This document shows positions 1 through 62,653 of a stretch of 62,653 bases of DNA, piece after piece. How positions within the stretch are numbered: the stretch's first letter is position 1; the number at the start of each line of letters is the position of its first letter. Under the pieces are notes generated by a model. The model was not told the DNA's origin and ran no database searches. It was given only the letters and a program-made list of their open reading frames with translations. The position numbers were made by a program, and so were the translations under genes. This stretch comes from Candidatus Kapaibacterium sp. (GTDB lineage: Bacteria > Bacteroidota > Ignavibacteria > Kapaibacteriales > UBA2268), in NCBI GenBank assembly GCA_938031175.1, contig CALHGZ010000015.1, positions 1 through 62,653 of the forward strand, written 5' to 3'.

Positions 1-1
1 T

Positions 2-145
2 GAGTCTATTTTCAACCGAGCCTATAATATACAAAAGGAAAAATTTGAAGGGGCAATAAGCGAAGATGAAGCCGAGCAGTCACTTGCCGAGATACAAAAA
101 GAATTGGATAAAATGGTGGAAGAGATGTATCTGGGGGAAAAATAA
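2..145 (+). pseudogene. C-terminal fragment, probably restriction-modification protein
   Basis: An open frame enters from the left edge and stops at 143-145, giving the last 47 residues of a protein. It is charged and helical, ending in a KELDKMVEEMYLGEK-like tail. The rest lies outside the window, so the product cannot be named from this piece. The next three fragments resemble restriction-modification proteins, so this is probably the tail of one too. It could also be the intact end of a complete gene cut by the window edge. Confidence 0.4.
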
Positions 146-146
146 A

Positions 147-371
147 ATGAATATGCTGAGCCCATTTGGACAAGAAGAAAAGGAAATATATAAGAACAAT
201 TGAAAGCCTTATAAATAAAACAAAAGAAGACTACTTTCTGTGGGAGGTTGACTTTGCTGAGGTATTTGCAGATCAAGGCGGATTTGATATAGTAATGAAG
301 AAAGAAAAGAAATTTATTGGGCAGTAGCCGAATTAGTAAAAAACAGATTAGAAAAAGCAAAGAGCGTGTGA
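147..371 (+). pseudogene. Decayed Eco57I-type restriction-modification remnant
   Basis: No single frame is open. An ATG at 147 gives only 18 codons. Another frame reads through about 170-290 with a stretch like FLWEVDFAEVF...GGFDIVM, resembling the segment before the NPPY methylase motif of Eco57I-like enzymes (usual form EW-FEFPEVF...GFDIVIGNPPY). The NPPY motif itself is gone, and a further frame continues to a stop at 369-371. At least two frame breaks and the lost catalytic motif mark it as a dead remnant. Confidence 0.45.
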
Positions 372-385
372 AAATGAAATACATC

Positions 386-408
386 GTAGGGGCAATTCAA
401 AATTGCCC
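386..408 (+). repeat. REP-like palindrome upstream of the transposase gene
   Basis: GTAG (386-389) is followed by a perfect 8-bp stem, GGGCAATT (390-397) with AATTGCCC (401-408), around a 3-nt CAA loop. A GTAG-type lead followed by a GC-topped palindrome is the usual layout of REP sequences mobilised by RAYT transposases, and a RAYT gene starts 20 bp downstream. Confidence 0.6.
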
Positions 409-428
409 ATATAAAAAAGGGGTGTAAA

Positions 429-1109
429 ATGAAATACAACCCAGAAAAACACCATCGCCATTCCATCCGTCTTAAATATTACGATTATTCTCAGCCCGGT
501 GCATATTTTATTACCATATGCACGCATAATCGGGTGTGTTTGTTAGGTAAGATTAAAAATGGACAAATGATATTAAATAAATTTGGCATGATTGCCAAAC
601 AATGTTGGTTAGACATACCATCACATTATCCAAATGTTAAATTAGACGAATTTGTCATTATGCCAAACCATATACACGGAATAATCGTAATAAAAAACGT
701 AGGGGTTCAAAATATTGAACCCAATAAAAATATTGTAGGGGTTCAAAATATTGAACCCAATAAAAATATTGTAGGGGTTCAAAATATTGAACCCCAACAT
801 AATATTGAACCCCAACATAATATTGAACCCCTACAGAACAAATATCAAAAAATCATACCATGTTCTATAGGTTCGATTGTTCGAGGTTATAAAATCGGTG
901 TTACCAAGTGGTTTCGCCAAAATACCAATATTGGAAATGTGTGGCAACGCAATTATTATGAACACATCATTCGCAATGAAAAGGAATTTAATAAAATCCG
1001 TGAATATATAATTAATAATCCACTCAAATGGGAATTGGATATTGAAAATCCACAAAGACAAAAAGAATACAAAGACACAAAAAATTATTTTAAGGAAGTG
1101 CTCAAATGA
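429..1109 (+). CDS. REP-associated tyrosine transposase (RAYT, IS200/Y1 family)
   Basis: This 226-residue protein has the RAYT signature. The N-terminal HRHSIRLKYYDYSQPGAYFITICT block is followed by the HUH metal-binding motif in MPNHIHGIIV (about residues 77-86), and the catalytic-tyrosine region is in VWQRNYYEHIIRNEKEF (about 176-192). These enzymes nick and join single-stranded DNA at REP hairpins. Between the HUH motif and the C-terminal half sits an in-frame insertion of repeated NIEP units (about residues 92-135) encoded by palindromic DNA repeats, absent from ordinary family members. A REP-like hairpin lies just upstream. The stop codon overlaps the next start by 4 bp. Activity cannot be judged, but all core motifs are present. 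Confidence 0.85.
   Translation: MKYNPEKHHRHSIRLKYYDYSQPGAYFITICTHNRVCLLGKIKNGQMILNKFGMIAKQCWLDIPSHYPNVKLDEFVIMPNHIHGIIVIKNVGVQNIEPNKNIVGVQNIEPNKNIVGVQNIEPQHNIEPQHNIEPLQNKYQKIIPCSIGSIVRGYKIGVTKWFRQNTNIGNVWQRNYYEHIIRNEKEFNKIREYIINNPLKWELDIENPQRQKEYKDTKNYFKEVLK
699..834 (+). repeat. In-frame array of palindromic repeats inside the RAYT gene
   Basis: Units starting at 699, 735 and 771 have a 36-bp period (12 codons). Each contains a perfect hairpin, GGGTTCAA / loop AATA / TTGAACCC (703-722, 739-758, 775-794). Two 18-bp half-units follow (796-813 and 814-831), and the array closes with CCCCTAC, the complement of the opening GTAGGGG. Both periods are multiples of three, so the reading frame is kept and encodes repeated NIEP motifs. 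Confidence 0.85.
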
Positions 1110-1882
1110 GCGAAAAGAAATCGCTAGTAATTCGTGAATTGTCCTTACTGGGTGAAAGATGGCTTTCGTTGAAAATCCAGAGAATGAAAAATCTTCTGAA
1201 AATTGCTGAACCTGATGAAGCTCTCTACCGTGAGGTTATGCTTTCCCTTGGTTATCCAAGAAATAAGGTCCATTTTTTAGAACTTGCTCTAATACTTCCT
1301 TTTAGAGAAATAAAAGAACTTAAGGAAAAAGGCAAAATAGAAAAGGCATTACTTTATCGGGCAGGTTTTATTGAATCAAGAGAAGGGTTACCTGATAATT
1401 TTGATTTTTCTTTAAGAATGGATAAATCCGTGTGGGACTGTAAAGGAATTCGTTCTTCTAACTATCCTGGGGAAAGAATAAAAGGAATTTCGTATCTTCT
1501 TTCTGAAACCTCTTCATGTAGTTTAGTAGATTTTTTTATAAAAAGGATTTTAAATGAAAAGGTAATTCAAGAATCTCATTTAACTCCTAAGCAGGCACAG
1601 AATTGTGTCAATAAAATAATGAATTTTAAAGGTATCGGTATTCAAAGGAAAGGTGAGATGTTTTTTAATATCATTCTGCCTTTTTGCATTGCCTATTTAG
1701 AAAATAAAAATTCAGAAATTATCAAATTTCTAAATGAAATTTTTTCTATCCATCCACCCCTTTCTGAAAATTCAGTAACTAAAAAATTTAAATCTATGAT
1801 TGGAGAATCAAAGTATGCTGAACTGAATACATCTACAAAATCTTATTTTGGAATACACTTATATTTAAAGGAAAATGGGTAA
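1106..1882 (+). pseudogene. DUF2851 family protein, N-terminally truncated
   Basis: The 258-residue frame matches the C-terminal part of the DUF2851 family, recognised by the DEALYREVMLSLGYPRNKVHFLELA block (about residues 37-61). Full-length family members have roughly 400 or more residues, with more sequence before this block; here the ATG overlaps the stop of the RAYT gene by 4 bp and the N-terminal part is missing. The likely history is insertion or deletion at the RAYT junction. The remaining frame has no internal stop, so it may still be translated. The family function is unknown. Confidence 0.6.
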
Positions 1883-1885
1883 TTC

Positions 1886-2008
1886 ATGAATTATGCATAC
1901 AAAAATATTTTCAACGTGCAAAAGCAGGCAAAGGTAAAAGAAATTGAAAAAGAAATTGACCAGTTGACTTATAAACTTTATGATTTAACAAAAAAGAAAA
2001 ATTGTTGA
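1886..2008 (+). pseudogene. C-terminal remnant of a type IIG/Eco57I-like R-M protein
   Basis: A 40-codon frame reads VKEIEKEIDQLTYKLYDL near its end, a hallmark of the extreme C-terminus of Eco57I-like and related methylase-endonuclease fusions (typical form EIEREIDQLVYKLYGLTEEE). Nothing of the catalytic part is present upstream. It is a fragment left by deletion. Confidence 0.55.
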
Positions 2009-2063
2009 GGAAAATATATGAATTACCGATTAATAGCCACCCAACAAATTATATGGTGAGATT

Positions 2064-2708
2064 TTGCGAATGCAGAATATCCTGTCAGCATTTGACGAAT
2101 TTCAAGGCGACCAAATTATTTTAAACGAGCGACATATTCAGGATTATCATAGTATTTACATTGACCTTTACAACGAATTTCGTAGAACAAAGCAAGCAGA
2201 AGCAGAAATTATTAATGATGACCTTGTTTTTGAACTAGAACTTATCAAACAGGTAGAAATCAATATCGATTATATCCTGGAACTTATACAGAAATATAAA
2301 AACGAACATATAAAAGATGTTGAAATTATCACTAAAATTAACAAAGTCATCAATGCCACTGTTAGACTACGGGACAAAAAAGATCTTATTAACGAGTTTA
2401 TTGCATCATTTGATGCCAGCTCAATAATAGAAGAAGAATGGCCAGAATTTGTACATGAAAAAATGAAAAAAGAACTGGATAAAATCATTGAAGAAGAAAA
2501 GTTAAACTCACAAGAAACTTATAAATTTATAGAAAAATCTTTTAGTAATGGTTTTATAACAGATATAGGTGTAGAATTTGCTCAAATTTTGCCCCCCATA
2601 TCACGATTTTCAAAAGACAACGAGAGAGGGAAAAAACGAGAAAGAGTATTAGACAAATTACAAAAGTTTTTTAATATTTTCTTTGATATAGTGGGAAAAA
2701 ACACATAG
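2064..2708 (+). pseudogene. hsdR: HsdR C-terminal fragment (type I restriction subunit)
   Basis: The 214 residues match the C-terminal helical domain of type I restriction endonuclease subunit R: LNERHIQDYHSIYIDLYNEF, then DDLVFELELIKQVEINIDYIL, then the family's closing blocks ILPPISRF and LDKLQKFFNIFF. This domain contacts the methyltransferase core. The nuclease and helicase motor domains, normally about 800 residues upstream, are absent, as are hsdM and hsdS. The apparent start is TTG, or ATG at 2070, neither with a convincing ribosome-binding site. It is a truncated, non-functional remnant. Confidence 0.75.
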
Positions 2709-2899
2709 CAAGCAATACTGATTTGACATCTTTACGAATTTTGCTATTAAGGAAAATTCCTGTCTTTAAGGAGAACATTAAATGACAGAAAATAAGAAAA
2801 AATTATGGCAACAACATAATTTACGGCAGGTTTTCGAACTCTGCGGAAGCCTTCATCTTCCTTGTCACGTTGCACTCTCGCCTGACGTTTCGGGGCAAA

Positions 2900-2985
2900 T
2901 AACAGCGGATAAACGGTTCGGCTCTTGCAGAGCCTAACCCAAATTACATTCGGCAACTTCGTTTATCCTCAAACGTTAGCGGTCA
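2900..2985 (+). repeat. attC-like element 1
   Basis: It opens with TAACAGC (2900-2906) and ends with GTTAGCGGTCA (2975-2985). Inside is a perfect 9-bp inverted repeat, GGATAAACG (2907-2915) with CGTTTATCC (2960-2968). It shares GGTTCG, CCCAAATT and AACTTC blocks in the same order with the element that follows. This is the architecture of integron cassette recombination sites, but the terminal boxes fit the RYYYAAC/GTTRRRY consensus only partly. Confidence 0.45.
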
Positions 2986-2995
2986 GACTAAAAAA

Positions 2996-3085
2996 GCCTA
3001 ACACAGCATAAAAGGTTCGAGGCTTAAGGCACTCACCCAAATTCTGTTTTGGGGGAAACTTCTTTTATGCTGCAAACCGTTAAAT
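2996..3085 (+). repeat. attC-like element 2
   Basis: The element begins with GCCTAAC (2996-3002, matching RYYYAAC) and ends with GTTAAAT (3079-3085, matching GTTRRRY). Inner arms CAGCATAAAAG (3004-3014) and CTTTTATGCTG (3062-3072) are perfectly complementary over 11 bp. The ATG of the next gene lies one base beyond the GTTRRRY box, the position expected of an integron cassette gene. No integrase gene is in the window. Confidence 0.55.
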
Positions 3086-3086
3086 A

Positions 3087-3398
3087 ATGACAGAATCCAA
3101 AAAATACAGAGCAACATTTTTGACAATATCTATTTTGACATTAATTTTAAGCCGACTATTTATACTTATGAATTTGAGTGAGTTTTATTTAATTGCAATT
3201 CTAAACAATACAGAAAGACTTTATTCAACAATAAATCTATTTTGGGAGATAATTTTCTTTTCGGCATTTTTGCTTGCTATATGGACAACAAAAAAATATA
3301 AATTGGTTTTTTGGCTTGACTATTTTTCTCATATTCTAACAATTTTTGCACAATCAAATTGGTATAAAATAAGAAAAAGAAAAAACTATTACTTATAG
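3087..3398 (+). CDS. Small membrane protein, putative cassette gene
   Basis: This 103-residue product is not recognised. It has about three hydrophobic segments (residues about 9-29, 30-60 with interruptions, and 62-88) and a basic tail (KIRKRKNYYL), so it is probably an inner-membrane protein. It begins one base after an attC-like GTTAAAT box, which suggests it entered as a mobile cassette. It may be truncated at its C-terminus, because the frame ends in a lysine/tyrosine-rich run typical of a frame change. No function can be assigned. Confidence 0.45.
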   Translation: MTESKKYRATFLTISILTLILSRLFILMNLSEFYLIAILNNTERLYSTINLFWEIIFFSAFLLAIWTTKKYKLVFWLDYFSHILTIFAQSNWYKIRKRKNYYL

Positions 3399-3623
3399 GC
3401 TTATTAAGTATTCAACTGTTTCTCGTTTTCGGACAATCAAGAATTTTACGAGTATGAGCTATCTGATTATCGATAAATTCAGTCCTATTACTACTTAACA
3501 AAACCACTTCATTAATCTTCCAGTAATGTGTAACTGTAATAAAATTTGTTTCAAATTAAACTAAACAGGCTAAAATTTTGTCAAATAATAATATTTTAAT
3601 GAAAATTATTGAAAAGAAGATTT

Positions 3624-6446
3624 ATGTTTAAAAGTTATTTATTATTTCTAATATTTGTTATATGCTATCCATTGAATTCAGCGATAATTGTAGAAGGTCA
3701 GGTTGTAGATTCATTGGATTCAAAACCTTTACCTGGTGCAACATTATCTATTATTTCCCTATCAAGCAATCAATCCTATAATGCCATAAGCGACAAGTCA
3801 GGATTTTTTAAAATCAATATCCCAGAACCAGGCCGATATGAGCTAAAAGTAACATACATCGGTTATGATGCATATTCGAAAAGAATAAATTTAGGAAAGG
3901 AAGCGAAGCAAAATTTAGGAAAAATATTGATGAGGCAATCTGATATTCAAGCAAAAGAGATACAAGTCATAGGGGATGCACCAATAGGAGAGCAAAAAGG
4001 TGATACAACAGAATTCCGAGCGGAAAGCTTTAAAACGCTTCCAGATGCAACAGCCGAGGATTTAGTAAAAAAGATGCCCGGTGTTCAAGTAGAACCTGAT
4101 GGCACAGTTAAAGCTAAAGGTGAAGAAGTCAAAAGAGTATTAGTTGACGGCAAACCCTTTTTCGGCGATGACCCGACCGCTACTTTAAGAAATTTACCTG
4201 CTGAGATCATAGATCGTGTACAGATTTTCGATCAGATGAGCGAGCAAGCTCAATTCACCGGTTTCGATGATGGTCAAAGAGACCGAACACTCAATCTTTT
4301 AACAAGAGCAAACCGAAGAACCGGTCAATTTGGTCGTTTTAATGCTGGCTATGGATTGGAAAATAAATACAATGCTGGTGCTAATTTACATATTTTCGAT
4401 GCTAACAGAAGATTATCATTTTTAGGTATGTCAAATAACGTTAACCAGCAAAATTTCTCGCCTCAGGATATAAGCATGATGTATGGCGGTGGAACTGGTT
4501 TCCGTGGTCAGTTTTTAAGAATGTTTGGTACAGCTCCTGTTTCTCCGGGTTTTCTAAGAGGCTTTAGTGCTAGCCGTTCGGGGGGATTTGGTAGCTTTTT
4601 CTTTGGCCAGCAGGAAGGTATTTCGACTACTCATGCTTTTGGTATTAACTATAACGATTATTGGTCCGAAAAAATTAACGTTTCCGGAAGTTATTTTTTT
4701 AATTATGGATTAAATAACAATGAGCAAATTACGAATAGAGAGATATTTTCGAAGCAAGACGAAACACAGCTATATAATCAGAAAGATATAAGCGAATCTA
4801 TAAGACGCAATCACAGATTTAATTTTCGAATTGAATACAAAATAGATACAAGCAGTTCATTAATTATACGCCCGTCAATGTTCATACAAGCAAGTAATAT
4901 CATTAGTAATATGGATGCTTTAACTATGACTGAATCATTTCAAGAATTAATCAATTCAGCAAGCCATAACAATTCTAACAATGAGACCTATAATTTTTCT
5001 AACGAAATTTTGCTAAGGCATAAATTCCAAACACCAGGTAGGACAATCTCAGTCAGTTTAAATACAAATATAAACAATAGAGATGGTATAAATTGGCAAT
5101 TTTCACAGAATAATTATACAATTGCTTCATTAATTTCAGACACAATAAATCAAACTTCATTTTTACCTAATAACGGCTTAGGATTGACTTTAAAAACAGT
5201 TTACACCGAGCCTCTTGCCTATAGGCATCAAATGTTGTTTTCCTATGATGTAGGAAATAATCTAAGCAACTCCGATAAAGAGACTTATTCATTTGATTAC
5301 GAAGATAATGATTACACCAATCCAGTCCTTCATTTGACAAATCAGTTCGATAATACCTATATTACACAGCGTATCGGCACAGGTTACAGAATGTTCGATG
5401 AAAAAAGGAATTTTACCATTCAATTCGAATTGCAAAAAGCACAATTAACCAATCGCCAGTGGATGCCATATCATTTTGATAATACATATATCTTCACCAA
5501 CTTCCTTCCTTCGCTGAGTTATAATCATAAATTCAGCCAACAGGAAAATCTAAGAATAAATTACAGAAGTAGCACTAACCAACCATCGATAACGCAATTG
5601 CAAAATGTCCTCGATATTAGTAATCCATTGCAAATATCAACTGGAAATCCTAATTTAAAGCAATCTTATTCTCATTTTATAATGGCAAATTACTCCAATT
5701 TTAGCAGTGATTTCCGCAATGTATTTATGTTGTTTTCATCCATTAATATAGCATCTGATTATATTGCTAGTTCGATAATCTTAAGTCCTAAAGATACAAT
5801 AATCGAAGGGATAACAAACTTACCTGCAGGTGTACAATTTACCAAACCAGTTAATCTTGACGGTTACTATATGTTTAACACTTTCATTTCTTATGGTACA
5901 CCATTGAGCTTTATCTCATCCAATATAAATTTAAGTATCGGTGGCATATATTCACGCACGCCCGGTCTTATCAATAATTTAGAAAACATTTCCAATTCCT
6001 ATAACTTCAATCTGATGTTGAATTTAAGTAGCAACATAAGTCATGAATTAGATTTCACATTATCTTCACGAGCAAGTTTTTCAACAACAGTGAATACCGT
6101 CAGGAAAGACTTAAATAACCGTTATAATAACTTTTGGACAAGAGCCAATCTCAATTGGATTTTCTGGGAAGGATTCTTCATACAAGTCGAATTGAATAAT
6201 CAAATCTATACAGGTTTAACAGGCAATCTAAATACCAATTACACTTTATTGAATCTTAGTCTCGGGAAAAAATTATTACCTAATGACCAAGCCGAAATAA
6301 AGCTTTACATATTCGACTTACTGAAACAAAATCGGAACATTATAACAAATGTCTCCGATTACTATTACGAATTTGTCCAAAATAAGGTATTAACCCAATA
6401 TCTAATGCTTTCATTTACATACAATCTGAGAAACTTCAGGCAATAA
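3624..6446 (+). CDS. TonB-receptor-like outer-membrane beta-barrel protein
   Basis: The 940-residue product has a signal peptide (MFKSYLLFLIFVICYPLNSA), a carboxypeptidase-regulatory-like domain (about 25-105: VEGQVVDSLDSKPLPGATL...YIGYDAY), a TonB plug-like region (about 125-225, with GVQVEPDGTVKAKGEEVKRVLVDGKPFF) and a long aromatic-rich beta-barrel of the OMP_b-brl_3 type. It probably sits in the outer membrane as a transporter or surface barrel; the substrate is unknown. A TTG 15 bp upstream is in frame, but the ATG at 3624 is preceded by AAGAAGA and starts directly at the signal peptide, so it is preferred. It stands alone. Confidence 0.8.
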   Translation: MFKSYLLFLIFVICYPLNSAIIVEGQVVDSLDSKPLPGATLSIISLSSNQSYNAISDKSGFFKINIPEPGRYELKVTYIGYDAYSKRINLGKEAKQNLGKILMRQSDIQAKEIQVIGDAPIGEQKGDTTEFRAESFKTLPDATAEDLVKKMPGVQVEPDGTVKAKGEEVKRVLVDGKPFFGDDPTATLRNLPAEIIDRVQIFDQMSEQAQFTGFDDGQRDRTLNLLTRANRRTGQFGRFNAGYGLENKYNAGANLHIFDANRRLSFLGMSNNVNQQNFSPQDISMMYGGGTGFRGQFLRMFGTAPVSPGFLRGFSASRSGGFGSFFFGQQEGISTTHAFGINYNDYWSEKINVSGSYFFNYGLNNNEQITNREIFSKQDETQLYNQKDISESIRRNHRFNFRIEYKIDTSSSLIIRPSMFIQASNIISNMDALTMTESFQELINSASHNNSNNETYNFSNEILLRHKFQTPGRTISVSLNTNINNRDGINWQFSQNNYTIASLISDTINQTSFLPNNGLGLTLKTVYTEPLAYRHQMLFSYDVGNNLSNSDKETYSFDYEDNDYTNPVLHLTNQFDNTYITQRIGTGYRMFDEKRNFTIQFELQKAQLTNRQWMPYHFDNTYIFTNFLPSLSYNHKFSQQENLRINYRSSTNQPSITQLQNVLDISNPLQISTGNPNLKQSYSHFIMANYSNFSSDFRNVFMLFSSINIASDYIASSIILSPKDTIIEGITNLPAGVQFTKPVNLDGYYMFNTFISYGTPLSFISSNINLSIGGIYSRTPGLINNLENISNSYNFNLMLNLSSNISHELDFTLSSRASFSTTVNTVRKDLNNRYNNFWTRANLNWIFWEGFFIQVELNNQIYTGLTGNLNTNYTLLNLSLGKKLLPNDQAEIKLYIFDLLKQNRNIITNVSDYYYEFVQNKVLTQYLMLSFTYNLRNFRQ

Positions 6447-6597
6447 ATCATCAATTAGCTGGTACAAACTTTGTAAAAAATACGAAGAATCTATTACCTT
6501 GTTAATATTTTAAACTTTTTGCACAAATTTTCAGCTTTAAACACTAACTATTAAAAATTTAAAACTCATTTTATCATCAAATATTCTTAAATTTGCA

Positions 6598-7557
6598 ATG
6601 GATGTTAGAATTGAATTAAGAATTATGAAAAATCATCACCTTAGTGTTTATTTCGATGAAGAAAGAATATACATCGCTCTCTTAAAAAAAGGAATAAAAG
6701 GTATTGAATTGATTGATATTGACGTTACCGATCATCCATTTAGTTTTATTGATATTGATTATAAGTCAAATCTTTTAGCAAAATCTGAATTAAACCAAAT
6801 ATTATCCGAATTTGAAAAATACGAAATTAACAGAGTTTCCATCACATTACCCACAGATAACATTTTAATTAGTCAATTTCCTGCACATCCGAACATAAGC
6901 GAAGAGGAACTTAAAAGTTTAGTTGACTTTGAAATTAAAAATAGCTACCCCCAGTTCACTTATGATGATTTCAATTCAAATGTATATCTAATTAAGCCAA
7001 CTGATTCAAAATATAAATTATTAGCTGTAATAATATCGAAAAAAGATTTAGAAATATGTAAAGATTTGATTTCAAAGCTTAACACACCAGTTGATAATAT
7101 TGAAATAAGTCAATTCAATGCACATAATTCTTATATTTATAATTACCCCGATAAAAATTGGGAAGTTATTGCTTTCTTCAATATTTCAGGAAATTTTATA
7201 GATTTCACCATTTTGTTTGAAAAAGAATTATTGCACTATAGTATAATTGCTACTTCAACAGATCCTGAAATTAGTTTTATTTTAGACGAAGCTATAATGA
7301 ATTCTACTTTAAAATATAATGTAAAAATTGAATCAATATTCCTTTTCGGTTCTAAACTGAACAAATACATTTTTGATGAATCAAAAAAGTTATTTTCAGC
7401 TAAATCTATCGACTGTAACAGATTAAATGCTTTCCGTATGATTGAAACTAAATTAGATGCCAGAAAACGAGAATATTGTTCTCGCATGGCTCATATATTT
7501 CCACCATGTATAGGCGGTTTTTTCCAATCTTTACATAAAAAATTTAAGTTTTATTAA
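6598..7557 (+). CDS. PilM-like actin-fold protein
   Basis: The 319-residue sequence resembles the ASKHA/PilM-GspL class found in pilus and secretion platforms: an N-terminal beta-rich start (LSVYFDEERIYIALLKKG), an SITLPTDNILISQFPAHPNISEEELKSLVDFEIKN segment like the PilM core, and a later ISGNFIDFTILFEKELL strand pair. No pil or gsp gene adjoins it. It lies 12 bp before murI, so they are probably co-transcribed. The start could be ATG at 6598 or 6625; neither has a strong ribosome-binding site. Assignment rests on fold-like patterning and is moderate. Confidence 0.5.
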   Translation: MDVRIELRIMKNHHLSVYFDEERIYIALLKKGIKGIELIDIDVTDHPFSFIDIDYKSNLLAKSELNQILSEFEKYEINRVSITLPTDNILISQFPAHPNISEEELKSLVDFEIKNSYPQFTYDDFNSNVYLIKPTDSKYKLLAVIISKKDLEICKDLISKLNTPVDNIEISQFNAHNSYIYNYPDKNWEVIAFFNISGNFIDFTILFEKELLHYSIIATSTDPEISFILDEAIMNSTLKYNVKIESIFLFGSKLNKYIFDESKKLFSAKSIDCNRLNAFRMIETKLDARKREYCSRMAHIFPPCIGGFFQSLHKKFKFY

Positions 7558-7569
7558 TTATGAGCAAAT

Positions 7570-8397
7570 ATGGATTTTAGCTCTCCTATCGGTGTATTTG
7601 ATTCAGGAATTGGTGGTTTAAGTGTATTAAAACAATTAATCAGATTTTTACCCTCGGAAAAGTTTGTTTATCTTGGGGATATAGCTCGAGTACCTTATGG
7701 CAACAAAAGCGAAAAAATAGTAAAGCAATATGCAATTGAATGCACAAAATTTATGCTCTCCAAAGAAGTCAAACTCATTGTAGTTGCTTGTAATACGGTC
7801 TCTTCTGTCGCGATAGATGAAGTCAAGGGAATTGCAGGCGAAATAATGGTAATTGATATGATTGAACCTGCTTCTGTTGCAGCTGTTCGATCAACAAGAA
7901 ATGGCAATATTGGTATTATCGGAACAAGAGCAACGATTCAAAGCTATTCTTATCCAAAAATGATAAAAAAAATCATTTCTGAGTATGAATTTAATATTAT
8001 CTCAAAAGCTTGTCCTCTTTTCGTACCATTGATAGAAGAAGGATTGCTTAATCACCCCGCTACTAAAATCATTGCCGATGAATATCTAAAGGAATTGAAA
8101 GCAGTAAACATTGATACATTAATACTTGGTTGTACCCATTATCCTTTACTATCTCAATTAATTAGCGAAATACTATCAGGTGTGCAATTGATTGATACCG
8201 GCGAGCAAGCTGCTGTTGTAGCATTAAGAAAATTGGCAATAAATAACTTGATTGCTGATAAAAGCATACCTTTAAATAATATTCCTGAAATAGAGTTCTA
8301 TGTAACGGATTTACCTCCTACATTCAATGATATAGCAAAATTATTTTTAGGTTTCGACATTCAGTCACCACAAATTGTTTCGTTGGGTCAACAATGA
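7570..8397 (+). CDS. murI: Glutamate racemase
   Basis: MurI converts L- to D-glutamate for peptidoglycan in the cytoplasm. The 275-residue protein has the usual length. It carries GVFDSGIGGLSVL (8-20), the first catalytic cysteine in VACNTVSS (C74) and the second in GCTHYPLL (C188), which form the two-base racemisation pair. The stop codon overlaps the ATG of the following lipoprotein gene by 4 bp. Confidence 0.95.
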   Translation: MDFSSPIGVFDSGIGGLSVLKQLIRFLPSEKFVYLGDIARVPYGNKSEKIVKQYAIECTKFMLSKEVKLIVVACNTVSSVAIDEVKGIAGEIMVIDMIEPASVAAVRSTRNGNIGIIGTRATIQSYSYPKMIKKIISEYEFNIISKACPLFVPLIEEGLLNHPATKIIADEYLKELKAVNIDTLILGCTHYPLLSQLISEILSGVQLIDTGEQAAVVALRKLAINNLIADKSIPLNNIPEIEFYVTDLPPTFNDIAKLFLGFDIQSPQIVSLGQQ

Positions 8398-8822
8398 GAC
8401 AAATTCTTTACATAATTATCTTTCTTTCTTTTTTATCTTTATCTTGTAGAGAAGATGAAGTAAAAATACAATTTATTAGGGACTTAATTAATCTACCTGA
8501 TGATATCGAGACCGTAATCCAAAACAGTAAATTCGATATTTCGCTTTTTCAAAAAAATTATTTTACCGATAATGAGAAAAAAAATGATTTTATTTCAAGG
8601 CTAAATCTTGAAATAAAAAAGTATTATCCAGATGATTTCAAAATTACCTGCAATCGCGAAAGAAAAGAATACGATAGTGAATCAAAAGAGATTAGATATT
8701 ACCACGAAATCAGTATCAGCGGCAATAACGAAGACAGAAATATACTTTTTAGATGGTCTTTACTTATGAACAAGTGGCACTTACAAGATATAATTATTAC
8801 AGGTAAAGTATGGTGCAATTGA
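8394..8822 (+). CDS. Small lipoprotein of unknown function
   Basis: This 142-residue product has a signal peptide ending in the lipobox LSLSC (C18), so it is probably lipidated. The remainder is charged, with a C-terminal beta-rich stretch (ILFRWSLLMNKWHLQDIIITGKVWC) like small NTF2-like or immunoglobulin-like folds. It overlaps murI by 4 bp (ATGA) and is translationally coupled to it. I do not recognise the family. Confidence 0.7.
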   Translation: MRQILYIIIFLSFLSLSCREDEVKIQFIRDLINLPDDIETVIQNSKFDISLFQKNYFTDNEKKNDFISRLNLEIKKYYPDDFKITCNRERKEYDSESKEIRYYHEISISGNNEDRNILFRWSLLMNKWHLQDIIITGKVWCN

Positions 8823-8829
8823 AAATAGG

Positions 8830-9417
8830 TCATTCCTTGAGAAACAAGATTTCTTCGACCATCTGGCACCAAATATGACCAATCATTATATGAGATTCTT
8901 GAATGCGAGCTGTATCATACGAAGGTACAATTACCTTGCAATCACATAAATCGGCAATTTTTCCCCCTTCAGAACCCAATAATCCGATGCTTATAATCCC
9001 CAGCTCTTTTGCCTTTAGCATAGCTTTAAACACATTTTCAGAATTACCACTTGTGGAAATTCCAATAAGAGCATCTCCTGCTTTACCATAAGCTTCGACA
9101 GCGCGCGCAAAAGTATTTTCAAATCCTATATCATTACCGCCTGCTGTCATAATTGATGGATCGACACTCAAGGCTAATGCTGGTAATGCAGGACGTGGAA
9201 AGCTACTTCGGTACCTTATTACAAATTCTGCTGCAATATGTTGAGCATCAGCAGCACTACCGCCATTACCGCACAATATTATTTTGCCTCCTTTCCGAAA
9301 AATTTCAGCTAATTTATGACCACAAAGGATTATATCATTTTTACATTCTTCAAGTACTTTCTTCTTTAGCTCAATTGATGAATTAATAATTTTTGATACT
9401 TTATTGTTAAAGTCCAT
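8830..9417 (-). CDS. gmhA: Sedoheptulose-7-phosphate isomerase
   Basis: GmhA makes D-glycero-D-manno-heptose 7-phosphate, the first step to the heptose of the lipopolysaccharide core. The SIS fold is visible: GGKIILCGNGGSAADAQHIAAEF, the ISTSGNSENV sugar-phosphate loop, and a C-terminal ESHIMIGHIWCQMVEE helix with the catalytic histidine region. With the start at 9417 (MDFNNKV) the length is 195, typical for the family; two upstream in-frame ATGs would add a hydrophobic extension without counterpart. It lies tail to tail with the lipoprotein gene. Confidence 0.92.
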   Translation of the reverse strand: MDFNNKVSKIINSSIELKKKVLEECKNDIILCGHKLAEIFRKGGKIILCGNGGSAADAQHIAAEFVIRYRSSFPRPALPALALSVDPSIMTAGGNDIGFENTFARAVEAYGKAGDALIGISTSGNSENVFKAMLKAKELGIISIGLLGSEGGKIADLCDCKVIVPSYDTARIQESHIMIGHIWCQMVEEILFLKE

Positions 9418-9909
9418 ATAATAAAATTCCATTAAATTTACAATATACCAAATTATAAAAATAAGCAAAATTAAAGTTAGAAAATTGCGAAAATTTCCTT
9501 AATACATTATTCTGATTCAAAAAAATGATACGATTGATTTTTTAAAGCTATTCATTCTTTGTTAGTTTATAAAATGCAAATAATCCGCGAAATTTTATAA
9601 ATAAAAATAATTGTTTGCCTTAATACGATATGTATTATCGTTTTTATCCTTAAATTTTGAATTTAGTATAATTAATTGTAATGCCGTATGACAAAGATCA
9701 ATAAAATAACGCAATTGTTAAATTTTAAGAATAATTTTAACAATTGCATAAATTTATTGTTTTATATATAGAAAATTAGAAAATTATTAAATTAAGATAT
9801 TAAATAAATTACGGATATATCTGATGCCTATAAGCAAAGATACATATTTGACAAAGAATAGCAACTTTTCTGTATCTGATTATCACATATATAACTGGGC
9901 TAAAAAGAG
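9418..9909. other. Intergenic region with an inverted repeat
   Basis: About 490 bp of very AT-rich sequence upstream of both gmhA (minus) and the TM2 gene (plus). The only clear structure is a 12-bp perfect inverted repeat, GCAATTGTTAAA (9711-9722) with TTTAACAATTGC (9736-9747), around a 13-nt spacer. It could be an operator or a factor-independent hairpin. A 41-codon ATG frame at 9823 has no recognisable product. Confidence 0.4.
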
Positions 9910-10203
9910 CTGCAAAATGAGGATATTCGATACAATAGATTTAAATTAATTTATTCAAAAAAGAAAAATATTGCAAATTTCTTAAATTTTCTTGGATTAT
10001 TTGGGCTTGCTGGCTTGCACAGGTTTTACATAGGAGATTACGGTATCGGGGTTTTGTATTTTCTAACTTATGGATTTTTCTTGGTTGGCACTATAATTGA
10101 TTTTTTTAGGATGAACAAAATTATTGAAAAGGTGAATTTCAAAATTGCTTTGGAATCTATTAACGCAGTCGAAATTTTATCGGAATTGGAGAAAAAAGAA
10201 TAA
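9910..10203 (+). CDS. TM2 domain protein, start uncertain
   Basis: The frame encodes a TM2 domain: FLNFLGLFGLAGLHRFYIGDYGIGVLYFLTYGFF followed by IIDFFRM, two membrane helices with the conserved HRFYIGD turn. TM2 proteins are small inner-membrane proteins of mostly unknown role. The frame is open back to 9904 but has no ATG or GTG before the domain; CTG at 9910 and ATT at 9949 are the only near-cognate codons. An ATG at 9917 is in another frame. A frameshift, a non-AUG start or loss of the true start are all possible. Confidence 0.55.
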   Translation: MQNEDIRYNRFKLIYSKKKNIANFLNFLGLFGLAGLHRFYIGDYGIGVLYFLTYGFFLVGTIIDFFRMNKIIEKVNFKIALESINAVEILSELEKKE

Positions 10204-10365
10204 TTTTACTCCAATTTCTTTCTATTGATTTAATATTAATTAACCTAAACATCATATTTCTGAATTTGCAGAAAAGTTAGAAATCATATACTTTAGAGGG
10301 GCCGAATAATAGAATAATCAATTTTTATTTTCAGTATTTAATAACAAGGTATATACAGGAATTAA

Positions 10366-10788
10366 TCATTTTAATGGTAAAAAAGTAAAAATTATGCTAT
10401 TATAATTTTTGAGATAGAGTTTTTCCTCTTTTATCTCATATTCATCAATTTTTGTTAATCCTTCGAGGAGTTGAAGCTCTAAATAACTGTTAGGACAGAT
10501 TTGGCTCGATGTATTTTCTAATGTGATTTCAATTTGCTGATTGACTGTTTTGTAAAAACCGAAAATTTCTCTGCACCCACCATATCCGAGTACTCTATTA
10601 TCTCTCGATCTAAATAATATAAAAATATCATTTCCAATGACATTGACTTGTTCATTGAGAATTTTAACTAGTTTCCAGCGGGTATTTTCAAGAGTATATT
10701 TTTTTTTAGATACCATTAAGGTACAGCCATTAAAAAAAATGACTACCATAGCTATGCAAATTATTTTAGTCATTTTTAATAAATTCAT
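10366..10788 (-). CDS. META-domain (HslJ-like) lipoprotein
   Basis: The 140-residue product has a signal peptide with lipobox FFNGC (C22) and a META/HslJ domain: NTRWKLVKI at the start, GYGGCREIFGFY in the centre (family pattern GxxGCNxxxGxY), and the closing LYLKNYNSIIFTF strand. Family members are envelope proteins tied to stress or motility in some bacteria, with no known enzyme activity. The gene starts inside the 3' end of the DUF4340 gene (overlap 23 bp), so it belongs to the ABC-transporter operon. Confidence 0.7.
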   Translation of the reverse strand: MNLLKMTKIICIAMVVIFFNGCTLMVSKKKYTLENTRWKLVKILNEQVNVIGNDIFILFRSRDNRVLGYGGCREIFGFYKTVNQQIEITLENTSSQICPNSYLELQLLEGLTKIDEYEIKEEKLYLKNYNSIIFTFLPLK

Positions 10789-11653
10789 TTTTATCTTTCA
10801 TTAATGCTAAAGCTTTTGATTTCAAAATTATAAAGATTTGAGGTGTTTGGTTTGTTGTCAAATAATATCTATCTTCATCAATATTATATATATTGATTAT
10901 CATATTTTTATCAATCATAATTTGGTAAATCATTTCGGGTAGTTGAATTTTTTCATCCTCAAAGAAATCTGTTTCGAGTGGGCTCAATCTATTAATGAAT
11001 TCTATAACTTTATTAGTATCGGCAGTATTTTTGTCAATTTTCCAGATGGAATCAATTAGATTGATAGAGAAACTTTCTTTTTTATTACGGAACAATATTT
11101 CTTTTGGTCTGTTATATGCAAGATCAATTATCGTTCTCAAACGCCAATCTTTGAGTGGCACATTAAAAATAAATGACATAGGAGCTTTAACAAGATAGAC
11201 AATATCCTCGTTTTGCTTTTTCACGAAAGTTTCCATAGGATTATCGGCATTGTTGCCTAAAATGAGATGAGCATCCAATTTACCTTTGCTAAAGATTTTT
11301 ACTTGTACACTATTGCTGTCTATTCCATAAACATGAAATCTTTCCTTTTTACGTGTAACTTCACTAATTATAATTATGTTATCTAATTGCATTAAAACAG
11401 AATTTATTTTGTATATGCTTGCAGGATATTCGATTGGTTTTGTTACCATCCAAGCATCGGATTTACGTTCAGTCTGAATTTCACCAAACTCATTAAAAAT
11501 CCAGATTTTATCTATTTTAGATGTATCAATTTCAACCAAAACTTTTGGTTTTGTTAAAGTTTTTTCACCGGGTCTTTCAGTAAGAAGATAAGCAATAACA
11601 ATCAAGACAATCAAGATTATGATTAAAGTCAAATTTCGATTTTTCATAATCAT
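10766..11653 (-). CDS. DUF4340 membrane-anchored protein
   Basis: The 295-residue product has one N-terminal membrane helix (about 5-24) and then a DUF4340-type periplasmic region. Its beta-rich repeats include WMVTKPIEYPASIYKINSVLMQLDNI, the LILGNNA segment, and DIVYLVKAPMSFIFNVPLKDWR, which matches the family. DUF4340 proteins are usually encoded after GldG-like genes, as here, with a 4-bp overlap. It is probably an auxiliary part of the ABC system. The substrate is unknown. Confidence 0.8.
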   Translation of the reverse strand: MIMKNRNLTLIIILIVLIVIAYLLTERPGEKTLTKPKVLVEIDTSKIDKIWIFNEFGEIQTERKSDAWMVTKPIEYPASIYKINSVLMQLDNIIIISEVTRKKERFHVYGIDSNSVQVKIFSKGKLDAHLILGNNADNPMETFVKKQNEDIVYLVKAPMSFIFNVPLKDWRLRTIIDLAYNRPKEILFRNKKESFSINLIDSIWKIDKNTADTNKVIEFINRLSPLETDFFEDEKIQLPEMIYQIMIDKNMIINIYNIDEDRYYLTTNQTPQIFIILKSKALALMKDKNEFIKND

Positions 11654-13221
11654 CCCATAGCCTGATTTTCAAACATACGTTTGATAGATTGACGTTTTTT
11701 CCATCGGTAAAAGCCAAATAGGATAATTAATACTGGTGGTATAATCATATTACCATATTTTAAAAGCTTTCTGGTATCGTCGGAAACTTTGTCCAGTGGT
11801 GGTAAGGATACTGTTTTTGTCCTTATAGATATTAAACCAGAATCATCAGCCAAATAATCTATAATATTAGCGAAAAATATCATATTATCCCGAGCATTTT
11901 GTACAATGATATCTTGCATAAAAAGACCAGTACCAACAACGACAATATCTGTCGTAGGACTTTTGGAAATTTTTACTTCCGAGTTTTTCCCATAATAATA
12001 GCTATCAAATTGGCCATTGAACAGTACAGCCAAAGGAACGAATTCTTCAGGGAAATCATTTTCCGAATACTGATAAAAAGGGTCAAGCAATACACCATCA
12101 AATTGACGGGCTGTAGCTTCTGAGGTATATACTAATACTTCGGCTTTTATATTTTTCTGCATAGCGAGTGATGTATCTATGGAACTTGAGAATTGAAGAA
12201 TTAAGTTATTCATTTGTTTAGTAATAACATTTGATCGATTTAAATTTGTTGCCCTAATTAAATAAGGGAAACGCACCTGATTTTGAATCGTAAATTGTCC
12301 CTGGCGACGTGTTACGATTATAGGAGCGCATTGAGCATCTCGAACTAAGTCTTTATTAATTTTGATACCATAATGACTTAACAAATCATCCAAATTACTA
12401 TTAATTGGGGTTCCGATATGAGTTTGGAAAGTTTGATCAATTTTGAAGCTTGATGAGAAAATCCCTAGTTTACCGCCGTTCATTAAATAATTATCGATTG
12501 CGGTTTTAAATGTATCATTAAATTCAAATTCCGGGTTGATTATTAAAAAAGCAGAGTGTTTATTTGAAATTTCAGTAGCGTTTGTAATGTCTATTGGGAT
12601 GAGTGAATATTGCTTGCTTAAAAAATCAGCAGTAATCCTCATAGATGTAATGGGATTAAATTCTGGAGTTGTAGCATAAGCAATTGTTTTTTTCTCAGTT
12701 TGTGTAAGTCTTTTAATTGCGAGCGAAAGATCGTATTCTAATCCAGCCAAATCGCTAATTATTGGAATTGATTCTTTTTTGCCTTCATAAATAATTACCA
12801 AGCCCATATAGGCGCGTTTAACCTCAACTTTATCTTCTTGAATGACTTGAACTTCTATCGGGGGTATGCCGTTGCTTTGTGCTTCTCGTTCCATTTCCTC
12901 ATTAGCTGGTGAAATAAATTCAAAATTTACATTACCATTTGAGTAGGAACGATAGTCATTTAATACATCTATAAGTAGACGGCGATTATTATTATATGGT
13001 GATGGTAAATCCTCTGTAAAATATGCCTTTACCGTAACTTGATCTTCGAGATTTTGGATAAGTTTCTTGCTGGCTTTTGATAATGTATAAATTTTATTTT
13101 CAGTTAAATCTATTCTTGTAAATATTCTAACTGAGATAAAATTAATCAAAATTAGTATTATTCCAATTAATATTGCATAATAAATAGAATTTTGCTTATA
13201 GCTTCTGCCCAATTTTACCAT
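11650..13221 (-). CDS. GldG-like ABC transporter auxiliary protein
   Basis: The 523-residue protein has an N-terminal membrane helix (about 15-33), then ENKIYTLSKASKKLIQNLEDQVTVKAYFTEDLP, which is diagnostic of the GldG/ABC_transp_aux family. A Rossmann-like periplasmic domain follows, and a C-terminal helix (about 490-507) before a basic tail. In gliding Bacteroidota GldA-GldF-GldG form an ABC complex needed for motility; in non-gliders the same set is widespread with unclear cargo. It overlaps the permease gene by 7 bp. Confidence 0.82.
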   Translation of the reverse strand: MVKLGRSYKQNSIYYAILIGIILILINFISVRIFTRIDLTENKIYTLSKASKKLIQNLEDQVTVKAYFTEDLPSPYNNNRRLLIDVLNDYRSYSNGNVNFEFISPANEEMEREAQSNGIPPIEVQVIQEDKVEVKRAYMGLVIIYEGKKESIPIISDLAGLEYDLSLAIKRLTQTEKKTIAYATTPEFNPITSMRITADFLSKQYSLIPIDITNATEISNKHSAFLIINPEFEFNDTFKTAIDNYLMNGGKLGIFSSSFKIDQTFQTHIGTPINSNLDDLLSHYGIKINKDLVRDAQCAPIIVTRRQGQFTIQNQVRFPYLIRATNLNRSNVITKQMNNLILQFSSSIDTSLAMQKNIKAEVLVYTSEATARQFDGVLLDPFYQYSENDFPEEFVPLAVLFNGQFDSYYYGKNSEVKISKSPTTDIVVVGTGLFMQDIIVQNARDNMIFFANIIDYLADDSGLISIRTKTVSLPPLDKVSDDTRKLLKYGNMIIPPVLIILFGFYRWKKRQSIKRMFENQAMG

Positions 13222-13931
13222 TTCCTTCTTTCCAATGATATTACTGACAAATAAAGCATAAATCCTGTGATTGAAAAGAAATATATAATATTGCGAGAAT
13301 CAATTACACCTCGAGATAAATTGGAATAATGATAATCCACACCAAAATATTCGATTGTTGATACAGCCCAACCAGGAAAGTATATTAGTATTTTGTCCAA
13401 AAGATAAAAAAACAGAACCAATAACATTCCGATGATGAAAGCAACGATTTGATTTGATGTTAGAGTAGAAGCAAATAATCCCATTGAGATAAATGCAGAA
13501 GCAAGTAAAACCAATCCCAGATAGCCTCCCCAAACCTGTCCGTGGTCAATGTTGCTTATTGAAGCTAATGTTATATAATACAAAATCGTTGGTAAAATCA
13601 TTATTATAACAAGAATTAATGAAGAAAGAAATTTACCTAGTACAATTTCCCAATCTGTTACTGGTTTTGTCAAAAGTATTTCTAATGTTCCTGTTTTTTG
13701 TTCTTCTGCAAATTGTCGCATTGTTATTGCTGGTATAATAAAAATCAATGTCAATGGAATTATACTGTCGAACATAGGACGCATTGTTGCAATATCAATT
13801 AGAAATATATTGTTTACATAGAACCAACCAATTAATGCAAGGAAAACGACAATAATAACATAAGCAATAGTTGAATTAAAATATGTTCGCAATTCTTTTA
13901 TAAAAATATTAAATATGTTATTGAAATTCAT
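13215..13931 (-). CDS. ABC-2 type permease, GldF-like
   Basis: The 238-residue permease has six predicted membrane helices. It carries the PAITMRQFAEEQKTGTLEILLTKPVTDWEIVLGKF motif typical of GldF/NosY-type ABC-2 permeases. The start at 13931 (MNFNNIF) has GAGG 9 nt upstream and leaves a 13-bp gap to the ATPase gene; a longer frame beginning at 14000 would overlap that gene and add a polar extension, so it is rejected. Confidence 0.85.
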   Translation of the reverse strand: MNFNNIFNIFIKELRTYFNSTIAYVIIVVFLALIGWFYVNNIFLIDIATMRPMFDSIIPLTLIFIIPAITMRQFAEEQKTGTLEILLTKPVTDWEIVLGKFLSSLILVIIMILPTILYYITLASISNIDHGQVWGGYLGLVLLASAFISMGLFASTLTSNQIVAFIIGMLLVLFFYLLDKILIYFPGWAVSTIEYFGVDYHYSNLSRGVIDSRNIIYFFSITGFMLYLSVISLERRKW

Positions 13932-13944
13932 AAAATTAACCTCA

Positions 13945-14937
13945 TCAATTTCCTGGCATATATTTGGAATAGTCCGATTCAGTAAATTTTTCTCCTGCAC
14001 TTGTAAGTGAATGAAATACTTCTTCTAAGCTAACGACGCTTCTATGCATTTCTAATAAAATCAATGAATTGCTGACAATAAAGTTAAAAAGGTTTTCGCG
14101 TATATCAGTTCCCTTGGGCGATGTTACTATGAATTTGTGAGTATTATTCTCTGTACCGTCATATTCCACTGTTTCAACTAATGGCAAATTTTTAAACATT
14201 GGCAATAATTCATTAACTGGATCTCTGTTGTCAGCTTTTAGCGATAAAGTGATAATTTCAGAACCGCGAAATTCTTCTCTTAATTTATCTGTAGTACTAT
14301 CGGCTATGATTTCTCCTTTATTAATAATTATTACGCGACCACAAGTTGCCTGAACTTCTGACAAAATATGGGTTGAGAGAATAACCGTTTTAGCCATTCC
14401 AATGGTTTTGATAAGATTTCTTATTTCTATAATTTGATTTGGGTCAAGACCGCTTGTAGGTTCATCTAAAATTAAAACATCAGGGTCATGAATCATAGCC
14501 TGAGCTAATCCAACTCTTTGGCGGTAACCTTTCGATAATTCCCCAATATCTTTATGACGAACATCTCCTAAACCGCAAACTTCTACCATAATTTTGATTC
14601 TTTGAGGAATTGTGCTTTTTCCGAGATTGTGCAATTTTGCTATGAACTCGAGATACTCAAGTACGTTCATATCAGGATAAAGTGGATTATGCTCGGGCAG
14701 GTATCCAATCTTTTTTCGCACTTCAAGGGAGTGTTCAAAAATATTGTAGCCATCAATTTCGACAATTCCATCATTTGGCGGTAAGAAGCAAGTTATAATT
14801 TTCATTGTTGTTGTTTTGCCGGCACCATTTGGTCCTAAAAAACCAAGAATTTCTCCGGTATTGACCTCAAAAGAGATATCATTGATAGCTTTTGTTGAGC
14901 CATAGAATTTAGTGAGATTTTTAACTGTTACAGCCAT
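13945..14937 (-). CDS. ABC transporter ATP-binding protein, GldA-like
   Basis: The 330-residue ATPase has Walker A GPNGAGKT (35-42), the signature LSKGYRQRVGLAQAM, Walker B VLILDEP and a switch histidine in ILSTHIL. A C-terminal extension of about 100 residues is typical of GldA-like and CcmA-like subunits. It is the first gene of a five-gene minus-strand operon: ATPase, permease, GldG-like, DUF4340, META lipoprotein. It powers the membrane complex on the cytoplasmic face. Confidence 0.9.
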   Translation of the reverse strand: MAVTVKNLTKFYGSTKAINDISFEVNTGEILGFLGPNGAGKTTTMKIITCFLPPNDGIVEIDGYNIFEHSLEVRKKIGYLPEHNPLYPDMNVLEYLEFIAKLHNLGKSTIPQRIKIMVEVCGLGDVRHKDIGELSKGYRQRVGLAQAMIHDPDVLILDEPTSGLDPNQIIEIRNLIKTIGMAKTVILSTHILSEVQATCGRVIIINKGEIIADSTTDKLREEFRGSEIITLSLKADNRDPVNELLPMFKNLPLVETVEYDGTENNTHKFIVTSPKGTDIRENLFNFIVSNSLILLEMHRSVVSLEEVFHSLTSAGEKFTESDYSKYMPGN

Positions 14938-15017
14938 TCTGACCGCTTAAAAATGTAACATTCAATTTGATCTTATGAGTATAATAAGCATATTAAAACG
15001 AAATAGAAAATGACTTA

Positions 15018-15284
15018 TTATCCAAATCTATAATGCTTGCGTACAGGCTCGATTATTTCCCATACGCACTTTAATCCTTTGGGGAATGTTACAAAATCGC
15101 CTTTAGCGATTTCAACTGTTTCTGTTTCTGTTTTCACTCGTACTCTACCCTCTAAAAAGAAGCATTGTTCTTGTTCATCATAATACCAATCAAATATAGA
15201 AGATTCTTTAGTCCAGATTGGCCAATTTCTAATACCCATATTATCTATTTGCTCTTCGTTTAATTTTTGAATTTGAATTTTCAT
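15018..15284 (-). CDS. Small cupin protein
   Basis: This 88-residue single-domain cupin has the pattern FDWYYDEQEQCFFLEGRVRV...IAKGDFVTFPKGLKCVWEI, matching the Cupin_3 (EutQ-like/ureidoglycine-type) group. The metal-binding set is weak, since the first motif has few histidines, so catalytic activity is unsure. It follows the CoA-binding gene by 20 bp and the two are probably co-transcribed. Upstream is a GGAG ribosome-binding site. Confidence 0.75.
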   Translation of the reverse strand: MKIQIQKLNEEQIDNMGIRNWPIWTKESSIFDWYYDEQEQCFFLEGRVRVKTETETVEIAKGDFVTFPKGLKCVWEIIEPVRKHYRFG

Positions 15285-15304
15285 TTTTGTTTCTCCTTGA
15301 ATTA

Positions 15305-15727
15305 TTATGATTTAGCTTTTGTAATATTTATATTAATAAATTCTTTTAACATACACTTATCTTGAACAAAATTGATTCCGTTTTTTTCTGCCAATTCTTT
15401 TGCTTTATCATTAATTATCCCTTCCTGAAGCCATATAACCTCAATATCGCCTTTATTTTTTTTTCTTTCGATGGCTTCTTCGACAACTTGAAGAGCCAGC
15501 TCTGAAGGGCGAAAAACGTTCAAAATTTGAATTTTATCAGGCACTTCTGATAAAGTTGAATAGCTTTTCATTCCATCTATTTCACTCGTTGTTGGATTAA
15601 TTGGAATTATATTATAGCCATGTTGTTTTAAATATAATGGCACGTAGCCTGCTGCCTTTTCTTTATTTTTGGACATACCATATACTGCTATGGTCTTATA
15701 ATTTTCAAAAATTTCATTTAATGTCAT
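15305..15727 (-). CDS. CoA-binding domain protein
   Basis: The 140-residue product is a stand-alone CoA_binding_2 Rossmann domain. IAVYGMSKNKEKAAGYVPLYLKQHGY at the N-terminus, IIPINPT, and a conserved cysteine in QDKCMLKEF near the end are typical of the YccU-like family. These bind CoA or a nucleotide; the physiological role is not established. It is the first gene of a pair with the small cupin. Confidence 0.82.
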   Translation of the reverse strand: MTLNEIFENYKTIAVYGMSKNKEKAAGYVPLYLKQHGYNIIPINPTTSEIDGMKSYSTLSEVPDKIQILNVFRPSELALQVVEEAIERKKNKGDIEVIWLQEGIINDKAKELAEKNGINFVQDKCMLKEFININITKAKS

Positions 15728-15942
15728 TTACTACCTCTTCCAGTAATTACAACTTACAAATATAATGAATTCATTAAATTTAATTGACAAATGACAAATT
15801 AGAAATCAAGTTATCAAACTTAATGATAATAATAAATAATAGGAACTAACCTTGCAAATCATCAGCAATTTTATGATGATTAAAATTGATAAGTATATTA
15901 TTCTCGCTTAGTGTTTAGATTTGTCAATAAGCTGATTTAAAA

Positions 15943-16440
15943 TTACTTTTTGCTTATCAGTTTTGATTTTTCTAAGACTTTATCCCGTAAACTATTTTTA
16001 TACTCAATAATTTTTTGTCTTATTTCGGGATTAGCAACAGAAATTATTTGAGCAGCAAGAATACCAGCATTTTTAGCACCATTAAGAGCAACAGTTGCTA
16101 CAGGAACACCGGCTGGCATTTGCAGTATAGATAAAATTGAGTCCCATCCATCAATAGAATTTGATGATTTAATCGGTACACCAATGACAGGCAATGGTGT
16201 AAGTGCTGCAACTACACCCGGCAAATGTGCTGCACCTCCAGCACCTGCAATAATTACTTCAATACCACGGGTATGGGCATCTGATGCAAATTTGAATAGA
16301 TCAGCCGGTGCTCTATGGGCTGACAATATACCTATTTCATAATTAATGCCAAACTGCTCAAGCATTTCCCCAGCTTGCTTCATTATTGGTAGGTCTGAAT
16401 CAGAACCCATTACAATACTTACTAGTTCTCGTTCTAACAT
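15943..16440 (-). CDS. purE: N5-carboxyaminoimidazole ribonucleotide mutase
   Basis: PurE moves the carboxyl group of N5-CAIR to give CAIR in purine synthesis. The 165-residue length is right for class I. Motifs are VMGSDSDLPIMKQA (the substrate-phosphate loop with the catalytic-site serine), LSAHRAP (catalytic histidine) and AGAGGAAHLPGVVAALTPLPVIGVP. No purK is adjacent. Confidence 0.95.
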   Translation of the reverse strand: MLERELVSIVMGSDSDLPIMKQAGEMLEQFGINYEIGILSAHRAPADLFKFASDAHTRGIEVIIAGAGGAAHLPGVVAALTPLPVIGVPIKSSNSIDGWDSILSILQMPAGVPVATVALNGAKNAGILAAQIISVANPEIRQKIIEYKNSLRDKVLEKSKLISKK

Positions 16441-16913
16441 TTTAACTTTACTTTATTGTTTAACATAAATTACTATTTGATCACTTTTATCAAAGTCAAA
16501 ACTGAAAGCTTTAATAAATATCCTTGTAATTCTACCTGCTGGATATTTTCTCTTATCAACAATTATGGAGAATTTAATATCTCTTTTATTTGTTTTCTGA
16601 ATCCGCATTTTCTCAAGATTATCGCCTCACTATTTGCAATAAATTAATTTGGAGGTAATTAATTTTTACATAAAATAATTGTTAAACAATGATTACTGAA
16701 TGCAAATTTAATAATTAAAAGTGAGACAATAACAAATTTTTACTGCCAGATAATCAAATTTGAATGTTTAAAATCTAATATTTTTGATTTGATAACATTC
16801 AAAACCAGAAAGGAACAACAATTGAAAGCCATTTTCATAAATAATTGTTTGAGATAGCCTTCAAATGTTCACAAATAATTGGATAGTATTTAATTTTTAA
16901 TTTTTTACAATAA
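16441..16913. other. Intergenic region, no gene seen
   Basis: About 470 bp of AT-rich sequence between purE and the end of the glycosidase-like gene, both on the minus strand. I see no convincing gene, RNA or terminator hairpin. The purE promoter must lie near its right side in this orientation, just above 16440. Confidence 0.4.
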
Positions 16914-19835
16914 TTAATTACTTATTACAACTTTTTGAAATGATTTTCTTTTACCTTCAATTTTTATAAAATATATACCATTATTCAATCTATTAGCATA
17001 ATCCCGGATAACAATCTTGTTAAATCCGGCGTTTACAAATACTTCATCCCGAATAACTTGCATCCCAAGTGAATTATATGTATGAATAAGGATTTTTTCA
17101 TTCGTATCCGAAATATAGTGAATTATTAAATCATCTTTAATAAGTTGACCGGGCAAAAGATCGAAATTTGAGACATCAATTTTTCTTTCAAAAACCGATG
17201 TTTCAGTATGTTCATTCAAACTTATATTGTCGAACCATACAGAACCGGTATGATTCCGGAAAAGGCAATATATATAAAGCTGTTTGATTGGCTTGGTAGG
17301 CTCGATTATTTTCTCGCTGTATTCCCAATCGTGAGTACCTGTATTGAATTGTGCCGTTTGTCCATAGAGTGGTGTGTCGTCGTTATAATAACAGTCTACA
17401 TAAATTGAATAATCATTGTCTCTATTACCGCTGACGTTTTGAGCTTTTGACCAACCACTTATTTTTAGATTTTTAGGCTCGTTTTGATTTAGTTTTAAAA
17501 CATAATAAATAGCACCGCTTTCATCGGGATTCTCATTAGTTAATTTAACTGACTTCCTACCATGCTGCACATTATCGGCAATTGTATCAATTTCAAATCC
17601 TTTTTTGTAAGGACGCCAATAATCGGGTATCCCATCATCGTTCAAATCATATTCAAAGCTGAAATTCCGGAGTAGATTGGAAGTATCAACATCAATATTT
17701 TTGACTTTAGCATATTTAATAGCAACAAGACCAGTAGTTGAGTATGTTATAATAGGTATTAACAAATCATTCAATTGGCCCCCCCCGTATAGCGTAATCT
17801 CTGCAGAGTATTTAGAATACTCTGGCGAGGCAGGTTTACCATCATTTAATAAAGTCAAATCTTCTAAAATGCCAAATTGTGTTAAATCGGCTGTAACATA
17901 CAAGGGTAAATCATCACGGGAACGGAAAAAAGAATCAGAAGAATCAGCTACCTCAACCTCAAATGATAGCTTTATCTTATCCTCTTGATATTTTTGAGCT
18001 TTAATACTTATGTTTCTGATCGAGGGAGAGCTAAGCAATGGTTTTTCTCCTTTTAAAACAATCAGAGCACTCATTGGTTTTAAGGTGTCATTTGCAATGC
18101 TTGTAAATAATCGCCCGCCTTGATGTGTTGGCAAATTATCGAGAGCAATTCTTGTTTTTGATTTCAACCCCGGTAAAAAAACTTGTTGGGTATTTGAGGA
18201 GTTAACAAAAACGCTGCATTTTTCAAATTCACGGAAATAATATGAGTTACCAAATGAGTCGTATTTAGTAAGTTCATCAATACTTGAATCAGCAGAATGT
18301 AAGGGTTTACCTGTTGGAATATCAAATTCAGGATAATGGAAAAATGTCTGATAATTAGGCGTATCACCATAAAGAGCTAAACTATCAGCAACAAGTAAAT
18401 AGGACGCAATATTGTATAATCTCATTTGTGGGTTGTCATTGTGATTACCACCCAAAGCCATCCATTGCTTTTTGTACTTATTTTGTGTGAGCAAACCGAT
18501 ATTGCAAAGCTCTCTCCAATAGTTGGTATGAACATAACCACTCCAATGAGTTGTAGCAAATCCTTCCGTCATACCTCCAGTAGCAAATTCAACAATTGGC
18601 AAAGCATTGAAACTATATAATCCATTGAAATATAATGGATTTGGACTTATTGCCTTTTGTACTTCAGCGATAAAATTTTTTATATTTTCAAACCAAATAG
18701 AATCATTATAAAATGCTGGCATTGCATCCACACCCCATGACGAAATACGGTACCAAGTTTCGTCAGCAAATACACCATTATAACCATTCTCAAGAGCATT
18801 TTGAACCTGTTTTAAGTATGATTTTAGCCATAAATCATTGCCTATATCCATTACATAATAGTTCCAATATCCATTTTTAATACGATTATTGATATTTGTT
18901 ATCCAATAACCATTTTCGGGTAATCGAACTAAATCATTAGCTACTTTTGCTATTATATAGAATTCAATTCCTCCTTTATATTGTCTATCTTTCCAAATTT
19001 CAAAATCATCGACCTCAAACATTAGAGTATCGAAATCACCACTAAATTTAAATATTTCATTACTATCGAATCTGTTGTTATTATTTATATCTGCATAAAT
19101 AAATATTGAATCAGCTTTTTTCTGGCTAACACGAGATATTTGAATATTTAAAAATCCATTAAATTTTTCATTGAGCCAAAAATGAATTGCTTTTGGAATG
19201 TATTGGGGTATATCATCGTTATATATTAATTTTTTTATGAAGCTATATTCTAATTCCATTTCATTATTAAGTATTGTATTAAGTTTGACCCATCGAGCTG
19301 ATTTGGGCAGTGCTATATCGATCTCGTTTGCTTCAATTAATGTGTCAACAGCTGTAAATTCACCTGTTGAATCGAAAGCGTAGTATAATTTGTAAGCTAT
19401 TGTAAGAGTATCGCTCGGTTTGAAACGACGGTCAGGAATCCAATTAAATTTCCAATCCTTACCTTGGCTTATGGTTAATCCTGATGGTTCAGAGCAGTGC
19501 ATAAACAGATATTCGTGATTATTTAGTTCCTCAAATTCTGGAAAATATGGATTCAAGGCAACCACAGCTTTATAATAGAGAATTAAATAATTACTATCGA
19601 GTTTGCGAATCAATTTTCTTTCTTCTTTGCTTGCCTCATCCAAAAGTGCGAAGCGATTAATAGTAAACTTTGTAAGGAAATAATCCGACTTAATAGCATT
19701 ATAGTTTACCAAATATGATCGGACTCCTCGCGAGCGGTATTGATCTGGCTGACTTAGACTGAGATTAAAAAAAAGAATAAAAGTAAAGAGCGTTAATAAT
19801 TGTATATTAACGCTCTTAAAATAACTACTTTTCAT
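16914..19835 (-). CDS. Secreted glycoside-hydrolase-like protein with T9SS tail
   Basis: The 973-residue protein has a signal peptide (about 1-29) and a beta-rich N-terminal half. A TIM-barrel-like segment follows (about 335-490: NGYNGVFADETWY, then YFNGLYSFNALPIVEFATGGMTEGF), resembling putative glycosyl hydrolases of the GHL15 type, where the FADE acid would be a candidate catalytic residue. Next is a CBM_4_9-like carbohydrate-binding region (about 735-885: LLRNFSFEYDLNDDGIPDYW...GSVWFDNISL), and last a type-A T9SS sorting tail (about 900-973, IHTYNSLGMQVI...NGIYFIKIE). Substrate is unknown. A strong hairpin overlaps its signal-peptide codons. Confidence 0.6.
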   Translation of the reverse strand: MKSSYFKSVNIQLLTLFTFILFFNLSLSQPDQYRSRGVRSYLVNYNAIKSDYFLTKFTINRFALLDEASKEERKLIRKLDSNYLILYYKAVVALNPYFPEFEELNNHEYLFMHCSEPSGLTISQGKDWKFNWIPDRRFKPSDTLTIAYKLYYAFDSTGEFTAVDTLIEANEIDIALPKSARWVKLNTILNNEMELEYSFIKKLIYNDDIPQYIPKAIHFWLNEKFNGFLNIQISRVSQKKADSIFIYADINNNNRFDSNEIFKFSGDFDTLMFEVDDFEIWKDRQYKGGIEFYIIAKVANDLVRLPENGYWITNINNRIKNGYWNYYVMDIGNDLWLKSYLKQVQNALENGYNGVFADETWYRISSWGVDAMPAFYNDSIWFENIKNFIAEVQKAISPNPLYFNGLYSFNALPIVEFATGGMTEGFATTHWSGYVHTNYWRELCNIGLLTQNKYKKQWMALGGNHNDNPQMRLYNIASYLLVADSLALYGDTPNYQTFFHYPEFDIPTGKPLHSADSSIDELTKYDSFGNSYYFREFEKCSVFVNSSNTQQVFLPGLKSKTRIALDNLPTHQGGRLFTSIANDTLKPMSALIVLKGEKPLLSSPSIRNISIKAQKYQEDKIKLSFEVEVADSSDSFFRSRDDLPLYVTADLTQFGILEDLTLLNDGKPASPEYSKYSAEITLYGGGQLNDLLIPIITYSTTGLVAIKYAKVKNIDVDTSNLLRNFSFEYDLNDDGIPDYWRPYKKGFEIDTIADNVQHGRKSVKLTNENPDESGAIYYVLKLNQNEPKNLKISGWSKAQNVSGNRDNDYSIYVDCYYNDDTPLYGQTAQFNTGTHDWEYSEKIIEPTKPIKQLYIYCLFRNHTGSVWFDNISLNEHTETSVFERKIDVSNFDLLPGQLIKDDLIIHYISDTNEKILIHTYNSLGMQVIRDEVFVNAGFNKIVIRDYANRLNNGIYFIKIEGKRKSFQKVVISN
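19786..19817 (-). terminator. Terminator-like hairpin inside the signal-peptide codons
   Basis: A perfect 12-bp stem, AAGAGCGTTAAT (19786-19797) with ATTAACGCTCTT (19806-19817), has an 8-nt loop. On the minus strand it is followed by a T-rich run (about 20 nt, ending in eight Ts). It sits about 35 bp after the Omp28-like stop codon and overlaps codons 7-17 of the next gene, so it could end or attenuate transcription entering that gene. Confidence 0.6.
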
Positions 19836-19852
19836 TATTTGACCTCAAAAAT

Positions 19853-21868
19853 TTATTCTAATAATGTTAAATTCAAAACATTTCTACGCCCATCTACCTC
19901 ATAAATTAAAAATATTGGTTGAGGAGCAAAAGAACTAAGATTAATATCGAACAAATTAAGCCCCTTCTTTAGTGAAGCATAATTTATATTTGTAAGTCGC
20001 TTACCGAGTATTCCGACTAAATAATATTTAAAATTAGCAAAATCCTGAGGGCTATCAAAATATAATGTTAAATTTGAGCTATTAATCGCCGAAGAAACCC
20101 AAACATTAATATTTTCATTTTCTACAATTTCAATACTCGTTGTTTTGCCTTCGAGCCAGGCAATTGAACGGCTGATTAATTTTTCTCTGATCGTTTGGTC
20201 AAGAATTATGTATGGATTTAATCCAAGCAAAACAGCCCGTGATTTGGGTAATTGCGTTTTAACAGCGAAAATCGAATCTTTAGACTTTTTAAAAGTCATA
20301 ACAGGTGTTGTCGAATTAGAATTTGTTATTTTGAAAAGTGGTAATAAATATCTGATGAGGTTGCCTTTGACGTTTGTACCAAAGTCATAACTAATGGGAT
20401 CCCCCTCCACACCGGCTAAGGTAACTTCGTATGGGGCAGTTCCATATCCTTCCCGACAATAAGCAATGAACTGTAATCCTAACTGTGATAAAACCCCTGT
20501 TGTATTCAGTCCACCTGCAATTGCACCTCCACATACCAAGACGTTAATTCCACTTTGCAATGCTTTTATAATGACATTGCCATCTGATGGTGTAACAACA
20601 CCAGCAGTGCTTCCGTTCCATATTATTGTTTTTAGTGATTTAAGCTGATCATAAACTTGAAAAAAATATTGGGATTTTAGATTATAGAATTTTGCGTTAG
20701 TATATGTTTTATTAATAATTGGTAAAATGGAATGATCCTCTTCGCCTCCTAAAATATGAAATCTATCAACAGACTCATGAATGATAATTAAATTTGAAGT
20801 ACTAAAATTAGCAGATTTGCCTTGCACTTGGCAATTCATCGATAATTCTCCGACTCCAATTTTATTTCCGACAGTTAATTTTGCTTTAACATCAAATTTA
20901 GAATTGGGATTAACGGTAACTAAATATTTATTATCAATAATCTCTGATTGCCAGTCATCTGGTGTGTCTGTACCTGGATATGCATTGATGATAAAATTAG
21001 CTGATTTATCCGTGTTATTAATTAAGATAGCTTGAATTTCAAATTCATCCCCACTTTTAGCAACAAAGAATAGATCGAACTGATTTAACATCATTGAATA
21101 TTCAGGTAATTTTGGTTCTGGCATATCCAAAGTAGTTTCTGTTTGAAATACTTCTTTACTTAAATCATCTTGAACAAAAGCAACTGCATAAAGATCATCG
21201 GAAAAATCGGGGTTCACAATAAAACTAAACTCAAAATTTTTAGTTTCGCCAGCATTGAGTGTAATATCAGTACCATTTGCATCAGGTAGCATTCTGCGAG
21301 CTAAATAATAGAAATCTTTTTCACCATTTGAACCAGCATTTGCATAATAATGATGTTGCTCGCAAATAGCGATGCGAAGCTTTTTATTTTCAAATTTTGC
21401 TGTACTTGTTATTTCTACTTTTACTGAACCACTTCCATTATTATGGTTTAACTCTATTTTTATGTTTATTGGAGAGTAGAAAGATTCATTTTTAAGTATA
21501 TTAGTAAGTGCGGCAGTATCGCCGACCGCTCCGGCATACCACGTACCAGTCGGTGTAGCTATTTTACCAGCCACTCGACCACTTGGAACTCCACTAATCT
21601 CATAGTATTGGATTCTGGTGCGATTCATATCAGTATCATATAAATACATTGGATCGCTTGAACCTGGCCACCATGCATGATAAATAATCGGTACTACTCT
21701 ATCGGAATTTTTTGAAAGCCAAGCCTTAAAAGAAGGATTTTGCGAAGCACAGGGACCGCAAGAAGCATTAGTTGCCTCTTCAACAAGTACTTTCCTTAAA
21801 TATTGGGCATTAATATCAGCTACGGTTAATATGCTGATTAAAAGAATCAGAGTAGCAAATCGTTGCAT
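19853..21868 (-). CDS. Omp28-related secreted protein with thioredoxin-like domain
   Basis: The 671-residue protein has a signal peptide (about 1-22) and then LVEEATNASCGPCASQNPSFKAWL, the CxxC-bearing thioredoxin-like start of the Omp28 family. YEISGVPSGRVAGK is the conserved cis-proline region. Later parts are beta-rich, and a DHSILPIINKTY...GVLSQLG region resembles a Rossmann/GATase-like fold. The last 60 residues look like a weak T9SS-type tail. The start at 21868 (MQRFATL) has AAGG 8 nt upstream and begins at the signal peptide; an ATG 18 bp earlier is less likely. Confidence 0.72.
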   Translation of the reverse strand: MQRFATLILLISILTVADINAQYLRKVLVEEATNASCGPCASQNPSFKAWLSKNSDRVVPIIYHAWWPGSSDPMYLYDTDMNRTRIQYYEISGVPSGRVAGKIATPTGTWYAGAVGDTAALTNILKNESFYSPINIKIELNHNNGSGSVKVEITSTAKFENKKLRIAICEQHHYYANAGSNGEKDFYYLARRMLPDANGTDITLNAGETKNFEFSFIVNPDFSDDLYAVAFVQDDLSKEVFQTETTLDMPEPKLPEYSMMLNQFDLFFVAKSGDEFEIQAILINNTDKSANFIINAYPGTDTPDDWQSEIIDNKYLVTVNPNSKFDVKAKLTVGNKIGVGELSMNCQVQGKSANFSTSNLIIIHESVDRFHILGGEEDHSILPIINKTYTNAKFYNLKSQYFFQVYDQLKSLKTIIWNGSTAGVVTPSDGNVIIKALQSGINVLVCGGAIAGGLNTTGVLSQLGLQFIAYCREGYGTAPYEVTLAGVEGDPISYDFGTNVKGNLIRYLLPLFKITNSNSTTPVMTFKKSKDSIFAVKTQLPKSRAVLLGLNPYIILDQTIREKLISRSIAWLEGKTTSIEIVENENINVWVSSAINSSNLTLYFDSPQDFANFKYYLVGILGKRLTNINYASLKKGLNLFDINLSSFAPQPIFLIYEVDGRRNVLNLTLLE

Positions 21869-22216
21869 AAATATTACCTTAATCATTATTAATTATTATA
21901 TGTTAAAATAAATTTAATTATTATTAAAATTAATAAAAATTATTCATATTAAAAATAAAATTTTCTTTCTCGAATATATTTTAATAATTATATTGCGAAT
22001 TGATTCATATTAATCAGTTTAAATATTATAATCTATTTTATAGGAATTTATTAAACTTGAGATTAAATGTTTAATTTGAAAATTCTATTTAAAAAATTAT
22101 CATTTTTCGAAGCTTTTTTTTTGGCAATTAATTTCTTTACACTTTATTAATTTAAAATATATATATTAGTCAGAAGAAAAAGTGATTATTAATATATTTC
22201 TTATTTTGGAAAAATT
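21869..22216. other. Divergent promoter region
   Basis: About 350 bp of extremely AT-rich sequence between two divergent genes, so it must carry promoters for both. No repeat, operator or RNA gene stands out. I could not place a confident Bacteroidota-type -33/-7 element. Confidence 0.4.
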
Positions 22217-22834
22217 ATGAACGATGCATTAAAAGTTTATCTTAGAAATTTGCAAAATGAATTCGAGCAAATTAATATAGAACGCATTCAAATATTGAAT
22301 GAAATATCAGAATATATAATTAAGAAACAATCTATTGGGGAAGTTAAATTAGTTTTTATTTGCACGCATAATTCGCGGCGTTCTCACATAGCACAGATAA
22401 TGTCATTTGCTTCAGCATTATTCTACAACTTACAAGGTATTAAAACATATTCATCTGGCACAGAAGTTTCTGAATTTAATCCCAGAGCTATTAATGCTTT
22501 AAGGGAAGTTGGTATATCGATTGTTCAGAAGACTGACCCCCCAAATCCGATTTATAAAGTAAACTTTGGAGATGGGTCAATTGAATTTGATGTTTTTTCA
22601 AAAGCTTTGAACGATCCATCATTACCAAAATCTGATTTCCTTGCCATTATGGTTTGCGACCAAGCAAACGAGGCTTGCCCGGTTGTATTCGGTTCTGATG
22701 AAAAGATCGCATTGCCTTATGAAGATCCAAAAAATTATGATAACACTGATTTAGAAGAAATAAAATATAAAGAGCGGGTAAGAGAAATAGCTCGGGAAAT
22801 GCTTTATATTTTCAGTAAGTTAGCAAAAAATTAG
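22217..22834 (+). CDS. Low-molecular-weight phosphatase / arsenate reductase-like
   Basis: The 205-residue protein has the LMW-PTP P-loop FICTHNSRRSH (C49 to R55-S56). A C-terminal MVCDQANEACPVVFGSDEKIALPYEDPKNYDNTDLEE block is shared with the arsenate reductase-like phosphatases found in Bacteroidota ars operons; the acid in YEDP is the usual general acid. Family members dephosphorylate tyrosine or reduce arsenate. No other ars gene is here, so the substrate is open. Its stop overlaps the convergent gene by 4 bp. Confidence 0.78.
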   Translation: MNDALKVYLRNLQNEFEQINIERIQILNEISEYIIKKQSIGEVKLVFICTHNSRRSHIAQIMSFASALFYNLQGIKTYSSGTEVSEFNPRAINALREVGISIVQKTDPPNPIYKVNFGDGSIEFDVFSKALNDPSLPKSDFLAIMVCDQANEACPVVFGSDEKIALPYEDPKNYDNTDLEEIKYKERVREIAREMLYIFSKLAKN

Positions 22835-23394
22835 TTTTGATTTATAAACACATCAAGGCTATTATAGAAAGCTTTTGAGCCTTTTTCTATGCCTGCTTTA
22901 AATTCTTCTTCATGGGCATAAACAAGTGATAATGCTTTGCCGAAAACTATGTGTTCTTCTTCTTGCATATGTTCATCGAAATATTGTAAATCCTTTTCAT
23001 CGAAACCATAAAATTTAATAAGGCAATCTTTTTTAACACGTGCTATTTGAGGTTGTTGGGCTTCGAAAGCAAAAATTGCACCGAGCAATTCAGAGGGAGT
23101 AAAGGTATTCAACTCCTCAATTAATTGAGTTAATTTGGGATAATCATTAATTTCAGGCAACTTATTAATCCACTTTTGCCAAAGAGTTATATGCCAATAT
23201 TCCTCTTCGACAATTTTGTCATAGATTTTCTCTTTTACATTGAAATAATCAATAACTTTTTGCCAATAAACAGGAATTAATCTTATTAAATCATTATAAG
23301 ATTTGCCATATTGTGCTAGAGTTTCAATACTAACTTTGCCGTCAAGCCACAATTGATAAAATGGATGTTCGAGCATTTTATGTTTTATTTCCAT
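22831..23394 (-). CDS. TenA/PqqC-like (CADD-type) haem-oxygenase-fold protein
   Basis: The 187-residue protein opens LEHPFYQLWLDGKVSIETLAQYGKSYNDLIRLIPVYW, the start of the TenA/PqqC/CADD superfamily. Candidate metal-binding residues recur in EEEYWHITLWQKW, FEAQQPQ and HMQEEEHIVFGK, matching the di-metal layout of CADD-like oxygenases, some of which make para-aminobenzoate for folate. No folate gene is next to it, so this role is inference. Confidence 0.65.
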   Translation of the reverse strand: MEIKHKMLEHPFYQLWLDGKVSIETLAQYGKSYNDLIRLIPVYWQKVIDYFNVKEKIYDKIVEEEYWHITLWQKWINKLPEINDYPKLTQLIEELNTFTPSELLGAIFAFEAQQPQIARVKKDCLIKFYGFDEKDLQYFDEHMQEEEHIVFGKALSLVYAHEEEFKAGIEKGSKAFYNSLDVFINQN

Positions 23395-23604
23395 GTTGAC
23401 TCCTTATTTTTATAAGACTAATCTATTTTTTCTAAGAGACTAAAAATAGTTTACGCAATATAGTAAAAAAAATTATTTTTTTTATTTTTTTCTTATTTTT
23501 AAATTGTAAGTATGTGTAAAAAATTTTACACTATTTTATGACGAGGATATTTTGTTATTAAAGATAAAAAATATCGTTCATATAAAAACTGGGGGTAAAA
23601 TATA

Positions 23605-24324
23605 ATGCTTCAATTACTTGTGGGGATGTTAATTGGCTTTATATTAGCAATACCACCCGGACCAGTCGGCATAACTGTCATACGCTTAAGTTTAAACAAT
23701 TCACCCAAAACGAGTACATTTCTTGCTTTGGGAGTAGGATTAATGGATATTTTTTTCTGTATGAGCGTAATGTTTGCATCAGCAGCTGTAATTAAAGCAA
23801 TAGGTTCATTACCTCCTGAGTTTACATTTTTTCTACTAATATTCCAGATACTTATAATATTAACTTTAATCGCCTATGGCATCTTTAGTTTAAAAAGTAA
23901 ACCAACACCAATACCCCAAGAGGATGATCTTATAAAACGCAAGCATACAAAGTTTGTTGACAAATTGATGCATAAAGGTCCCCTATTTTTTGGTATTGCA
24001 ATAGCCATGACCAATATTCCCAATCCATCATTTCTGCCCGGTATAGCATTGATAGTCAGTCAGGCTTATGCTTTTGGTATTCTCGATAATAATTTATTAA
24101 CAAATCTTCTTTTTGCAGTTGGATTTGGCTCAGGTAATTTTATCTGGTTGTCAATCGTCGTCCATCTTATTGCAAAATTTAAAGCTCGCATGTCTGAAGT
24201 TATGCTTGATAGAATACGCAAATTCGCTGGGATATCTCTCATTGGGGTTGGTACATTTTTAGGATTCCGTCTGGTTTCATTAACACATTGGGATACTGTT
24301 CTTCGCTTTATATTTGCTTTTTAA
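23605..24324 (+). CDS. LysE/RhtB-family exporter
   Basis: The 239-residue integral membrane protein has about six helices. It opens with the family signature MLIGFILAIPPGPVGITVIRLSLN, followed by FLALGVGLMDIFFCM. LysE-family proteins export amino acids or related small molecules across the inner membrane. A GGGG run lies about 8 nt before the ATG. The substrate cannot be told. Confidence 0.82.
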   Translation: MLQLLVGMLIGFILAIPPGPVGITVIRLSLNNSPKTSTFLALGVGLMDIFFCMSVMFASAAVIKAIGSLPPEFTFFLLIFQILIILTLIAYGIFSLKSKPTPIPQEDDLIKRKHTKFVDKLMHKGPLFFGIAIAMTNIPNPSFLPGIALIVSQAYAFGILDNNLLTNLLFAVGFGSGNFIWLSIVVHLIAKFKARMSEVMLDRIRKFAGISLIGVGTFLGFRLVSLTHWDTVLRFIFAF

Positions 24325-25300
24325 CTTCAAACTCAGCTTCAATTAATTTATTAACATTTCTTGAATATAACGCATACTCGAAACCTTTATGAATTGAATA
24401 TGCACCTGTTTCTCCATATTTATTCAATGCAATGAATCCTACCTGAAAATCCATATAATCTTTTTGCTTTTGTATAATTCTTTTGACTGCCTCACGGCAA
24501 GCTTCGAATGGTGACATACCGCCACGCATAAGTTCAACTATTAAAAAAGAACCGGCTATTTTAATTACTGCCTCACCTCTGCCAGTGGCACCAGCTGCAC
24601 CAACATCATTATCGCAATACAAACCTGCACCGATAATAGGTGAGTCTCCTACTCGCCCATAATATTTCCAGGCTAAACCACTAGTTGTACAAGCTCCTGA
24701 AATATTCCCCTGTAAATCTATTGCAAGCATTGCTATTGTATCATGATTGCTTTCTTCCTTTAATTTATCTTTAATATCTTCATTTACTTTATTCATTTGT
24801 TCAGTTTTCCATTTTATCCATTCGTTGCGGGCTTCCTCAGTCAATAAATCTTCTTGTTTAAAGCCATTTTCAAGTGCAAATTTTAATGCTCCATCACCCA
24901 CCAACATAATGTGTGGTGTTTTCTCCATTATAAGTCGGGCAACTGATATTGGATGTTTGATTCCTTTGAGGAATGCAACAGAACCGCAATTGCCATATTC
25001 ATCCATTATGCAAGCATCTAATGTAACATTGCCTTCTCTATCAGGTAATCCTCCATATCCAACACTACTTACTTTTGGATCTGCTTCCGATATTTTCACA
25101 CCTTCTTCAACAGCATCGAGAGCGCGACCACCGATCGATAGAATCTCCCAGGCTTTTTCATTAGCGGGAATACCATGTTTCCATGTTGAAATTACAACGG
25201 GCAATTCCCTTTTTTTCGATAATTCACGATTACGATTGCAGGAAATAGATAATCCAATAGTCCCTAATATTCCTAAATTCATAAAATCACGTCGCTTCAT
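24308..25300 (-). CDS. Isoaspartyl peptidase/asparaginase (glycosylasparaginase family)
   Basis: The 330-residue Ntn-hydrolase self-cleaves before the threonine in NHDTIAML (T188), which then becomes the nucleophile. GVGDSPIIGAG-like (RVGDSPIIGAGLYCD) and ATGRGEAVIKI substrate-loop motifs are present. The N-terminus MKRRDF...LSISC carries a twin-arginine start and a lipobox (C21), so it is probably Tat-exported and lipidated. Its end overlaps the convergent LysE gene by 17 bp and its start overlaps the CPBP gene by 14 bp. Confidence 0.9.
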   Translation of the reverse strand: MKRRDFMNLGILGTIGLSISCNRNRELSKKRELPVVISTWKHGIPANEKAWEILSIGGRALDAVEEGVKISEADPKVSSVGYGGLPDREGNVTLDACIMDEYGNCGSVAFLKGIKHPISVARLIMEKTPHIMLVGDGALKFALENGFKQEDLLTEEARNEWIKWKTEQMNKVNEDIKDKLKEESNHDTIAMLAIDLQGNISGACTTSGLAWKYYGRVGDSPIIGAGLYCDNDVGAAGATGRGEAVIKIAGSFLIVELMRGGMSPFEACREAVKRIIQKQKDYMDFQVGFIALNKYGETGAYSIHKGFEYALYSRNVNKLIEAEFEVKKQI

Positions 25301-26240
25301 TTTCTACTCCTTTATATGATTCATTTAATTTATCTAAATTAATGATTTTCTTATTCATAATTCGTTCGTTAGAGAAATAATGATCGTAAATATAAAAAGC
25401 AAACAAGGTTAAAATCAAAGCTAAAAATCCAGCAAGCCCAGTTAAACCGATAAGCAAATCATCTCCACCTTTAACCATAATTATTGAAATTCCATAGGTG
25501 GCATTTATGGTTCCGTGCATAATTGAAACGGAAATAACTGAACGTGATTTAATTCTAATATAATTAAAAATAGGAGATAAAAGTATGCACCAAACAACGA
25601 ATATTGCAGCTCCAATTTCTGGATTTTCAGGATAATTATGACCTTGTAAAATTAAGGGAGCATGCCATATACCCCATATTGTTCCGATTATTATGGATGA
25701 TTTCCAAAATGACATATCGCGGAATTCACGTAAAAGGAAACCACGCCAACCTAATTCTTCGCCGAATCCTGCAATGGCATTAATCGTTATACCTGCTATC
25801 ATCCCTTGTAAAAGTGCAATAATTATCGGATGAACCGGAAGGGTTTGTATCTGTTCTTGCATTAAAGCAAGATCTTCTTCGGACACAGTACCTTTGAATC
25901 TTTCGAACATCCCTTGCATTTCCGGTGAAAATGATATATCGGGTAAAAGCAGACTTATCAGAAAAGCTACAATTGATATAATTGGCGGTAAAAACCAAGC
26001 TACCAAGAACCAGCGATTCCATCTAAAACTAATACCCAGACTATTCCTTATTTCTTCTTTTTGAACGACCTTTTTTACAAATATTGCTACAATCATCGGT
26101 ATAAACATATATAACACACCTAACAGTATTCCTGTTAAATCACGCATTTTTATTTCAAGCACATACATTAATCCAGCAATTGACCAGTCAACAAAAAAAG
26201 TCAATGCAAGGAAAATTACAACAGAATTGTTCTTTCTCAA
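25287..26240 (-). CDS. CPBP-family intramembrane metalloprotease
   Basis: The 317-residue membrane protein has about eight helices and the CPBP (Abi/Rce1) motifs. These are GFGEELGWRGFLL (E161-E162, R166), then IWGIWHAPL and MHGTINA, whose histidines complete the metal site. Such proteases cut substrates within the membrane; bacterial substrates are mostly unknown. It is upstream of and overlaps the asparaginase gene, so the two are coupled. Confidence 0.88.
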   Translation of the reverse strand: MRKNNSVVIFLALTFFVDWSIAGLMYVLEIKMRDLTGILLGVLYMFIPMIVAIFVKKVVQKEEIRNSLGISFRWNRWFLVAWFLPPIISIVAFLISLLLPDISFSPEMQGMFERFKGTVSEEDLALMQEQIQTLPVHPIIIALLQGMIAGITINAIAGFGEELGWRGFLLREFRDMSFWKSSIIIGTIWGIWHAPLILQGHNYPENPEIGAAIFVVWCILLSPIFNYIRIKSRSVISVSIMHGTINATYGISIIMVKGGDDLLIGLTGLAGFLALILTLFAFYIYDHYFSNERIMNKKIINLDKLNESYKGVENEAT

Positions 26241-26516
26241 CTAATTACCTCTTTTTATGATGCATGTTATTGTAGCAATATTAATCATAAATATTGAAAA
26301 ATGGAAATTATAATTTTATATATTAGAAACACTATTATTACTTAAGTATTTAATTTACATTTGTCAGCTAATACTTGATTTGTAAAATATTTGTAGATAA
26401 ATAATTTTATAAATATATAGTTCTTTTCTTACCATAATCTATTTTTTTCGTTCATTCAATTTTAACATTTTTTTATTAATTTATTTTTTTTGATCACTAA
26501 AAAATAAAATTACTTT

Positions 26517-28856
26517 ATGAAATTAATTTACACTATCATGTTTCTCTTTGTACTTTTGTCTGTTGCATCATTTTCAAATGAGGAAGCCGAATATGTACAG
26601 ACAATAAAAGGAACAATATCGAATTCTAAAAATATACAACCTATTGTTGGTGCTAGCATAAGTGTTGTAGGTACTAAGTATGGTGCATATTCTGCTAAGG
26701 ATGGAAGCTACAGGATTTCAAATGTACCAATCGGACGATATTCTGTTAAGATTTCAGCAATAGGATACGAACCAAGAGTATTTAACATACTTTTAACATC
26801 TGGTCGAGAGATCGTTCTTAATGCCCAATTAAATGAGGATGTTGTTCAATTACAACAGGTTGTAATTAGCGACAAGAAAGCAAATTTCCTGCCGATAAAT
26901 GAGTCTGTAATAGTAAGTGCGAACGAATTTAGCATAGATGATGTTCAGCGATTTGCTGGCAGTCGTATGGACCCTGCACGTATGGCACAAAACTTTGCCG
27001 GAGTTTTGGGAGCTAACGACACTAGAAATGATATTATTATCCGTGGTGGCTCACCTATTGAGCTTTTATGGAGAATAGACGGTTTGGATATTCCTAATCC
27101 TAACCATTTTGCTACGCAGGGAGCTACCGGTGGACCTGTTGGAGCTATTAATATAATGTTACTAGATAATAGCGATTTTCTGACCGGCGCATTTCCTGCT
27201 GAATACTATGACAAAAATTCAGGGGTTTTCGACTTAAGGTTTCGACAAGGAAATAAAGAACGTTATGAATATTATGGACAGCTCGGTTTCAACGGTTTCG
27301 AATTTGGTGCCGAAGGTCCTTTACCTTTTTCTTGGGGTTCCTTTATTAGCAGTTATCGCTATTCATTTCTTGGATTATTACATCTTATGGGTATTGACTT
27401 CGGATTTACCGGTATTCCCCAGTATCAGGATTTTGCAATCAAAGTCAATTTAACAAACTTAAATAGACATCAATTTGATTTGACGAGTATTGGAGGAACA
27501 AGCGATATTCACATTAAACAATCAGAGACAAAGGATGTTTACACTGGTGATCAAGATATTAAAAATGGTACTGATTTCTTAGGAATAGCTTTGAATTGGA
27601 CATATTTAATATCTAATAAATTATATCTTAAAACTTTGACGGGAACCTCGCTCACCCGATATAGAACTTATATAGATTCAATAACTACTGACGAAAACAA
27701 TAAAGTTCTCGACTTAAGTCCTTGGTTTGAAACAAAATCCAATGAAAATTATCATACCATTAAATCAGTATTAAATTATTCTCCTTCCCAATTTCATTAT
27801 ATAAAATTTGGAGCCGAATATCGTTATAAATTCTTCAATTTCAATGAAAAAAGATTTTCTGCAAGTGATGATGGTAACTATTATACACTTAACGCAAATG
27901 ATAACACAAATCAAATTTTTGCTTTTACAGATTGGAATTATAGAATAACGCGCGATTTGTCCACTACACTCGGCTTAGCATCAAACTACCTGCAGGTATC
28001 CAATAAAGCTTATTTTGATCCTCGTATATCAATTAAATACAATTTAAACGATAATAATTCAATAAATTTAGGATTTGGTATTTTCCATCAATCTTTACCA
28101 TTAACAATATATTATCAGTCCGAATTTAATAAGAAGTTGGAGAGTATGCGTTCCATCCATTATGTTTTGGGATATAATTGGCTAATTAACGAAGATATGA
28201 TTTTCAAATTTGAAACTTATTATAAAGACATTTCAAATGTACCAGTTGATTTTAAGAAACTTAGTTCTTTTTCTTTGCTCAATTCTGGAGCTAATTTTGG
28301 TCGGGTATTTGCTTCTGATTCATTAGTTAGCGATGGAATTGGACGCTCTTATGGTGCAGAATTAACATTCATAAAACATTTTACAAACCATTATTATATA
28401 ACTTCTACTTTATCTTTCGTACGTCAGCAATACAAAGGTTCTGATGGTATTTGGCGTTGGGGGGCGTTCGACAACCAATTTATTTTCAATATTTTAGCCG
28501 GTTATGAATGGGTTATTTCTCCCTCTTTTGCCATAGAATTTGCTTGTCGATACACAATCGCTGGTGGCTCGCCCTATACTCCAATTGATATTGCTAAATC
28601 CAATCAATTCAGTGAAACATATTATTTAGATGAGCAAGCATTTTCATTAAGAAATCCAAACTATCAAAGAATGGACATAAAAATTGATTTCCGCGACAAC
28701 TATAAATCATTTTCAATAATAAGTTATATTTCTTTCGAAAATGTGCTTAACCATCAAAATGTGTTGATGAGAATATGGGATAATAAAAACCAACAAGAAA
28801 AAGTTATATATCAATTAGGTTTATTCCCGATAGGTGGCATTAGAATAGAATTTTAA
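26517..28856 (+). CDS. TonB-dependent receptor with carboxypeptidase-like domain
   Basis: The 779-residue protein has a signal peptide (about 1-19) and a carboxypeptidase-regulatory-like domain (about 28-110: IKGTISNSKNIQPIVGASISV...IGYEPRVF). A TonB plug (about 125-235: RNDIIIRGGSPIELLWRIDGLDIPNPNHF) and an outer-membrane beta-barrel follow. It probably imports a metal complex or other small ligand. It is the left neighbour of the sulfate-reduction island but convergent with it; no functional link is shown by sequence. Confidence 0.88.
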   Translation: MKLIYTIMFLFVLLSVASFSNEEAEYVQTIKGTISNSKNIQPIVGASISVVGTKYGAYSAKDGSYRISNVPIGRYSVKISAIGYEPRVFNILLTSGREIVLNAQLNEDVVQLQQVVISDKKANFLPINESVIVSANEFSIDDVQRFAGSRMDPARMAQNFAGVLGANDTRNDIIIRGGSPIELLWRIDGLDIPNPNHFATQGATGGPVGAINIMLLDNSDFLTGAFPAEYYDKNSGVFDLRFRQGNKERYEYYGQLGFNGFEFGAEGPLPFSWGSFISSYRYSFLGLLHLMGIDFGFTGIPQYQDFAIKVNLTNLNRHQFDLTSIGGTSDIHIKQSETKDVYTGDQDIKNGTDFLGIALNWTYLISNKLYLKTLTGTSLTRYRTYIDSITTDENNKVLDLSPWFETKSNENYHTIKSVLNYSPSQFHYIKFGAEYRYKFFNFNEKRFSASDDGNYYTLNANDNTNQIFAFTDWNYRITRDLSTTLGLASNYLQVSNKAYFDPRISIKYNLNDNNSINLGFGIFHQSLPLTIYYQSEFNKKLESMRSIHYVLGYNWLINEDMIFKFETYYKDISNVPVDFKKLSSFSLLNSGANFGRVFASDSLVSDGIGRSYGAELTFIKHFTNHYYITSTLSFVRQQYKGSDGIWRWGAFDNQFIFNILAGYEWVISPSFAIEFACRYTIAGGSPYTPIDIAKSNQFSETYYLDEQAFSLRNPNYQRMDIKIDFRDNYKSFSIISYISFENVLNHQNVLMRIWDNKNQQEKVIYQLGLFPIGGIRIEF

Positions 28857-29014
28857 TCCAAATTAGGATAAAAGTTAGCAAATGAGCAAATAAGATAATT
28901 GTTAGAGAAAAAGCTTTTACCGACTTAATTATAATATATTTTTTTATATTTTTATATTTACCTACTTGCTACATAGCTTAGGGTTACGAATGATTTAAAT
29001 TACATTTTTTGTTT

Positions 29015-29041
29015 ATGTTTCATTTTACTGAAGTGAAACAT
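29015..29041. terminator. Possible bidirectional hairpin terminator
   Basis: ATGTTTCATTT and AAGTGAAACAT form an 11-position stem with one T-G position, around a 5-nt loop, in the 216-bp gap between the convergent TonB receptor gene and dsrK. No clear T-run follows on either strand, so it is a weak call. Confidence 0.35.
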
Positions 29042-29072
29042 ATTTAATATAATCTAATTATCTATTTCCCTA

Positions 29073-30677
29073 CTACATCATATCGAAATCAATAAATTTA
29101 TCTTTAATATCCACCATCGCATTAACAACTAATTCAACTAATCCACCATAGTATAAGCCAGATTTTTCTTTAGCTCCATAGAAATCAATTAAATCTCTAA
29201 TTTGTCCTTTACAATTCGAGCAAGGAGCACAAACATATTTAGGCACCTCCTTTCCCGGTGGCTCATCTTTAAATGCTTCGAGAATTTGTCTAAATTTTCT
29301 TCTCCCGCTTATGTGCATTCGCCAATCAAGGAAATTATGACCGGACATAATAGCAAATCCACTACCTCCGCCACAGCAGTAATTATTTACTCCGTGTGGT
29401 GTCATTTCTCTGAACTTAGGAGCAATATATCTTAATACTCTTCTTTGTGGTTCAATAACCCCCATTGCTCGTGTGATATTACAAGGATCGTGAAGAGTAA
29501 CGGGAAAATCATTTTTTGAGGGATCAAATTTAATACCGCGATTGAATACTATATCTTCGATAAGTGTCATAGCAGTTTCTCTTGGCACTGCCCCTTCGAA
29601 AATTCTGTCAGCGATAACCCCAAGAGCTTTACTTTCGTGTCCACATTCTCCCATAACTATTTTTTTCACTTTTAATTTCTTAGCAATTTCTAAATGTTTC
29701 ATAGCAATGCGAGCTAATTGAACGTCATCATAGAATAAGCCATAATTAACGCCATCGTAACCAACTAGCTCGCTGGACATTGTCCAGGTAATTCCAGCAG
29801 CGTCCAGAAGGATTGCAAAAGCAGCAGGATTATCTGGCCAAGCAAGAATTTCTCCAGCGTTATGTATTAATAATACTTCGGCTCCTTCAACATCCCATTT
29901 AGTTTCAACTTTGAAACCGACTCGTTCTGAAATATCCTCATCTATGAATTCCATGTTATCTTTTACAACCTCAGGATTCATACCAGTACTTGAACCGACA
30001 ATTAATTGTTGTACAGTACCTTTTTCGTGTAGTTCTTTGGGAGCTAAGCCCATTTCACTACTAAATATTTTGCGTAATTCATGTGTAATTAAGCCATTAT
30101 CAACGCCAATAGGACAACTCATTGCACATCTTCGGCATAATGTACAGCGATAGCTGAGTTCAAAAAGTTTTGATATGAGTTCCCAGTTAACTTCAATATC
30201 TCCTTGCATGAACTTTCGCATTAATGGATTTGTTGGTTTTACATATTTGAAATACAGTCGTCTGAGGATTTCTGCTCTGTATGTTGGTCTATATACTTCA
30301 TTATGGCCACTTTCTTCATAAATAGGGCATTCTTCGTTGCAGGTTTGACATTTTGCACAATGCTCCATCGAAAGAATTAATGGCTGCAAGAAAGTCCAGT
30401 TATTCTCTTTAGTAAATAATTTTTTAAGACCTGAGATAAATAAATTAATTAATCTTTCTTCCTCTTCCTTACTTGCAGGGCGCGACAAGCCGGTAGCGAG
30501 AACACCATCAGGTGAATCGCTTAGATTTTCCATTGTGGCTTTTGGTAATTTTTTAAAACCGGGTAAATTCCTGTAATCATCATAAGGCGGTGGTAATGGT
30601 GCAAGCTCTTGTAAGTCAATTTCTGTTAATTGGCCCGGTTTACTAATATCGGTTATTTTAATTATATTAGTTCTCAT
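29073..30677 (-). CDS. dsrK: DsrK, HdrD-like catalytic subunit of DsrMK
   Basis: DsrK is the cytoplasmic iron-sulfur subunit that reduces the DsrC trisulfide with electrons from DsrM. The 534-residue protein has two 4Fe-4S motifs, CAKCQTCNEECP and CTLCRRCAMSCP, and two CCG-type regions of the HdrD class. The second, with HDPCN...NNYCCGGGSGF, would hold the special 4Fe-4S cluster. The start at 30677 has AAAGGA upstream and overlaps the dsrM stop by 11 bp; an in-frame ATG 33 bp earlier lies deeper in dsrM and lacks such a site. It ends the 15-gene island. No dsrJ, dsrO or dsrP follows. Confidence 0.95.
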   Translation of the reverse strand: MRTNIIKITDISKPGQLTEIDLQELAPLPPPYDDYRNLPGFKKLPKATMENLSDSPDGVLATGLSRPASKEEEERLINLFISGLKKLFTKENNWTFLQPLILSMEHCAKCQTCNEECPIYEESGHNEVYRPTYRAEILRRLYFKYVKPTNPLMRKFMQGDIEVNWELISKLFELSYRCTLCRRCAMSCPIGVDNGLITHELRKIFSSEMGLAPKELHEKGTVQQLIVGSSTGMNPEVVKDNMEFIDEDISERVGFKVETKWDVEGAEVLLIHNAGEILAWPDNPAAFAILLDAAGITWTMSSELVGYDGVNYGLFYDDVQLARIAMKHLEIAKKLKVKKIVMGECGHESKALGVIADRIFEGAVPRETAMTLIEDIVFNRGIKFDPSKNDFPVTLHDPCNITRAMGVIEPQRRVLRYIAPKFREMTPHGVNNYCCGGGSGFAIMSGHNFLDWRMHISGRRKFRQILEAFKDEPPGKEVPKYVCAPCSNCKGQIRDLIDFYGAKEKSGLYYGGLVELVVNAMVDIKDKFIDFDMM

Positions 30678-31605
30678 TTTGATTTTCCTTTCCCGGAAAT
30701 GTTGATGCAATTGCTATCCAATTTTTTCTTCCGTCGGAACCTATATGTGGAGCTGCCCAAGTGACAGGATAATTCAAATATTCTGATACTTTTTGTGCAA
30801 TTTTGGACTTGGGCAAATTAGGTTCGTCTTCCCATTTAACTTTATGATATGTGAAGTATTTGCTAAAGAAATGAGTCATATGGGTAAAAGGTAAATATAT
30901 CATAAAAAATAATGTGGTGTATATATGTATGTAAGCAACTAATGGCAAAGAACTTATGTTACCAAATGTAAATAGGGCAGAGTAGAATGAAATAGAATTG
31001 TTGACAAAATTTTTATCTGTTACAGCCCATAATAATGCAGTGATATAAATTAAAGTTATTAGAATTATATTAAAATAATGACTCGCCGAGCTATACAACC
31101 TCAAATCAGTATCTACAATCCTTTGCATAAATAATCTAATGCCACCGATTATACCAATTACAGAGCCAATTATGGGTAACCACTTAATCAGATAAAATAT
31201 AATAGAAGCAATTAATCCTTGCTCCGCGTTGATGCTAAAACCGAAAAAGCCCAAAATGGTCGATAGAATTAAAAGGAACATATTGCCAATTAGTATATAT
31301 AAGCCCCAATGGAAGGCAAAAGAACCCAACCAGAGTGGCCGATTATGTTCCCAAATTGCTTTTAAAAATAATATCTCCGGGATCATAACTTTTAGTTCAG
31401 CAATTTTATCTTTTTCTCTTGGTTTAGTCCACCAATCAACTTCTTCAAGTATCGATCCACCATACTGTGCACGTCCCTTTTCATGCGGTACAGGATATAA
31501 TTCCCATCGGAGGTGAACGGGTGCAGATGCTATTTTATATCCGTAACGAATATTAAAGTATAAGAATACTATAACTGCTATATATGTTAAGATTAACAGT
31601 ATCAT
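30667..31605 (-). CDS. dsrM: DsrM, NarI-like haem b quinol-oxidising membrane subunit
   Basis: The 312-residue membrane protein has about five to six helices and a NarI-like haem b region. Histidines suited to haem binding lie in FAFHWGLYI, SASHYFN and VAYIHIYTTLFF / YLPFTHMTHFFSKYFTYH. It oxidises menaquinol and passes electrons to DsrK. Its gene follows dsrC by 140 bp, and the gap carries a hairpin. The start has an AAGGTAA site upstream. It overlaps dsrK, so the two are translationally coupled. Confidence 0.92.
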   Translation of the reverse strand: MILLILTYIAVIVFLYFNIRYGYKIASAPVHLRWELYPVPHEKGRAQYGGSILEEVDWWTKPREKDKIAELKVMIPEILFLKAIWEHNRPLWLGSFAFHWGLYILIGNMFLLILSTILGFFGFSINAEQGLIASIIFYLIKWLPIIGSVIGIIGGIRLFMQRIVDTDLRLYSSASHYFNIILITLIYITALLWAVTDKNFVNNSISFYSALFTFGNISSLPLVAYIHIYTTLFFMIYLPFTHMTHFFSKYFTYHKVKWEDEPNLPKSKIAQKVSEYLNYPVTWAAPHIGSDGRKNWIAIASTFPGKENQNEN

Positions 31606-31681
31606 AATTTACCTTAGTTTATTGCACTTATGAAATTAATAGAGCAACTACAATTATAGATTTTGCTCTTATTGATGCTAT

Positions 31682-31709
31682 TCCCGCCCTGTTGCATAAC
31701 AGGACGGGA
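31682..31709 (-). promoter_or_regulatory. Intercistronic hairpin between dsrC and dsrM
   Basis: A 12-bp stem (31682-31693 with 31698-31709) with a 4-nt loop; the one non-Watson-Crick position is G-U in the minus-strand transcript. No U-run follows, so it suits a 3' stabiliser or processing site for upstream dsrC mRNA better than a terminator. Confidence 0.6.
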
Positions 31710-31745
31710 TTAAATTAATATTATACTAAACACGCTGAATGCTTA

Positions 31746-32063
31746 TTAGACGCATCCAGTTGGTTTTGCTAAACCGGCAACTTTACAAGCACCTTTAGCT
31801 GGTCCAGATGGGAAAAGCTCGTAAATCTTTTTCAAGGAAAAGCCTGTTTCCTTGCAGAGCTTACGGATCATCGGTGCAATTCCATATTTTTGGTAATAAT
31901 CGCGCAGATAATTGATTACGTGCCAATGCTCATCGGTCAATTCATAGACATCCTCGGTTGATGCTAAGGCTAACGCAACTTTCTCATTCCATTCTTCAGG
32001 ATTTTCCATAAATCCATCTTCATCCACATTGATTTTTACATCACCATATTCAAATACTGGCAT
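31746..32063 (-). CDS. dsrC: DsrC sulfur-carrier protein
   Basis: DsrC carries the sulfur of sulfite reduction as a trisulfide between its two C-terminal cysteines and delivers it to DsrMK. The 105-residue protein has the full functional tail, GPAKGACKVAGLAKPTGCV, with C93 and the penultimate C104. This sets it apart from TusE-type paralogues that keep only the last cysteine. A strong site (GGAGGTC, 32067-32073) precedes the ATG. Downstream lies a hairpin before dsrM. Confidence 0.97.
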   Translation of the reverse strand: MPVFEYGDVKINVDEDGFMENPEEWNEKVALALASTEDVYELTDEHWHVINYLRDYYQKYGIAPMIRKLCKETGFSLKKIYELFPSGPAKGACKVAGLAKPTGCV

Positions 32064-32066
32064 TCT

Positions 32067-32073
32067 GACCTCC
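32067..32073 (-). promoter_or_regulatory. Strong ribosome-binding site of dsrC
   Basis: GGAGGTC lies about 5 nt before the dsrC ATG. It is one of the strongest such sites in the window and fits high DsrC expression. Confidence 0.7.
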
Positions 32074-32113
32074 TTTTATGTTAATAAAAATACGTAAATA
32101 AAAGCCAAATTTA

Positions 32114-33841
32114 TTATTTAATCCTTTCTATCTGGATAATTTGACCAGAAATAGGATCTATCATTTCTATGTAACCGCACGGACAATTTTCAGCGCATTT
32201 TTTGCAGCCAATGCATAATTCTAATTTCATTTTATAAGGTTGATATGTTTTGAACGGCGGTTTAACGAACACCTGATCCTGACACAAGCTCCAACAAGTT
32301 TGGCAATCGAAACATTCTCCACAGCTGAGACATCTTTTGCTTTCGCTTATTGCTTGTGTTTCATCGAATGTATATGTAATTTCGAGATTTAAGCTTTTTA
32401 ATCTTTCTTCTGCTGTTAGTATTTTGTGATGATTGCGTACTTTTTCTTCGTAAAAGCTAAATATCATTTTATCTTTTGTTGCAACATTTGAATAATCGGG
32501 CATTCTCAAATCCTGTCCCCTAAATTTAGTATCCATAATTTCTGCAGCCCGTCTTCCGTGATAAATGGCGTGGATTACTAATCCAAGCTGAATATTATCA
32601 CCGCCTGAATAAGTCCTATCATATTTTGTTGCAAACCATTCATCTACAGTAATCCATTCTCTTCCTTCTCTAAGCATTTCCAATCCGTTGAAATCCGGCT
32701 CTTGACTAATTGCAGCTACAACGAATGTACAATCTACATTAAAATATTCGCCCTCAATTGGAATTGGACGTCTACGTCCAGAACTGTCAGGTTCGCCTAA
32801 TTGCATTTTTTGGCATTTCATTGCAGAAATCTTATCACCATCTTTGATAAATTCAAGCGGTGCAGCTAGATAGTGGAATTGGACGCCTTCTTCTTCAGCT
32901 CCGATTATTTCCTCTTCTATCGCAGGCATCTCATTTCTTGTTCGTCGGTAAACTATGGTTACCTCAGCACCTAATCTGCGGGAGACTCTTGCTGCATCAA
33001 TAGCAGTGTCACCCCCACCAATAACTAAAACTTTACTGCCAACATCTACTTTTTCACCGGAATTAATTTTATTCAAAAATTCTGTGCCGGTCATAACATT
33101 ACTTGCGTCTTCATTAGGTATTCCGAGCAATCGTCCTTTGTGCGCTCCAATACCTACAAATACAGCATCGTATTTTTGCTTTAACTCATCATATTGTAAG
33201 TCTTTACCAATACGTGTGTTGCATATAATTTCAACTCCAAGATTTTCTATTCGTTTTATCTCTTTATCGAGTATTTCAGGTGGCAGTCTGTAATCGGGTA
33301 TTCCGTATCTGAGCATACCACCTGGTTTGGGCAAAGCTTCATAAACGATTACTGAATACCCTCGACGTGCTAATTGATATGCACAAGATAAACCCGCTGG
33401 ACCAGCTCCTATTATTGCGACTTTTTCTGATTTCTTTTCTGATGAGACCATAGGAACGGCGAAATTATGTTCTAATGCATAATCCCCAATGAATCGTTCC
33501 ATATCATTGATAGCAACTGAGGCATCCTTGTACTGTCTATTGCATTCCTTTTCGCAGGGATGTGGACATACCCTTCCGCATACGGAGAGGAATGGTGTTG
33601 TTTCAGCAAAAATTTCAAATGCTTGTTTATAAGCATCGTGATATGGCACATTTAAATCCTCAGCATGAGCTATTGTAGTGAGCATTTTTCGTATTTGATT
33701 GTGATTTGGGCAACCAATATTACAAGGCGGAATTTTTGGATCGTGCTTTGGCCTATATGGAGTTGTAACAACTCCACTTTGGCTGCCGCCACCCCTGCCT
33801 GTTAATGGTTTTAGTTTTTTCTTCTGAACTAATAGTCCCAC
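32114..33841 (-). CDS. dsrL: DsrL, NAD(P)H:acceptor oxidoreductase
   Basis: The 575-residue protein has the layout of the glutamate-synthase small-subunit family to which DsrL belongs. An N-terminal Fe-S region comes first (CNIGCPNH, CGRVCPHPCEKECNR), then a FAD Rossmann fold (VAIIGAGPAGLSCAYQLARRG), a NAD(P) fold (VLVIGGGDTAIDAARVSRRLG), and a C-terminal region with CLSCGECFDCQTCWSLC plus a 4Fe-4S ferredoxin motif (CIGCKKCAENCPCG). DsrL passes electrons between NAD(P)H and DsrAB. The start is GTG, fixed by AGGAGG 9 nt upstream; the ATG between them is out of frame. Next to dsrC and dsrAB the assignment is firm; the subtype (DsrL-1 or -2) needs a tree. Confidence 0.88.
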   Translation of the reverse strand: MGLLVQKKKLKPLTGRGGGSQSGVVTTPYRPKHDPKIPPCNIGCPNHNQIRKMLTTIAHAEDLNVPYHDAYKQAFEIFAETTPFLSVCGRVCPHPCEKECNRQYKDASVAINDMERFIGDYALEHNFAVPMVSSEKKSEKVAIIGAGPAGLSCAYQLARRGYSVIVYEALPKPGGMLRYGIPDYRLPPEILDKEIKRIENLGVEIICNTRIGKDLQYDELKQKYDAVFVGIGAHKGRLLGIPNEDASNVMTGTEFLNKINSGEKVDVGSKVLVIGGGDTAIDAARVSRRLGAEVTIVYRRTRNEMPAIEEEIIGAEEEGVQFHYLAAPLEFIKDGDKISAMKCQKMQLGEPDSSGRRRPIPIEGEYFNVDCTFVVAAISQEPDFNGLEMLREGREWITVDEWFATKYDRTYSGGDNIQLGLVIHAIYHGRRAAEIMDTKFRGQDLRMPDYSNVATKDKMIFSFYEEKVRNHHKILTAEERLKSLNLEITYTFDETQAISESKRCLSCGECFDCQTCWSLCQDQVFVKPPFKTYQPYKMKLELCIGCKKCAENCPCGYIEMIDPISGQIIQIERIK

Positions 33842-33850
33842 TTTTCATTA

Positions 33851-33856
33851 CCTCCT
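33851..33856 (-). promoter_or_regulatory. Ribosome-binding site fixing the GTG start of dsrL
   Basis: A perfect AGGAGG with 9 nt to the GTG at 33841. An ATG 3 nt after the site is in another frame, so GTG is the real start. Confidence 0.7.
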
Positions 33857-33904
33857 GGGAAACAATGCAGTTTCACCTATTTATTTGGACAAATAATTTT
33901 CAAA

Positions 33905-34342
33905 TTAATAGCCTCCGTATGGCACCATACCAAGTTTCACTTTATTTAATTCATCGAGTAATTTATCGTGCTTTTCTTCATCTTCGAGTAAATAGTTGAG
34001 CAGGTATTTTGCTATAGGGGATTTTGTTTGTTCCAATGCTTCTTTTGCCAATGCAATTGTTTTCTTTTCCATTTCGTCATGCTTTTCAATCATATCCCAA
34101 AAGCCTGCTAACTCGTCGTGTGTCATAGTAATTGGCTTTTGAGTAAAATGGTCAATGATTAGTTGTTGAACACGCCTGTGCATAGCTGAATCTTGACGAA
34201 TAATTTCCATTATAAGATGGACAAGAGGATTATCCGATTGTTTGATTATTTCGGTTGTACTTGTTATTGACTCATCTTCAATTTTTTGCCATTTTGCCAT
34301 TAATTCAACCAGCTTTTCGATTGCTTCTTTTTGAGTACTCAT
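33905..34342 (-). CDS. Ferritin-like / rubrerythrin-like four-helix protein
   Basis: The 145-residue all-helical protein has two E...H patterns typical of ferritin-like di-iron proteins: MEIIRQDSAMHRR (about residues 46-58) and LLEDEEKHDKLL (about 118-129), separated by IEKHDEMEKKTIALAKEAL, another E/H helix. No rubredoxin domain is attached. It sits between dsrN (21 bp) and dsrL (63 bp) with a clear AAGGAG site, so it belongs to the operon. It is not part of the canonical Dsr set; iron storage, oxygen or peroxide protection, or metal delivery are candidate roles. Confidence 0.65.
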   Translation of the reverse strand: MSTQKEAIEKLVELMAKWQKIEDESITSTTEIIKQSDNPLVHLIMEIIRQDSAMHRRVQQLIIDHFTQKPITMTHDELAGFWDMIEKHDEMEKKTIALAKEALEQTKSPIAKYLLNYLLEDEEKHDKLLDELNKVKLGMVPYGGY

Positions 34343-34363
34343 AAATAACTCCTTGTGTTGTTA

Positions 34364-35752
34364 CTAAACTTTTATTGAACTTTTGTATCTATGTGCTAAA
34401 TTAGTAAATCTATCAGCCCAATATTTCACCCCATTTGAATGAATGTGTATATATGATGCAAATACATTTTTGTAAACCAACCCATCTTTTTGATTAATAA
34501 TTCCAGTTCCGCGATTCAAATTCATAACTAAATTTACTTCACCTTCAACATTTCTAATTGTAGAGTAATGAAATTCGTGACCTCTAATGATTTCACCTTT
34601 TTCAAACCAGTTGTTGTTTTTAATTATTATGGCTTCACAATAGCCGTGACCTTGTGGTTTTTTATTTATTTCAATATGCAATGGCAAAACCTTACACATT
34701 TCATATTTTGCTTTTTGTGTTATTATTGAATCGGCTAGATACATTAAACCACCGCATTCTGCATAAATAGGCATACCTTCATCAGCAGCTTTTTTAATGT
34801 TAATCATCATTTCGCGATTTTGGCTTAGCTCTTTGACGCTGACTTCTGGGAAACCACCACCAATATAAAGACCGAAAATCTCAGGTAATTTATTATTTTC
34901 AATTGATGATATTTTAATGAGTTCTGCACCTGCCCGTTCTAAAGATTCAAGATTTTCGGGATAGTAAAAACTGAACGCATTATCATAAAAGTATCCAATT
35001 TTAATTTTTCCTTTTTTTTCTGTTTGATTTTCAGAAGGGTTAAATTCCATTAATGATGTATTATTAGCTAATTCAATTAATTTCTCTAAGTCAACATTAG
35101 ATTCGACTTGGTTCGCAATTTCATTTATAGCTAAATTAGCGATCTTGTATTCATTTGGAGTAATTAATCCTAAGTGTCGCGAAGGTAATATTCCCGATTG
35201 ACCCATTTGCGGAACAGCACCGATTACAGGTACCCCAGTATCATTTTCAATTGATTCTTTGACAACTCTGAGGTGCCTACCAGAGACCTGATTTAAAATT
35301 ACCGCCTTAATTTTTACTTTCTTATCCAATTCCAGGCAGCCAAGGACAAGAGCCGAGACTGTTCTTGTTACTTTTTTAGGGGTAATTACCAAAATTACAG
35401 GTGCATCAAGTAATTTTGCCAGTTCGGCAGTGCTATAAGTTCCAGATGAATCTAAGCCATCATATAATCCACGGTTTCCTTCAATCAGCGATATATCATT
35501 GCTGACGCTATTAGTTGTAAAAGAGCGTATGATAGTTTCTCGGTCCATCATATAAGCATCTAAATTTCTAACAACTGATTGTGATGCTATTGCAAGCCAC
35601 ATAGGGTCGATATAGTCAGGACCTTTTTTATAAACAGCTGTTGATAATCCTTTTCTTCTAAGAGCAACAGCCAATCCGCAAGTTAATATAGTTTTTCCCG
35701 AATCCCCGGACAAACCGGCTAATACTATTCTCGGGTAAGCTTTCATAGTCAT
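34364..35752 (-). CDS. dsrN: DsrN, sirohaem amidase (CbiA family)
   Basis: DsrN amidates sirohaem to the sirohaem amide used by DsrAB. The 462-residue protein has the CobB/CbiA layout. A P-loop-like ATP site comes first (VLAGLSGDSGKTILTCGLA, followed by KKGPDYIDPMWLA), and a class I glutamine amidotransferase domain follows, with the catalytic cysteine in YAECGGLMYLA and a C-terminal FASYIHIH. The same family makes cobyrinic acid a,c-diamide, but no cobalamin gene is near and the dsr context decides. A 105-bp gap with a hairpin separates it from dsrD. Confidence 0.9.
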   Translation of the reverse strand: MTMKAYPRIVLAGLSGDSGKTILTCGLAVALRRKGLSTAVYKKGPDYIDPMWLAIASQSVVRNLDAYMMDRETIIRSFTTNSVSNDISLIEGNRGLYDGLDSSGTYSTAELAKLLDAPVILVITPKKVTRTVSALVLGCLELDKKVKIKAVILNQVSGRHLRVVKESIENDTGVPVIGAVPQMGQSGILPSRHLGLITPNEYKIANLAINEIANQVESNVDLEKLIELANNTSLMEFNPSENQTEKKGKIKIGYFYDNAFSFYYPENLESLERAGAELIKISSIENNKLPEIFGLYIGGGFPEVSVKELSQNREMMINIKKAADEGMPIYAECGGLMYLADSIITQKAKYEMCKVLPLHIEINKKPQGHGYCEAIIIKNNNWFEKGEIIRGHEFHYSTIRNVEGEVNLVMNLNRGTGIINQKDGLVYKNVFASYIHIHSNGVKYWADRFTNLAHRYKSSIKV

Positions 35753-35762
35753 TTTTTAAGCT

Positions 35763-35838
35763 GACGGGGCTATTTTTTACTAATACTTTCAAATTTTCAA
35801 AGCTTAAACTCATAAATTACCATTGAAATAGCCCCGTC
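35763..35838 (-). promoter_or_regulatory. Intercistronic inverted repeat between dsrD and dsrN
   Basis: A perfect 13-bp pair, GACGGGGCTATTT (35763-35775) with AAATAGCCCCGTC (35826-35838), encloses a 50-nt AT-rich loop. It occupies most of the dsrD-dsrN gap. There is no U-run of terminator type, so transcript processing or stabilisation is likelier. Confidence 0.6.
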
Positions 35839-35857
35839 CTCATTTATTTATCCCACA

Positions 35858-36112
35858 TTAAATGTTTTTTGCACCTTCGTCGTGCGGAATTTCGATATAG
35901 CTGCCACCGAAATAAGTGTAAACCGCCCTTCCAGAATTTATTAGCTCCTTTATAGCATCTTTGCAAATCTGTTTATCACAGCGGTCTGCACCAAATAATT
36001 CGATACTGGCTTTTTGAAGATCTGTCGCTTTCCATTTTTTGATGCCCATAGTATCTTTGATCATTTTATACATGGCATCAGCGACTTCGCTTACAGATAC
36101 TTTCTCAGCCAT
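35858..36112 (-). CDS. dsrD: DsrD, winged-helix activator of DsrAB
   Basis: The 84-residue protein is winged-helix-like, with a helix rich in KKWKATDLQKASIELFG and a C-terminal wing RAVYTYFGGSYIEIP. It lies 17 bp after dsrB, the standard place of dsrD. DsrD binds and activates DsrAB in sulfate reducers and is regarded as a marker of the reductive pathway. Start at 36112 (MAEKV) has GGAGG 8 nt upstream; the longer frame from 36127 would overlap dsrB. Sequence identity to known DsrD is moderate by eye, so position is part of the case. Confidence 0.78.
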   Translation of the reverse strand: MAEKVSVSEVADAMYKMIKDTMGIKKWKATDLQKASIELFGADRCDKQICKDAIKELINSGRAVYTYFGGSYIEIPHDEGAKNI

Positions 36113-36120
36113 AATTAAAT

Positions 36121-36125
36121 CCTCC
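36121..36125 (-). promoter_or_regulatory. Ribosome-binding site fixing the dsrD start
   Basis: GGAGG with 8 nt to the ATG at 36112, which rules out the longer in-frame start at 36127. Confidence 0.7.
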
Positions 36126-36129
36126 AATA

Positions 36130-37212
36130 TTAGTAAGTTAAATGTACCGAACGTTTATATGTAAGTCCGGCATGTTTAAAGTCGTCAATATGTTCTTTCC
36201 TGAATTCAATTCCTGTTAACTTAAAGAATTTAGGCCAGCCAATCCTGTTAATCCATTCGCCGACACGTTCGTGTTTGTGTGCGTATTTTCTCCATACATC
36301 AATTATATTCACAACAGCATCGACAACCTCGGGCCATCGAGGTGGATTATTTGGAATATATGGTACTGCTAATTTTGAGAACATAGGTTCAGTTCTGGCA
36401 TTGGAAACTTTACCGCCAACCCAAATGGATAAACCGTCGTGATCAGGATCGTTTAATGGTAAAGATGGGCAGACAGTATAGCAGTTTGCACAATACATAC
36501 ATCTATCTTCATCAATCTCAACTGAAGGTTTACCATCCCAGGTAGATGGTCTAATTGCAGCTGTTGGACAGGAAGCAACTACGCTCGGTATTTCACATTG
36601 TTTTGGTAACAACTCCCGATTGATTTGTGGCGGTCTTGTATGAACGCCGAGTATGGCAATATCCGAGCAGTGAACAGCACCACACATATTAAGGCAGCAT
36701 GCAAGAGCTATCCTAATTTTTGCAGGCAAATCCATATTTTTATAATGTTCAATTAATTGATCCATTACCGCTTTTACTATTCCAGATGCATCAGTTGCAG
36801 CAGAATGGCAGTGTATCCAGCCCTGAGTGTGTACCATATTTGAAATTGAGTTGCCGGTTCCACCCACAACATGTCCTAATGCTGTTAACTCTTCTATAAG
36901 TGGATCAATATTATTGGGGTCAGTCAATAAGAATTCGATATTATTGCGAGATGTGAATCTTAAATATCCATTACTGTACTTTTCAGCTAATTGGGCGAAC
37001 ATTCTAATTTTATTTGTACTTAGCAATCTTGGTGTTGCTGCCCGTACTGAATATAATTTAGCGCCTGATTCTGCAGTATGAACCAGCACACCCGGTCGTG
37101 GTATTTCGTGATATTTCCATTTTCCATAATTTTCTTTAATTATGGGAGGTAAAAATTTTGAATAATGCGGTGGTCCGATATCTGTTAATCTCTGTTGAAC
37201 TTGATCTGACAT
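36130..37212 (-). CDS. dsrB: Dissimilatory sulfite reductase beta subunit
   Basis: DsrB carries the catalytically active sirohaem site of the alpha2-beta2 enzyme that reduces sulfite. The 360-residue protein has [30 protein letters not shown], the [11 protein letters not shown] cluster-binding stretch (about 172-182), [10 protein letters not shown] and the ferredoxin motif [12 protein letters not shown] (238-249). A conserved end follows ([14 protein letters not shown]). It is complete and of normal length. dsrA ends 46 bp before it. Confidence 0.97.
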
Positions 37213-37258
37213 TTTTTATCCCTTCATTTATTTTACTTCATTAATTTTATAGAGAAAA

Positions 37259-38458
37259 TTATTCTTCTTCTTCTTCGAAAAAGCTTTCGTAGAAAATATA
37301 TGGATTCTCCCTCGGATGGGCGATCATCTCAGGCATTGGTGGTAATCCAACTGCTTCTATAAAGTTGCCCAAGCCCACTCTTTGGATAAATTCACCTATT
37401 CTCTCTCGGTTCTTACCCTCTTCGCACCATAAATCGAACATATTGTCAATTAATTCCCAGATCTCTAAATCATCAAAGGGTTCCTCAATTTTTATGAACG
37501 GTACTAATACTGAGGATAGAAGGGCGCCTTCTATAATAGGGGCTTTTGAACCAACAAGGATTGTAGCTCCACGATCTTTTCCCGGAGCTAAAGCCTTAGG
37601 CATAACATTTATGCAATGCATACAGTGGCGACAGCTTGAGTCATCAATTTTAAGCTCATTACCATTCCATTCAATGCATTTACCTGGGCAATTTAAAACT
37701 ATTTCTTTATAGATATCAACACCATTATTAGCATAATTTCTAACTTCTTCTTGATTAATCTGGATTTCGTCTCGCCAGGTTCCAATAATTGAAATATCTG
37801 CTCTTGCAATTGAGGCAACGCAATCGTTTGGACAACCAGACATCTTAAATTTCATTTTATATGGAAAAGCGGGACGGTGTAATTCATCCTGATAACGCAT
37901 TGTGATATAATAAGTAAGAGCCATAGTATCATAGCATGCCCATTCGCAACGAGCCATACCGCAACAACAACTTGGTGTACGAACTGCTGAACCAGAACCT
38001 CCAAGGTCAAAACCTAATTTTGTCAATTCGTTAAAAGCAGGCTCTAAATTTTCTGTTCGAGTACCAAGCAGAATAATATCTCCAGTTGAACCGTGCATAT
38101 TTGTTAATCCAGAACCGTATCGGTCCCATACATCGCATATTTGCTTTAATGCTTCTGCAGTATAAAACCATCCGGCGGGTTGATTTACTCTCATTGTGTG
38201 GAAATGTGATATGTCGGGATATTTTTCCGGTAGGTCTGTGTACCTTCCAATAACACCGCCACCATATCCCATCACTCCAACTATTCCGCCGTGTTTCCAA
38301 TGCCCCTTCCTTTCCTCATAGGATTGTTCGAGTAAGCCTAAGAGAGAATTAGCCATTTGATTTGTTTCAGCAGCCATTTTAATTTCTTTGACAAAACTTG
38401 GCCATTCTCCGCTTTCAAGTTGGTCAAGCAAGGGAGTTTCATACTTTTGATCTGCCAT
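37259..38458 (-). CDS. dsrA: Dissimilatory sulfite reductase alpha subunit
   Basis: The 399-residue protein is complete. Sirohaem-cluster cysteines lie in [14 protein letters not shown] (C165-x5-C171) and [10 protein letters not shown] (C209-x3-C213). The ferredoxin insert has NCPGKCIEW and [14 protein letters not shown] (C276, C279, C282). [21 protein letters not shown] is the conserved end. It starts with a GGAG site and lies 28 bp after qmoC. Overall resemblance is to reductive bacterial-type DsrA; a phylogeny is needed to place it. Confidence 0.97.
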
Positions 38459-38486
38459 TTTTACTCCTTTAATGTGTGTAAGATTT

Positions 38487-39755
38487 TTAAATTGTTACTT
38501 TTTCTGTAACTTTATATTTATTGTAATTTTTTTCGAATATTTCTATTTTTGAATCTCGTCCGTACATCTTTAAATATGTCAAACCAAGTAATCTATATAT
38601 CATGTGTGCAAATTTAGAATAAGGCATATACCATAGTAAAAAATAGACTAAAACAAGGTGAACAAAATAAGTCGGATAAGCTACAACAGGAGTCTGCAAT
38701 AACCTAAAAAGTACGCAGCACATACCAGTAAAAGCTACTCCCCATACAATCCATAAAAAAAGCATATCATAATAGGTTGATTTACCCTCCCGCTCCTCTG
38801 TGACTTGCCTCTTAATAAGTAAGATTAATCCTCCAATTATCATTAATGTGCCTGATAGCAAGCCAAAGCTTTTGACCAATAGTCCTACAAATTCAGTTAC
38901 CTCATTTGGGTCATCAAAATTAACACCGCCTAATAGATAAAGTGGCATATTCATATGTTCAGGCAAAAATTCAGGGTAAAGACCGAGTTTAGCTCCAAAT
39001 AAATTCGCAACCACAATTGCTGTTGCTATTAATGCCCCGACAAAACCATAGAATATAAATAAATGACCATAATACCGTGCTGAATTGGTTGGGCATTTGT
39101 CGAATTTTTTGTGCAACATAAATTCCTTGAATACTTGAACCAATGATGGGATAAAATTTTGCACCTTTTTGTATTGATTAAATTTATGCAAATCATCCCA
39201 ATATCTTTTAAATCCGAGATAAGCGAGTGTAAAAACTAATACATTACCTGAAATAAATAGGACTTCAATTGGACCGTGGGCAATGAAATCTTTGTATTTA
39301 AATTGATGAATTGACCAATCTATTGCACTTAAATCGCCGCCTTGGGTAATAAGCATTAAGATGAAAATTAGAATTATTGGTAAAATCAATAAATAAGGCA
39401 GATATTTAATTTCTGATAGGGCTTTACCCATAAAAGCCGGTGTTGAATAGAAGCGGTATATATAACTTCTGACAGCTCCCATTAAATCAGCAGGTCTTGC
39501 ACCGCGTGGGCACATTTGGCTACAATCCATACAAGCATGACAAAGCCATATATCGGGGTCATGTATTAATTCCTGTTTTAGTCCCCAGCTTGCCTTAATC
39601 ATTTCTTTGCGAGGGAAAGAATTTTCAACAGGCGACAGAGAGCAAACCACCGAACATGTTGCGCATTGAAAGCATTTTTTCATCGTGTCGCCACCATACT
39701 TTTTCAAGTGGCGTATGAAATCAATATCGCTATTTAATTTTTTCCCGTTTGTCAA
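38487..39755 (-). CDS. qmoC: QmoC-like membrane subunit (HdrC + haem b fusion)
   Basis: QmoC links APS reductase to menaquinone. The 422-residue protein joins an HdrC-like iron-sulfur part ([12 protein letters not shown], about 28-39, and [12 protein letters not shown], about 73-84) to a six-helix NarI-like haem b part. The stretch [31 protein letters not shown] is characteristic of QmoC. The start is TTG, because an in-frame stop lies two codons upstream and no ATG fits; an AGG lies nearby. No qmoA or qmoB is in the window, although they normally precede qmoC. It sits between a YkgJ-like gene and dsrA. Confidence 0.85.
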
Positions 39756-39794
39756 GGCTTAACCTATTTATTTTATTTACATATAAGCATATAT

Positions 39795-40589
39795 TTATTG
39801 TATTGGCTTCATATATTCTTGTCTTAATTTCATTGTTTGTTCGCCGAACAGGCTAAATTTAAGCCATTCGAATCCAAATTTGAGCAATTCTACATCATCG
39901 TTTTTCATCTTTTTTACTTGTTCATCTTCTACTTCGAACCGTTTTAAAAATGAACTTCTAAAAACGAATTCACGGAATTTGTCTAGATCATAGCATACCA
40001 TATAGAACATTTCTAATTTTACTGGTTCGAGGATTTTCCCATTAGTGAAAAAAGGATGGCAGGATATCTCTTTGAACTTTTCACCGAGTTCAGTGTATTC
40101 ATTAACTCCTTGGTCGTCTTTCCATTTGAGAATAGTCCACTCTTTATTCTGGGTAAATCCTTGACAAATTGGTTCTTTGAGCAAGAAATAAAATTCATCT
40201 TGCTCATTACTTATAATATCAGATGGTGAAGCCATACCAATAGGATACATTCTGCAAGCCCAGGGCCTATCCTCATAAACTATACAACCATCTTTGCTCA
40301 AAAGTGGACAATCGAGAGTATCATTTTCCATTTTTAGCATTACAATAGGATGTTTGAGATTTGCCTCCACAGGTAAAATTGTATAATTTTCCAAAAATTC
40401 AGAAGAGCTGATTCCTAGGCGATTTTTTAATCGGATTATGTCATAGGGCGTTAAGAATATATTTACGTCATTGCAACATTTATTAAAGCAACTCAATCCT
40501 TTATGACATTCAAAGCTAAATTTATCTTTTTCCTCCAATCTGGGGTATTCTTTAAGTATGATTTTATTTAATCTCTCTAAGTTATTCAT
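39795..40589 (-). CDS. YkgJ-family cysteine-cluster protein
   Basis: The 264-residue protein has the YkgJ (Fe-S or zinc-chelating) cysteine pattern: SFECHKGLSCFNKCCNDVNIFLTPYDIIRLKNRLG and later LDCPLLSKDGCIVYEDRPWACRMYPIG. The eight or so cysteines could hold a cluster. The family is widespread and its function is unsettled. It lies 18 bp after the zinc-ribbon gene and 39 bp before qmoC, so it is part of the sulfate-reduction operon, in the place where qmoA and qmoB are usually found. It is not a flavoprotein and cannot replace them directly. Confidence 0.75.
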   Translation of the reverse strand: MNNLERLNKIILKEYPRLEEKDKFSFECHKGLSCFNKCCNDVNIFLTPYDIIRLKNRLGISSSEFLENYTILPVEANLKHPIVMLKMENDTLDCPLLSKDGCIVYEDRPWACRMYPIGMASPSDIISNEQDEFYFLLKEPICQGFTQNKEWTILKWKDDQGVNEYTELGEKFKEISCHPFFTNGKILEPVKLEMFYMVCYDLDKFREFVFRSSFLKRFEVEDEQVKKMKNDDVELLKFGFEWLKFSLFGEQTMKLRQEYMKPIQ

Positions 40590-40607
40590 TTTTTAATATC
40601 CATAAAT

Positions 40608-40868
40608 TTAAGTTTTAGCAATTAGATCTTTCCAAGTGTAGGGAGAAGAAACCGGAATAGGTCCTTCATCGCCATAAAATGGATTATATTTATATCTGTA
40701 TGAGGCAGTGACATTGTAATGCGTTCGCATCCAATCCCAGCCACGTACATAGTATCCACATTCATCATTGAAACATACATATAAATATTCGCAATTAAAA
40801 TCTGAATCAGGTGGAAGTAAAACTTTTTGTAATTCAGTACCGCAGTATTTACATTTTATCTTTTCCAT
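40608..40868 (-). CDS. Small zinc-ribbon protein of sulfate-reduction clusters
   Basis: The 86-residue protein has one zinc ribbon (CKYC ... CFNDEC) and a conserved YYVRGWDWMRTHYNVTASYRY core. Similar small ogr/Delta-like zinc-finger proteins occur in many sulfate reducers; this recollection should be checked. The start at 40868 has AAAGGAA 6 nt upstream, while a longer frame from 40907 lacks one. It follows aprA by 105 bp (with a hairpin) and precedes the YkgJ-like gene. Role unknown; redox sensing or cluster assembly are guesses. Confidence 0.7.
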   Translation of the reverse strand: MEKIKCKYCGTELQKVLLPPDSDFNCEYLYVCFNDECGYYVRGWDWMRTHYNVTASYRYKYNPFYGDEGPIPVSSPYTWKDLIAKT

Positions 40869-40937
40869 TTTATTCCTTTCTTTGTTAAATATAAAATTTA
40901 ACCGCACATGATTTGCTTTTAAATTTTATATTTAATT

Positions 40938-40964
40938 GGCACCTGTGGTGGAACCACAGGTGCC
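40938..40964 (-). promoter_or_regulatory. Intercistronic hairpin after aprA
   Basis: A perfect 12-bp, GC-rich stem (GGCACCTGTGGT 40938-40949 with ACCACAGGTGCC 40953-40964) with a 3-nt loop, 9 bp after the aprA stop. No U-run follows. It probably stabilises sat-aprBA mRNA or lowers read-through into later genes. Confidence 0.65.
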
Positions 40965-40973
40965 AGAATTTAA

Positions 40974-42851
40974 TTAAAAGATGTGGATAATATCCCTTGT
41001 AAATACGTTCCATTGATCCGTGTTACGGTCGTATGTCAAGTTTACAAATTTCTCCCATTTTTCATTATCAATCTTTGGAGTATCGGCTCTAAAGTAGTAT
41101 CCAGGCCATCTGGTTTCCTCACGGAACAAAATAGTTCGGATATGAGCCTCTGCCTGCCACATTCTATGGACATTTTCCCAGCATCTCATTAGTTCGTGCA
41201 AGTTTTCTGCTGCGAGTTTCTCAGAATCTTCTTTAAGGAAAGCAAGAAGTTCAAGTCCTTTTTCTAACAAAGGCTTGCTTGTTTTGAATTGTGATGATAC
41301 ACCACCAGCATACTCATCCATAATCTTTTGTAATCTAAACATAAACATCTTTGGTCGAATGTAGTTCGGATTTATGTTCGGATCAGTGGTTTCTTTGTGA
41401 TGTTGCTGATACAGGTCGAGAGGTTTCAGTATTCTCTCTTTCAGTGCAGCTATTTCAGCATCGTTGTATTTATGAGTTGGATTTTCTTTAACGATATACT
41501 CAATAGCAGCTTTAGCAGCAATTCTACCTTCTGCATGTGAACCTGATGAGAATTTATGGCTTGAGGCACCAGAAGCGTCACCAGCGGCGAATAAACCTTT
41601 AACAGTTGTCATATTTGCATAGCCCCAGAAATATTCTGCTGGTGCTAGGTCTTTCGGTCCAGATACCCAGGCACCGGAGGCACCAGAGTGAGAACCAATA
41701 AAGTATGGTTCAGCAGCAGCAATTTCTGATGGTCTTTCTTCTGGGAATATGTTGGTCGCTGCCCATAATAATGCTTGTGAAATGGTCATATCTAAGAAGT
41801 CTTCCCAGGCTTCTTCTTCGAGTTGTTTCATTTTCTTTTTGTATCCTTTTGGATCATCTTTGTATTCTTCAGCTAATTTTTGAATGGCTTCTTCTGTTCT
41901 CATATAGATTGGACCTTTGCCATCCATAACGTCCATCATACCAAGCCAGTTACGCAGGTTTGCTGGAATTGGTTTTACCTTTCCGTAAGGTAACCAATTT
42001 TCGAGTTCATCTTTTCTTTCGACCATATATTCGCCGCCGAGTGCTGATGTAGCTCTCGATTTAAATAGTAGGAACCATGCTCCAACCGGACCATAGGCAT
42101 CTTTGAAGCGAACTGGGATAAACCTGACTTCCTGGCATGTCATTTCGGCACCAGCTTTGATTGTAAAGTATGCACTTGAACCAGAATTCCAGGGTGGATA
42201 CCAAGCACGGCCTAAACCTTCGCCAGAGGAGCGTGGTTTAAAGACATGTACAGCACCCCCAGCTGCAATGATTACTGCTTTAGCTTTAAATACATAGAAT
42301 TTGTTCTCTCTTACACTGAATCCAACCGCACCGGAAATTTTATCTCCATCGAGTAATGGTTCAACAACAAATACTCTTTCAATTATATTTTCCACACCCA
42401 AAGCATTTTTAGCTGCTTCGGCAACAACAACCTTGTATGATTCACCATTAATCATTAGTTGCCATCGGCCTTCGTGGACATAATTGCCCTCTTCGTCTTT
42501 CCAAATCGGCAATCCCCATTTTTCAAAAAGGTGTACAGATGAGTCAACATGACGAGCTATATTTGCAACTAAGTCCTCACGTGTAATGCCCATCAAGTCG
42601 TTTCTAACGTAATCCACATAGTCTTTAACAGTATTTTTTCCGCTGGTCAAATCAACATATTGATTAATTGCCGATAGCCCCATTGCAACAGCACCGGAAC
42701 GGTCTACAGCTGCTTTGTCAACTAGTGTAACTTTAACATTATGTTTTTTTGCCCAATAAGCGGCTTCGACCGCTGCTCCGCAAGCAGACATACCGCCACC
42801 TATTATTAATAGATCGGTATTAACTTCTACAGTTTCAAAATTTGCCATCAT
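40974..42851 (-). CDS. aprA: APS reductase alpha subunit (FAD)
   Basis: AprA reduces adenosine 5'-phosphosulfate to sulfite and AMP using FAD. The 625-residue protein has the FAD fold (TDLLIIGGGMSACGAAVEAAYWA), DRSGAVAMGLSAINQYVD, VIIAAGGAVHVFKPRSSGEGLGRAWYPPWNSGS, and the C-terminal helical domain of the fumarate-reductase type. Length matches the family. Two ATGs in tandem (42851 and 42848) follow GGAG; the second has better spacing. It forms the AB unit with AprB, 51 bp upstream. Confidence 0.97.
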   Translation of the reverse strand: MMANFETVEVNTDLLIIGGGMSACGAAVEAAYWAKKHNVKVTLVDKAAVDRSGAVAMGLSAINQYVDLTSGKNTVKDYVDYVRNDLMGITREDLVANIARHVDSSVHLFEKWGLPIWKDEEGNYVHEGRWQLMINGESYKVVVAEAAKNALGVENIIERVFVVEPLLDGDKISGAVGFSVRENKFYVFKAKAVIIAAGGAVHVFKPRSSGEGLGRAWYPPWNSGSSAYFTIKAGAEMTCQEVRFIPVRFKDAYGPVGAWFLLFKSRATSALGGEYMVERKDELENWLPYGKVKPIPANLRNWLGMMDVMDGKGPIYMRTEEAIQKLAEEYKDDPKGYKKKMKQLEEEAWEDFLDMTISQALLWAATNIFPEERPSEIAAAEPYFIGSHSGASGAWVSGPKDLAPAEYFWGYANMTTVKGLFAAGDASGASSHKFSSGSHAEGRIAAKAAIEYIVKENPTHKYNDAEIAALKERILKPLDLYQQHHKETTDPNINPNYIRPKMFMFRLQKIMDEYAGGVSSQFKTSKPLLEKGLELLAFLKEDSEKLAAENLHELMRCWENVHRMWQAEAHIRTILFREETRWPGYYFRADTPKIDNEKWEKFVNLTYDRNTDQWNVFTRDIIHIF

Positions 42852-42902
42852 TAATCTCCATTTTTTTATACATTAATTAATTAGTTTTCAAATAGTTAAT
42901 TA

Positions 42903-43343
42903 TTATTGTTTTTTCCACAAATCATCCGTTTTCAATGATGCGGGTTCGGTAAATAAATATGGGCTTGATAAGTCATCGTCACTTGTCGCCCATCCGCCAT
43001 CGGGTACAGCTGTTCCTTCTGGAGTTGTCCTGATTGGGAACTTGAAGCGTTTAAGAGTTCCATTTCTAAATTTAACTGTCCACATAATTGAATCCGAGCT
43101 TCTCATTGGCGTTACTTGTGCACCAAGTGGTACAAAATCGGCATATCCGCGAATTTCTATTGCTTGTGTTGGGCAAATCTTAACACAATTATAGCATTCC
43201 CAGCACATTTCTGGTTCGATGTTGTAGGCTTTCATAAGGTCTTTATTCAAAACCATCAAGTCATTTGGACAAATGTACTGGCATGCTGTCTTATCAAGAG
43301 CTTTACATCCATCGCATTTTTCAACAATCACAAAACTTGGCAT
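42903..43343 (-). CDS. aprB: APS reductase beta subunit (2x 4Fe-4S)
   Basis: The 146-residue electron-transfer subunit has two 4Fe-4S motifs: C10-x2-C13, C21 and C25, then C47-x2-C50-x2-C53-x3-C57. The tryptophan in MCWECYNC is the residue that contacts both cluster and flavin in known structures. A C-terminal tail follows that wraps around AprA. A GGAG site precedes the ATG, and sat ends 75 bp upstream. Confidence 0.97.
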   Translation of the reverse strand: MPSFVIVEKCDGCKALDKTACQYICPNDLMVLNKDLMKAYNIEPEMCWECYNCVKICPTQAIEIRGYADFVPLGAQVTPMRSSDSIMWTVKFRNGTLKRFKFPIRTTPEGTAVPDGGWATSDDDLSSPYLFTEPASLKTDDLWKKQ

Positions 43344-43418
43344 GTTACATCTCCTTATTTGTTTAATAAAAATTGATTAAAGTTAGTTAATAAAGTATAA
43401 TTATTAATTGAAATCCAA

Positions 43419-44642
43419 TTATTCGCCGGTTGCAGCTTTGTGCAACTTGATTTCCACTTTTTCAGTCAAACCTGTGTAATATTCACGCAAAATTTCCAAA
43501 ACTTCTGGTCTACTGAATTCTTTGGGAACTTCTTTTCCTTCTGACAATGCTTTTCTTAGCATAGTACCGCTCAATAGTAATCTATCTTCCTTTGTATGTG
43601 GGCAGGTCTTCATTGATGCCATTCCTTCGCATTTATAGCACCAGAAGGTCCAGTCAATTTTTAATGGTTTGCATAGCAATGCACCTTCCCAAAGTTCGTC
43701 AAATATGTCTTGAGCTTCGAAAGCGCCATAGTAATTACCGACGCCAGCGTGATCTCGGCCTATAATCATATGAGTGCAGCCAAAATTCTGTCTGAACAAT
43801 GCATGGAGTAGTGCTTCGCGAGGTCCTGCATATCGCATATCCAATGGATAGCCACCTTGGATTACAGTATCTTTTACGAAATACTTTTCAACAAGAACAT
43901 TGATACAGCGAACTCTAACATCAGCTGGTATATCGCCGGGTTTTAGCTTTCCAACTAATTGATGAATATACAATCCATCAGATACTTCTAAAGCAATTTT
44001 GGCTAAATATTCATGACTTCTGTGCATAGGATTTCGCAATTGTAATGCTGCGATTGTTTTCCAACCTTTCTCTGCAAATAATTTTCTTGATTCAGCAGGT
44101 CTTTGATAAACATCTTTGAATTCGATAGGGAATGTAGCTTCCGATAATACTTTCACTGGACCAGCCAAGTTTATTTCTGCTTGGTCCATAACCATTTTCA
44201 CACCGGGGTGTTCGAGGTCTGTTGTTTTGTAAACGTGTTTGCATTCAAACTCTTTGTCAATCTTGTACTTTTCCTCGACCTTCATCGTCGCCATAATTTC
44301 ATCATACTCATCAGAATAAAGAGCAACCTCATCGCCGATTTTAATTTTATCGGCAGTTTCTTTGTCACAGGATACTGTTACTGGTATGGGCCAGAAAAGT
44401 CCATTTTTACTAGGCATTCTCATTTCCGAACATACGCTTTTCCAGTCTTCGTAACCCATAAATCCCCTTAGGGGGGTAAATCCACCGATTCCCATCATTA
44501 TCAAATCACCGGTTTCACGGCTTGTGATATTTACACGAAGCAGCTTCTCTGCCTTTTTCTTTTCTTCTGCCAATTCCTCACCTTTGAGTAATAATTCAAT
44601 TAATTCAGGGCTTCCATGGGGGCTGATTAATTTTACTGCCAT
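43419..44642 (-). CDS. sat: Sulfate adenylyltransferase (ATP sulfurylase)
   Basis: Sat activates sulfate to APS with ATP. The 407-residue homomeric-type enzyme has the ATP/sulfate motifs [10 protein letters not shown] (201-210) and GRDHAG (295-300). It also has the zinc-binding element [31 protein letters not shown] found in many bacterial and archaeal dissimilatory enzymes. It is the first gene of the island, with a GGAG site 8 nt before the ATG. No fused APS kinase is present, consistent with a dissimilatory role. Confidence 0.97.
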
Positions 44643-44935
44643 ATTCTTTCTCCGCTTAACTCTTGATAATATAATGTTTTGTAATTACAATAATATTTTA
44701 TTAATCAGCAAAAATCAAATAACACAAATATTATGTATCCGTTATGTAGTATTTATAAGTCTAATAAATATATTAGGATTAGCTAATTATAGCAAGTATT
44801 ATAATTGTCAGGACGGAAACCGTTGTTATAGCTATATTTCGCTTTATTAATAAATGCAATTATTTTTTATCAATTTTTTATTTTAAATGATTAATTTGGT
44901 GATTTTACAGAATTGCATTTATAAATATCATAAAA

Positions 44936-44951
44936 ATCTGATATATCAGAT
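44936..44951. promoter_or_regulatory. 16-bp perfect palindrome, candidate operator
   Basis: ATCTGATATATCAGAT reads the same on both strands. It lies 294 bp before the sat start. Its size and symmetry suit a dimeric regulator, but such AT-rich palindromes can also arise by chance. Confidence 0.3.
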
Positions 44952-45007
44952 ATTCAATTCTACTTTGGTGTTGTTTTTTAATTTTAATTTAGATTTTGGA
45001 AATAAAA

Positions 45008-45033
45008 AAAGGGCGATATTTTATTCGCCCTTT
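45008..45033 (-). terminator. Intrinsic terminator of the flotillin operon
   Basis: On the minus strand a 9-bp stem, AAAGGGCGA with TCGCCCTTT, has an 8-nt loop and is followed by Ts. It lies 26 bp after the flotillin stop and separates that operon from the sulfate-reduction island. Confidence 0.8.
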
Positions 45034-45058
45034 GAAAATAGGATAAGAAAATAATTTA

Positions 45059-46552
45059 TTAAGGATTCCCCTCAGAATTTTTATCTTTGTTTTCATTTTT
45101 TTCTTTTTTAAAGTGGCTCAGGATGTTAACACCAGTTGTATTTTCGAGCATTTCAGTAATGGAAGTAATCAGTGCCGGGAATTGTGTAACAAGTTTGGAT
45201 AGACTACCATCGGTTGAATTAGCTCCCGAATCGATAACTGTTAGCTTGTCAATTTTAATTTGCTTGACCGTACTTACAATTGAATCTACAATCTGTGGCA
45301 AAATATTTAACATATATACCTTTTCTCCGGTTTCTTTTGCTGAATTATAAACATTAATCATTTGTTCCAGTACAGCTCTTTTGGCTTCTCCATCAGCAAT
45401 TATTGAGGCTGCCTTTCCTTTGGCTTCGAGTTCCATAGCTTCTTTTCGAGCTTTTGCTGGTTCAATTACATCGGCTAAGAGTTTTCTTTGCTGTAGTTTA
45501 ATGCGTTCTGCTTCTAATTCTTGTTCGTAGATGACCTGTGCTTTTTTTCCTGCAACTTCAGCTTCTTTCTCTTTGATTATAGCTTCTTTTTCGAGCTCAG
45601 CTTTTTTTATTCTCAAATTATTTCTTTCTATTTCAATTTGTTGCTGAGCTTTGGTTTCAGTAATTTTAATATTTTGTTGTGCAGTAATCTGAGCGATTTC
45701 AATGTCTTGCTTTGATTGTGCTTTTGCTTTTTCAGCTCTTGCTAAAGCGTTAGCTTCTGTTTCACGTGTTTCGGCTTCCTTGTTAGCATTAATGATTAAA
45801 ACATTTTGCTCAGCATTGATTCTTGCACTTTCGATTTCCTGATGAGCTTTTGAGCGTGCTTTTTGGGCTCTTTCCTGACTTAAAGCTTCAGCTTCTTCAG
45901 CTTCGGCTTGTTTTTCAGCCTCTACTTTTTTGGCACGGGCTAATAATTCAGCTGTTTTAATTCTTCCAATTGAATCGAGATAACCACGTTCGTCGGAAAT
46001 ATTTGTAATTTTGAGGATATCAAGTTTCAATCCAAGCTGGTTGAGATCGCCAACAGCCTCATCGATTAAAACTTCAGCAAATTTTAATCTATCTTCGTTA
46101 ACTTCTTCAGGAGTAAGTGAAGCAAGCACGCCACGTAGATTGCCTTCGAGAGTATCTTTTGCTATTGCGTGAATTTGTTCACGTCTCATATTCAGAAAAC
46201 GTTCGACGGCATTGCCAAATGCTGGTTCAGTAGAATCAATTTTAATATTGGCAATTGCTTCTACCTTCAAAGGGATTCCCCCTTTTGAATATGCATTTGT
46301 TACAGAAAGCTCAATTGGAATTGTTTCGAGGGACATTCGGGCAGCTTTTTCAATAAATGGAATGCGGAGAGCACGACCCCCGCGAATGATTCTGTATCCT
46401 ACAACTTCGCCGGTTGGCAAACGCCTACGCCGACCTGATAGTACTATTACTTCATTTGGCTGAGCTATTAAAAGTAATCGGCTTAATGTGAACATTACTA
46501 CAAAAATTGCGATTACTACTATGAAAGCTATTAGTAAAATTAAACCTGCCAT
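45059..46552 (-). CDS. Flotillin-like SPFH-domain protein
   Basis: The 497-residue protein has one N-terminal membrane helix (about 2-26), an SPFH domain (about 35-215: GRALRIPFIEKAARMSLETIPIELSV) and a long Ala/Glu/Lys-rich coiled coil with EAEA-type repeats (about 215-400). This is the FloT/YuaG layout: membrane-associated oligomers that organise lipid domains. It lies 8 bp after the NfeD-like gene, the usual partner. Its C-terminus is polar. Confidence 0.9.
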   Translation of the reverse strand: MAGLILLIAFIVVIAIFVVMFTLSRLLLIAQPNEVIVLSGRRRRLPTGEVVGYRIIRGGRALRIPFIEKAARMSLETIPIELSVTNAYSKGGIPLKVEAIANIKIDSTEPAFGNAVERFLNMRREQIHAIAKDTLEGNLRGVLASLTPEEVNEDRLKFAEVLIDEAVGDLNQLGLKLDILKITNISDERGYLDSIGRIKTAELLARAKKVEAEKQAEAEEAEALSQERAQKARSKAHQEIESARINAEQNVLIINANKEAETRETEANALARAEKAKAQSKQDIEIAQITAQQNIKITETKAQQQIEIERNNLRIKKAELEKEAIIKEKEAEVAGKKAQVIYEQELEAERIKLQQRKLLADVIEPAKARKEAMELEAKGKAASIIADGEAKRAVLEQMINVYNSAKETGEKVYMLNILPQIVDSIVSTVKQIKIDKLTVIDSGANSTDGSLSKLVTQFPALITSITEMLENTTGVNILSHFKKEKNENKDKNSEGNP

Positions 46553-46560
46553 AGCAACCT

Positions 46561-47166
46561 TTAATTTAGTTCAAATTCTGTGACTATTAATTTATTATTT
46601 TCAATGTCGATTACAAGGGCTTTTTCTCCTTTCGAAAGCTGTTCCTTTGCTGAATCTTCTGATAATATTGCTATGAATTCCTCAAACTTTCCACCGAATT
46701 CTATTTTGAGTTTTCCAGGTTGATTCTTATATATATTTAATGTTACCACACCAACTTTACCTTCAAGTTGAATTATATTTATTGCTTCGCCTGATTCTGT
46801 GGCTTTAAGATATTTCATAAATTTATAGCCAGTATATGAAGCGATAATCCCAATGAGGATTGAAATCGGCAATGAGAAAATAAAGATAATGCCTGCCAAA
46901 GTCAATATGGTGCCAGTCAATCCGAAAAAGGCAGAGAAATAAACAAAATTTCTTAAAGATATAAATTTCACTGCATCAGATATATTCCTGAATTCACTAT
47001 GATGCTCAATAGGATGATTGTCAACATTTATGGGATGAGTATTTCCAATATGAATTTCAGAATCAGCTCTTGCCTCTATATCAGAATGTTGGTCACTTCC
47101 AAATATCAATGTACCTGCCAGAAGAAGACCACCAAAAATCAGAAATGCTAAGTATAGTTCCAACAT
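46561..47166 (-). CDS. NfeD-like membrane protein
   Basis: The 201-residue protein has an N-terminal helix (about 3-22), two further helices (about 74-115) and a C-terminal OB-fold-like domain (about 130-200: LEGKVGVVTLNIYKNQPGKLKIEFGG...LVIDIENNKLIVTEF). This is the NfeD1b layout, which pairs with flotillins, here 8 bp downstream. The middle contains a polar, histidine-rich stretch (about 40-60) that might bind metal. Confidence 0.75.
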   Translation of the reverse strand: MLELYLAFLIFGGLLLAGTLIFGSDQHSDIEARADSEIHIGNTHPINVDNHPIEHHSEFRNISDAVKFISLRNFVYFSAFFGLTGTILTLAGIIFIFSLPISILIGIIASYTGYKFMKYLKATESGEAINIIQLEGKVGVVTLNIYKNQPGKLKIEFGGKFEEFIAILSEDSAKEQLSKGEKALVIDIENNKLIVTEFELN

Positions 47167-47461
47167 GGAATTTTTATCGTTTTATTTGAATGGATATTAA
47201 GAGAAAAATAACGATTTTCTATAAAATATCATAATCTTATTTATAAAATATGTTTGATTTTAATTTTAATAATTGGTATTCTTAACTATTTTAACAAAAA
47301 TCAAATAGGAAATCACTATACTAGAAAATTTAAGATATTCAACACAATCCTAAGTATATTTAAAATAATTATTAGCCTAAAAAAAATTAAAAAAATTTCT
47401 TATTTTTGTCATTATTTTTCAACCAAAATTTCAATCCAAGTTTTATTGGGAGAGGTATACT

Positions 47462-48421
47462 ATGAAAAAAATTGGCATTTTGTATGGAATGGAACAGAGT
47501 TTTCCCTATGCAGTGCTTGAAAAAATCAATAATTCCGGTAGAAAAGATCTTATTGCTGAATTTATCAAAATCGGTGCAATACAAATGGATAAACCTCTTA
47601 AATATGATGTTATATTAGACAGAGTTTCAGACGAAGTACCATTTTATAAATCAGTGCTCAAACAATCAGTATTAAATGGTACAAAAGTTATAAACGACCC
47701 ATTTTGGTCTTGTGCCAATGATAATTTTTACCATTTATCCTTAGCACAAAAATTAGGTATAAAAAGCCCTAAAACAGTAATCATACCAAGTAAAGAACAT
47801 CCCCCCGGCACTTGTTCAGATACAATGAAGAATTTGATTTATCCACTTAATTGGGACGAAATTTTTGATTTCATAGGTTTTCCTGCATACATAAAATCCA
47901 ATAAGATGGGTGGATTTTATACAGCTTTTAAAGTTTATAACAAGTATGAATTTTTTGCTGCATATGATCTAACTGGCGATAAAGTTATGATTCTTCAGGA
48001 AGCCATTGAATTTGATACCTATTATAAATGTTACGTAATCGGGCAAAAGAATATAAGAATTATGAAATATGATCCAACAAAACCACAACATCTTAGATAT
48101 TTTCCTGATGAATTAGTTTTAGATCCCAAATTAGCTAAGAAAATTGAAAATATAGCCAAAAAAGTTTCATCCGCTCTTGGATTTGATTTCAATGCAATCG
48201 AAATTGCTATTAAAAATAATAATCCAATAGTGATGGATTTCCTTAATAATGCCCCAAATGCTGATATTTCTATTATACATGAAAATAATTTTAATTGGGT
48301 GGTCGAAAAAACAGCTGAATTGCTTATTGATTTTGCTGATAAAAAATTTGAACTTCCAGACTTTTATACATTTTCTCCATTTTTAAAGAAAAAAAGAGTT
48401 ATAAAAAAATCAGCAAAATAG
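47462..48421 (+). CDS. ATP-grasp family protein, RimK-like
   Basis: The 319-residue protein has an ATP-grasp layout. A Rossmann-like start (KIGILYGMEQSFPYAVLEKIN) is followed by LGIKSPKTVIIPS and GFPAYIKSNKMGGFYTAFKVYN (nucleotide-binding loop). Further on are VMILQEAIEF and, near the end, FNAIEIAIKNNNPIVMDFLNNAPNAD, the metal-binding DxNxxP-like strand. It may ligate an amino acid or peptide; substrate unknown. A GAGAGG site precedes the ATG. Confidence 0.7.
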   Translation: MKKIGILYGMEQSFPYAVLEKINNSGRKDLIAEFIKIGAIQMDKPLKYDVILDRVSDEVPFYKSVLKQSVLNGTKVINDPFWSCANDNFYHLSLAQKLGIKSPKTVIIPSKEHPPGTCSDTMKNLIYPLNWDEIFDFIGFPAYIKSNKMGGFYTAFKVYNKYEFFAAYDLTGDKVMILQEAIEFDTYYKCYVIGQKNIRIMKYDPTKPQHLRYFPDELVLDPKLAKKIENIAKKVSSALGFDFNAIEIAIKNNNPIVMDFLNNAPNADISIIHENNFNWVVEKTAELLIDFADKKFELPDFYTFSPFLKKKRVIKKSAK

Positions 48422-48508
48422 CTAATAATAACGATGATATTACTAAAATGTTCAATTAAACGTTAATATAATTTTAAATTTTATCTATATTATAAAAGCG
48501 AAAAATAA

Positions 48509-49489
48509 ATGAAAGACACAGAAAAATTGAAGTTATTGAATGAAAGTATTAATCAAGTACGCAACGAAATAAATAAAGTCATAATTGGTCAAAAAGATAC
48601 AATTGAGCAATTATTAATTGCTTTGTTTGCTAAAGGACATTGTTTGCTAATTGGTGTTCCCGGCTTAGCCAAAACACTATTAATTCGCACTTTATCTCAA
48701 ACACTGAATTTGAAATTCTCTCGGATTCAATTTACACCCGATTTAATGCCAAGTGATATTACTGGTACAGAAGTAATAGAAGAAAATATCACAACTCGGC
48801 AAAAGGAATTCAGATTTGTTCAGGGTCCAATATTTGCAAATATTGTTCTAGCCGATGAAATAAACCGTACACCTCCGAAAACTCAATCTGCCCTTCTTGA
48901 AGCTATGCAAGAACACAATGTAACAGCTGCAGGTACAACATATGCTTTAGACGAGCCATTTTTCGTATTAGCAACCCAGAATCCAATCGAGCAGGAAGGT
49001 ACTTATCCGCTTCCTGAAGCTCAACTCGACAGATTTATGTTTAATATCTGGCTCGATTATCCAACTTATGATGAAGAAAAAGAAATCGTACGCTCAACCA
49101 CAGCTGATTATATTCCTGAAGTAAATAAAGTTTTAAACGCTGAACAAATAATTGAATTTCAAAATTTAATACGCCGAATACCAGTTGCTGAAAATGTAGT
49201 AGATTTTGCAGTCCGAATAGCAAGAGCAACACGTCCAAATAATGGTGCTTTAAAAATTATTAAGGATTTCATCGCTTATGGTGCCGGTCCTAGAGCCTCG
49301 CAATATCTAATTTTAGGAGCTAAAGCAAAGGCTGCACTCAATGGTAAATTTACTCCTGATATCGATGATATAAGAAGCGTAGCTGCTCCAGTACTAAGGC
49401 ATAGAATTGTTACTAATTTTAACGCTGAAGCTGATAATGTTTCGCATAATGAAATTATTGAAGCTCTTTTAAAAGAAATAAGCATTTAA
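48509..49489 (+). CDS. MoxR-family AAA+ ATPase
   Basis: The 326-residue protein has Walker A GVPGLAKT (49-56), Walker B VLADEINR (113-120), sensor 1 LATQNPIEQEGTYPLPEAQLDRF and the MoxR arginine region. MoxR ATPases act as chaperones, usually beside DUF58 and VWA genes. Here the next gene is on the other strand and no DUF58 gene follows, so partners must be elsewhere. No ribosome-binding site is evident. Confidence 0.92.
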   Translation: MKDTEKLKLLNESINQVRNEINKVIIGQKDTIEQLLIALFAKGHCLLIGVPGLAKTLLIRTLSQTLNLKFSRIQFTPDLMPSDITGTEVIEENITTRQKEFRFVQGPIFANIVLADEINRTPPKTQSALLEAMQEHNVTAAGTTYALDEPFFVLATQNPIEQEGTYPLPEAQLDRFMFNIWLDYPTYDEEKEIVRSTTADYIPEVNKVLNAEQIIEFQNLIRRIPVAENVVDFAVRIARATRPNNGALKIIKDFIAYGAGPRASQYLILGAKAKAALNGKFTPDIDDIRSVAAPVLRHRIVTNFNAEADNVSHNEIIEALLKEISI

Positions 49490-49517
49490 TTGGTTTAGAT
49501 AGACTTTATCCAGTTAT

Positions 49518-50147
49518 TTAAATATTCATTAATAGTTCTTCTATTATTTTGAATAAAGAATTTACATTATTCTCCCAAATTATAATACCGTTTGGATGCC
49601 CCCCTAAAATGATTACAGGTTTAAGATTTTTTTTATATCGTAATAAATCTATAATACATTGAGCAAGCTCTGGAGTTCCATACTCAATGTCAATATCTGT
49701 TGTTAATAGCTTATGTATATTTCTGCTCCAGATTTGTTCATTATGAAAATGCACAACATATTTTACATTATTTACAGAATTATATATTGCTGCATGTGTT
49801 AAACTCTCGGATGAAGCAATTCGTTTGCCAATGAAGTGGAGGTAGTTCTTAGCAAAATCATAATCAACAATTATAGTATAATCATCTATTGTAAAATTTT
49901 TAATTCCACTTGTCCCGGAAGCACTTATTATAAATTTAATTTTATTAGAATAAGCAGAGTAATAATCCATTAACTTATCACTATAGGCACTTAAATTACC
50001 ATAAGATAAACCATCACTATTAATACCAAATAGACGGTACTTAAGCAAATAATTTTTTATATATTTTAATTTATAAATAATTGAAAATTCAGGAATATCG
50101 TCTTTATCAAATCTATAATTGAATTTTATTGCCTCTGGTTTAGCCAT
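49518..50147 (-). CDS. Class II aldolase-like enzyme, probably MtnB
   Basis: The 209-residue protein has the class II aldolase/adducin motifs GLSYGNLSA (46-54), SASGTSG, SSESLTHAAIY (E114 candidate catalytic acid), HFHNE (H133, H135) and GGHPNG (H184). The three histidines form the zinc site. It overlaps mtnA by 8 bp, so methylthioribulose-1-phosphate dehydratase (MtnB), the next step in methionine salvage, is the best guess. The sequence is divergent from standard MtnB, and a fuculose-phosphate-aldolase-type activity is the alternative. Confidence 0.65.
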   Translation of the reverse strand: MAKPEAIKFNYRFDKDDIPEFSIIYKLKYIKNYLLKYRLFGINSDGLSYGNLSAYSDKLMDYYSAYSNKIKFIISASGTSGIKNFTIDDYTIIVDYDFAKNYLHFIGKRIASSESLTHAAIYNSVNNVKYVVHFHNEQIWSRNIHKLLTTDIDIEYGTPELAQCIIDLLRYKKNLKPVIILGGHPNGIIIWENNVNSLFKIIEELLMNI

Positions 50148-51252
50148 TTCTTTTCTCCGGGAAGAGTCTCATCAAGTCGTTTTTATTTGGCTTACATACA
50201 CCCCGTTCAGTAATCAAAGCTGTTACATATTTAGGCGGAGTAATATCAAAGGCATAATTTAGAGCTTTTGCATTTTTATAAGTAAGGTCTAAATTTTTTA
50301 ACATATTACCATCCCAGCCTGTAACTTTTAATATTTCGCCTTCGGAGCGAATTTCAATGGGAACATCATTACCATTAAAATTATCAGTCCATTGTATACT
50401 GGAAGAAGGAAGCGCAACATAAAAAGGGACATTATTATCATAAGCAGCAAGTGCCTTAAGGTAGGTGCCGACTTTATTTACTACATAAGCATCGGCAGTG
50501 GTTCTATCACTTCCGACAATGACCATATCAACAAATCCCTTTTGCATTATATATCCCCCAGCATTATCGGTAATAATTGTATTAGGGATACCTTCATTAT
50601 ATAATTCCCAAGAGGTTAGCTTCGCTCCCTGATAAAGCGGACGAGTTTCGTCAACCCATATATGTAAACCAATTTTTTCTCTGTGAGCAAAATAAATTGG
50701 GGCTGTTGCTGTACCCCAATCCACAGTTGCCAACCAGCCTGCATTACAGTGGGTCAGTATATTTAGAGTCTTTCCTTTTTTATTTTCAGCAATTTTTTTG
50801 ATCAATTTATAACCATTCTCACCAATTTTCCTGCAATTTTCGATATCTTCTTCCCTTATTGCTCTTGCTAATTCGAGTGATTTTGCAATTTTGTTTTCGA
50901 TATCATTTATTTTGGCGATTTCATCAATAACTTTATCAACAGCCCATTTGGCATTGATAGCGGTTGGTCTTGCTGAAACGATTTCATTAGCAGCTTGTTT
51001 AAGGAAAATCTCAAAATCTTTTTGATTTTTGGGAGCTTCGAGTGCAGCTAAATAAATCCCATAAGCAGAGGTTACTCCAATTAACGGAGCACCACGCACC
51101 ATCATATCCCTTATTGCTATCACTACCTCACGATAATTTCTTAATTCTACTATTTTTAGTTCGAATGGTAAAAATCGCTGGTCAATTATATTTACCGAAC
51201 GTAAATCAGCTGATTCCCAAATAGTGGTGTAATGTTTGTCATTAATTTTCAT
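50140..51252 (-). CDS. mtnA: S-methyl-5-thioribose-1-phosphate isomerase
   Basis: MtnA isomerises methylthioribose 1-phosphate to the ribulose form in methionine salvage. The 370-residue protein has the family's MMVRGAPLIGVTSAYG, the catalytic cysteine in LTHCNAGWLATVDWGTA, and NAGGYIMQKG. It also has the catalytic aspartate in VGSDRTTADAYVVNKVGTY. The gene for the next enzyme overlaps it. The remaining salvage genes are not in the window. Confidence 0.93.
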   Translation of the reverse strand: MKINDKHYTTIWESADLRSVNIIDQRFLPFELKIVELRNYREVVIAIRDMMVRGAPLIGVTSAYGIYLAALEAPKNQKDFEIFLKQAANEIVSARPTAINAKWAVDKVIDEIAKINDIENKIAKSLELARAIREEDIENCRKIGENGYKLIKKIAENKKGKTLNILTHCNAGWLATVDWGTATAPIYFAHREKIGLHIWVDETRPLYQGAKLTSWELYNEGIPNTIITDNAGGYIMQKGFVDMVIVGSDRTTADAYVVNKVGTYLKALAAYDNNVPFYVALPSSSIQWTDNFNGNDVPIEIRSEGEILKVTGWDGNMLKNLDLTYKNAKALNYAFDITPPKYVTALITERGVCKPNKNDLMRLFPEKRNG

Positions 51253-51329
51253 ATTTTATTTAATATTTTGAGACTTTTTCTTTTTTTATGTGTCTATTAT
51301 ATATTATAATGTTAGAAAGTTTAAAATTT

Positions 51330-54300
51330 ATGAAAATTTTTAAAATTATAGCAAAAATATCAATTTTAATAATAGCTACAATATATCTGACGCATTCACA
51401 AACCGATTACGAACGCATAAGCAAATTATTACCAAAAAATATTGGTCTTAATAACTTTGGCACAGAATTTTTACTAACTGTACCACCGCCATTACACGAG
51501 GAACCAACAGTTTCCAATGTGCAAATCCAGTTGATATTGATATCCTATTTCAAAGCATTAGCACACGTTGACTTTGGAGGCAACCGGATAAGCAGATTTG
51601 TAGTACCTTATGAGCCAACAATAATTAATCTAAGTCCAAGCGATGCACTTCCATATACTAAAAACGGCTTCACACCTGAAGTAAAAGAATTTGTTGCATA
51701 TCGCAAAGCAGTGCGTGTTACATCAAATTCACCTATAGCTTTATATGTTTCGATTAATTATTCACTTACTAGCGAAGGTTTTCTTGTTCTTCCTGTTTCA
51801 GCTTTAAGCAATAAGTACATTATTTCATCTTATCCTGATGCCTCTGGTTACTATCCTTATTATAATAGTTTACCGAGTTTGACTGGTATTGTAGCTGCAT
51901 TTGATAATACGAAAGTTCGGTTTACCCTTGGTGGCAATGAATTCACAAAAACTGCCGGTGGACTGAAGCCCGGCTTTTACTTTGAAGAAACATTAAACAA
52001 AGGTGATGTTTGGATTATTTCCTCTGGTGCTGATAGTGCTGACCTTTCAGGAAGTACGGTTGAATCTGATTTACCCGTGAGCGTTATAAGTGCTAATCAA
52101 TGTGCCAATGTTCCTATCAATACAAAGATGTGTAATTACTTGCTCGAACAAGAACTACCTGTAAATAGCTGGGGCAATACTTATATAATTTGGAGTCTTG
52201 CAGGTAGAAAGCATAGTCCAATTACCCGCATATATGCAAGTCAACCAAATACTAACATTTATAGGAACGGTAGTTTAATTGCTAATATTCCTAAAAGAAG
52301 TGGTTTAATCGGGGATGGATATATAGAAATACGATCAACAGCGGATTCAACAAATGGTATTTCAGTGATTTCAAGCGATAAACCTATAGGAGTTTCATTA
52401 TTTAATACCGGTTCAATTGAAGATGGTTTACCAAAACCCAAAAGTGACCCTTTTCAGATCAACTTAATTCCGGTTGAGCAATTTCAAAAAGAAATGACGT
52501 TTTTCTCATTCGGCTTGACAAATCAAAACTATTCAGAAAATTATCTTGTTCTTGTATATGCTTGTGATAATAATGGAACACCTTTAGATGATTTCGAAAT
52601 TTCAAGAGTTTATGATGGTCTTCTCGTCTGGCGAAAAGTAAAAGAATTAAGACCTGTAATATTCAGTTCTCTCGTTCCCCTGCAAATTGACGGTATAAAC
52701 TATGCAATAAGAATTTTGCCTTGGGAACAAGCTGGAATTTACAAGCTGAGGTCAAATAACCCCTTCAGTGCGTATATATATGGAACAAATGAATTCAAAT
52801 CTTATGGATTGAGCGCATCTGCTCTATTATTGAACAAAACGAAAAATGATAATCAACCACCACTACCAATCTGGGAATTCGATTGCTATGGAAATGTTAA
52901 TGGTATGGTAATTGACAAGCCTGATGATCCAAATATCCGTTCCAATCTATCATTAATCTTTTTTTTCGAAGATGAAAGCTTTAATTATATATTCGAAACA
53001 GAACAATACATCCCTGAAATTTCTTCACAAGCAAAATGGAAGCTCAAAATAATTGATCCGCTCAAAGATGCAAGAGGAGTAATTCGCTTTACTGATGATG
53101 CTGGTAATGATACACTGCTCATTATAGATTATTATTCACCTAAGATTGATGTCAAACCACAAAAAATCAATTTCGGATTGATCACAGAAGGAGAAATTAT
53201 TCAAAAAGATGTTACTATTACTAATCTTTCGAAATCAAATATATCCCTAAACTCGATCAAATTCAAAAATGAGAGATCACCATTTACGATTTTCAATAAC
53301 CCCAAAGGTATTACCTTAACACCACAACAGCAAATTACTTTAAAATTACATTTTACAGCCCTTAAAACAGGTCTTTACTCAGATACATTGATCATATCCA
53401 ATGAGTGTATTGAATTAGCTAATGTAATTGTGGAGGCAAACGTCGGAAGTCCTGAAATTTTAGTATCTGATATCAATTTTGGCGAATATACCATTAATAG
53501 AACATTACTCGATTCAGCATATATTACAAATGTAGGCAATGCCAAGCTTATTATAACTGATTATATAGGTCCTAATAGACCAGAATTCAAAGTGATATTT
53601 CCAAATAATATAACGATTTCTAATTCCAATCCTCTCATTTTAGAAGCTGGTAGTAAACCATTTAAGTTTTATGTCGAATTTACCCCTACTTCTGAGATCG
53701 AATTATATGATAATATAATATTTTCTAGTAATGCTAAAAAATCAGATAGTATTGCATTTTTAAATGGCAAAGGTGTTTTCTCCGGTTTAGTGTCCAATAT
53801 TTGTGATTTTGGAAGAAAAAGGATATATCGAGATGAATTCCCAGCTGGTCCATATTACATTGACAATATGAAAAGCGGTATCAGATTGGAAAATAATACA
53901 AGTGAACCAATTACCATAACTAATTATAATATAATATCATCAATTAATGGCGATGGATTTAGTTTCGATCCGAATAATTTTTTGAATAAAACCATTATGC
54001 CGAATACGTCTCTTAATATCCCTGTTACTTTCTTCCCAAAAGTTGCTGGCAAATATGAATTGGTAATATCATTCGACAATACCACCGGTAACAAAATACA
54101 ATCAATTTTAAAAGGAACGGGTATAGTCCCCAGAATAGAAATAGACGATGTTACTTTCGACACAACTATAATTAATGATAATTCAAGCATTAGCTACCGT
54201 ACATTTACCATTAGAAATTTAGGATTTGAGCAATGGGAATATTGCGACACTTTAACAATTTTTGATCTCGTTGCCGAACCCGTTGATATCATTAGCACAA

Positions 54301-55553
54301 GTATAGATGCACCTTTTTCAACTCCCTTTGCATATGATAGAAATGATCTTATGCTTAATCAACCTATTGCACCGGGTACTAGTATCAAAGTAAAAACCGC
54401 TTTCTCTGCCAAAGAAATTGGTTCTACTTCTTGCAAGGTACATTTAAAAAGCGATGCTCTATATAATCCTCCCTCAAATTGGAAAGGGTGGGGAACACTT
54501 CAAGAAATAAAAATTGAAAATGCCGAAATTACCTTATGCCCGGGTCAGAATGATTATATTATTACAAATATTGAAAATATCGGCTTAAAAGATATTATCG
54601 TTAAAAGGATATTTATTGAACCAGCAGATTCTATAATTCAATTGCTTAATCCAAATAAATATCAGAATTTCAAACTAAATGCCCATTCAAAACAAGAAAT
54701 TGTACTTAAATTCAATCCTGAACAACCTATAAATCGTATTTACTCACTAATTGCAATAATTGACAACAGTGTCGATTCAACAGTACAAGCGGAAATTCGT
54801 GCTGTCGCTAAATTCAAAGAGCGATATACATCAATTGAACCAACTTCGTTAATTATGAATGCCGGAAATATTTACGAATTAGCAATCTATCTCGAACAAG
54901 GCGATAACATAACTAACGCCGGAATAGAAAGATTCGAAGTAACAATTAATTATAATCCAAAAGCATTCGAATTTCTAAAAGATAAACTTAATTTAGGTGA
55001 AATTATCAAAAATCGGTTCATCATAGAAGGTTCACCATCGATTGATTACAAAAATGGAATAGTCAAATTCAAAGTTAGAAGTCTAACCGGTATATTAGAA
55101 GGTAGTGGTGAACTAATTAAATTCTATGTTAAAGCTTATTATTCAAATTCTGAAGAAAAATCATTGCAAATTAATCATCAAATTGAGCCTCTTAACTCCA
55201 ATTGTGCAAGATTTTTATCTAGAAATTGCCGAGTATCAATTGCACCTTATTGTCAAAGTAACTTAACAAACCTGATAATTTCCAATAATTCTTATTCATT
55301 ATCTACAATCGCCCCAAATCCAATAGGAAGCGAAGGAGCAAATATTGATTATTCAATTGCATTCGATTCATTCGTTAATTTATCGATATATAATACAAGC
55401 GGTGAATTAATTAAAACCCTCGTTAATGAAAATAAAAGCGCCGGCTCATACTTACAATTCATCGATGTTAATGATATACCTTCGGGAATTTATATCTGCA
55501 GGTTAAATTCTGGAATTCATACTGAATCAATTATGTTTGTGATATATAAGTGA
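51330..55553 (+). CDS. Large secreted surface protein with T9SS tail
   Basis: The 1407-residue protein has a signal peptide (about 1-25 from this start). An IgGFc-binding-like beta-rich domain follows (about 45-470: TSNSPIALYVSINYSLTSEGFLVLP; GSTVESDLPVSVISANQCANVP). Then come several HYDIN/choice-of-anchor-D-like immunoglobulin folds (about 605-1150, each with a variant of INFG...TNxG), a cohesin-like domain (about 1170-1290) and a type-A T9SS tail (about 1335-1407: SLSTIAPNPIGSEG...GELIKTLV...GIYICRL). It is probably attached to the cell surface or released. The frame extends 42 bp upstream to 51288, but the start at 51330 begins at the signal peptide. Confidence 0.75.
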   Translation: MKIFKIIAKISILIIATIYLTHSQTDYERISKLLPKNIGLNNFGTEFLLTVPPPLHEEPTVSNVQIQLILISYFKALAHVDFGGNRISRFVVPYEPTIINLSPSDALPYTKNGFTPEVKEFVAYRKAVRVTSNSPIALYVSINYSLTSEGFLVLPVSALSNKYIISSYPDASGYYPYYNSLPSLTGIVAAFDNTKVRFTLGGNEFTKTAGGLKPGFYFEETLNKGDVWIISSGADSADLSGSTVESDLPVSVISANQCANVPINTKMCNYLLEQELPVNSWGNTYIIWSLAGRKHSPITRIYASQPNTNIYRNGSLIANIPKRSGLIGDGYIEIRSTADSTNGISVISSDKPIGVSLFNTGSIEDGLPKPKSDPFQINLIPVEQFQKEMTFFSFGLTNQNYSENYLVLVYACDNNGTPLDDFEISRVYDGLLVWRKVKELRPVIFSSLVPLQIDGINYAIRILPWEQAGIYKLRSNNPFSAYIYGTNEFKSYGLSASALLLNKTKNDNQPPLPIWEFDCYGNVNGMVIDKPDDPNIRSNLSLIFFFEDESFNYIFETEQYIPEISSQAKWKLKIIDPLKDARGVIRFTDDAGNDTLLIIDYYSPKIDVKPQKINFGLITEGEIIQKDVTITNLSKSNISLNSIKFKNERSPFTIFNNPKGITLTPQQQITLKLHFTALKTGLYSDTLIISNECIELANVIVEANVGSPEILVSDINFGEYTINRTLLDSAYITNVGNAKLIITDYIGPNRPEFKVIFPNNITISNSNPLILEAGSKPFKFYVEFTPTSEIELYDNIIFSSNAKKSDSIAFLNGKGVFSGLVSNICDFGRKRIYRDEFPAGPYYIDNMKSGIRLENNTSEPITITNYNIISSINGDGFSFDPNNFLNKTIMPNTSLNIPVTFFPKVAGKYELVISFDNTTGNKIQSILKGTGIVPRIEIDDVTFDTTIINDNSSISYRTFTIRNLGFEQWEYCDTLTIFDLVAEPVDIISTSIDAPFSTPFAYDRNDLMLNQPIAPGTSIKVKTAFSAKEIGSTSCKVHLKSDALYNPPSNWKGWGTLQEIKIENAEITLCPGQNDYIITNIENIGLKDIIVKRIFIEPADSIIQLLNPNKYQNFKLNAHSKQEIVLKFNPEQPINRIYSLIAIIDNSVDSTVQAEIRAVAKFKERYTSIEPTSLIMNAGNIYELAIYLEQGDNITNAGIERFEVTINYNPKAFEFLKDKLNLGEIIKNRFIIEGSPSIDYKNGIVKFKVRSLTGILEGSGELIKFYVKAYYSNSEEKSLQINHQIEPLNSNCARFLSRNCRVSIAPYCQSNLTNLIISNNSYSLSTIAPNPIGSEGANIDYSIAFDSFVNLSIYNTSGELIKTLVNENKSAGSYLQFIDVNDIPSGIYICRLNSGIHTESIMFVIYK

Positions 55554-55920
55554 TTATAAATATCCGAATAAATCCAGGGAACAGGAGAATTATATTAAAA
55601 AATCTTAATTATTGAAATTTACACTAAAAAAAGCTAATATTATAGACAAACAATCATACTTAAAATAAATTTGTTATTTTATTACCCATTGAAGAAGTAT
55701 AAGTTATAAAAAGTTCTACAGCATCATATCTTCTTTATAAATGCAATATATATTCCCTCTAAAAATCTTAATTTATGTAAAATTGATAATATTGATTTTA
55801 CAACAAAATTAAAGAATAATTAAAGTTTACTTAAAATTTTTTTTTACATTAAAAATATTTTGTCAATATTGAAAATTTTTTTATCTTACCAATTATTTTA
55901 CACACAATAAATTTATTTAA
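55554..55920. other. Intergenic region, no gene seen
   Basis: About 370 bp of very AT-rich sequence with long A and T runs after the large T9SS protein. No hairpin terminator, RNA gene or repeat stands out. Confidence 0.4.
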
Positions 55921-56756
55921 ATGCATAAGAACCAAAAAAATTTTTATTACTATTTGTATCAATCATTACAATCTCATATGCCCAAGATACACTAAAAACA
56001 AAAATTTGGGGAATTTTAGGTGGCTTTAATATAAATTTTCATGCTGCTGACTTTTTTAAACTCGCCTGAATACCAAATTGTTACCCAATTTTTTGAAATG
56101 GTATTGGAAGAGAAATTGATAGCGGGATTATTTTTGTACATAGGATTATAAATTCCATTGATTTATGAAGGGAGAATAGGCATTATAACTTAAGACGGTA
56201 CTCTATCAAATGAAGAAAAAACTACAATTATCACAATAAACGGTCTAACTTAAGGAGCATTTGAGCATAGGATGTATGGAAAGTTTTATAAATTTAGGAG
56301 TTGAACCACGTTTGATTATTAGCCGAATCGGAGTTCTATTAATTAATGCAGGAACTCGTTTAGGGGTAATTTTGATAAAACATTATGAACAATCAGAAAT
56401 AGTCATAAAACAACAAAATCGTTGATTATGAAATAGAGAAATTCAGTCTAATTCTATTTGATTTTAATATGGCTAAAATTGAAGGTAACAATAAAAATAT
56501 AGTTGATTTTATATCTAAGAGAATAAAATCACAGTCTGAAATTGAGATTATTGGTTATACTGACATAACTGGAAGTCCTGAATATAATAAACGATTATCT
56601 TAACGTAGAGCCGATTCTACCAAAGAAGCTTTAAAACAGAAAGATATAAAATCAAGCTGTTTGGGACAGGAAAAATTACTTTATGACAATAATTTAACTG
56701 AGGGAAGGTTCTATAGCCGAACTGATGAAATAATTTTAAAAACTCAATTAGATTAA
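55921..56756 (+). pseudogene. Decayed OmpA-family outer-membrane protein gene
   Basis: Across three frames one can read the parts of a PorT-like/OmpA protein: GILGGFNINFHAADFFKL, IPNCYPIF, DGTLSNEEKTTIITING, GAFEHRM, LINAGTRLG-like sequence and an OmpA domain (FDFNMAKIEGNNKNIVDFIS...IIGYTDITGSPEYNKRLS). The OmpA helix is broken by TAA where CAA is expected (after NKRLS), and several earlier stops and frameshifts occur. The order of pieces fits one ancestral gene starting near 55921. It is inactive. Confidence 0.72.
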
Positions 56757-56937
56757 AATGATAGGAAGCTATGAAAACCATAAAAATTTTACTAATAAAA
56801 TTAAGTATAAATTAGTATTGACCACATCAAATCAATTATTTTTGACATTTAAAATGGGGATTAACTATAAATCATAAATTCAAAACATTTATTAAAAACA
56901 AAAATTACATTGACATTACTAACAAAAGTATAAAATT

Positions 56938-59900
56938 ATGAAAACAGTAAATATAATATTATTCCTAATCATATTAAACCTTCAAACTTTTGGGCAGTCG
57001 CTTTCCGTATTCGATGTAGATGTATCGAATTTTCCGACGATAAAAGCAAATTTTTATGCATTCGATAGAGATGGGAATCAGATTACCAGTTTATCTCCAT
57101 CGGATTTTGAAGTAAAGGAAAGAGGAATCATTCGTAATGTAACGCAGGTATCTTGTCCAGCACCAAAGCCTCCAGAATCACTGTCGAGTGTTTTAGTAAT
57201 AGATATTAGTGGTTCAATGGATTTATTTATTGGCAAAAACTCAAATAAAGAACTTGCCAAAGAAGCTGCAAGATCTTGGGTCAATGGTTTACCCTTAGGC
57301 AAAAGTGAATGTGCCATTACTACTTTTGACCATTCAAATTATTTACTACAAGATTTTACAACCGATAGAAATAAGTTATTAGCAGCTATAGAGTTAATCA
57401 GAGCAAATGGTGGAACTGACTACAATATGGCACTAATAAATCAATCAGCTGGGGGTTTGCAGATAGCAAAGCATGGAAAATATAAAAAAGTAATTGTCTT
57501 TCTGACAGACGGTAAACCTAATCGAGAGCCACAGACAAGTAAAATTATCTCTGAAGCTAATCAGCAAAACGTAATTATTTTTGGAGTTACTCTTGGTATG
57601 CCTTGTCCTGACAATATAAAAGAAATAACGACCCAGACAGGTGGACAATGGTTTGAAAATGTTACAACTGTTGAAGAAGCACGCCATATATATCAACAAA
57701 TACTCAGAACAGCACAAGGAGGAAATCCATGTGAAATTACATGGGAAAGTGGGGCAGCTTGTGATCTATTGCTAACGTCATCAGAAATCAGAATAACTAA
57801 ACATGATCTATACACCAGTGTAACTTATGTACCTCCTGAAAATGCATATGTATATTTAAAATTTGATCCATCGAGTGTTGTTTTTATGAGTAAAAGTTTG
57901 AATAATGCATACGACACAACAATTAAAGTAACTGCAGTTAATGGAAATTTTACAATTACCGATATAATATCCTCACATTCATTCTATACAATAGCACCAA
58001 AAACATTTAATTTAGAAAATGGGCAAAGTATTAATTTGAAAATTACATATACCCCGACAGATTCTATATATACTTTTACCAAATTTGAATTCCTCAACAA
58101 TTTATGTCCCATTGTCTATTATTCATCAGGAACATTTGCTCAATATAAAATAAAACCGAGAACATTGAAATTAACCCATCCTAATGGTGGAGAAACATTT
58201 GTTGTAGGCAACGATACTATAATCACATGGGAAGGTATTCCTAAAGAGGATCTTGTCAATATTGAATATACTACGAATCTTGGGAAAAAGTGGCAACTTA
58301 TTGACACAGCAAGAGGTTTAATTTACAAATGGGAAAAAATCAATAGACCAACAAGTGAAGACTGTCTCGTACGAATCAAACAAATCAATCCAAATGAAAA
58401 TAAAAACAAACAGATGTTTAATATAATTTGGTCAACAATTTTGTCCGCAGATGCTATTGATTGGAGTAAAAAGAATGGTTTAATAGCTATTGCAAGCAAG
58501 AATGAAATTATCATAATGACAAATTTATATCAAAACATTTTTATACTTAAAGGGCATACTGGTGTTATCAACAGTATTTCCTTTAATAAAGATGGAACAA
58601 AATTAGTTTCTGGTTGTAGTAACCGGATAATTATTGTATGGGATCTATCAACAGGGAATATTATAAAAAAATTTACTAATCAAACAGGTTCAATATTAAG
58701 TGTTACATTTGATCCAACTTCACAATATGTTGCTTCTGCTGGTCAAAACAAAACTATAACAATTTGGGATATAAATTCGGGTCTTATATCAAAAGAACTG
58801 ACGGGTCATAATTCATGGGTATCTTCAATTTGTTTCAATCATGATGGGACTTTACTTGCTTCTTCAAGTTGGGACAGAACTATCATCATTTGGAATTTTA
58901 CTACTGGTAATATAATTAATACTATAACAGGGCATAGCTCAGCTGTTTCTCGAGTTAGTTTTAGTCCTGACGGTACTAAACTTGCATCTGCTAGTTATGA
59001 CTGGAATATCAAAATTTGGAATACTATTACTTGGACACTTATTACAACTATATCAGGGCATACAAATAGGATAAATAGTATTTGTTTCAATCATGACGGA
59101 ACATTACTTGCTTCTGCTAGTGATGACAGATCAATTAGAATATGGAATTTACAGCAAGGAACAGAAATAAAAAACCTAAGAAGTCATAATGGTACAGTAC
59201 TAGATGTAATTTTCGATCCTCAATCTGATAAAATTCTTTCCTGTAGCTCTGATCGAACATTTAAAATATGGGATGTAAGTTCGGGTGAGGTAATTAAAAC
59301 AATTTCAGGACACATTCAAGCTGTAAATTCTTTGGATATAAGTTCAGATGGCAGTAAAATTGTTTCTGGTAGCTTGGATTTTACTATAAAAATTTGGGAT
59401 ACATATTCCGGTAATGATATTAAAACATTGACTGGTCATTCAAAAAGTATTACAAGTGTAAGTTTCAGTCCAGATGGTACTAAAATTGCTTCAGGAAGTT
59501 TAGATAGTACTGTTAAAATTTGGGATGTCAATTCCGGTAGTAACCTTTTTACACTAAAAGAGGACAATGATGCAGTTTATGCCGTTAGCTTCAGTCCAGA
59601 CGGTACTAAAATTGCTTCAGGTGGTAAAGACAATAGGATTAAAATCTGGGATGTTTCAAATGGTAAATTGATCAGAATTCTACAAGCTCATACTGATGCA
59701 ATAACTTCCTTACGCTTTAATAGTAAAGGTGATAAACTCGTATCCGGCAGTTTAGACAAAACCATTAGTTTTTGGAATGTAAATACTGGGGATGAAATAC
59801 GGATACTTAAAGGAATTAGTAATGCCATTTTAAGTGTTGCACTAAATCACGATGATTCTGAATTAGCTACTGGCAATTCTAATGGCAATATAGATATATG

Positions 59901-62442
59901 GGATCTGACAAATTGGAAATTAGTTTATTCTCTTTCCAATCACCAAGACTATGTTTATGGATTGTCTTACAATACTGATGGCACTAAACTTGCTTCAGCA
60001 AGTAGAGACAATACCATTAAAATTTGGGAAGTTTCAACCGGGAAACTAATTAAAACACTTCTCGGGCATAGTGGCTCAATCAACTCTCTAAAATATAACC
60101 CTGATGGAAGTCATCTATTTTCAGCAAGTTCAGATGGAACATTAAAGTCATGGTTTGTCGATTTTGTTTCACTTCAAGCAGATATCTCAGACAATAAATT
60201 TTCCATTGTTGAACCTCTTGCAAAGAGTAAAGATATTGACATGGGAACTTGTTTTGTTAATTCTTCAAAAGATAGCGCTACAACCGATTTCATACAAAAT
60301 ATTGGTAAGTGGAAATTTCAAGTTGATAGTATCTATTTTCGTGGTTTTGATGCAAATGCTTTCACCCTTGTCTCTGGTTTTCCTGAATATGTAGTTGAAC
60401 CACAAAAATCCTATCATGCAGAATTTAGATTTCAACCCAGCAGAGTAGGTAAACATCAAGCTGAAATAGTAATAAAAACTCAATCAGATACTTTGATACA
60501 AAAAATTACAGGAATAGGATTAGAAGAGCAGATTGCAATTAATAATGCCATAATCGATTTTGGAACCGTTGATGTTGGTAAGGATAAAGATACACTACAA
60601 GTAGCTACTATCAAAAATGTAGGTAGCCTTCCAATAACTATTACTCAGACAATACACAGTTATCCAAATACGAAAGATTTTATGACAATATCAGGTGGTG
60701 GCAGTTTTACATTACAATCTGGCGAGACAAAGACAATGGATCTACGGTTCCGCCCGAGCGAAGCTGGTAGAACATCTGGAAATCTTGAATTCCACTACAA
60801 CGGGCCTTTAAGTCCTGCAAAAGTTCAACTATTTGGAGAAGGAGTAAAGAAAAATCCCAAGATAAAAGCAACTGTAAATCCTTTCAAAAATATAATATGC
60901 GAGATTGAAGATATAAAAGAAATTGATCTATCAAATTACTATGGAGGCGAACCTTTAATAATAAAGCAATTAACCTTAAAAGGTAATAACGCAAATGAAT
61001 TCGAAATAAATGAGATCTTGCCTATAATAATCGAACCTGATAGCAATAGAAGGATAGCAATCAAATTTAAACCTCGTACAGCAGGTCAAAAGGAAGCTGA
61101 ATTAGAGATTATTTCTAATGCTGACCCTGACTCTGTTTTAATTATACCAATAATAGCTAGTAAAGAACAAATTGAATACACTATAGATAAAACAATAATA
61201 GATTTAGGTGTACTATGCAAAAATGAACAAAAAGATATACCAATTACATTTACAAACACAGGAACAATTGAGCTTGGATTGAATTTATCTACAACACAAA
61301 ACGTTAAAATCAATATCAATAAACTAAAAATAAATATAAATGAAACTATGACGATACCAATTACCTTTAATGGAATTTCATTAGAAGGTAATTTCAATGA
61401 GCAAATTTTAATCATTGATACATTATGTGGTATACAGCAAATTGTTACAATTACAGGCGTGGTTTTAGAACCAAAATTATTAACAAATGATTTAATTATA
61501 AATTCAATTATTGGCAGTACAAAAGAAGACAAAATAAGTCTTTATAACTCTGGAATGCGAGAACTAATCATAAATGAAATAAATGGGATAATCCCACCAT
61601 TTTATACAAATATCCAGCTACCAATAACTTTACAGGTAGGAGAAGTTAAAGACTTAACTATAAATTACAGTCCAATCACCAATGAGCAGAAAGCTATAGA
61701 AATTGAATTTATTATATTCCCATGTAATCTAATAAGTAAATGCAATATTATAGGAGTTCCATTTTCTTCATCAGCCCGATTAAAGACAATCGAATTACAG
61801 GGATATGTAAATGATGAAATAAAAGTTCCTATAATTTTAGACAATGAAGAAAATTTGATCTTGTCAGAAGTTAAGTCAATAGATGTTGAAATGGAATTTA
61901 ATCCAACCTTGCTCTATCCTATGGACAAAACGTTTGAAATCATAGATGATAAACTTGCTAAGATATTAATCAAAGATCTACCTGTGAATAAACAAGCAGG
62001 AGAAGTATTAAGCGAAATACCGTTTAAAGTAGGACTTGGAAATGCGGACGGATGCGAACTGACATTATCGAACGCCAAGACAAATGGCGGACAGGCAGAT
62101 ATAACGCTAATTAATGGCTGGTTCAAACTATTAGGTATATGCAACGAAGGTGGAGCAAGACTTATAAATCCCAATGCGAAGGCAGGGATAATAACCATTG
62201 CACCAAATCCCGCAAATAACAATATCGAGATAGAATTATCAATCACAGAGCACGGTTTAAGCGAGTTGTTGCTGTTCAACACAATGGGCGAATTGGTAAA
62301 GGTAATACTAAGAAGTGAAAGTCCATTACAAGGCATCCATACCTTACAAGTTAATACAAATGAATTGAGCACGGGACAATATTTCTTGCAATACCGCACT
62401 CCAACTTATATCGAAAATAAAATAATAAAGATAGTGAAATAA
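56938..62442 (+). CDS. Giant VWA-WD40 protein with T9SS tail
   Basis: The 1834-residue secreted protein has a signal peptide (1-19) and a von Willebrand A domain (about 83-265) with MIDAS residues in DISGS (89-93) and FLTDGKPN. A Kre9/KNH-like domain follows (about 411-498: LTHPNGGETFVVGNDTIITW), then about 14 WD40 repeats (about 500-1075; 13 clear ones such as SFSPDGTKIASGSLDSTVKIWDV). HYDIN-like Ig folds (about 1085-1600), a cohesin-like region (about 1617-1740) and a type-A T9SS tail (about 1760-1834: IAPNPANNN...GELVKVIL...GQYFLQY) complete it. It probably acts on the cell surface as a binding scaffold; partners unknown. It stands alone after the decayed OmpA-family gene. Confidence 0.85.
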   Translation: MKTVNIILFLIILNLQTFGQSLSVFDVDVSNFPTIKANFYAFDRDGNQITSLSPSDFEVKERGIIRNVTQVSCPAPKPPESLSSVLVIDISGSMDLFIGKNSNKELAKEAARSWVNGLPLGKSECAITTFDHSNYLLQDFTTDRNKLLAAIELIRANGGTDYNMALINQSAGGLQIAKHGKYKKVIVFLTDGKPNREPQTSKIISEANQQNVIIFGVTLGMPCPDNIKEITTQTGGQWFENVTTVEEARHIYQQILRTAQGGNPCEITWESGAACDLLLTSSEIRITKHDLYTSVTYVPPENAYVYLKFDPSSVVFMSKSLNNAYDTTIKVTAVNGNFTITDIISSHSFYTIAPKTFNLENGQSINLKITYTPTDSIYTFTKFEFLNNLCPIVYYSSGTFAQYKIKPRTLKLTHPNGGETFVVGNDTIITWEGIPKEDLVNIEYTTNLGKKWQLIDTARGLIYKWEKINRPTSEDCLVRIKQINPNENKNKQMFNIIWSTILSADAIDWSKKNGLIAIASKNEIIIMTNLYQNIFILKGHTGVINSISFNKDGTKLVSGCSNRIIIVWDLSTGNIIKKFTNQTGSILSVTFDPTSQYVASAGQNKTITIWDINSGLISKELTGHNSWVSSICFNHDGTLLASSSWDRTIIIWNFTTGNIINTITGHSSAVSRVSFSPDGTKLASASYDWNIKIWNTITWTLITTISGHTNRINSICFNHDGTLLASASDDRSIRIWNLQQGTEIKNLRSHNGTVLDVIFDPQSDKILSCSSDRTFKIWDVSSGEVIKTISGHIQAVNSLDISSDGSKIVSGSLDFTIKIWDTYSGNDIKTLTGHSKSITSVSFSPDGTKIASGSLDSTVKIWDVNSGSNLFTLKEDNDAVYAVSFSPDGTKIASGGKDNRIKIWDVSNGKLIRILQAHTDAITSLRFNSKGDKLVSGSLDKTISFWNVNTGDEIRILKGISNAILSVALNHDDSELATGNSNGNIDIWDLTNWKLVYSLSNHQDYVYGLSYNTDGTKLASASRDNTIKIWEVSTGKLIKTLLGHSGSINSLKYNPDGSHLFSASSDGTLKSWFVDFVSLQADISDNKFSIVEPLAKSKDIDMGTCFVNSSKDSATTDFIQNIGKWKFQVDSIYFRGFDANAFTLVSGFPEYVVEPQKSYHAEFRFQPSRVGKHQAEIVIKTQSDTLIQKITGIGLEEQIAINNAIIDFGTVDVGKDKDTLQVATIKNVGSLPITITQTIHSYPNTKDFMTISGGGSFTLQSGETKTMDLRFRPSEAGRTSGNLEFHYNGPLSPAKVQLFGEGVKKNPKIKATVNPFKNIICEIEDIKEIDLSNYYGGEPLIIKQLTLKGNNANEFEINEILPIIIEPDSNRRIAIKFKPRTAGQKEAELEIISNADPDSVLIIPIIASKEQIEYTIDKTIIDLGVLCKNEQKDIPITFTNTGTIELGLNLSTTQNVKININKLKININETMTIPITFNGISLEGNFNEQILIIDTLCGIQQIVTITGVVLEPKLLTNDLIINSIIGSTKEDKISLYNSGMRELIINEINGIIPPFYTNIQLPITLQVGEVKDLTINYSPITNEQKAIEIEFIIFPCNLISKCNIIGVPFSSSARLKTIELQGYVNDEIKVPIILDNEENLILSEVKSIDVEMEFNPTLLYPMDKTFEIIDDKLAKILIKDLPVNKQAGEVLSEIPFKVGLGNADGCELTLSNAKTNGGQADITLINGWFKLLGICNEGGARLINPNAKAGIITIAPNPANNNIEIELSITEHGLSELLLFNTMGELVKVILRSESPLQGIHTLQVNTNELSTGQYFLQYRTPTYIENKIIKIVK

Positions 62443-62653
62443 AAAAAGGGAAACGGGTTAATAGTATTAATATATCATCAGCAAAATTAGCAATTATCGC
62501 GTTGGTAGTGTTTCGTTATTGTCCCTTGTGAGGATATTTATGGAGGAGTTGAAATCCGCTGTGGGGTCATTTGGCGTTGTGTGGTTCGAGGAATTCGCAC
62601 TAAACTCACCCCCCTTGCCACCGTCTCTTACAAAAATAGAGGGGGGAAATTGA

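Follow-up and report, generated by a model that had tools for sequence, protein, structure and literature searches.

A dsrAB operon carrying dsrL and a gene for a DsrD-like winged-helix protein in a Candidatus Kapaibacterium genome

Introduction

DsrD and DsrL serve as markers of the direction of sulfur metabolism. The window analysed here, the whole stretch of 62,653 nucleotides from Candidatus Kapaibacterium sp., contains a dsrAB operon in which the initial annotation placed both. The locus raises three questions: what the two proteins are, in which direction the operon runs, and from where DsrAB receives its electrons.

Organization of the operon

The operon is encoded on the minus strand in the order sat-aprBA-(two hypothetical genes)-qmoC-dsrAB-(84-aa ORF)-dsrN-(145-aa ORF)-dsrL-dsrCM2K2. 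Its genes are as follows.

43419..44642, minus: sat, ATP sulfurylase; 87-90% identity to the same ORF in L040-L042 and L046; named by operon context and sequence alone
42903..43343, minus: aprB; 87-91% identity to the same ORF in L040-L042 and L046; named by context alone
40974..42851, minus: aprA; 86-89% identity to L040-L043 and L046; named by context alone
40608..40907, minus: small conserved zinc-finger-like protein in the aprA/qmoC interval; Pfam Ogr_Delta 27.1 bits (cut-off 26.3); position of the first "hyp" gene in the operon of Thiel 2019 (PMC6338057)
39795..40589, minus: YkgJ-type CxxCxxCC protein; Pfam CxxCxxCC 38.5 bits (cut-off 23); position of the second "hyp" gene in the same published operon (PMC6338057)
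38487..39755, minus: qmoC; NF038018 393.1 bits (cut-off 300)
37259..38458, minus: dsrA; TIGR02064 566.3 bits (cut-off 392.85)
36130..37212, minus: dsrB; TIGR02066 504.7 bits (cut-off 341.5)
35858..36112 (stop included, from ATG), minus: DsrD-like winged-helix protein of 84 aa; no PF08679 match; assigned by family A1, dsrB adjacency, structure model and a weak profile link to classical DsrD
34364..35752, minus: dsrN, CobB/CbiA-type amidotransferase (published role: siroheme amidation); GATase_3 138.3 bits, CbiA 51.2 bits
33905..34342, minus: ferritin-like protein of 145 aa; Rubrerythrin E 0.019, below cut-off; homologues precede dsrL in 11 other loci
32114..33841, minus: dsrL, type 2, 575 aa, GTG start; NF009410 (PRK12771) score, YRR at residues 298-300, cysteines and tree
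31746..32063, minus: dsrC; TIGR03342 122.3 bits (cut-off 53.5); both C-terminal cysteines present
30667..31605, minus: dsrM2, cytochrome b subunit paralogue; Nitrate_red_gam 33.6 bits (cut-off 22.9), DsrM profile NF038037 just 25.6 bits (cut-off 300)
29073..30710, minus: dsrK2, heterodisulfide-reductase-like paralogue; DsrK profile NF045796 315.5 bits, below the cut-off of 400

In the ORF list, dsrB, the 84-aa ORF, dsrN, the 145-aa ORF and dsrL share one orientation and are separated by small gaps. Promoter-like sites are at chance level (60 against 65.6), and terminator-like sites number 15 against 10.7 (sd 3.2). A DsrB search of 54 genomes of the family gave 14 above the cut-off. For comparison, 80 related loci were chosen by DsrB similarity, from records that span many phyla. 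Of these, 58 extend 5 kb or more downstream, and in 52 of them the DsrD-like gene and dsrL both lie on the stretch read; among relatives chosen in this way the pairing is the rule.

The 84-residue protein downstream of dsrB

The 84-aa ORF starts 17 bp past dsrB. Among the related loci, 78 extend 400 bp or more downstream, and in 74 of these it adjoins dsrB (73 counted by script, plus L078, where the ORF start is over-extended), the exceptions being L083, L091, L094 and L101; this adjacency exceeds chance. The ORF list also offers a TTG start five codons upstream of the ATG. Counterparts of the gene have been published as dsrD in relatives (PMC6338057, PMC10591310), the name also used in the initial annotation.

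The protein gave no match in Pfam at E<=10. The DsrD profile PF08679 was silent over the whole genome, as were 14 controls, yet the same search gives a match in another genome. None of the 62 members of the protein's family (A1) exceeds the PF08679 cut-off of 24.2 bits, and only three touch the profile, weakly, at 12.9-14.7 bits (best E 0.039); for reference, a classical DsrD scores 78.2 bits and that of D. vulgaris 118.2 bits. The initial annotation had itself named failure against the DsrD profile as the result that would speak against DsrD, so its identification formally falls. Its statement that DsrD and DsrL share an operon holds for a genuine DsrL and for the common orientation of the genes, but not for a DsrD recognized by its profile. 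A query of 296 genomes of the phylum with the 84-residue protein returned only itself; because this sample was spread evenly over the phylum, it is uninformative on the family.

A structure model (pLDDT 88.4) shows a winged-helix pattern. Searched with Foldseek and VIA, it retrieved generic winged helices; DsrD entries were not among the 50 rows listed, an absence that is compatible with the DsrD fold. The model of a classical DsrD from L123 placed the DsrD structures 1ucr and 1wq2 within ranks 1-4, and a Hop2-Mnd1 chain at rank 9. A profile of family A1 gave a classical DsrD the top rank, though weakly, in a set of 4763 sequences from outside the family (ORFs, shuffles and two classical DsrD), and scored it above all 499 scored shuffles of itself; D. 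vulgaris DsrD ranked 90th with 3.4 bits, below its best shuffle (8.8 bits). Aligned by hhalign, A1 and DsrD gave a probability of 7.6% with about 19% identity over 54 columns. DsrD was not found among the PDB sequences matched by the A1 profile at E<=10. Few classical sequences could be collected: none of eight genomes reached via the loci has a DsrD above the PF08679 cut-off, and in one phylum only G454 does among overlapping samples of 95 and 235 genomes (one of two in its class). The homology test accordingly rests on two classical sequences. Viral contigs yielded no relative, and plasmids none for DsrD or DsrB.

These results leave some room for an unrelated winged helix, for example a DNA-binding operon regulator, that occupies the place of dsrD behind dsrB. 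The failure against PF08679 would fit such a protein, as would the closer resemblance to the Hop2/TBPIP winged helix (matched by 35 of the 62 members, best E 0.00014) than to DsrD, and the fact that the A1 profile does not single out D. vulgaris DsrD. However, classical DsrD is also a winged helix whose own model lists Hop2-Mnd1, the alignment of A1 with DsrD spans the whole core with common KKF/W, D-L/F/V, Y and GS positions, and an adjacency to dsrB kept across many phyla is more in keeping with a subunit-like partner than with a regulator. We regard an unrelated protein as doubtful, and assign the 84-residue protein to its own subfamily of DsrD-like winged-helix proteins.

Cofactor of DsrL and the short form in Acidobacteria

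The initial annotation made NAD(P)H the donor of DsrL and suggested inspecting the binding site for a preference. The NADP domain of the window DsrL is intact, with GGGDTA and with YRR at residues 298-300, and YRR recurs in all 58 other dsr-linked full-length rows; at the same site the 12 full-length Chlorobia rows have SGV, AGV or SAV. YRR is also found in the genome's GltA-type paralogue, so the motif informs on the cofactor and not on the family. It predicts NADPH rather than NADH, which narrows the earlier claim to one of its two cofactors.

Outside the window, three Acidobacteria of two lineages encode, between dsrB and dsrC, a conserved DsrL from which the NAD(P)H-binding domain has been deleted: about 165 residues including the NAD(P)H site are lost, with about 20 in their place. 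The start of the FAD Rossmann fold and the cluster ligands are retained, and the short form is under constraint (dN/dS 0.085-0.159). It also lacks the GGD motif, which we take to be the second FAD motif. Since this form stands beside dsrAB without an NAD(P)H domain, supply from NAD(P)H does not extend to all relatives of DsrL, and the assumption that DsrL equals NAD(P)H-linked sulfite reduction is broken.

It could be proposed from these genomes that DsrL is chiefly an iron-sulfur/flavin relay without a fixed donor, NADPH being one of several and ferredoxin-like donors entering at the C-terminal clusters. The retention of the FAD start and cluster ligands under constraint, after loss of the NAD(P)H site, speaks for such a relay. 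Against it, the NADP domain of the window protein is intact, and the short form, having lost GGD as well, may be a specialised derivative; we judge a variable donor unlikely for the operon studied here. A broader version, in which the small winged-helix protein would belong to a separate activator family that arrived with DsrL, not to a drifted DsrD, and in which the unit would be DsrAB, this protein and a donor-swappable DsrL relay, seems to us rather unlikely. If it were true, the Acidobacteria with the deleted domain would be natural proof of a relay outlasting NAD(P)H. Comparison of the long and short DsrL makes the question of the electron source of DsrAB testable.

Direction of the pathway

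The DsrB of the window has 69-82% identity to the 80 related loci and no more than 50% to the Chlorobia sequences, and by sequence the DsrAB is of the reductive kind. The initial annotation noted that DsrEFH is absent from the operon, and this extends to the genome as far as searched: PF02635 found one DsrE-fold protein, a lone 156-aa ORF with a lipoprotein-like start, where DsrE and DsrF should give two (the search covered the DsrE fold as defined by PF02635, on an assembly 97% complete). TusA had no match over the genome at E<=0.01 in a search that gave matches in 11 of 14 controls. The oxidative Dsr pathway (rDsr) is thus represented genome-wide neither by a DsrEFH set detectable with PF02635 nor by TusA.

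An operon that runs, or can run, backward would have DsrAB oxidise sulfide or DsrC-persulfide and DsrL reduce NADP+. The DsrL enzymes of Loffler 2020 are reported to be bidirectional in vitro, some sulfur oxidisers use DsrL-2 (PMC7596348), and type II DsrEFH illustrates that oxidative parts may evade standard profiles (PMC13293266). The reductive DsrAB, the missing TusA and the lipoprotein-like character of the sole DsrE-fold protein argue otherwise, as does the reported expression of the same genes in Thermonerobacter under low-oxygen night conditions (PMC6338057), and we consider reverse operation quite improbable.

Assignment of the 575-residue protein to DsrL

The 575-residue protein scores 564.6 bits against NF009410 (PRK12771), above the cut-off of 516, and 357.1 bits against gltA, below the cut-off of 471.75; a Chlorobia DsrL scores 739.1 bits against NF009410. 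The GltA-type paralogue shows the opposite pattern (gltA 601.2 bits, > 471.75; PRK12771 400.7 bits, < 516). Ten cysteines of a C-terminal two-cluster ferredoxin domain, at residues 504-553, belong to the iron-sulfur ligand pattern; they are common to 54-55 of 58 rows and to all 12 Chlorobia rows, and the paralogue has an alignment gap at this place.

A quick tree built from 72 rows places the window DsrL in a starred set of 14 rows (99) with records of Kapabacteria, other Bacteroidota, Ignavibacteriota and Kryptoniota, and the Chlorobia rows stand apart (100). In this DsrL-1/DsrL-2 placement, which the initial annotation had suggested, it sits with the DsrL of reductive operons, the references being Chlorobia rows and a single GltA-type row, with DsrL-1A and known full-length DsrL-2A and 2B absent. 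That GltA-type row (L131) has a long branch; it attaches basally to the DsrL-2 side, and its place is unsure. The alignment excluded duplicate loci, the truncated rows of Chlorobia from L022-L039, and 11 sequences shorter than 440 aa, among them the three short Acidobacterial DsrL; L139, the sole DsrL-2A/2B candidate, is a 146-aa fragment and was also left out of the tree.

Although the protein shares YRR with the paralogue and is more identical to it (41%) than to Chlorobia DsrL (median 35%), a glutamate-synthase small subunit or NfnB-like enzyme placed here by accident is scarcely credible and is ruled out by the profile scores and the C-terminal ferredoxin missing in the paralogue (the tree does not settle the question), and a relative shares the stretch with dsrAB in 52 of 58 sufficiently long loci. 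The naming of the protein as DsrL is upheld.

Electron supply to DsrAB

With a genuine DsrL of the NADPH type, a reductive DsrAB, a single DsrE-fold protein and no TusA match, direct supply of electrons from NADPH to DsrAB is the best reading of the sequence. Loffler 2020 already proposed such a supply from the Desulfurella enzyme, a DsrL-2 reported to be active with NADP(H) only (PMC7596348).

We infer, and hold to be probable though far from certain, that the locus is the dissimilatory sulfate-reduction operon of a Kapabacterium. NADPH would be oxidised by DsrL at its FAD/NADP domain, and the electrons would cross the N-terminal and C-terminal [4Fe-4S] clusters to the reductive DsrAB. DsrAB would reduce sulfite and hand its sulfur to DsrC, whose trisulfide would in turn be reduced via DsrMK(JOP). 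The 84-residue protein, as a remote relative of DsrD, would bind DsrAB and raise its turnover rate, much as classical DsrD is described in citing papers as an allosteric activator of DsrAB. The literature available to us in part yielded no biochemistry of Kapabacterial DsrABL and no published test of the effect of the 84-residue form on DsrAB; for Thermonerobacter, expression of the dissimilatory sulfur genes at night is reported (PMC6338057).

A route through DsrMK and DsrC had also been proposed. DsrC does carry both C-terminal cysteines, but the DsrMK of the operon is a second copy, because a complete DsrMKJOP is present on contig C9, with each of the five subunits (DsrM, K, J, O, P) above its cut-off and the true DsrK at 724 bits. 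The ORF ahead of it is DsrT-like by place alone, with no NCBIfam match. A DsrMK-only system, suggested by an operon without DsrJOP, is ruled out by the five subunits on that contig.

Comparison with known systems

The combination of dsrAB, a DsrD-like gene and dsrL is already described in close relatives of the same family-level group. The DsrL-2 of Desulfurella amilsii resembles that of the window in YRR, flavin, N- and C-terminal [4Fe-4S] clusters and a reductive DsrAB partner; its NADP(H) specificity was shown in another organism and operon (PMC7596348), and that of the window DsrL is predicted. Classical DsrD, from Desulfovibrio vulgaris (PDB 1ucr) and the L123 genome, is likewise encoded beside dsrAB and is a small winged helix, the fold predicted for the window form. 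The window form has a longer helix 2-3 region, and YTYFGGS in place of the classical YWSSGSTTM.

Diao 2023 extended the pair of DsrD and DsrL to UBA2268, a family of Kapabacteria, and to numerous further phyla, and in the accessible text its DsrL-2C systems agree with the window in the reductive DsrAB, YRR, the small gene behind dsrB and a DsrEFH set that is not found (PMC10591310). Its DsrD calls use another profile set, that of Zhou 2022 (PMC10591310); PF08679 misses the window form. Pfam-only surveys would consequently score these sulfate reducers as DsrD-negative.

The nearest published parallel is Candidatus Thermonerobacter, for which Thiel 2019 termed the presence of dsrD together with dsrL unusual (PMC6338057). 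The operon of Ca. Thermonerobacter thiotrophicus, sat-aprBA-hyp-hyp-qmoC-dsrAB-dsrD-dsrN-hyp-dsrL-dsrC-dsrM2-dsrK2 with dsrTMKJO elsewhere, is identical in order to that of the window (PMC6338057). The two differ in dsrP, which stands together with dsrTMKJO in the window genome and elsewhere in the description of Thiel 2019 (PMC6338057). The window genome also belongs to another genus group (g1) than the Ca. Thermonerobacter comparison genome G302 (g145), and against the Chocolate Pots record L043 the identity is 78% for DsrB and 56% for the 84-residue protein.

Operon and genomic setting

The window belongs to a genome of 2.69 Mb in 18 contigs (97% complete), in which it is contig C15. Its closest named dsr relatives are Kapabacteria-type records, with DsrB identities of 74-82% to loci L040-L043 (the last being the Chocolate Pots record), L046 and L048. 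The minus-strand gene order is sat, aprB, aprA, a zinc-finger-like gene, a CxxCxxCC gene, qmoC, dsrA, dsrB, the 84-aa ORF, dsrN, a 145-aa ORF, dsrL, dsrC, dsrM2 and dsrK2, with intergenic gaps of -44 to 140 bp; sat and aprBA are named from their sequences and their place in the operon.

40936-40966, hairpin (14-pair stem), intergenic, between aprA and the zinc-finger gene
35858-36112, minus strand, 84-aa DsrD-like protein
33905-34342, minus strand, 145-aa ferritin-like protein, between dsrN and dsrL

The hairpin may mark a division between sat-aprBA and the qmoC-dsr genes; overall, terminator-like sites barely exceed chance in the window. Homologues of the 145-aa protein, which matched no curated family above its cut-off, precede dsrL in 11 other loci from several phyla, and it may contribute an oxygen- or iron-related function to the DsrL unit.

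Direction of the pathway

By sequence, the window DsrA and DsrB belong with reductive loci (65-84% and 69-82% identity, respectively), whereas identity to Chlorobia does not exceed 46% and 50%. Contig C9 encodes DsrM, K, J, O and P, each above its cut-off, and both C-terminal cysteines of DsrC are present. The absence of a DsrEFH set, noted initially for the island, extends to the whole genome in searches for the DsrE fold and TusA: no TusA was found, and the one DsrE-fold protein is a lone 156-aa ORF whose start resembles that of a lipoprotein and which is not part of such a set:

L129:2971-3441 (a stretch on contig C5), DsrE-fold ORF containing a CPTC motif; the neighbouring ORF, judged by eye, is a TauE/SafE-like permease

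Identity and cofactor type of DsrL

The naming of the oxidoreductase as DsrL, not a glutamate synthase small subunit, is upheld. It scores 564.6 bits with the DsrL-type profile PRK12771 (cut-off 516) and 357.1 bits with gltA, below the cut-off of 471.75, while a GltA-type paralogue on contig C7 scores 601.2 bits with gltA and 400.7 with PRK12771. The ten C-terminal ferredoxin cysteines are conserved in 54-55 of the 58 rows and in 12/12 Chlorobia, and are missing from the paralogue. YRR, a predicted NADPH-site motif at residues 298-300, occurs in 60 of 72 full-length rows: that of the window, 58 more that are dsr-linked, and that of the GltA-type paralogue. At this position the 12 Chlorobia rows have SGV (8), AGV (3) or SAV (1).

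Placement in a DsrL-1/DsrL-2 tree was achieved in part. In a quick tree the Chlorobia DsrL are set apart at 100, and the window falls in a set of 14 rows (99) that also holds records of Kapabacteria, other Bacteroidota, Ignavibacteriota and Kryptoniota. Because the lone GltA-type row sits on a long branch whose position is uncertain, the tree leaves DsrL unrooted; as the full-length rows include no DsrL-1A, 2A or 2B reference, the label DsrL-2C rests on published definitions. A Chlorobia-family DsrL fragment of 146 aa (L139:1078-1516) is 44% identical to the window protein over that part, against 34-39% for other Chlorobia rows, and is perhaps DsrL-2A.

Nature of the 84-aa protein

Identification of this protein as DsrD by the Pfam profile PF08679 did not succeed: a Pfam search gave no match at E<=10. 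Its highly conserved family alignment (A1) has 62 members, with 43-82% identity to the window protein and L32, K34, K51, A53, L57, Y65, Y67, G69, G70 and P76 invariant. Only three members reach PF08679 (best E 0.039), compared with 35 that match the Hop2/TBPIP winged helix (best E 0.00014). Controls score as expected (78.2 bits for the DsrD of locus L123; 118.2 for that of D. vulgaris). The predicted model is confident (pLDDT 88.4), and its three helices and two short strands follow a winged-helix pattern.

The DsrD-like ORF adjoins dsrB in 74 of 78 loci with enough downstream DNA. When the A1 profile was run on 4763 ORFs, shuffles and classical sequences, the top match outside the family was the classical DsrD of L123, at 11.4 bits (best of its 499 scored shuffles, 9.7); D. 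vulgaris DsrD reached 3.4 bits (rank 90), below its own best shuffle at 8.8. Conversely, a classical profile built from two sequences gave 21 rows at E<=10 on locus ORFs, of which 16, including the first 13, are A1-family members (two of these from duplicate loci). Alignment of A1 with classical DsrD by hhalign gave a probability of 7.6% (E 0.0046; 19% identity over 54 columns), and DsrD was not among the matches of the A1 profile to PDB sequences at E<=10. We read the 84-aa protein as a putative remote, separate DsrD-like subfamily outside PF08679.

Proposed electron path

Electrons would most likely pass from NADPH through DsrL to DsrAB, and then via the DsrC trisulfide to DsrMK(JOP). The first step is suggested by YRR and by analogy with the Desulfurella enzyme. 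Classical DsrD is reportedly an activator, a result that citing papers attribute to Ferreira 2022, and by analogy the 84-aa protein would probably play that part in the chain.

Distribution and a short form of DsrL

The comparison set, the best 80 of 211 genome loci by DsrB similarity, is biased towards the window's kin. Counting a gene anywhere on the stretch read, 77 of these loci have the DsrD-like ORF, 65 have DsrL and 63 have both, as do 52 of the 58 with at least 5 kb downstream. The same test found no DsrL in the other six (L044, L076, L092, L101, L116 and L119), although L092 has a DsrL fragment. Two acidobacterial loci (L116:12180-13237; L119:13331-13900) have the DsrD-like gene and dsrN, with no dsrL found and other ORF kinds at its expected place. 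In two Omnitrophota (L064:1568-3274; L108:5773-7458) dsrL lies upstream of dsrA rather than downstream of dsrN.

Classical DsrD was seen in one genome, G454, which shares its phylum with L115 (labelled Myxococcota in the tree), and no dsrL was found in the 19 kb read there. Classical (L123) and DsrD-like (L076, L115) forms therefore occur within one phylum.

L123:1477-1707, and L146, classical PF08679 dsrD, upstream of dsrA/dsrAB

Three Acidobacteria carry a short DsrL of 397-401 aa, one of them (L091) among the 63 loci with both genes:

L083:5806-7011, short DsrL, between dsrB and dsrC
L091:5834-7027, short DsrL, between dsrB and dsrC
L094:2930-4135, short DsrL, between dsrB and dsrC

It retains the N-terminal cluster domain, GAGPAG and the C-terminal ferredoxin cysteines. 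An in-frame deletion removes the NAD(P)H-binding domain and the GGD motif (presumably the second FAD motif): the stretch matching residues ~253-418 of the window protein, which also includes GGGDTA and YRR, is missing, and ~20 other residues stand in its place. A stand-alone copy of the lost domain did not turn up in the 7.5-15.8 kb per locus (the best stray match had E 0.1). L083 and L094 share 96% identity and are both 72.5% identical to L091, hence two lineages. The dN/dS ratio is 0.085-0.159, while DsrB in these pairs has 0.020-0.080; the gene is thus constrained, though less than DsrB. Such a DsrL cannot work as an ordinary NAD(P)H oxidoreductase.

Comparison with known systems

The DsrD plus DsrL combination is already published. 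Passages of Thiel 2019 (PMC6338057) give the identical gene order for Ca. Thermonerobacter, and passages of Hausmann 2018 (PMC6018796) describe both proteins in Acidobacteria, the DsrD being named from common hydrophobic residues and the DsrL being reported as shorter than its A. vinosum counterpart, with equal functional domains; we found no mention of the short form in these passages. According to parts of Diao 2023 (PMC10591310), DsrD plus DsrL-2 occurs in five UBA2268 Kapabacteria and many other phyla, and published DsrL sequences escaped the profile used; those missed might include short forms. A clade dominated by DsrD and DsrL without DsrE appears in a passage of PMC11406059. In view of these descriptions, the headline observation of DsrD and DsrL in one operon is not new. 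For the cofactor, the relevant part of Loffler 2020 (PMC7596348) defines DsrL-2 by YRR and shows the Desulfurella enzyme to be NADP(H)-specific.
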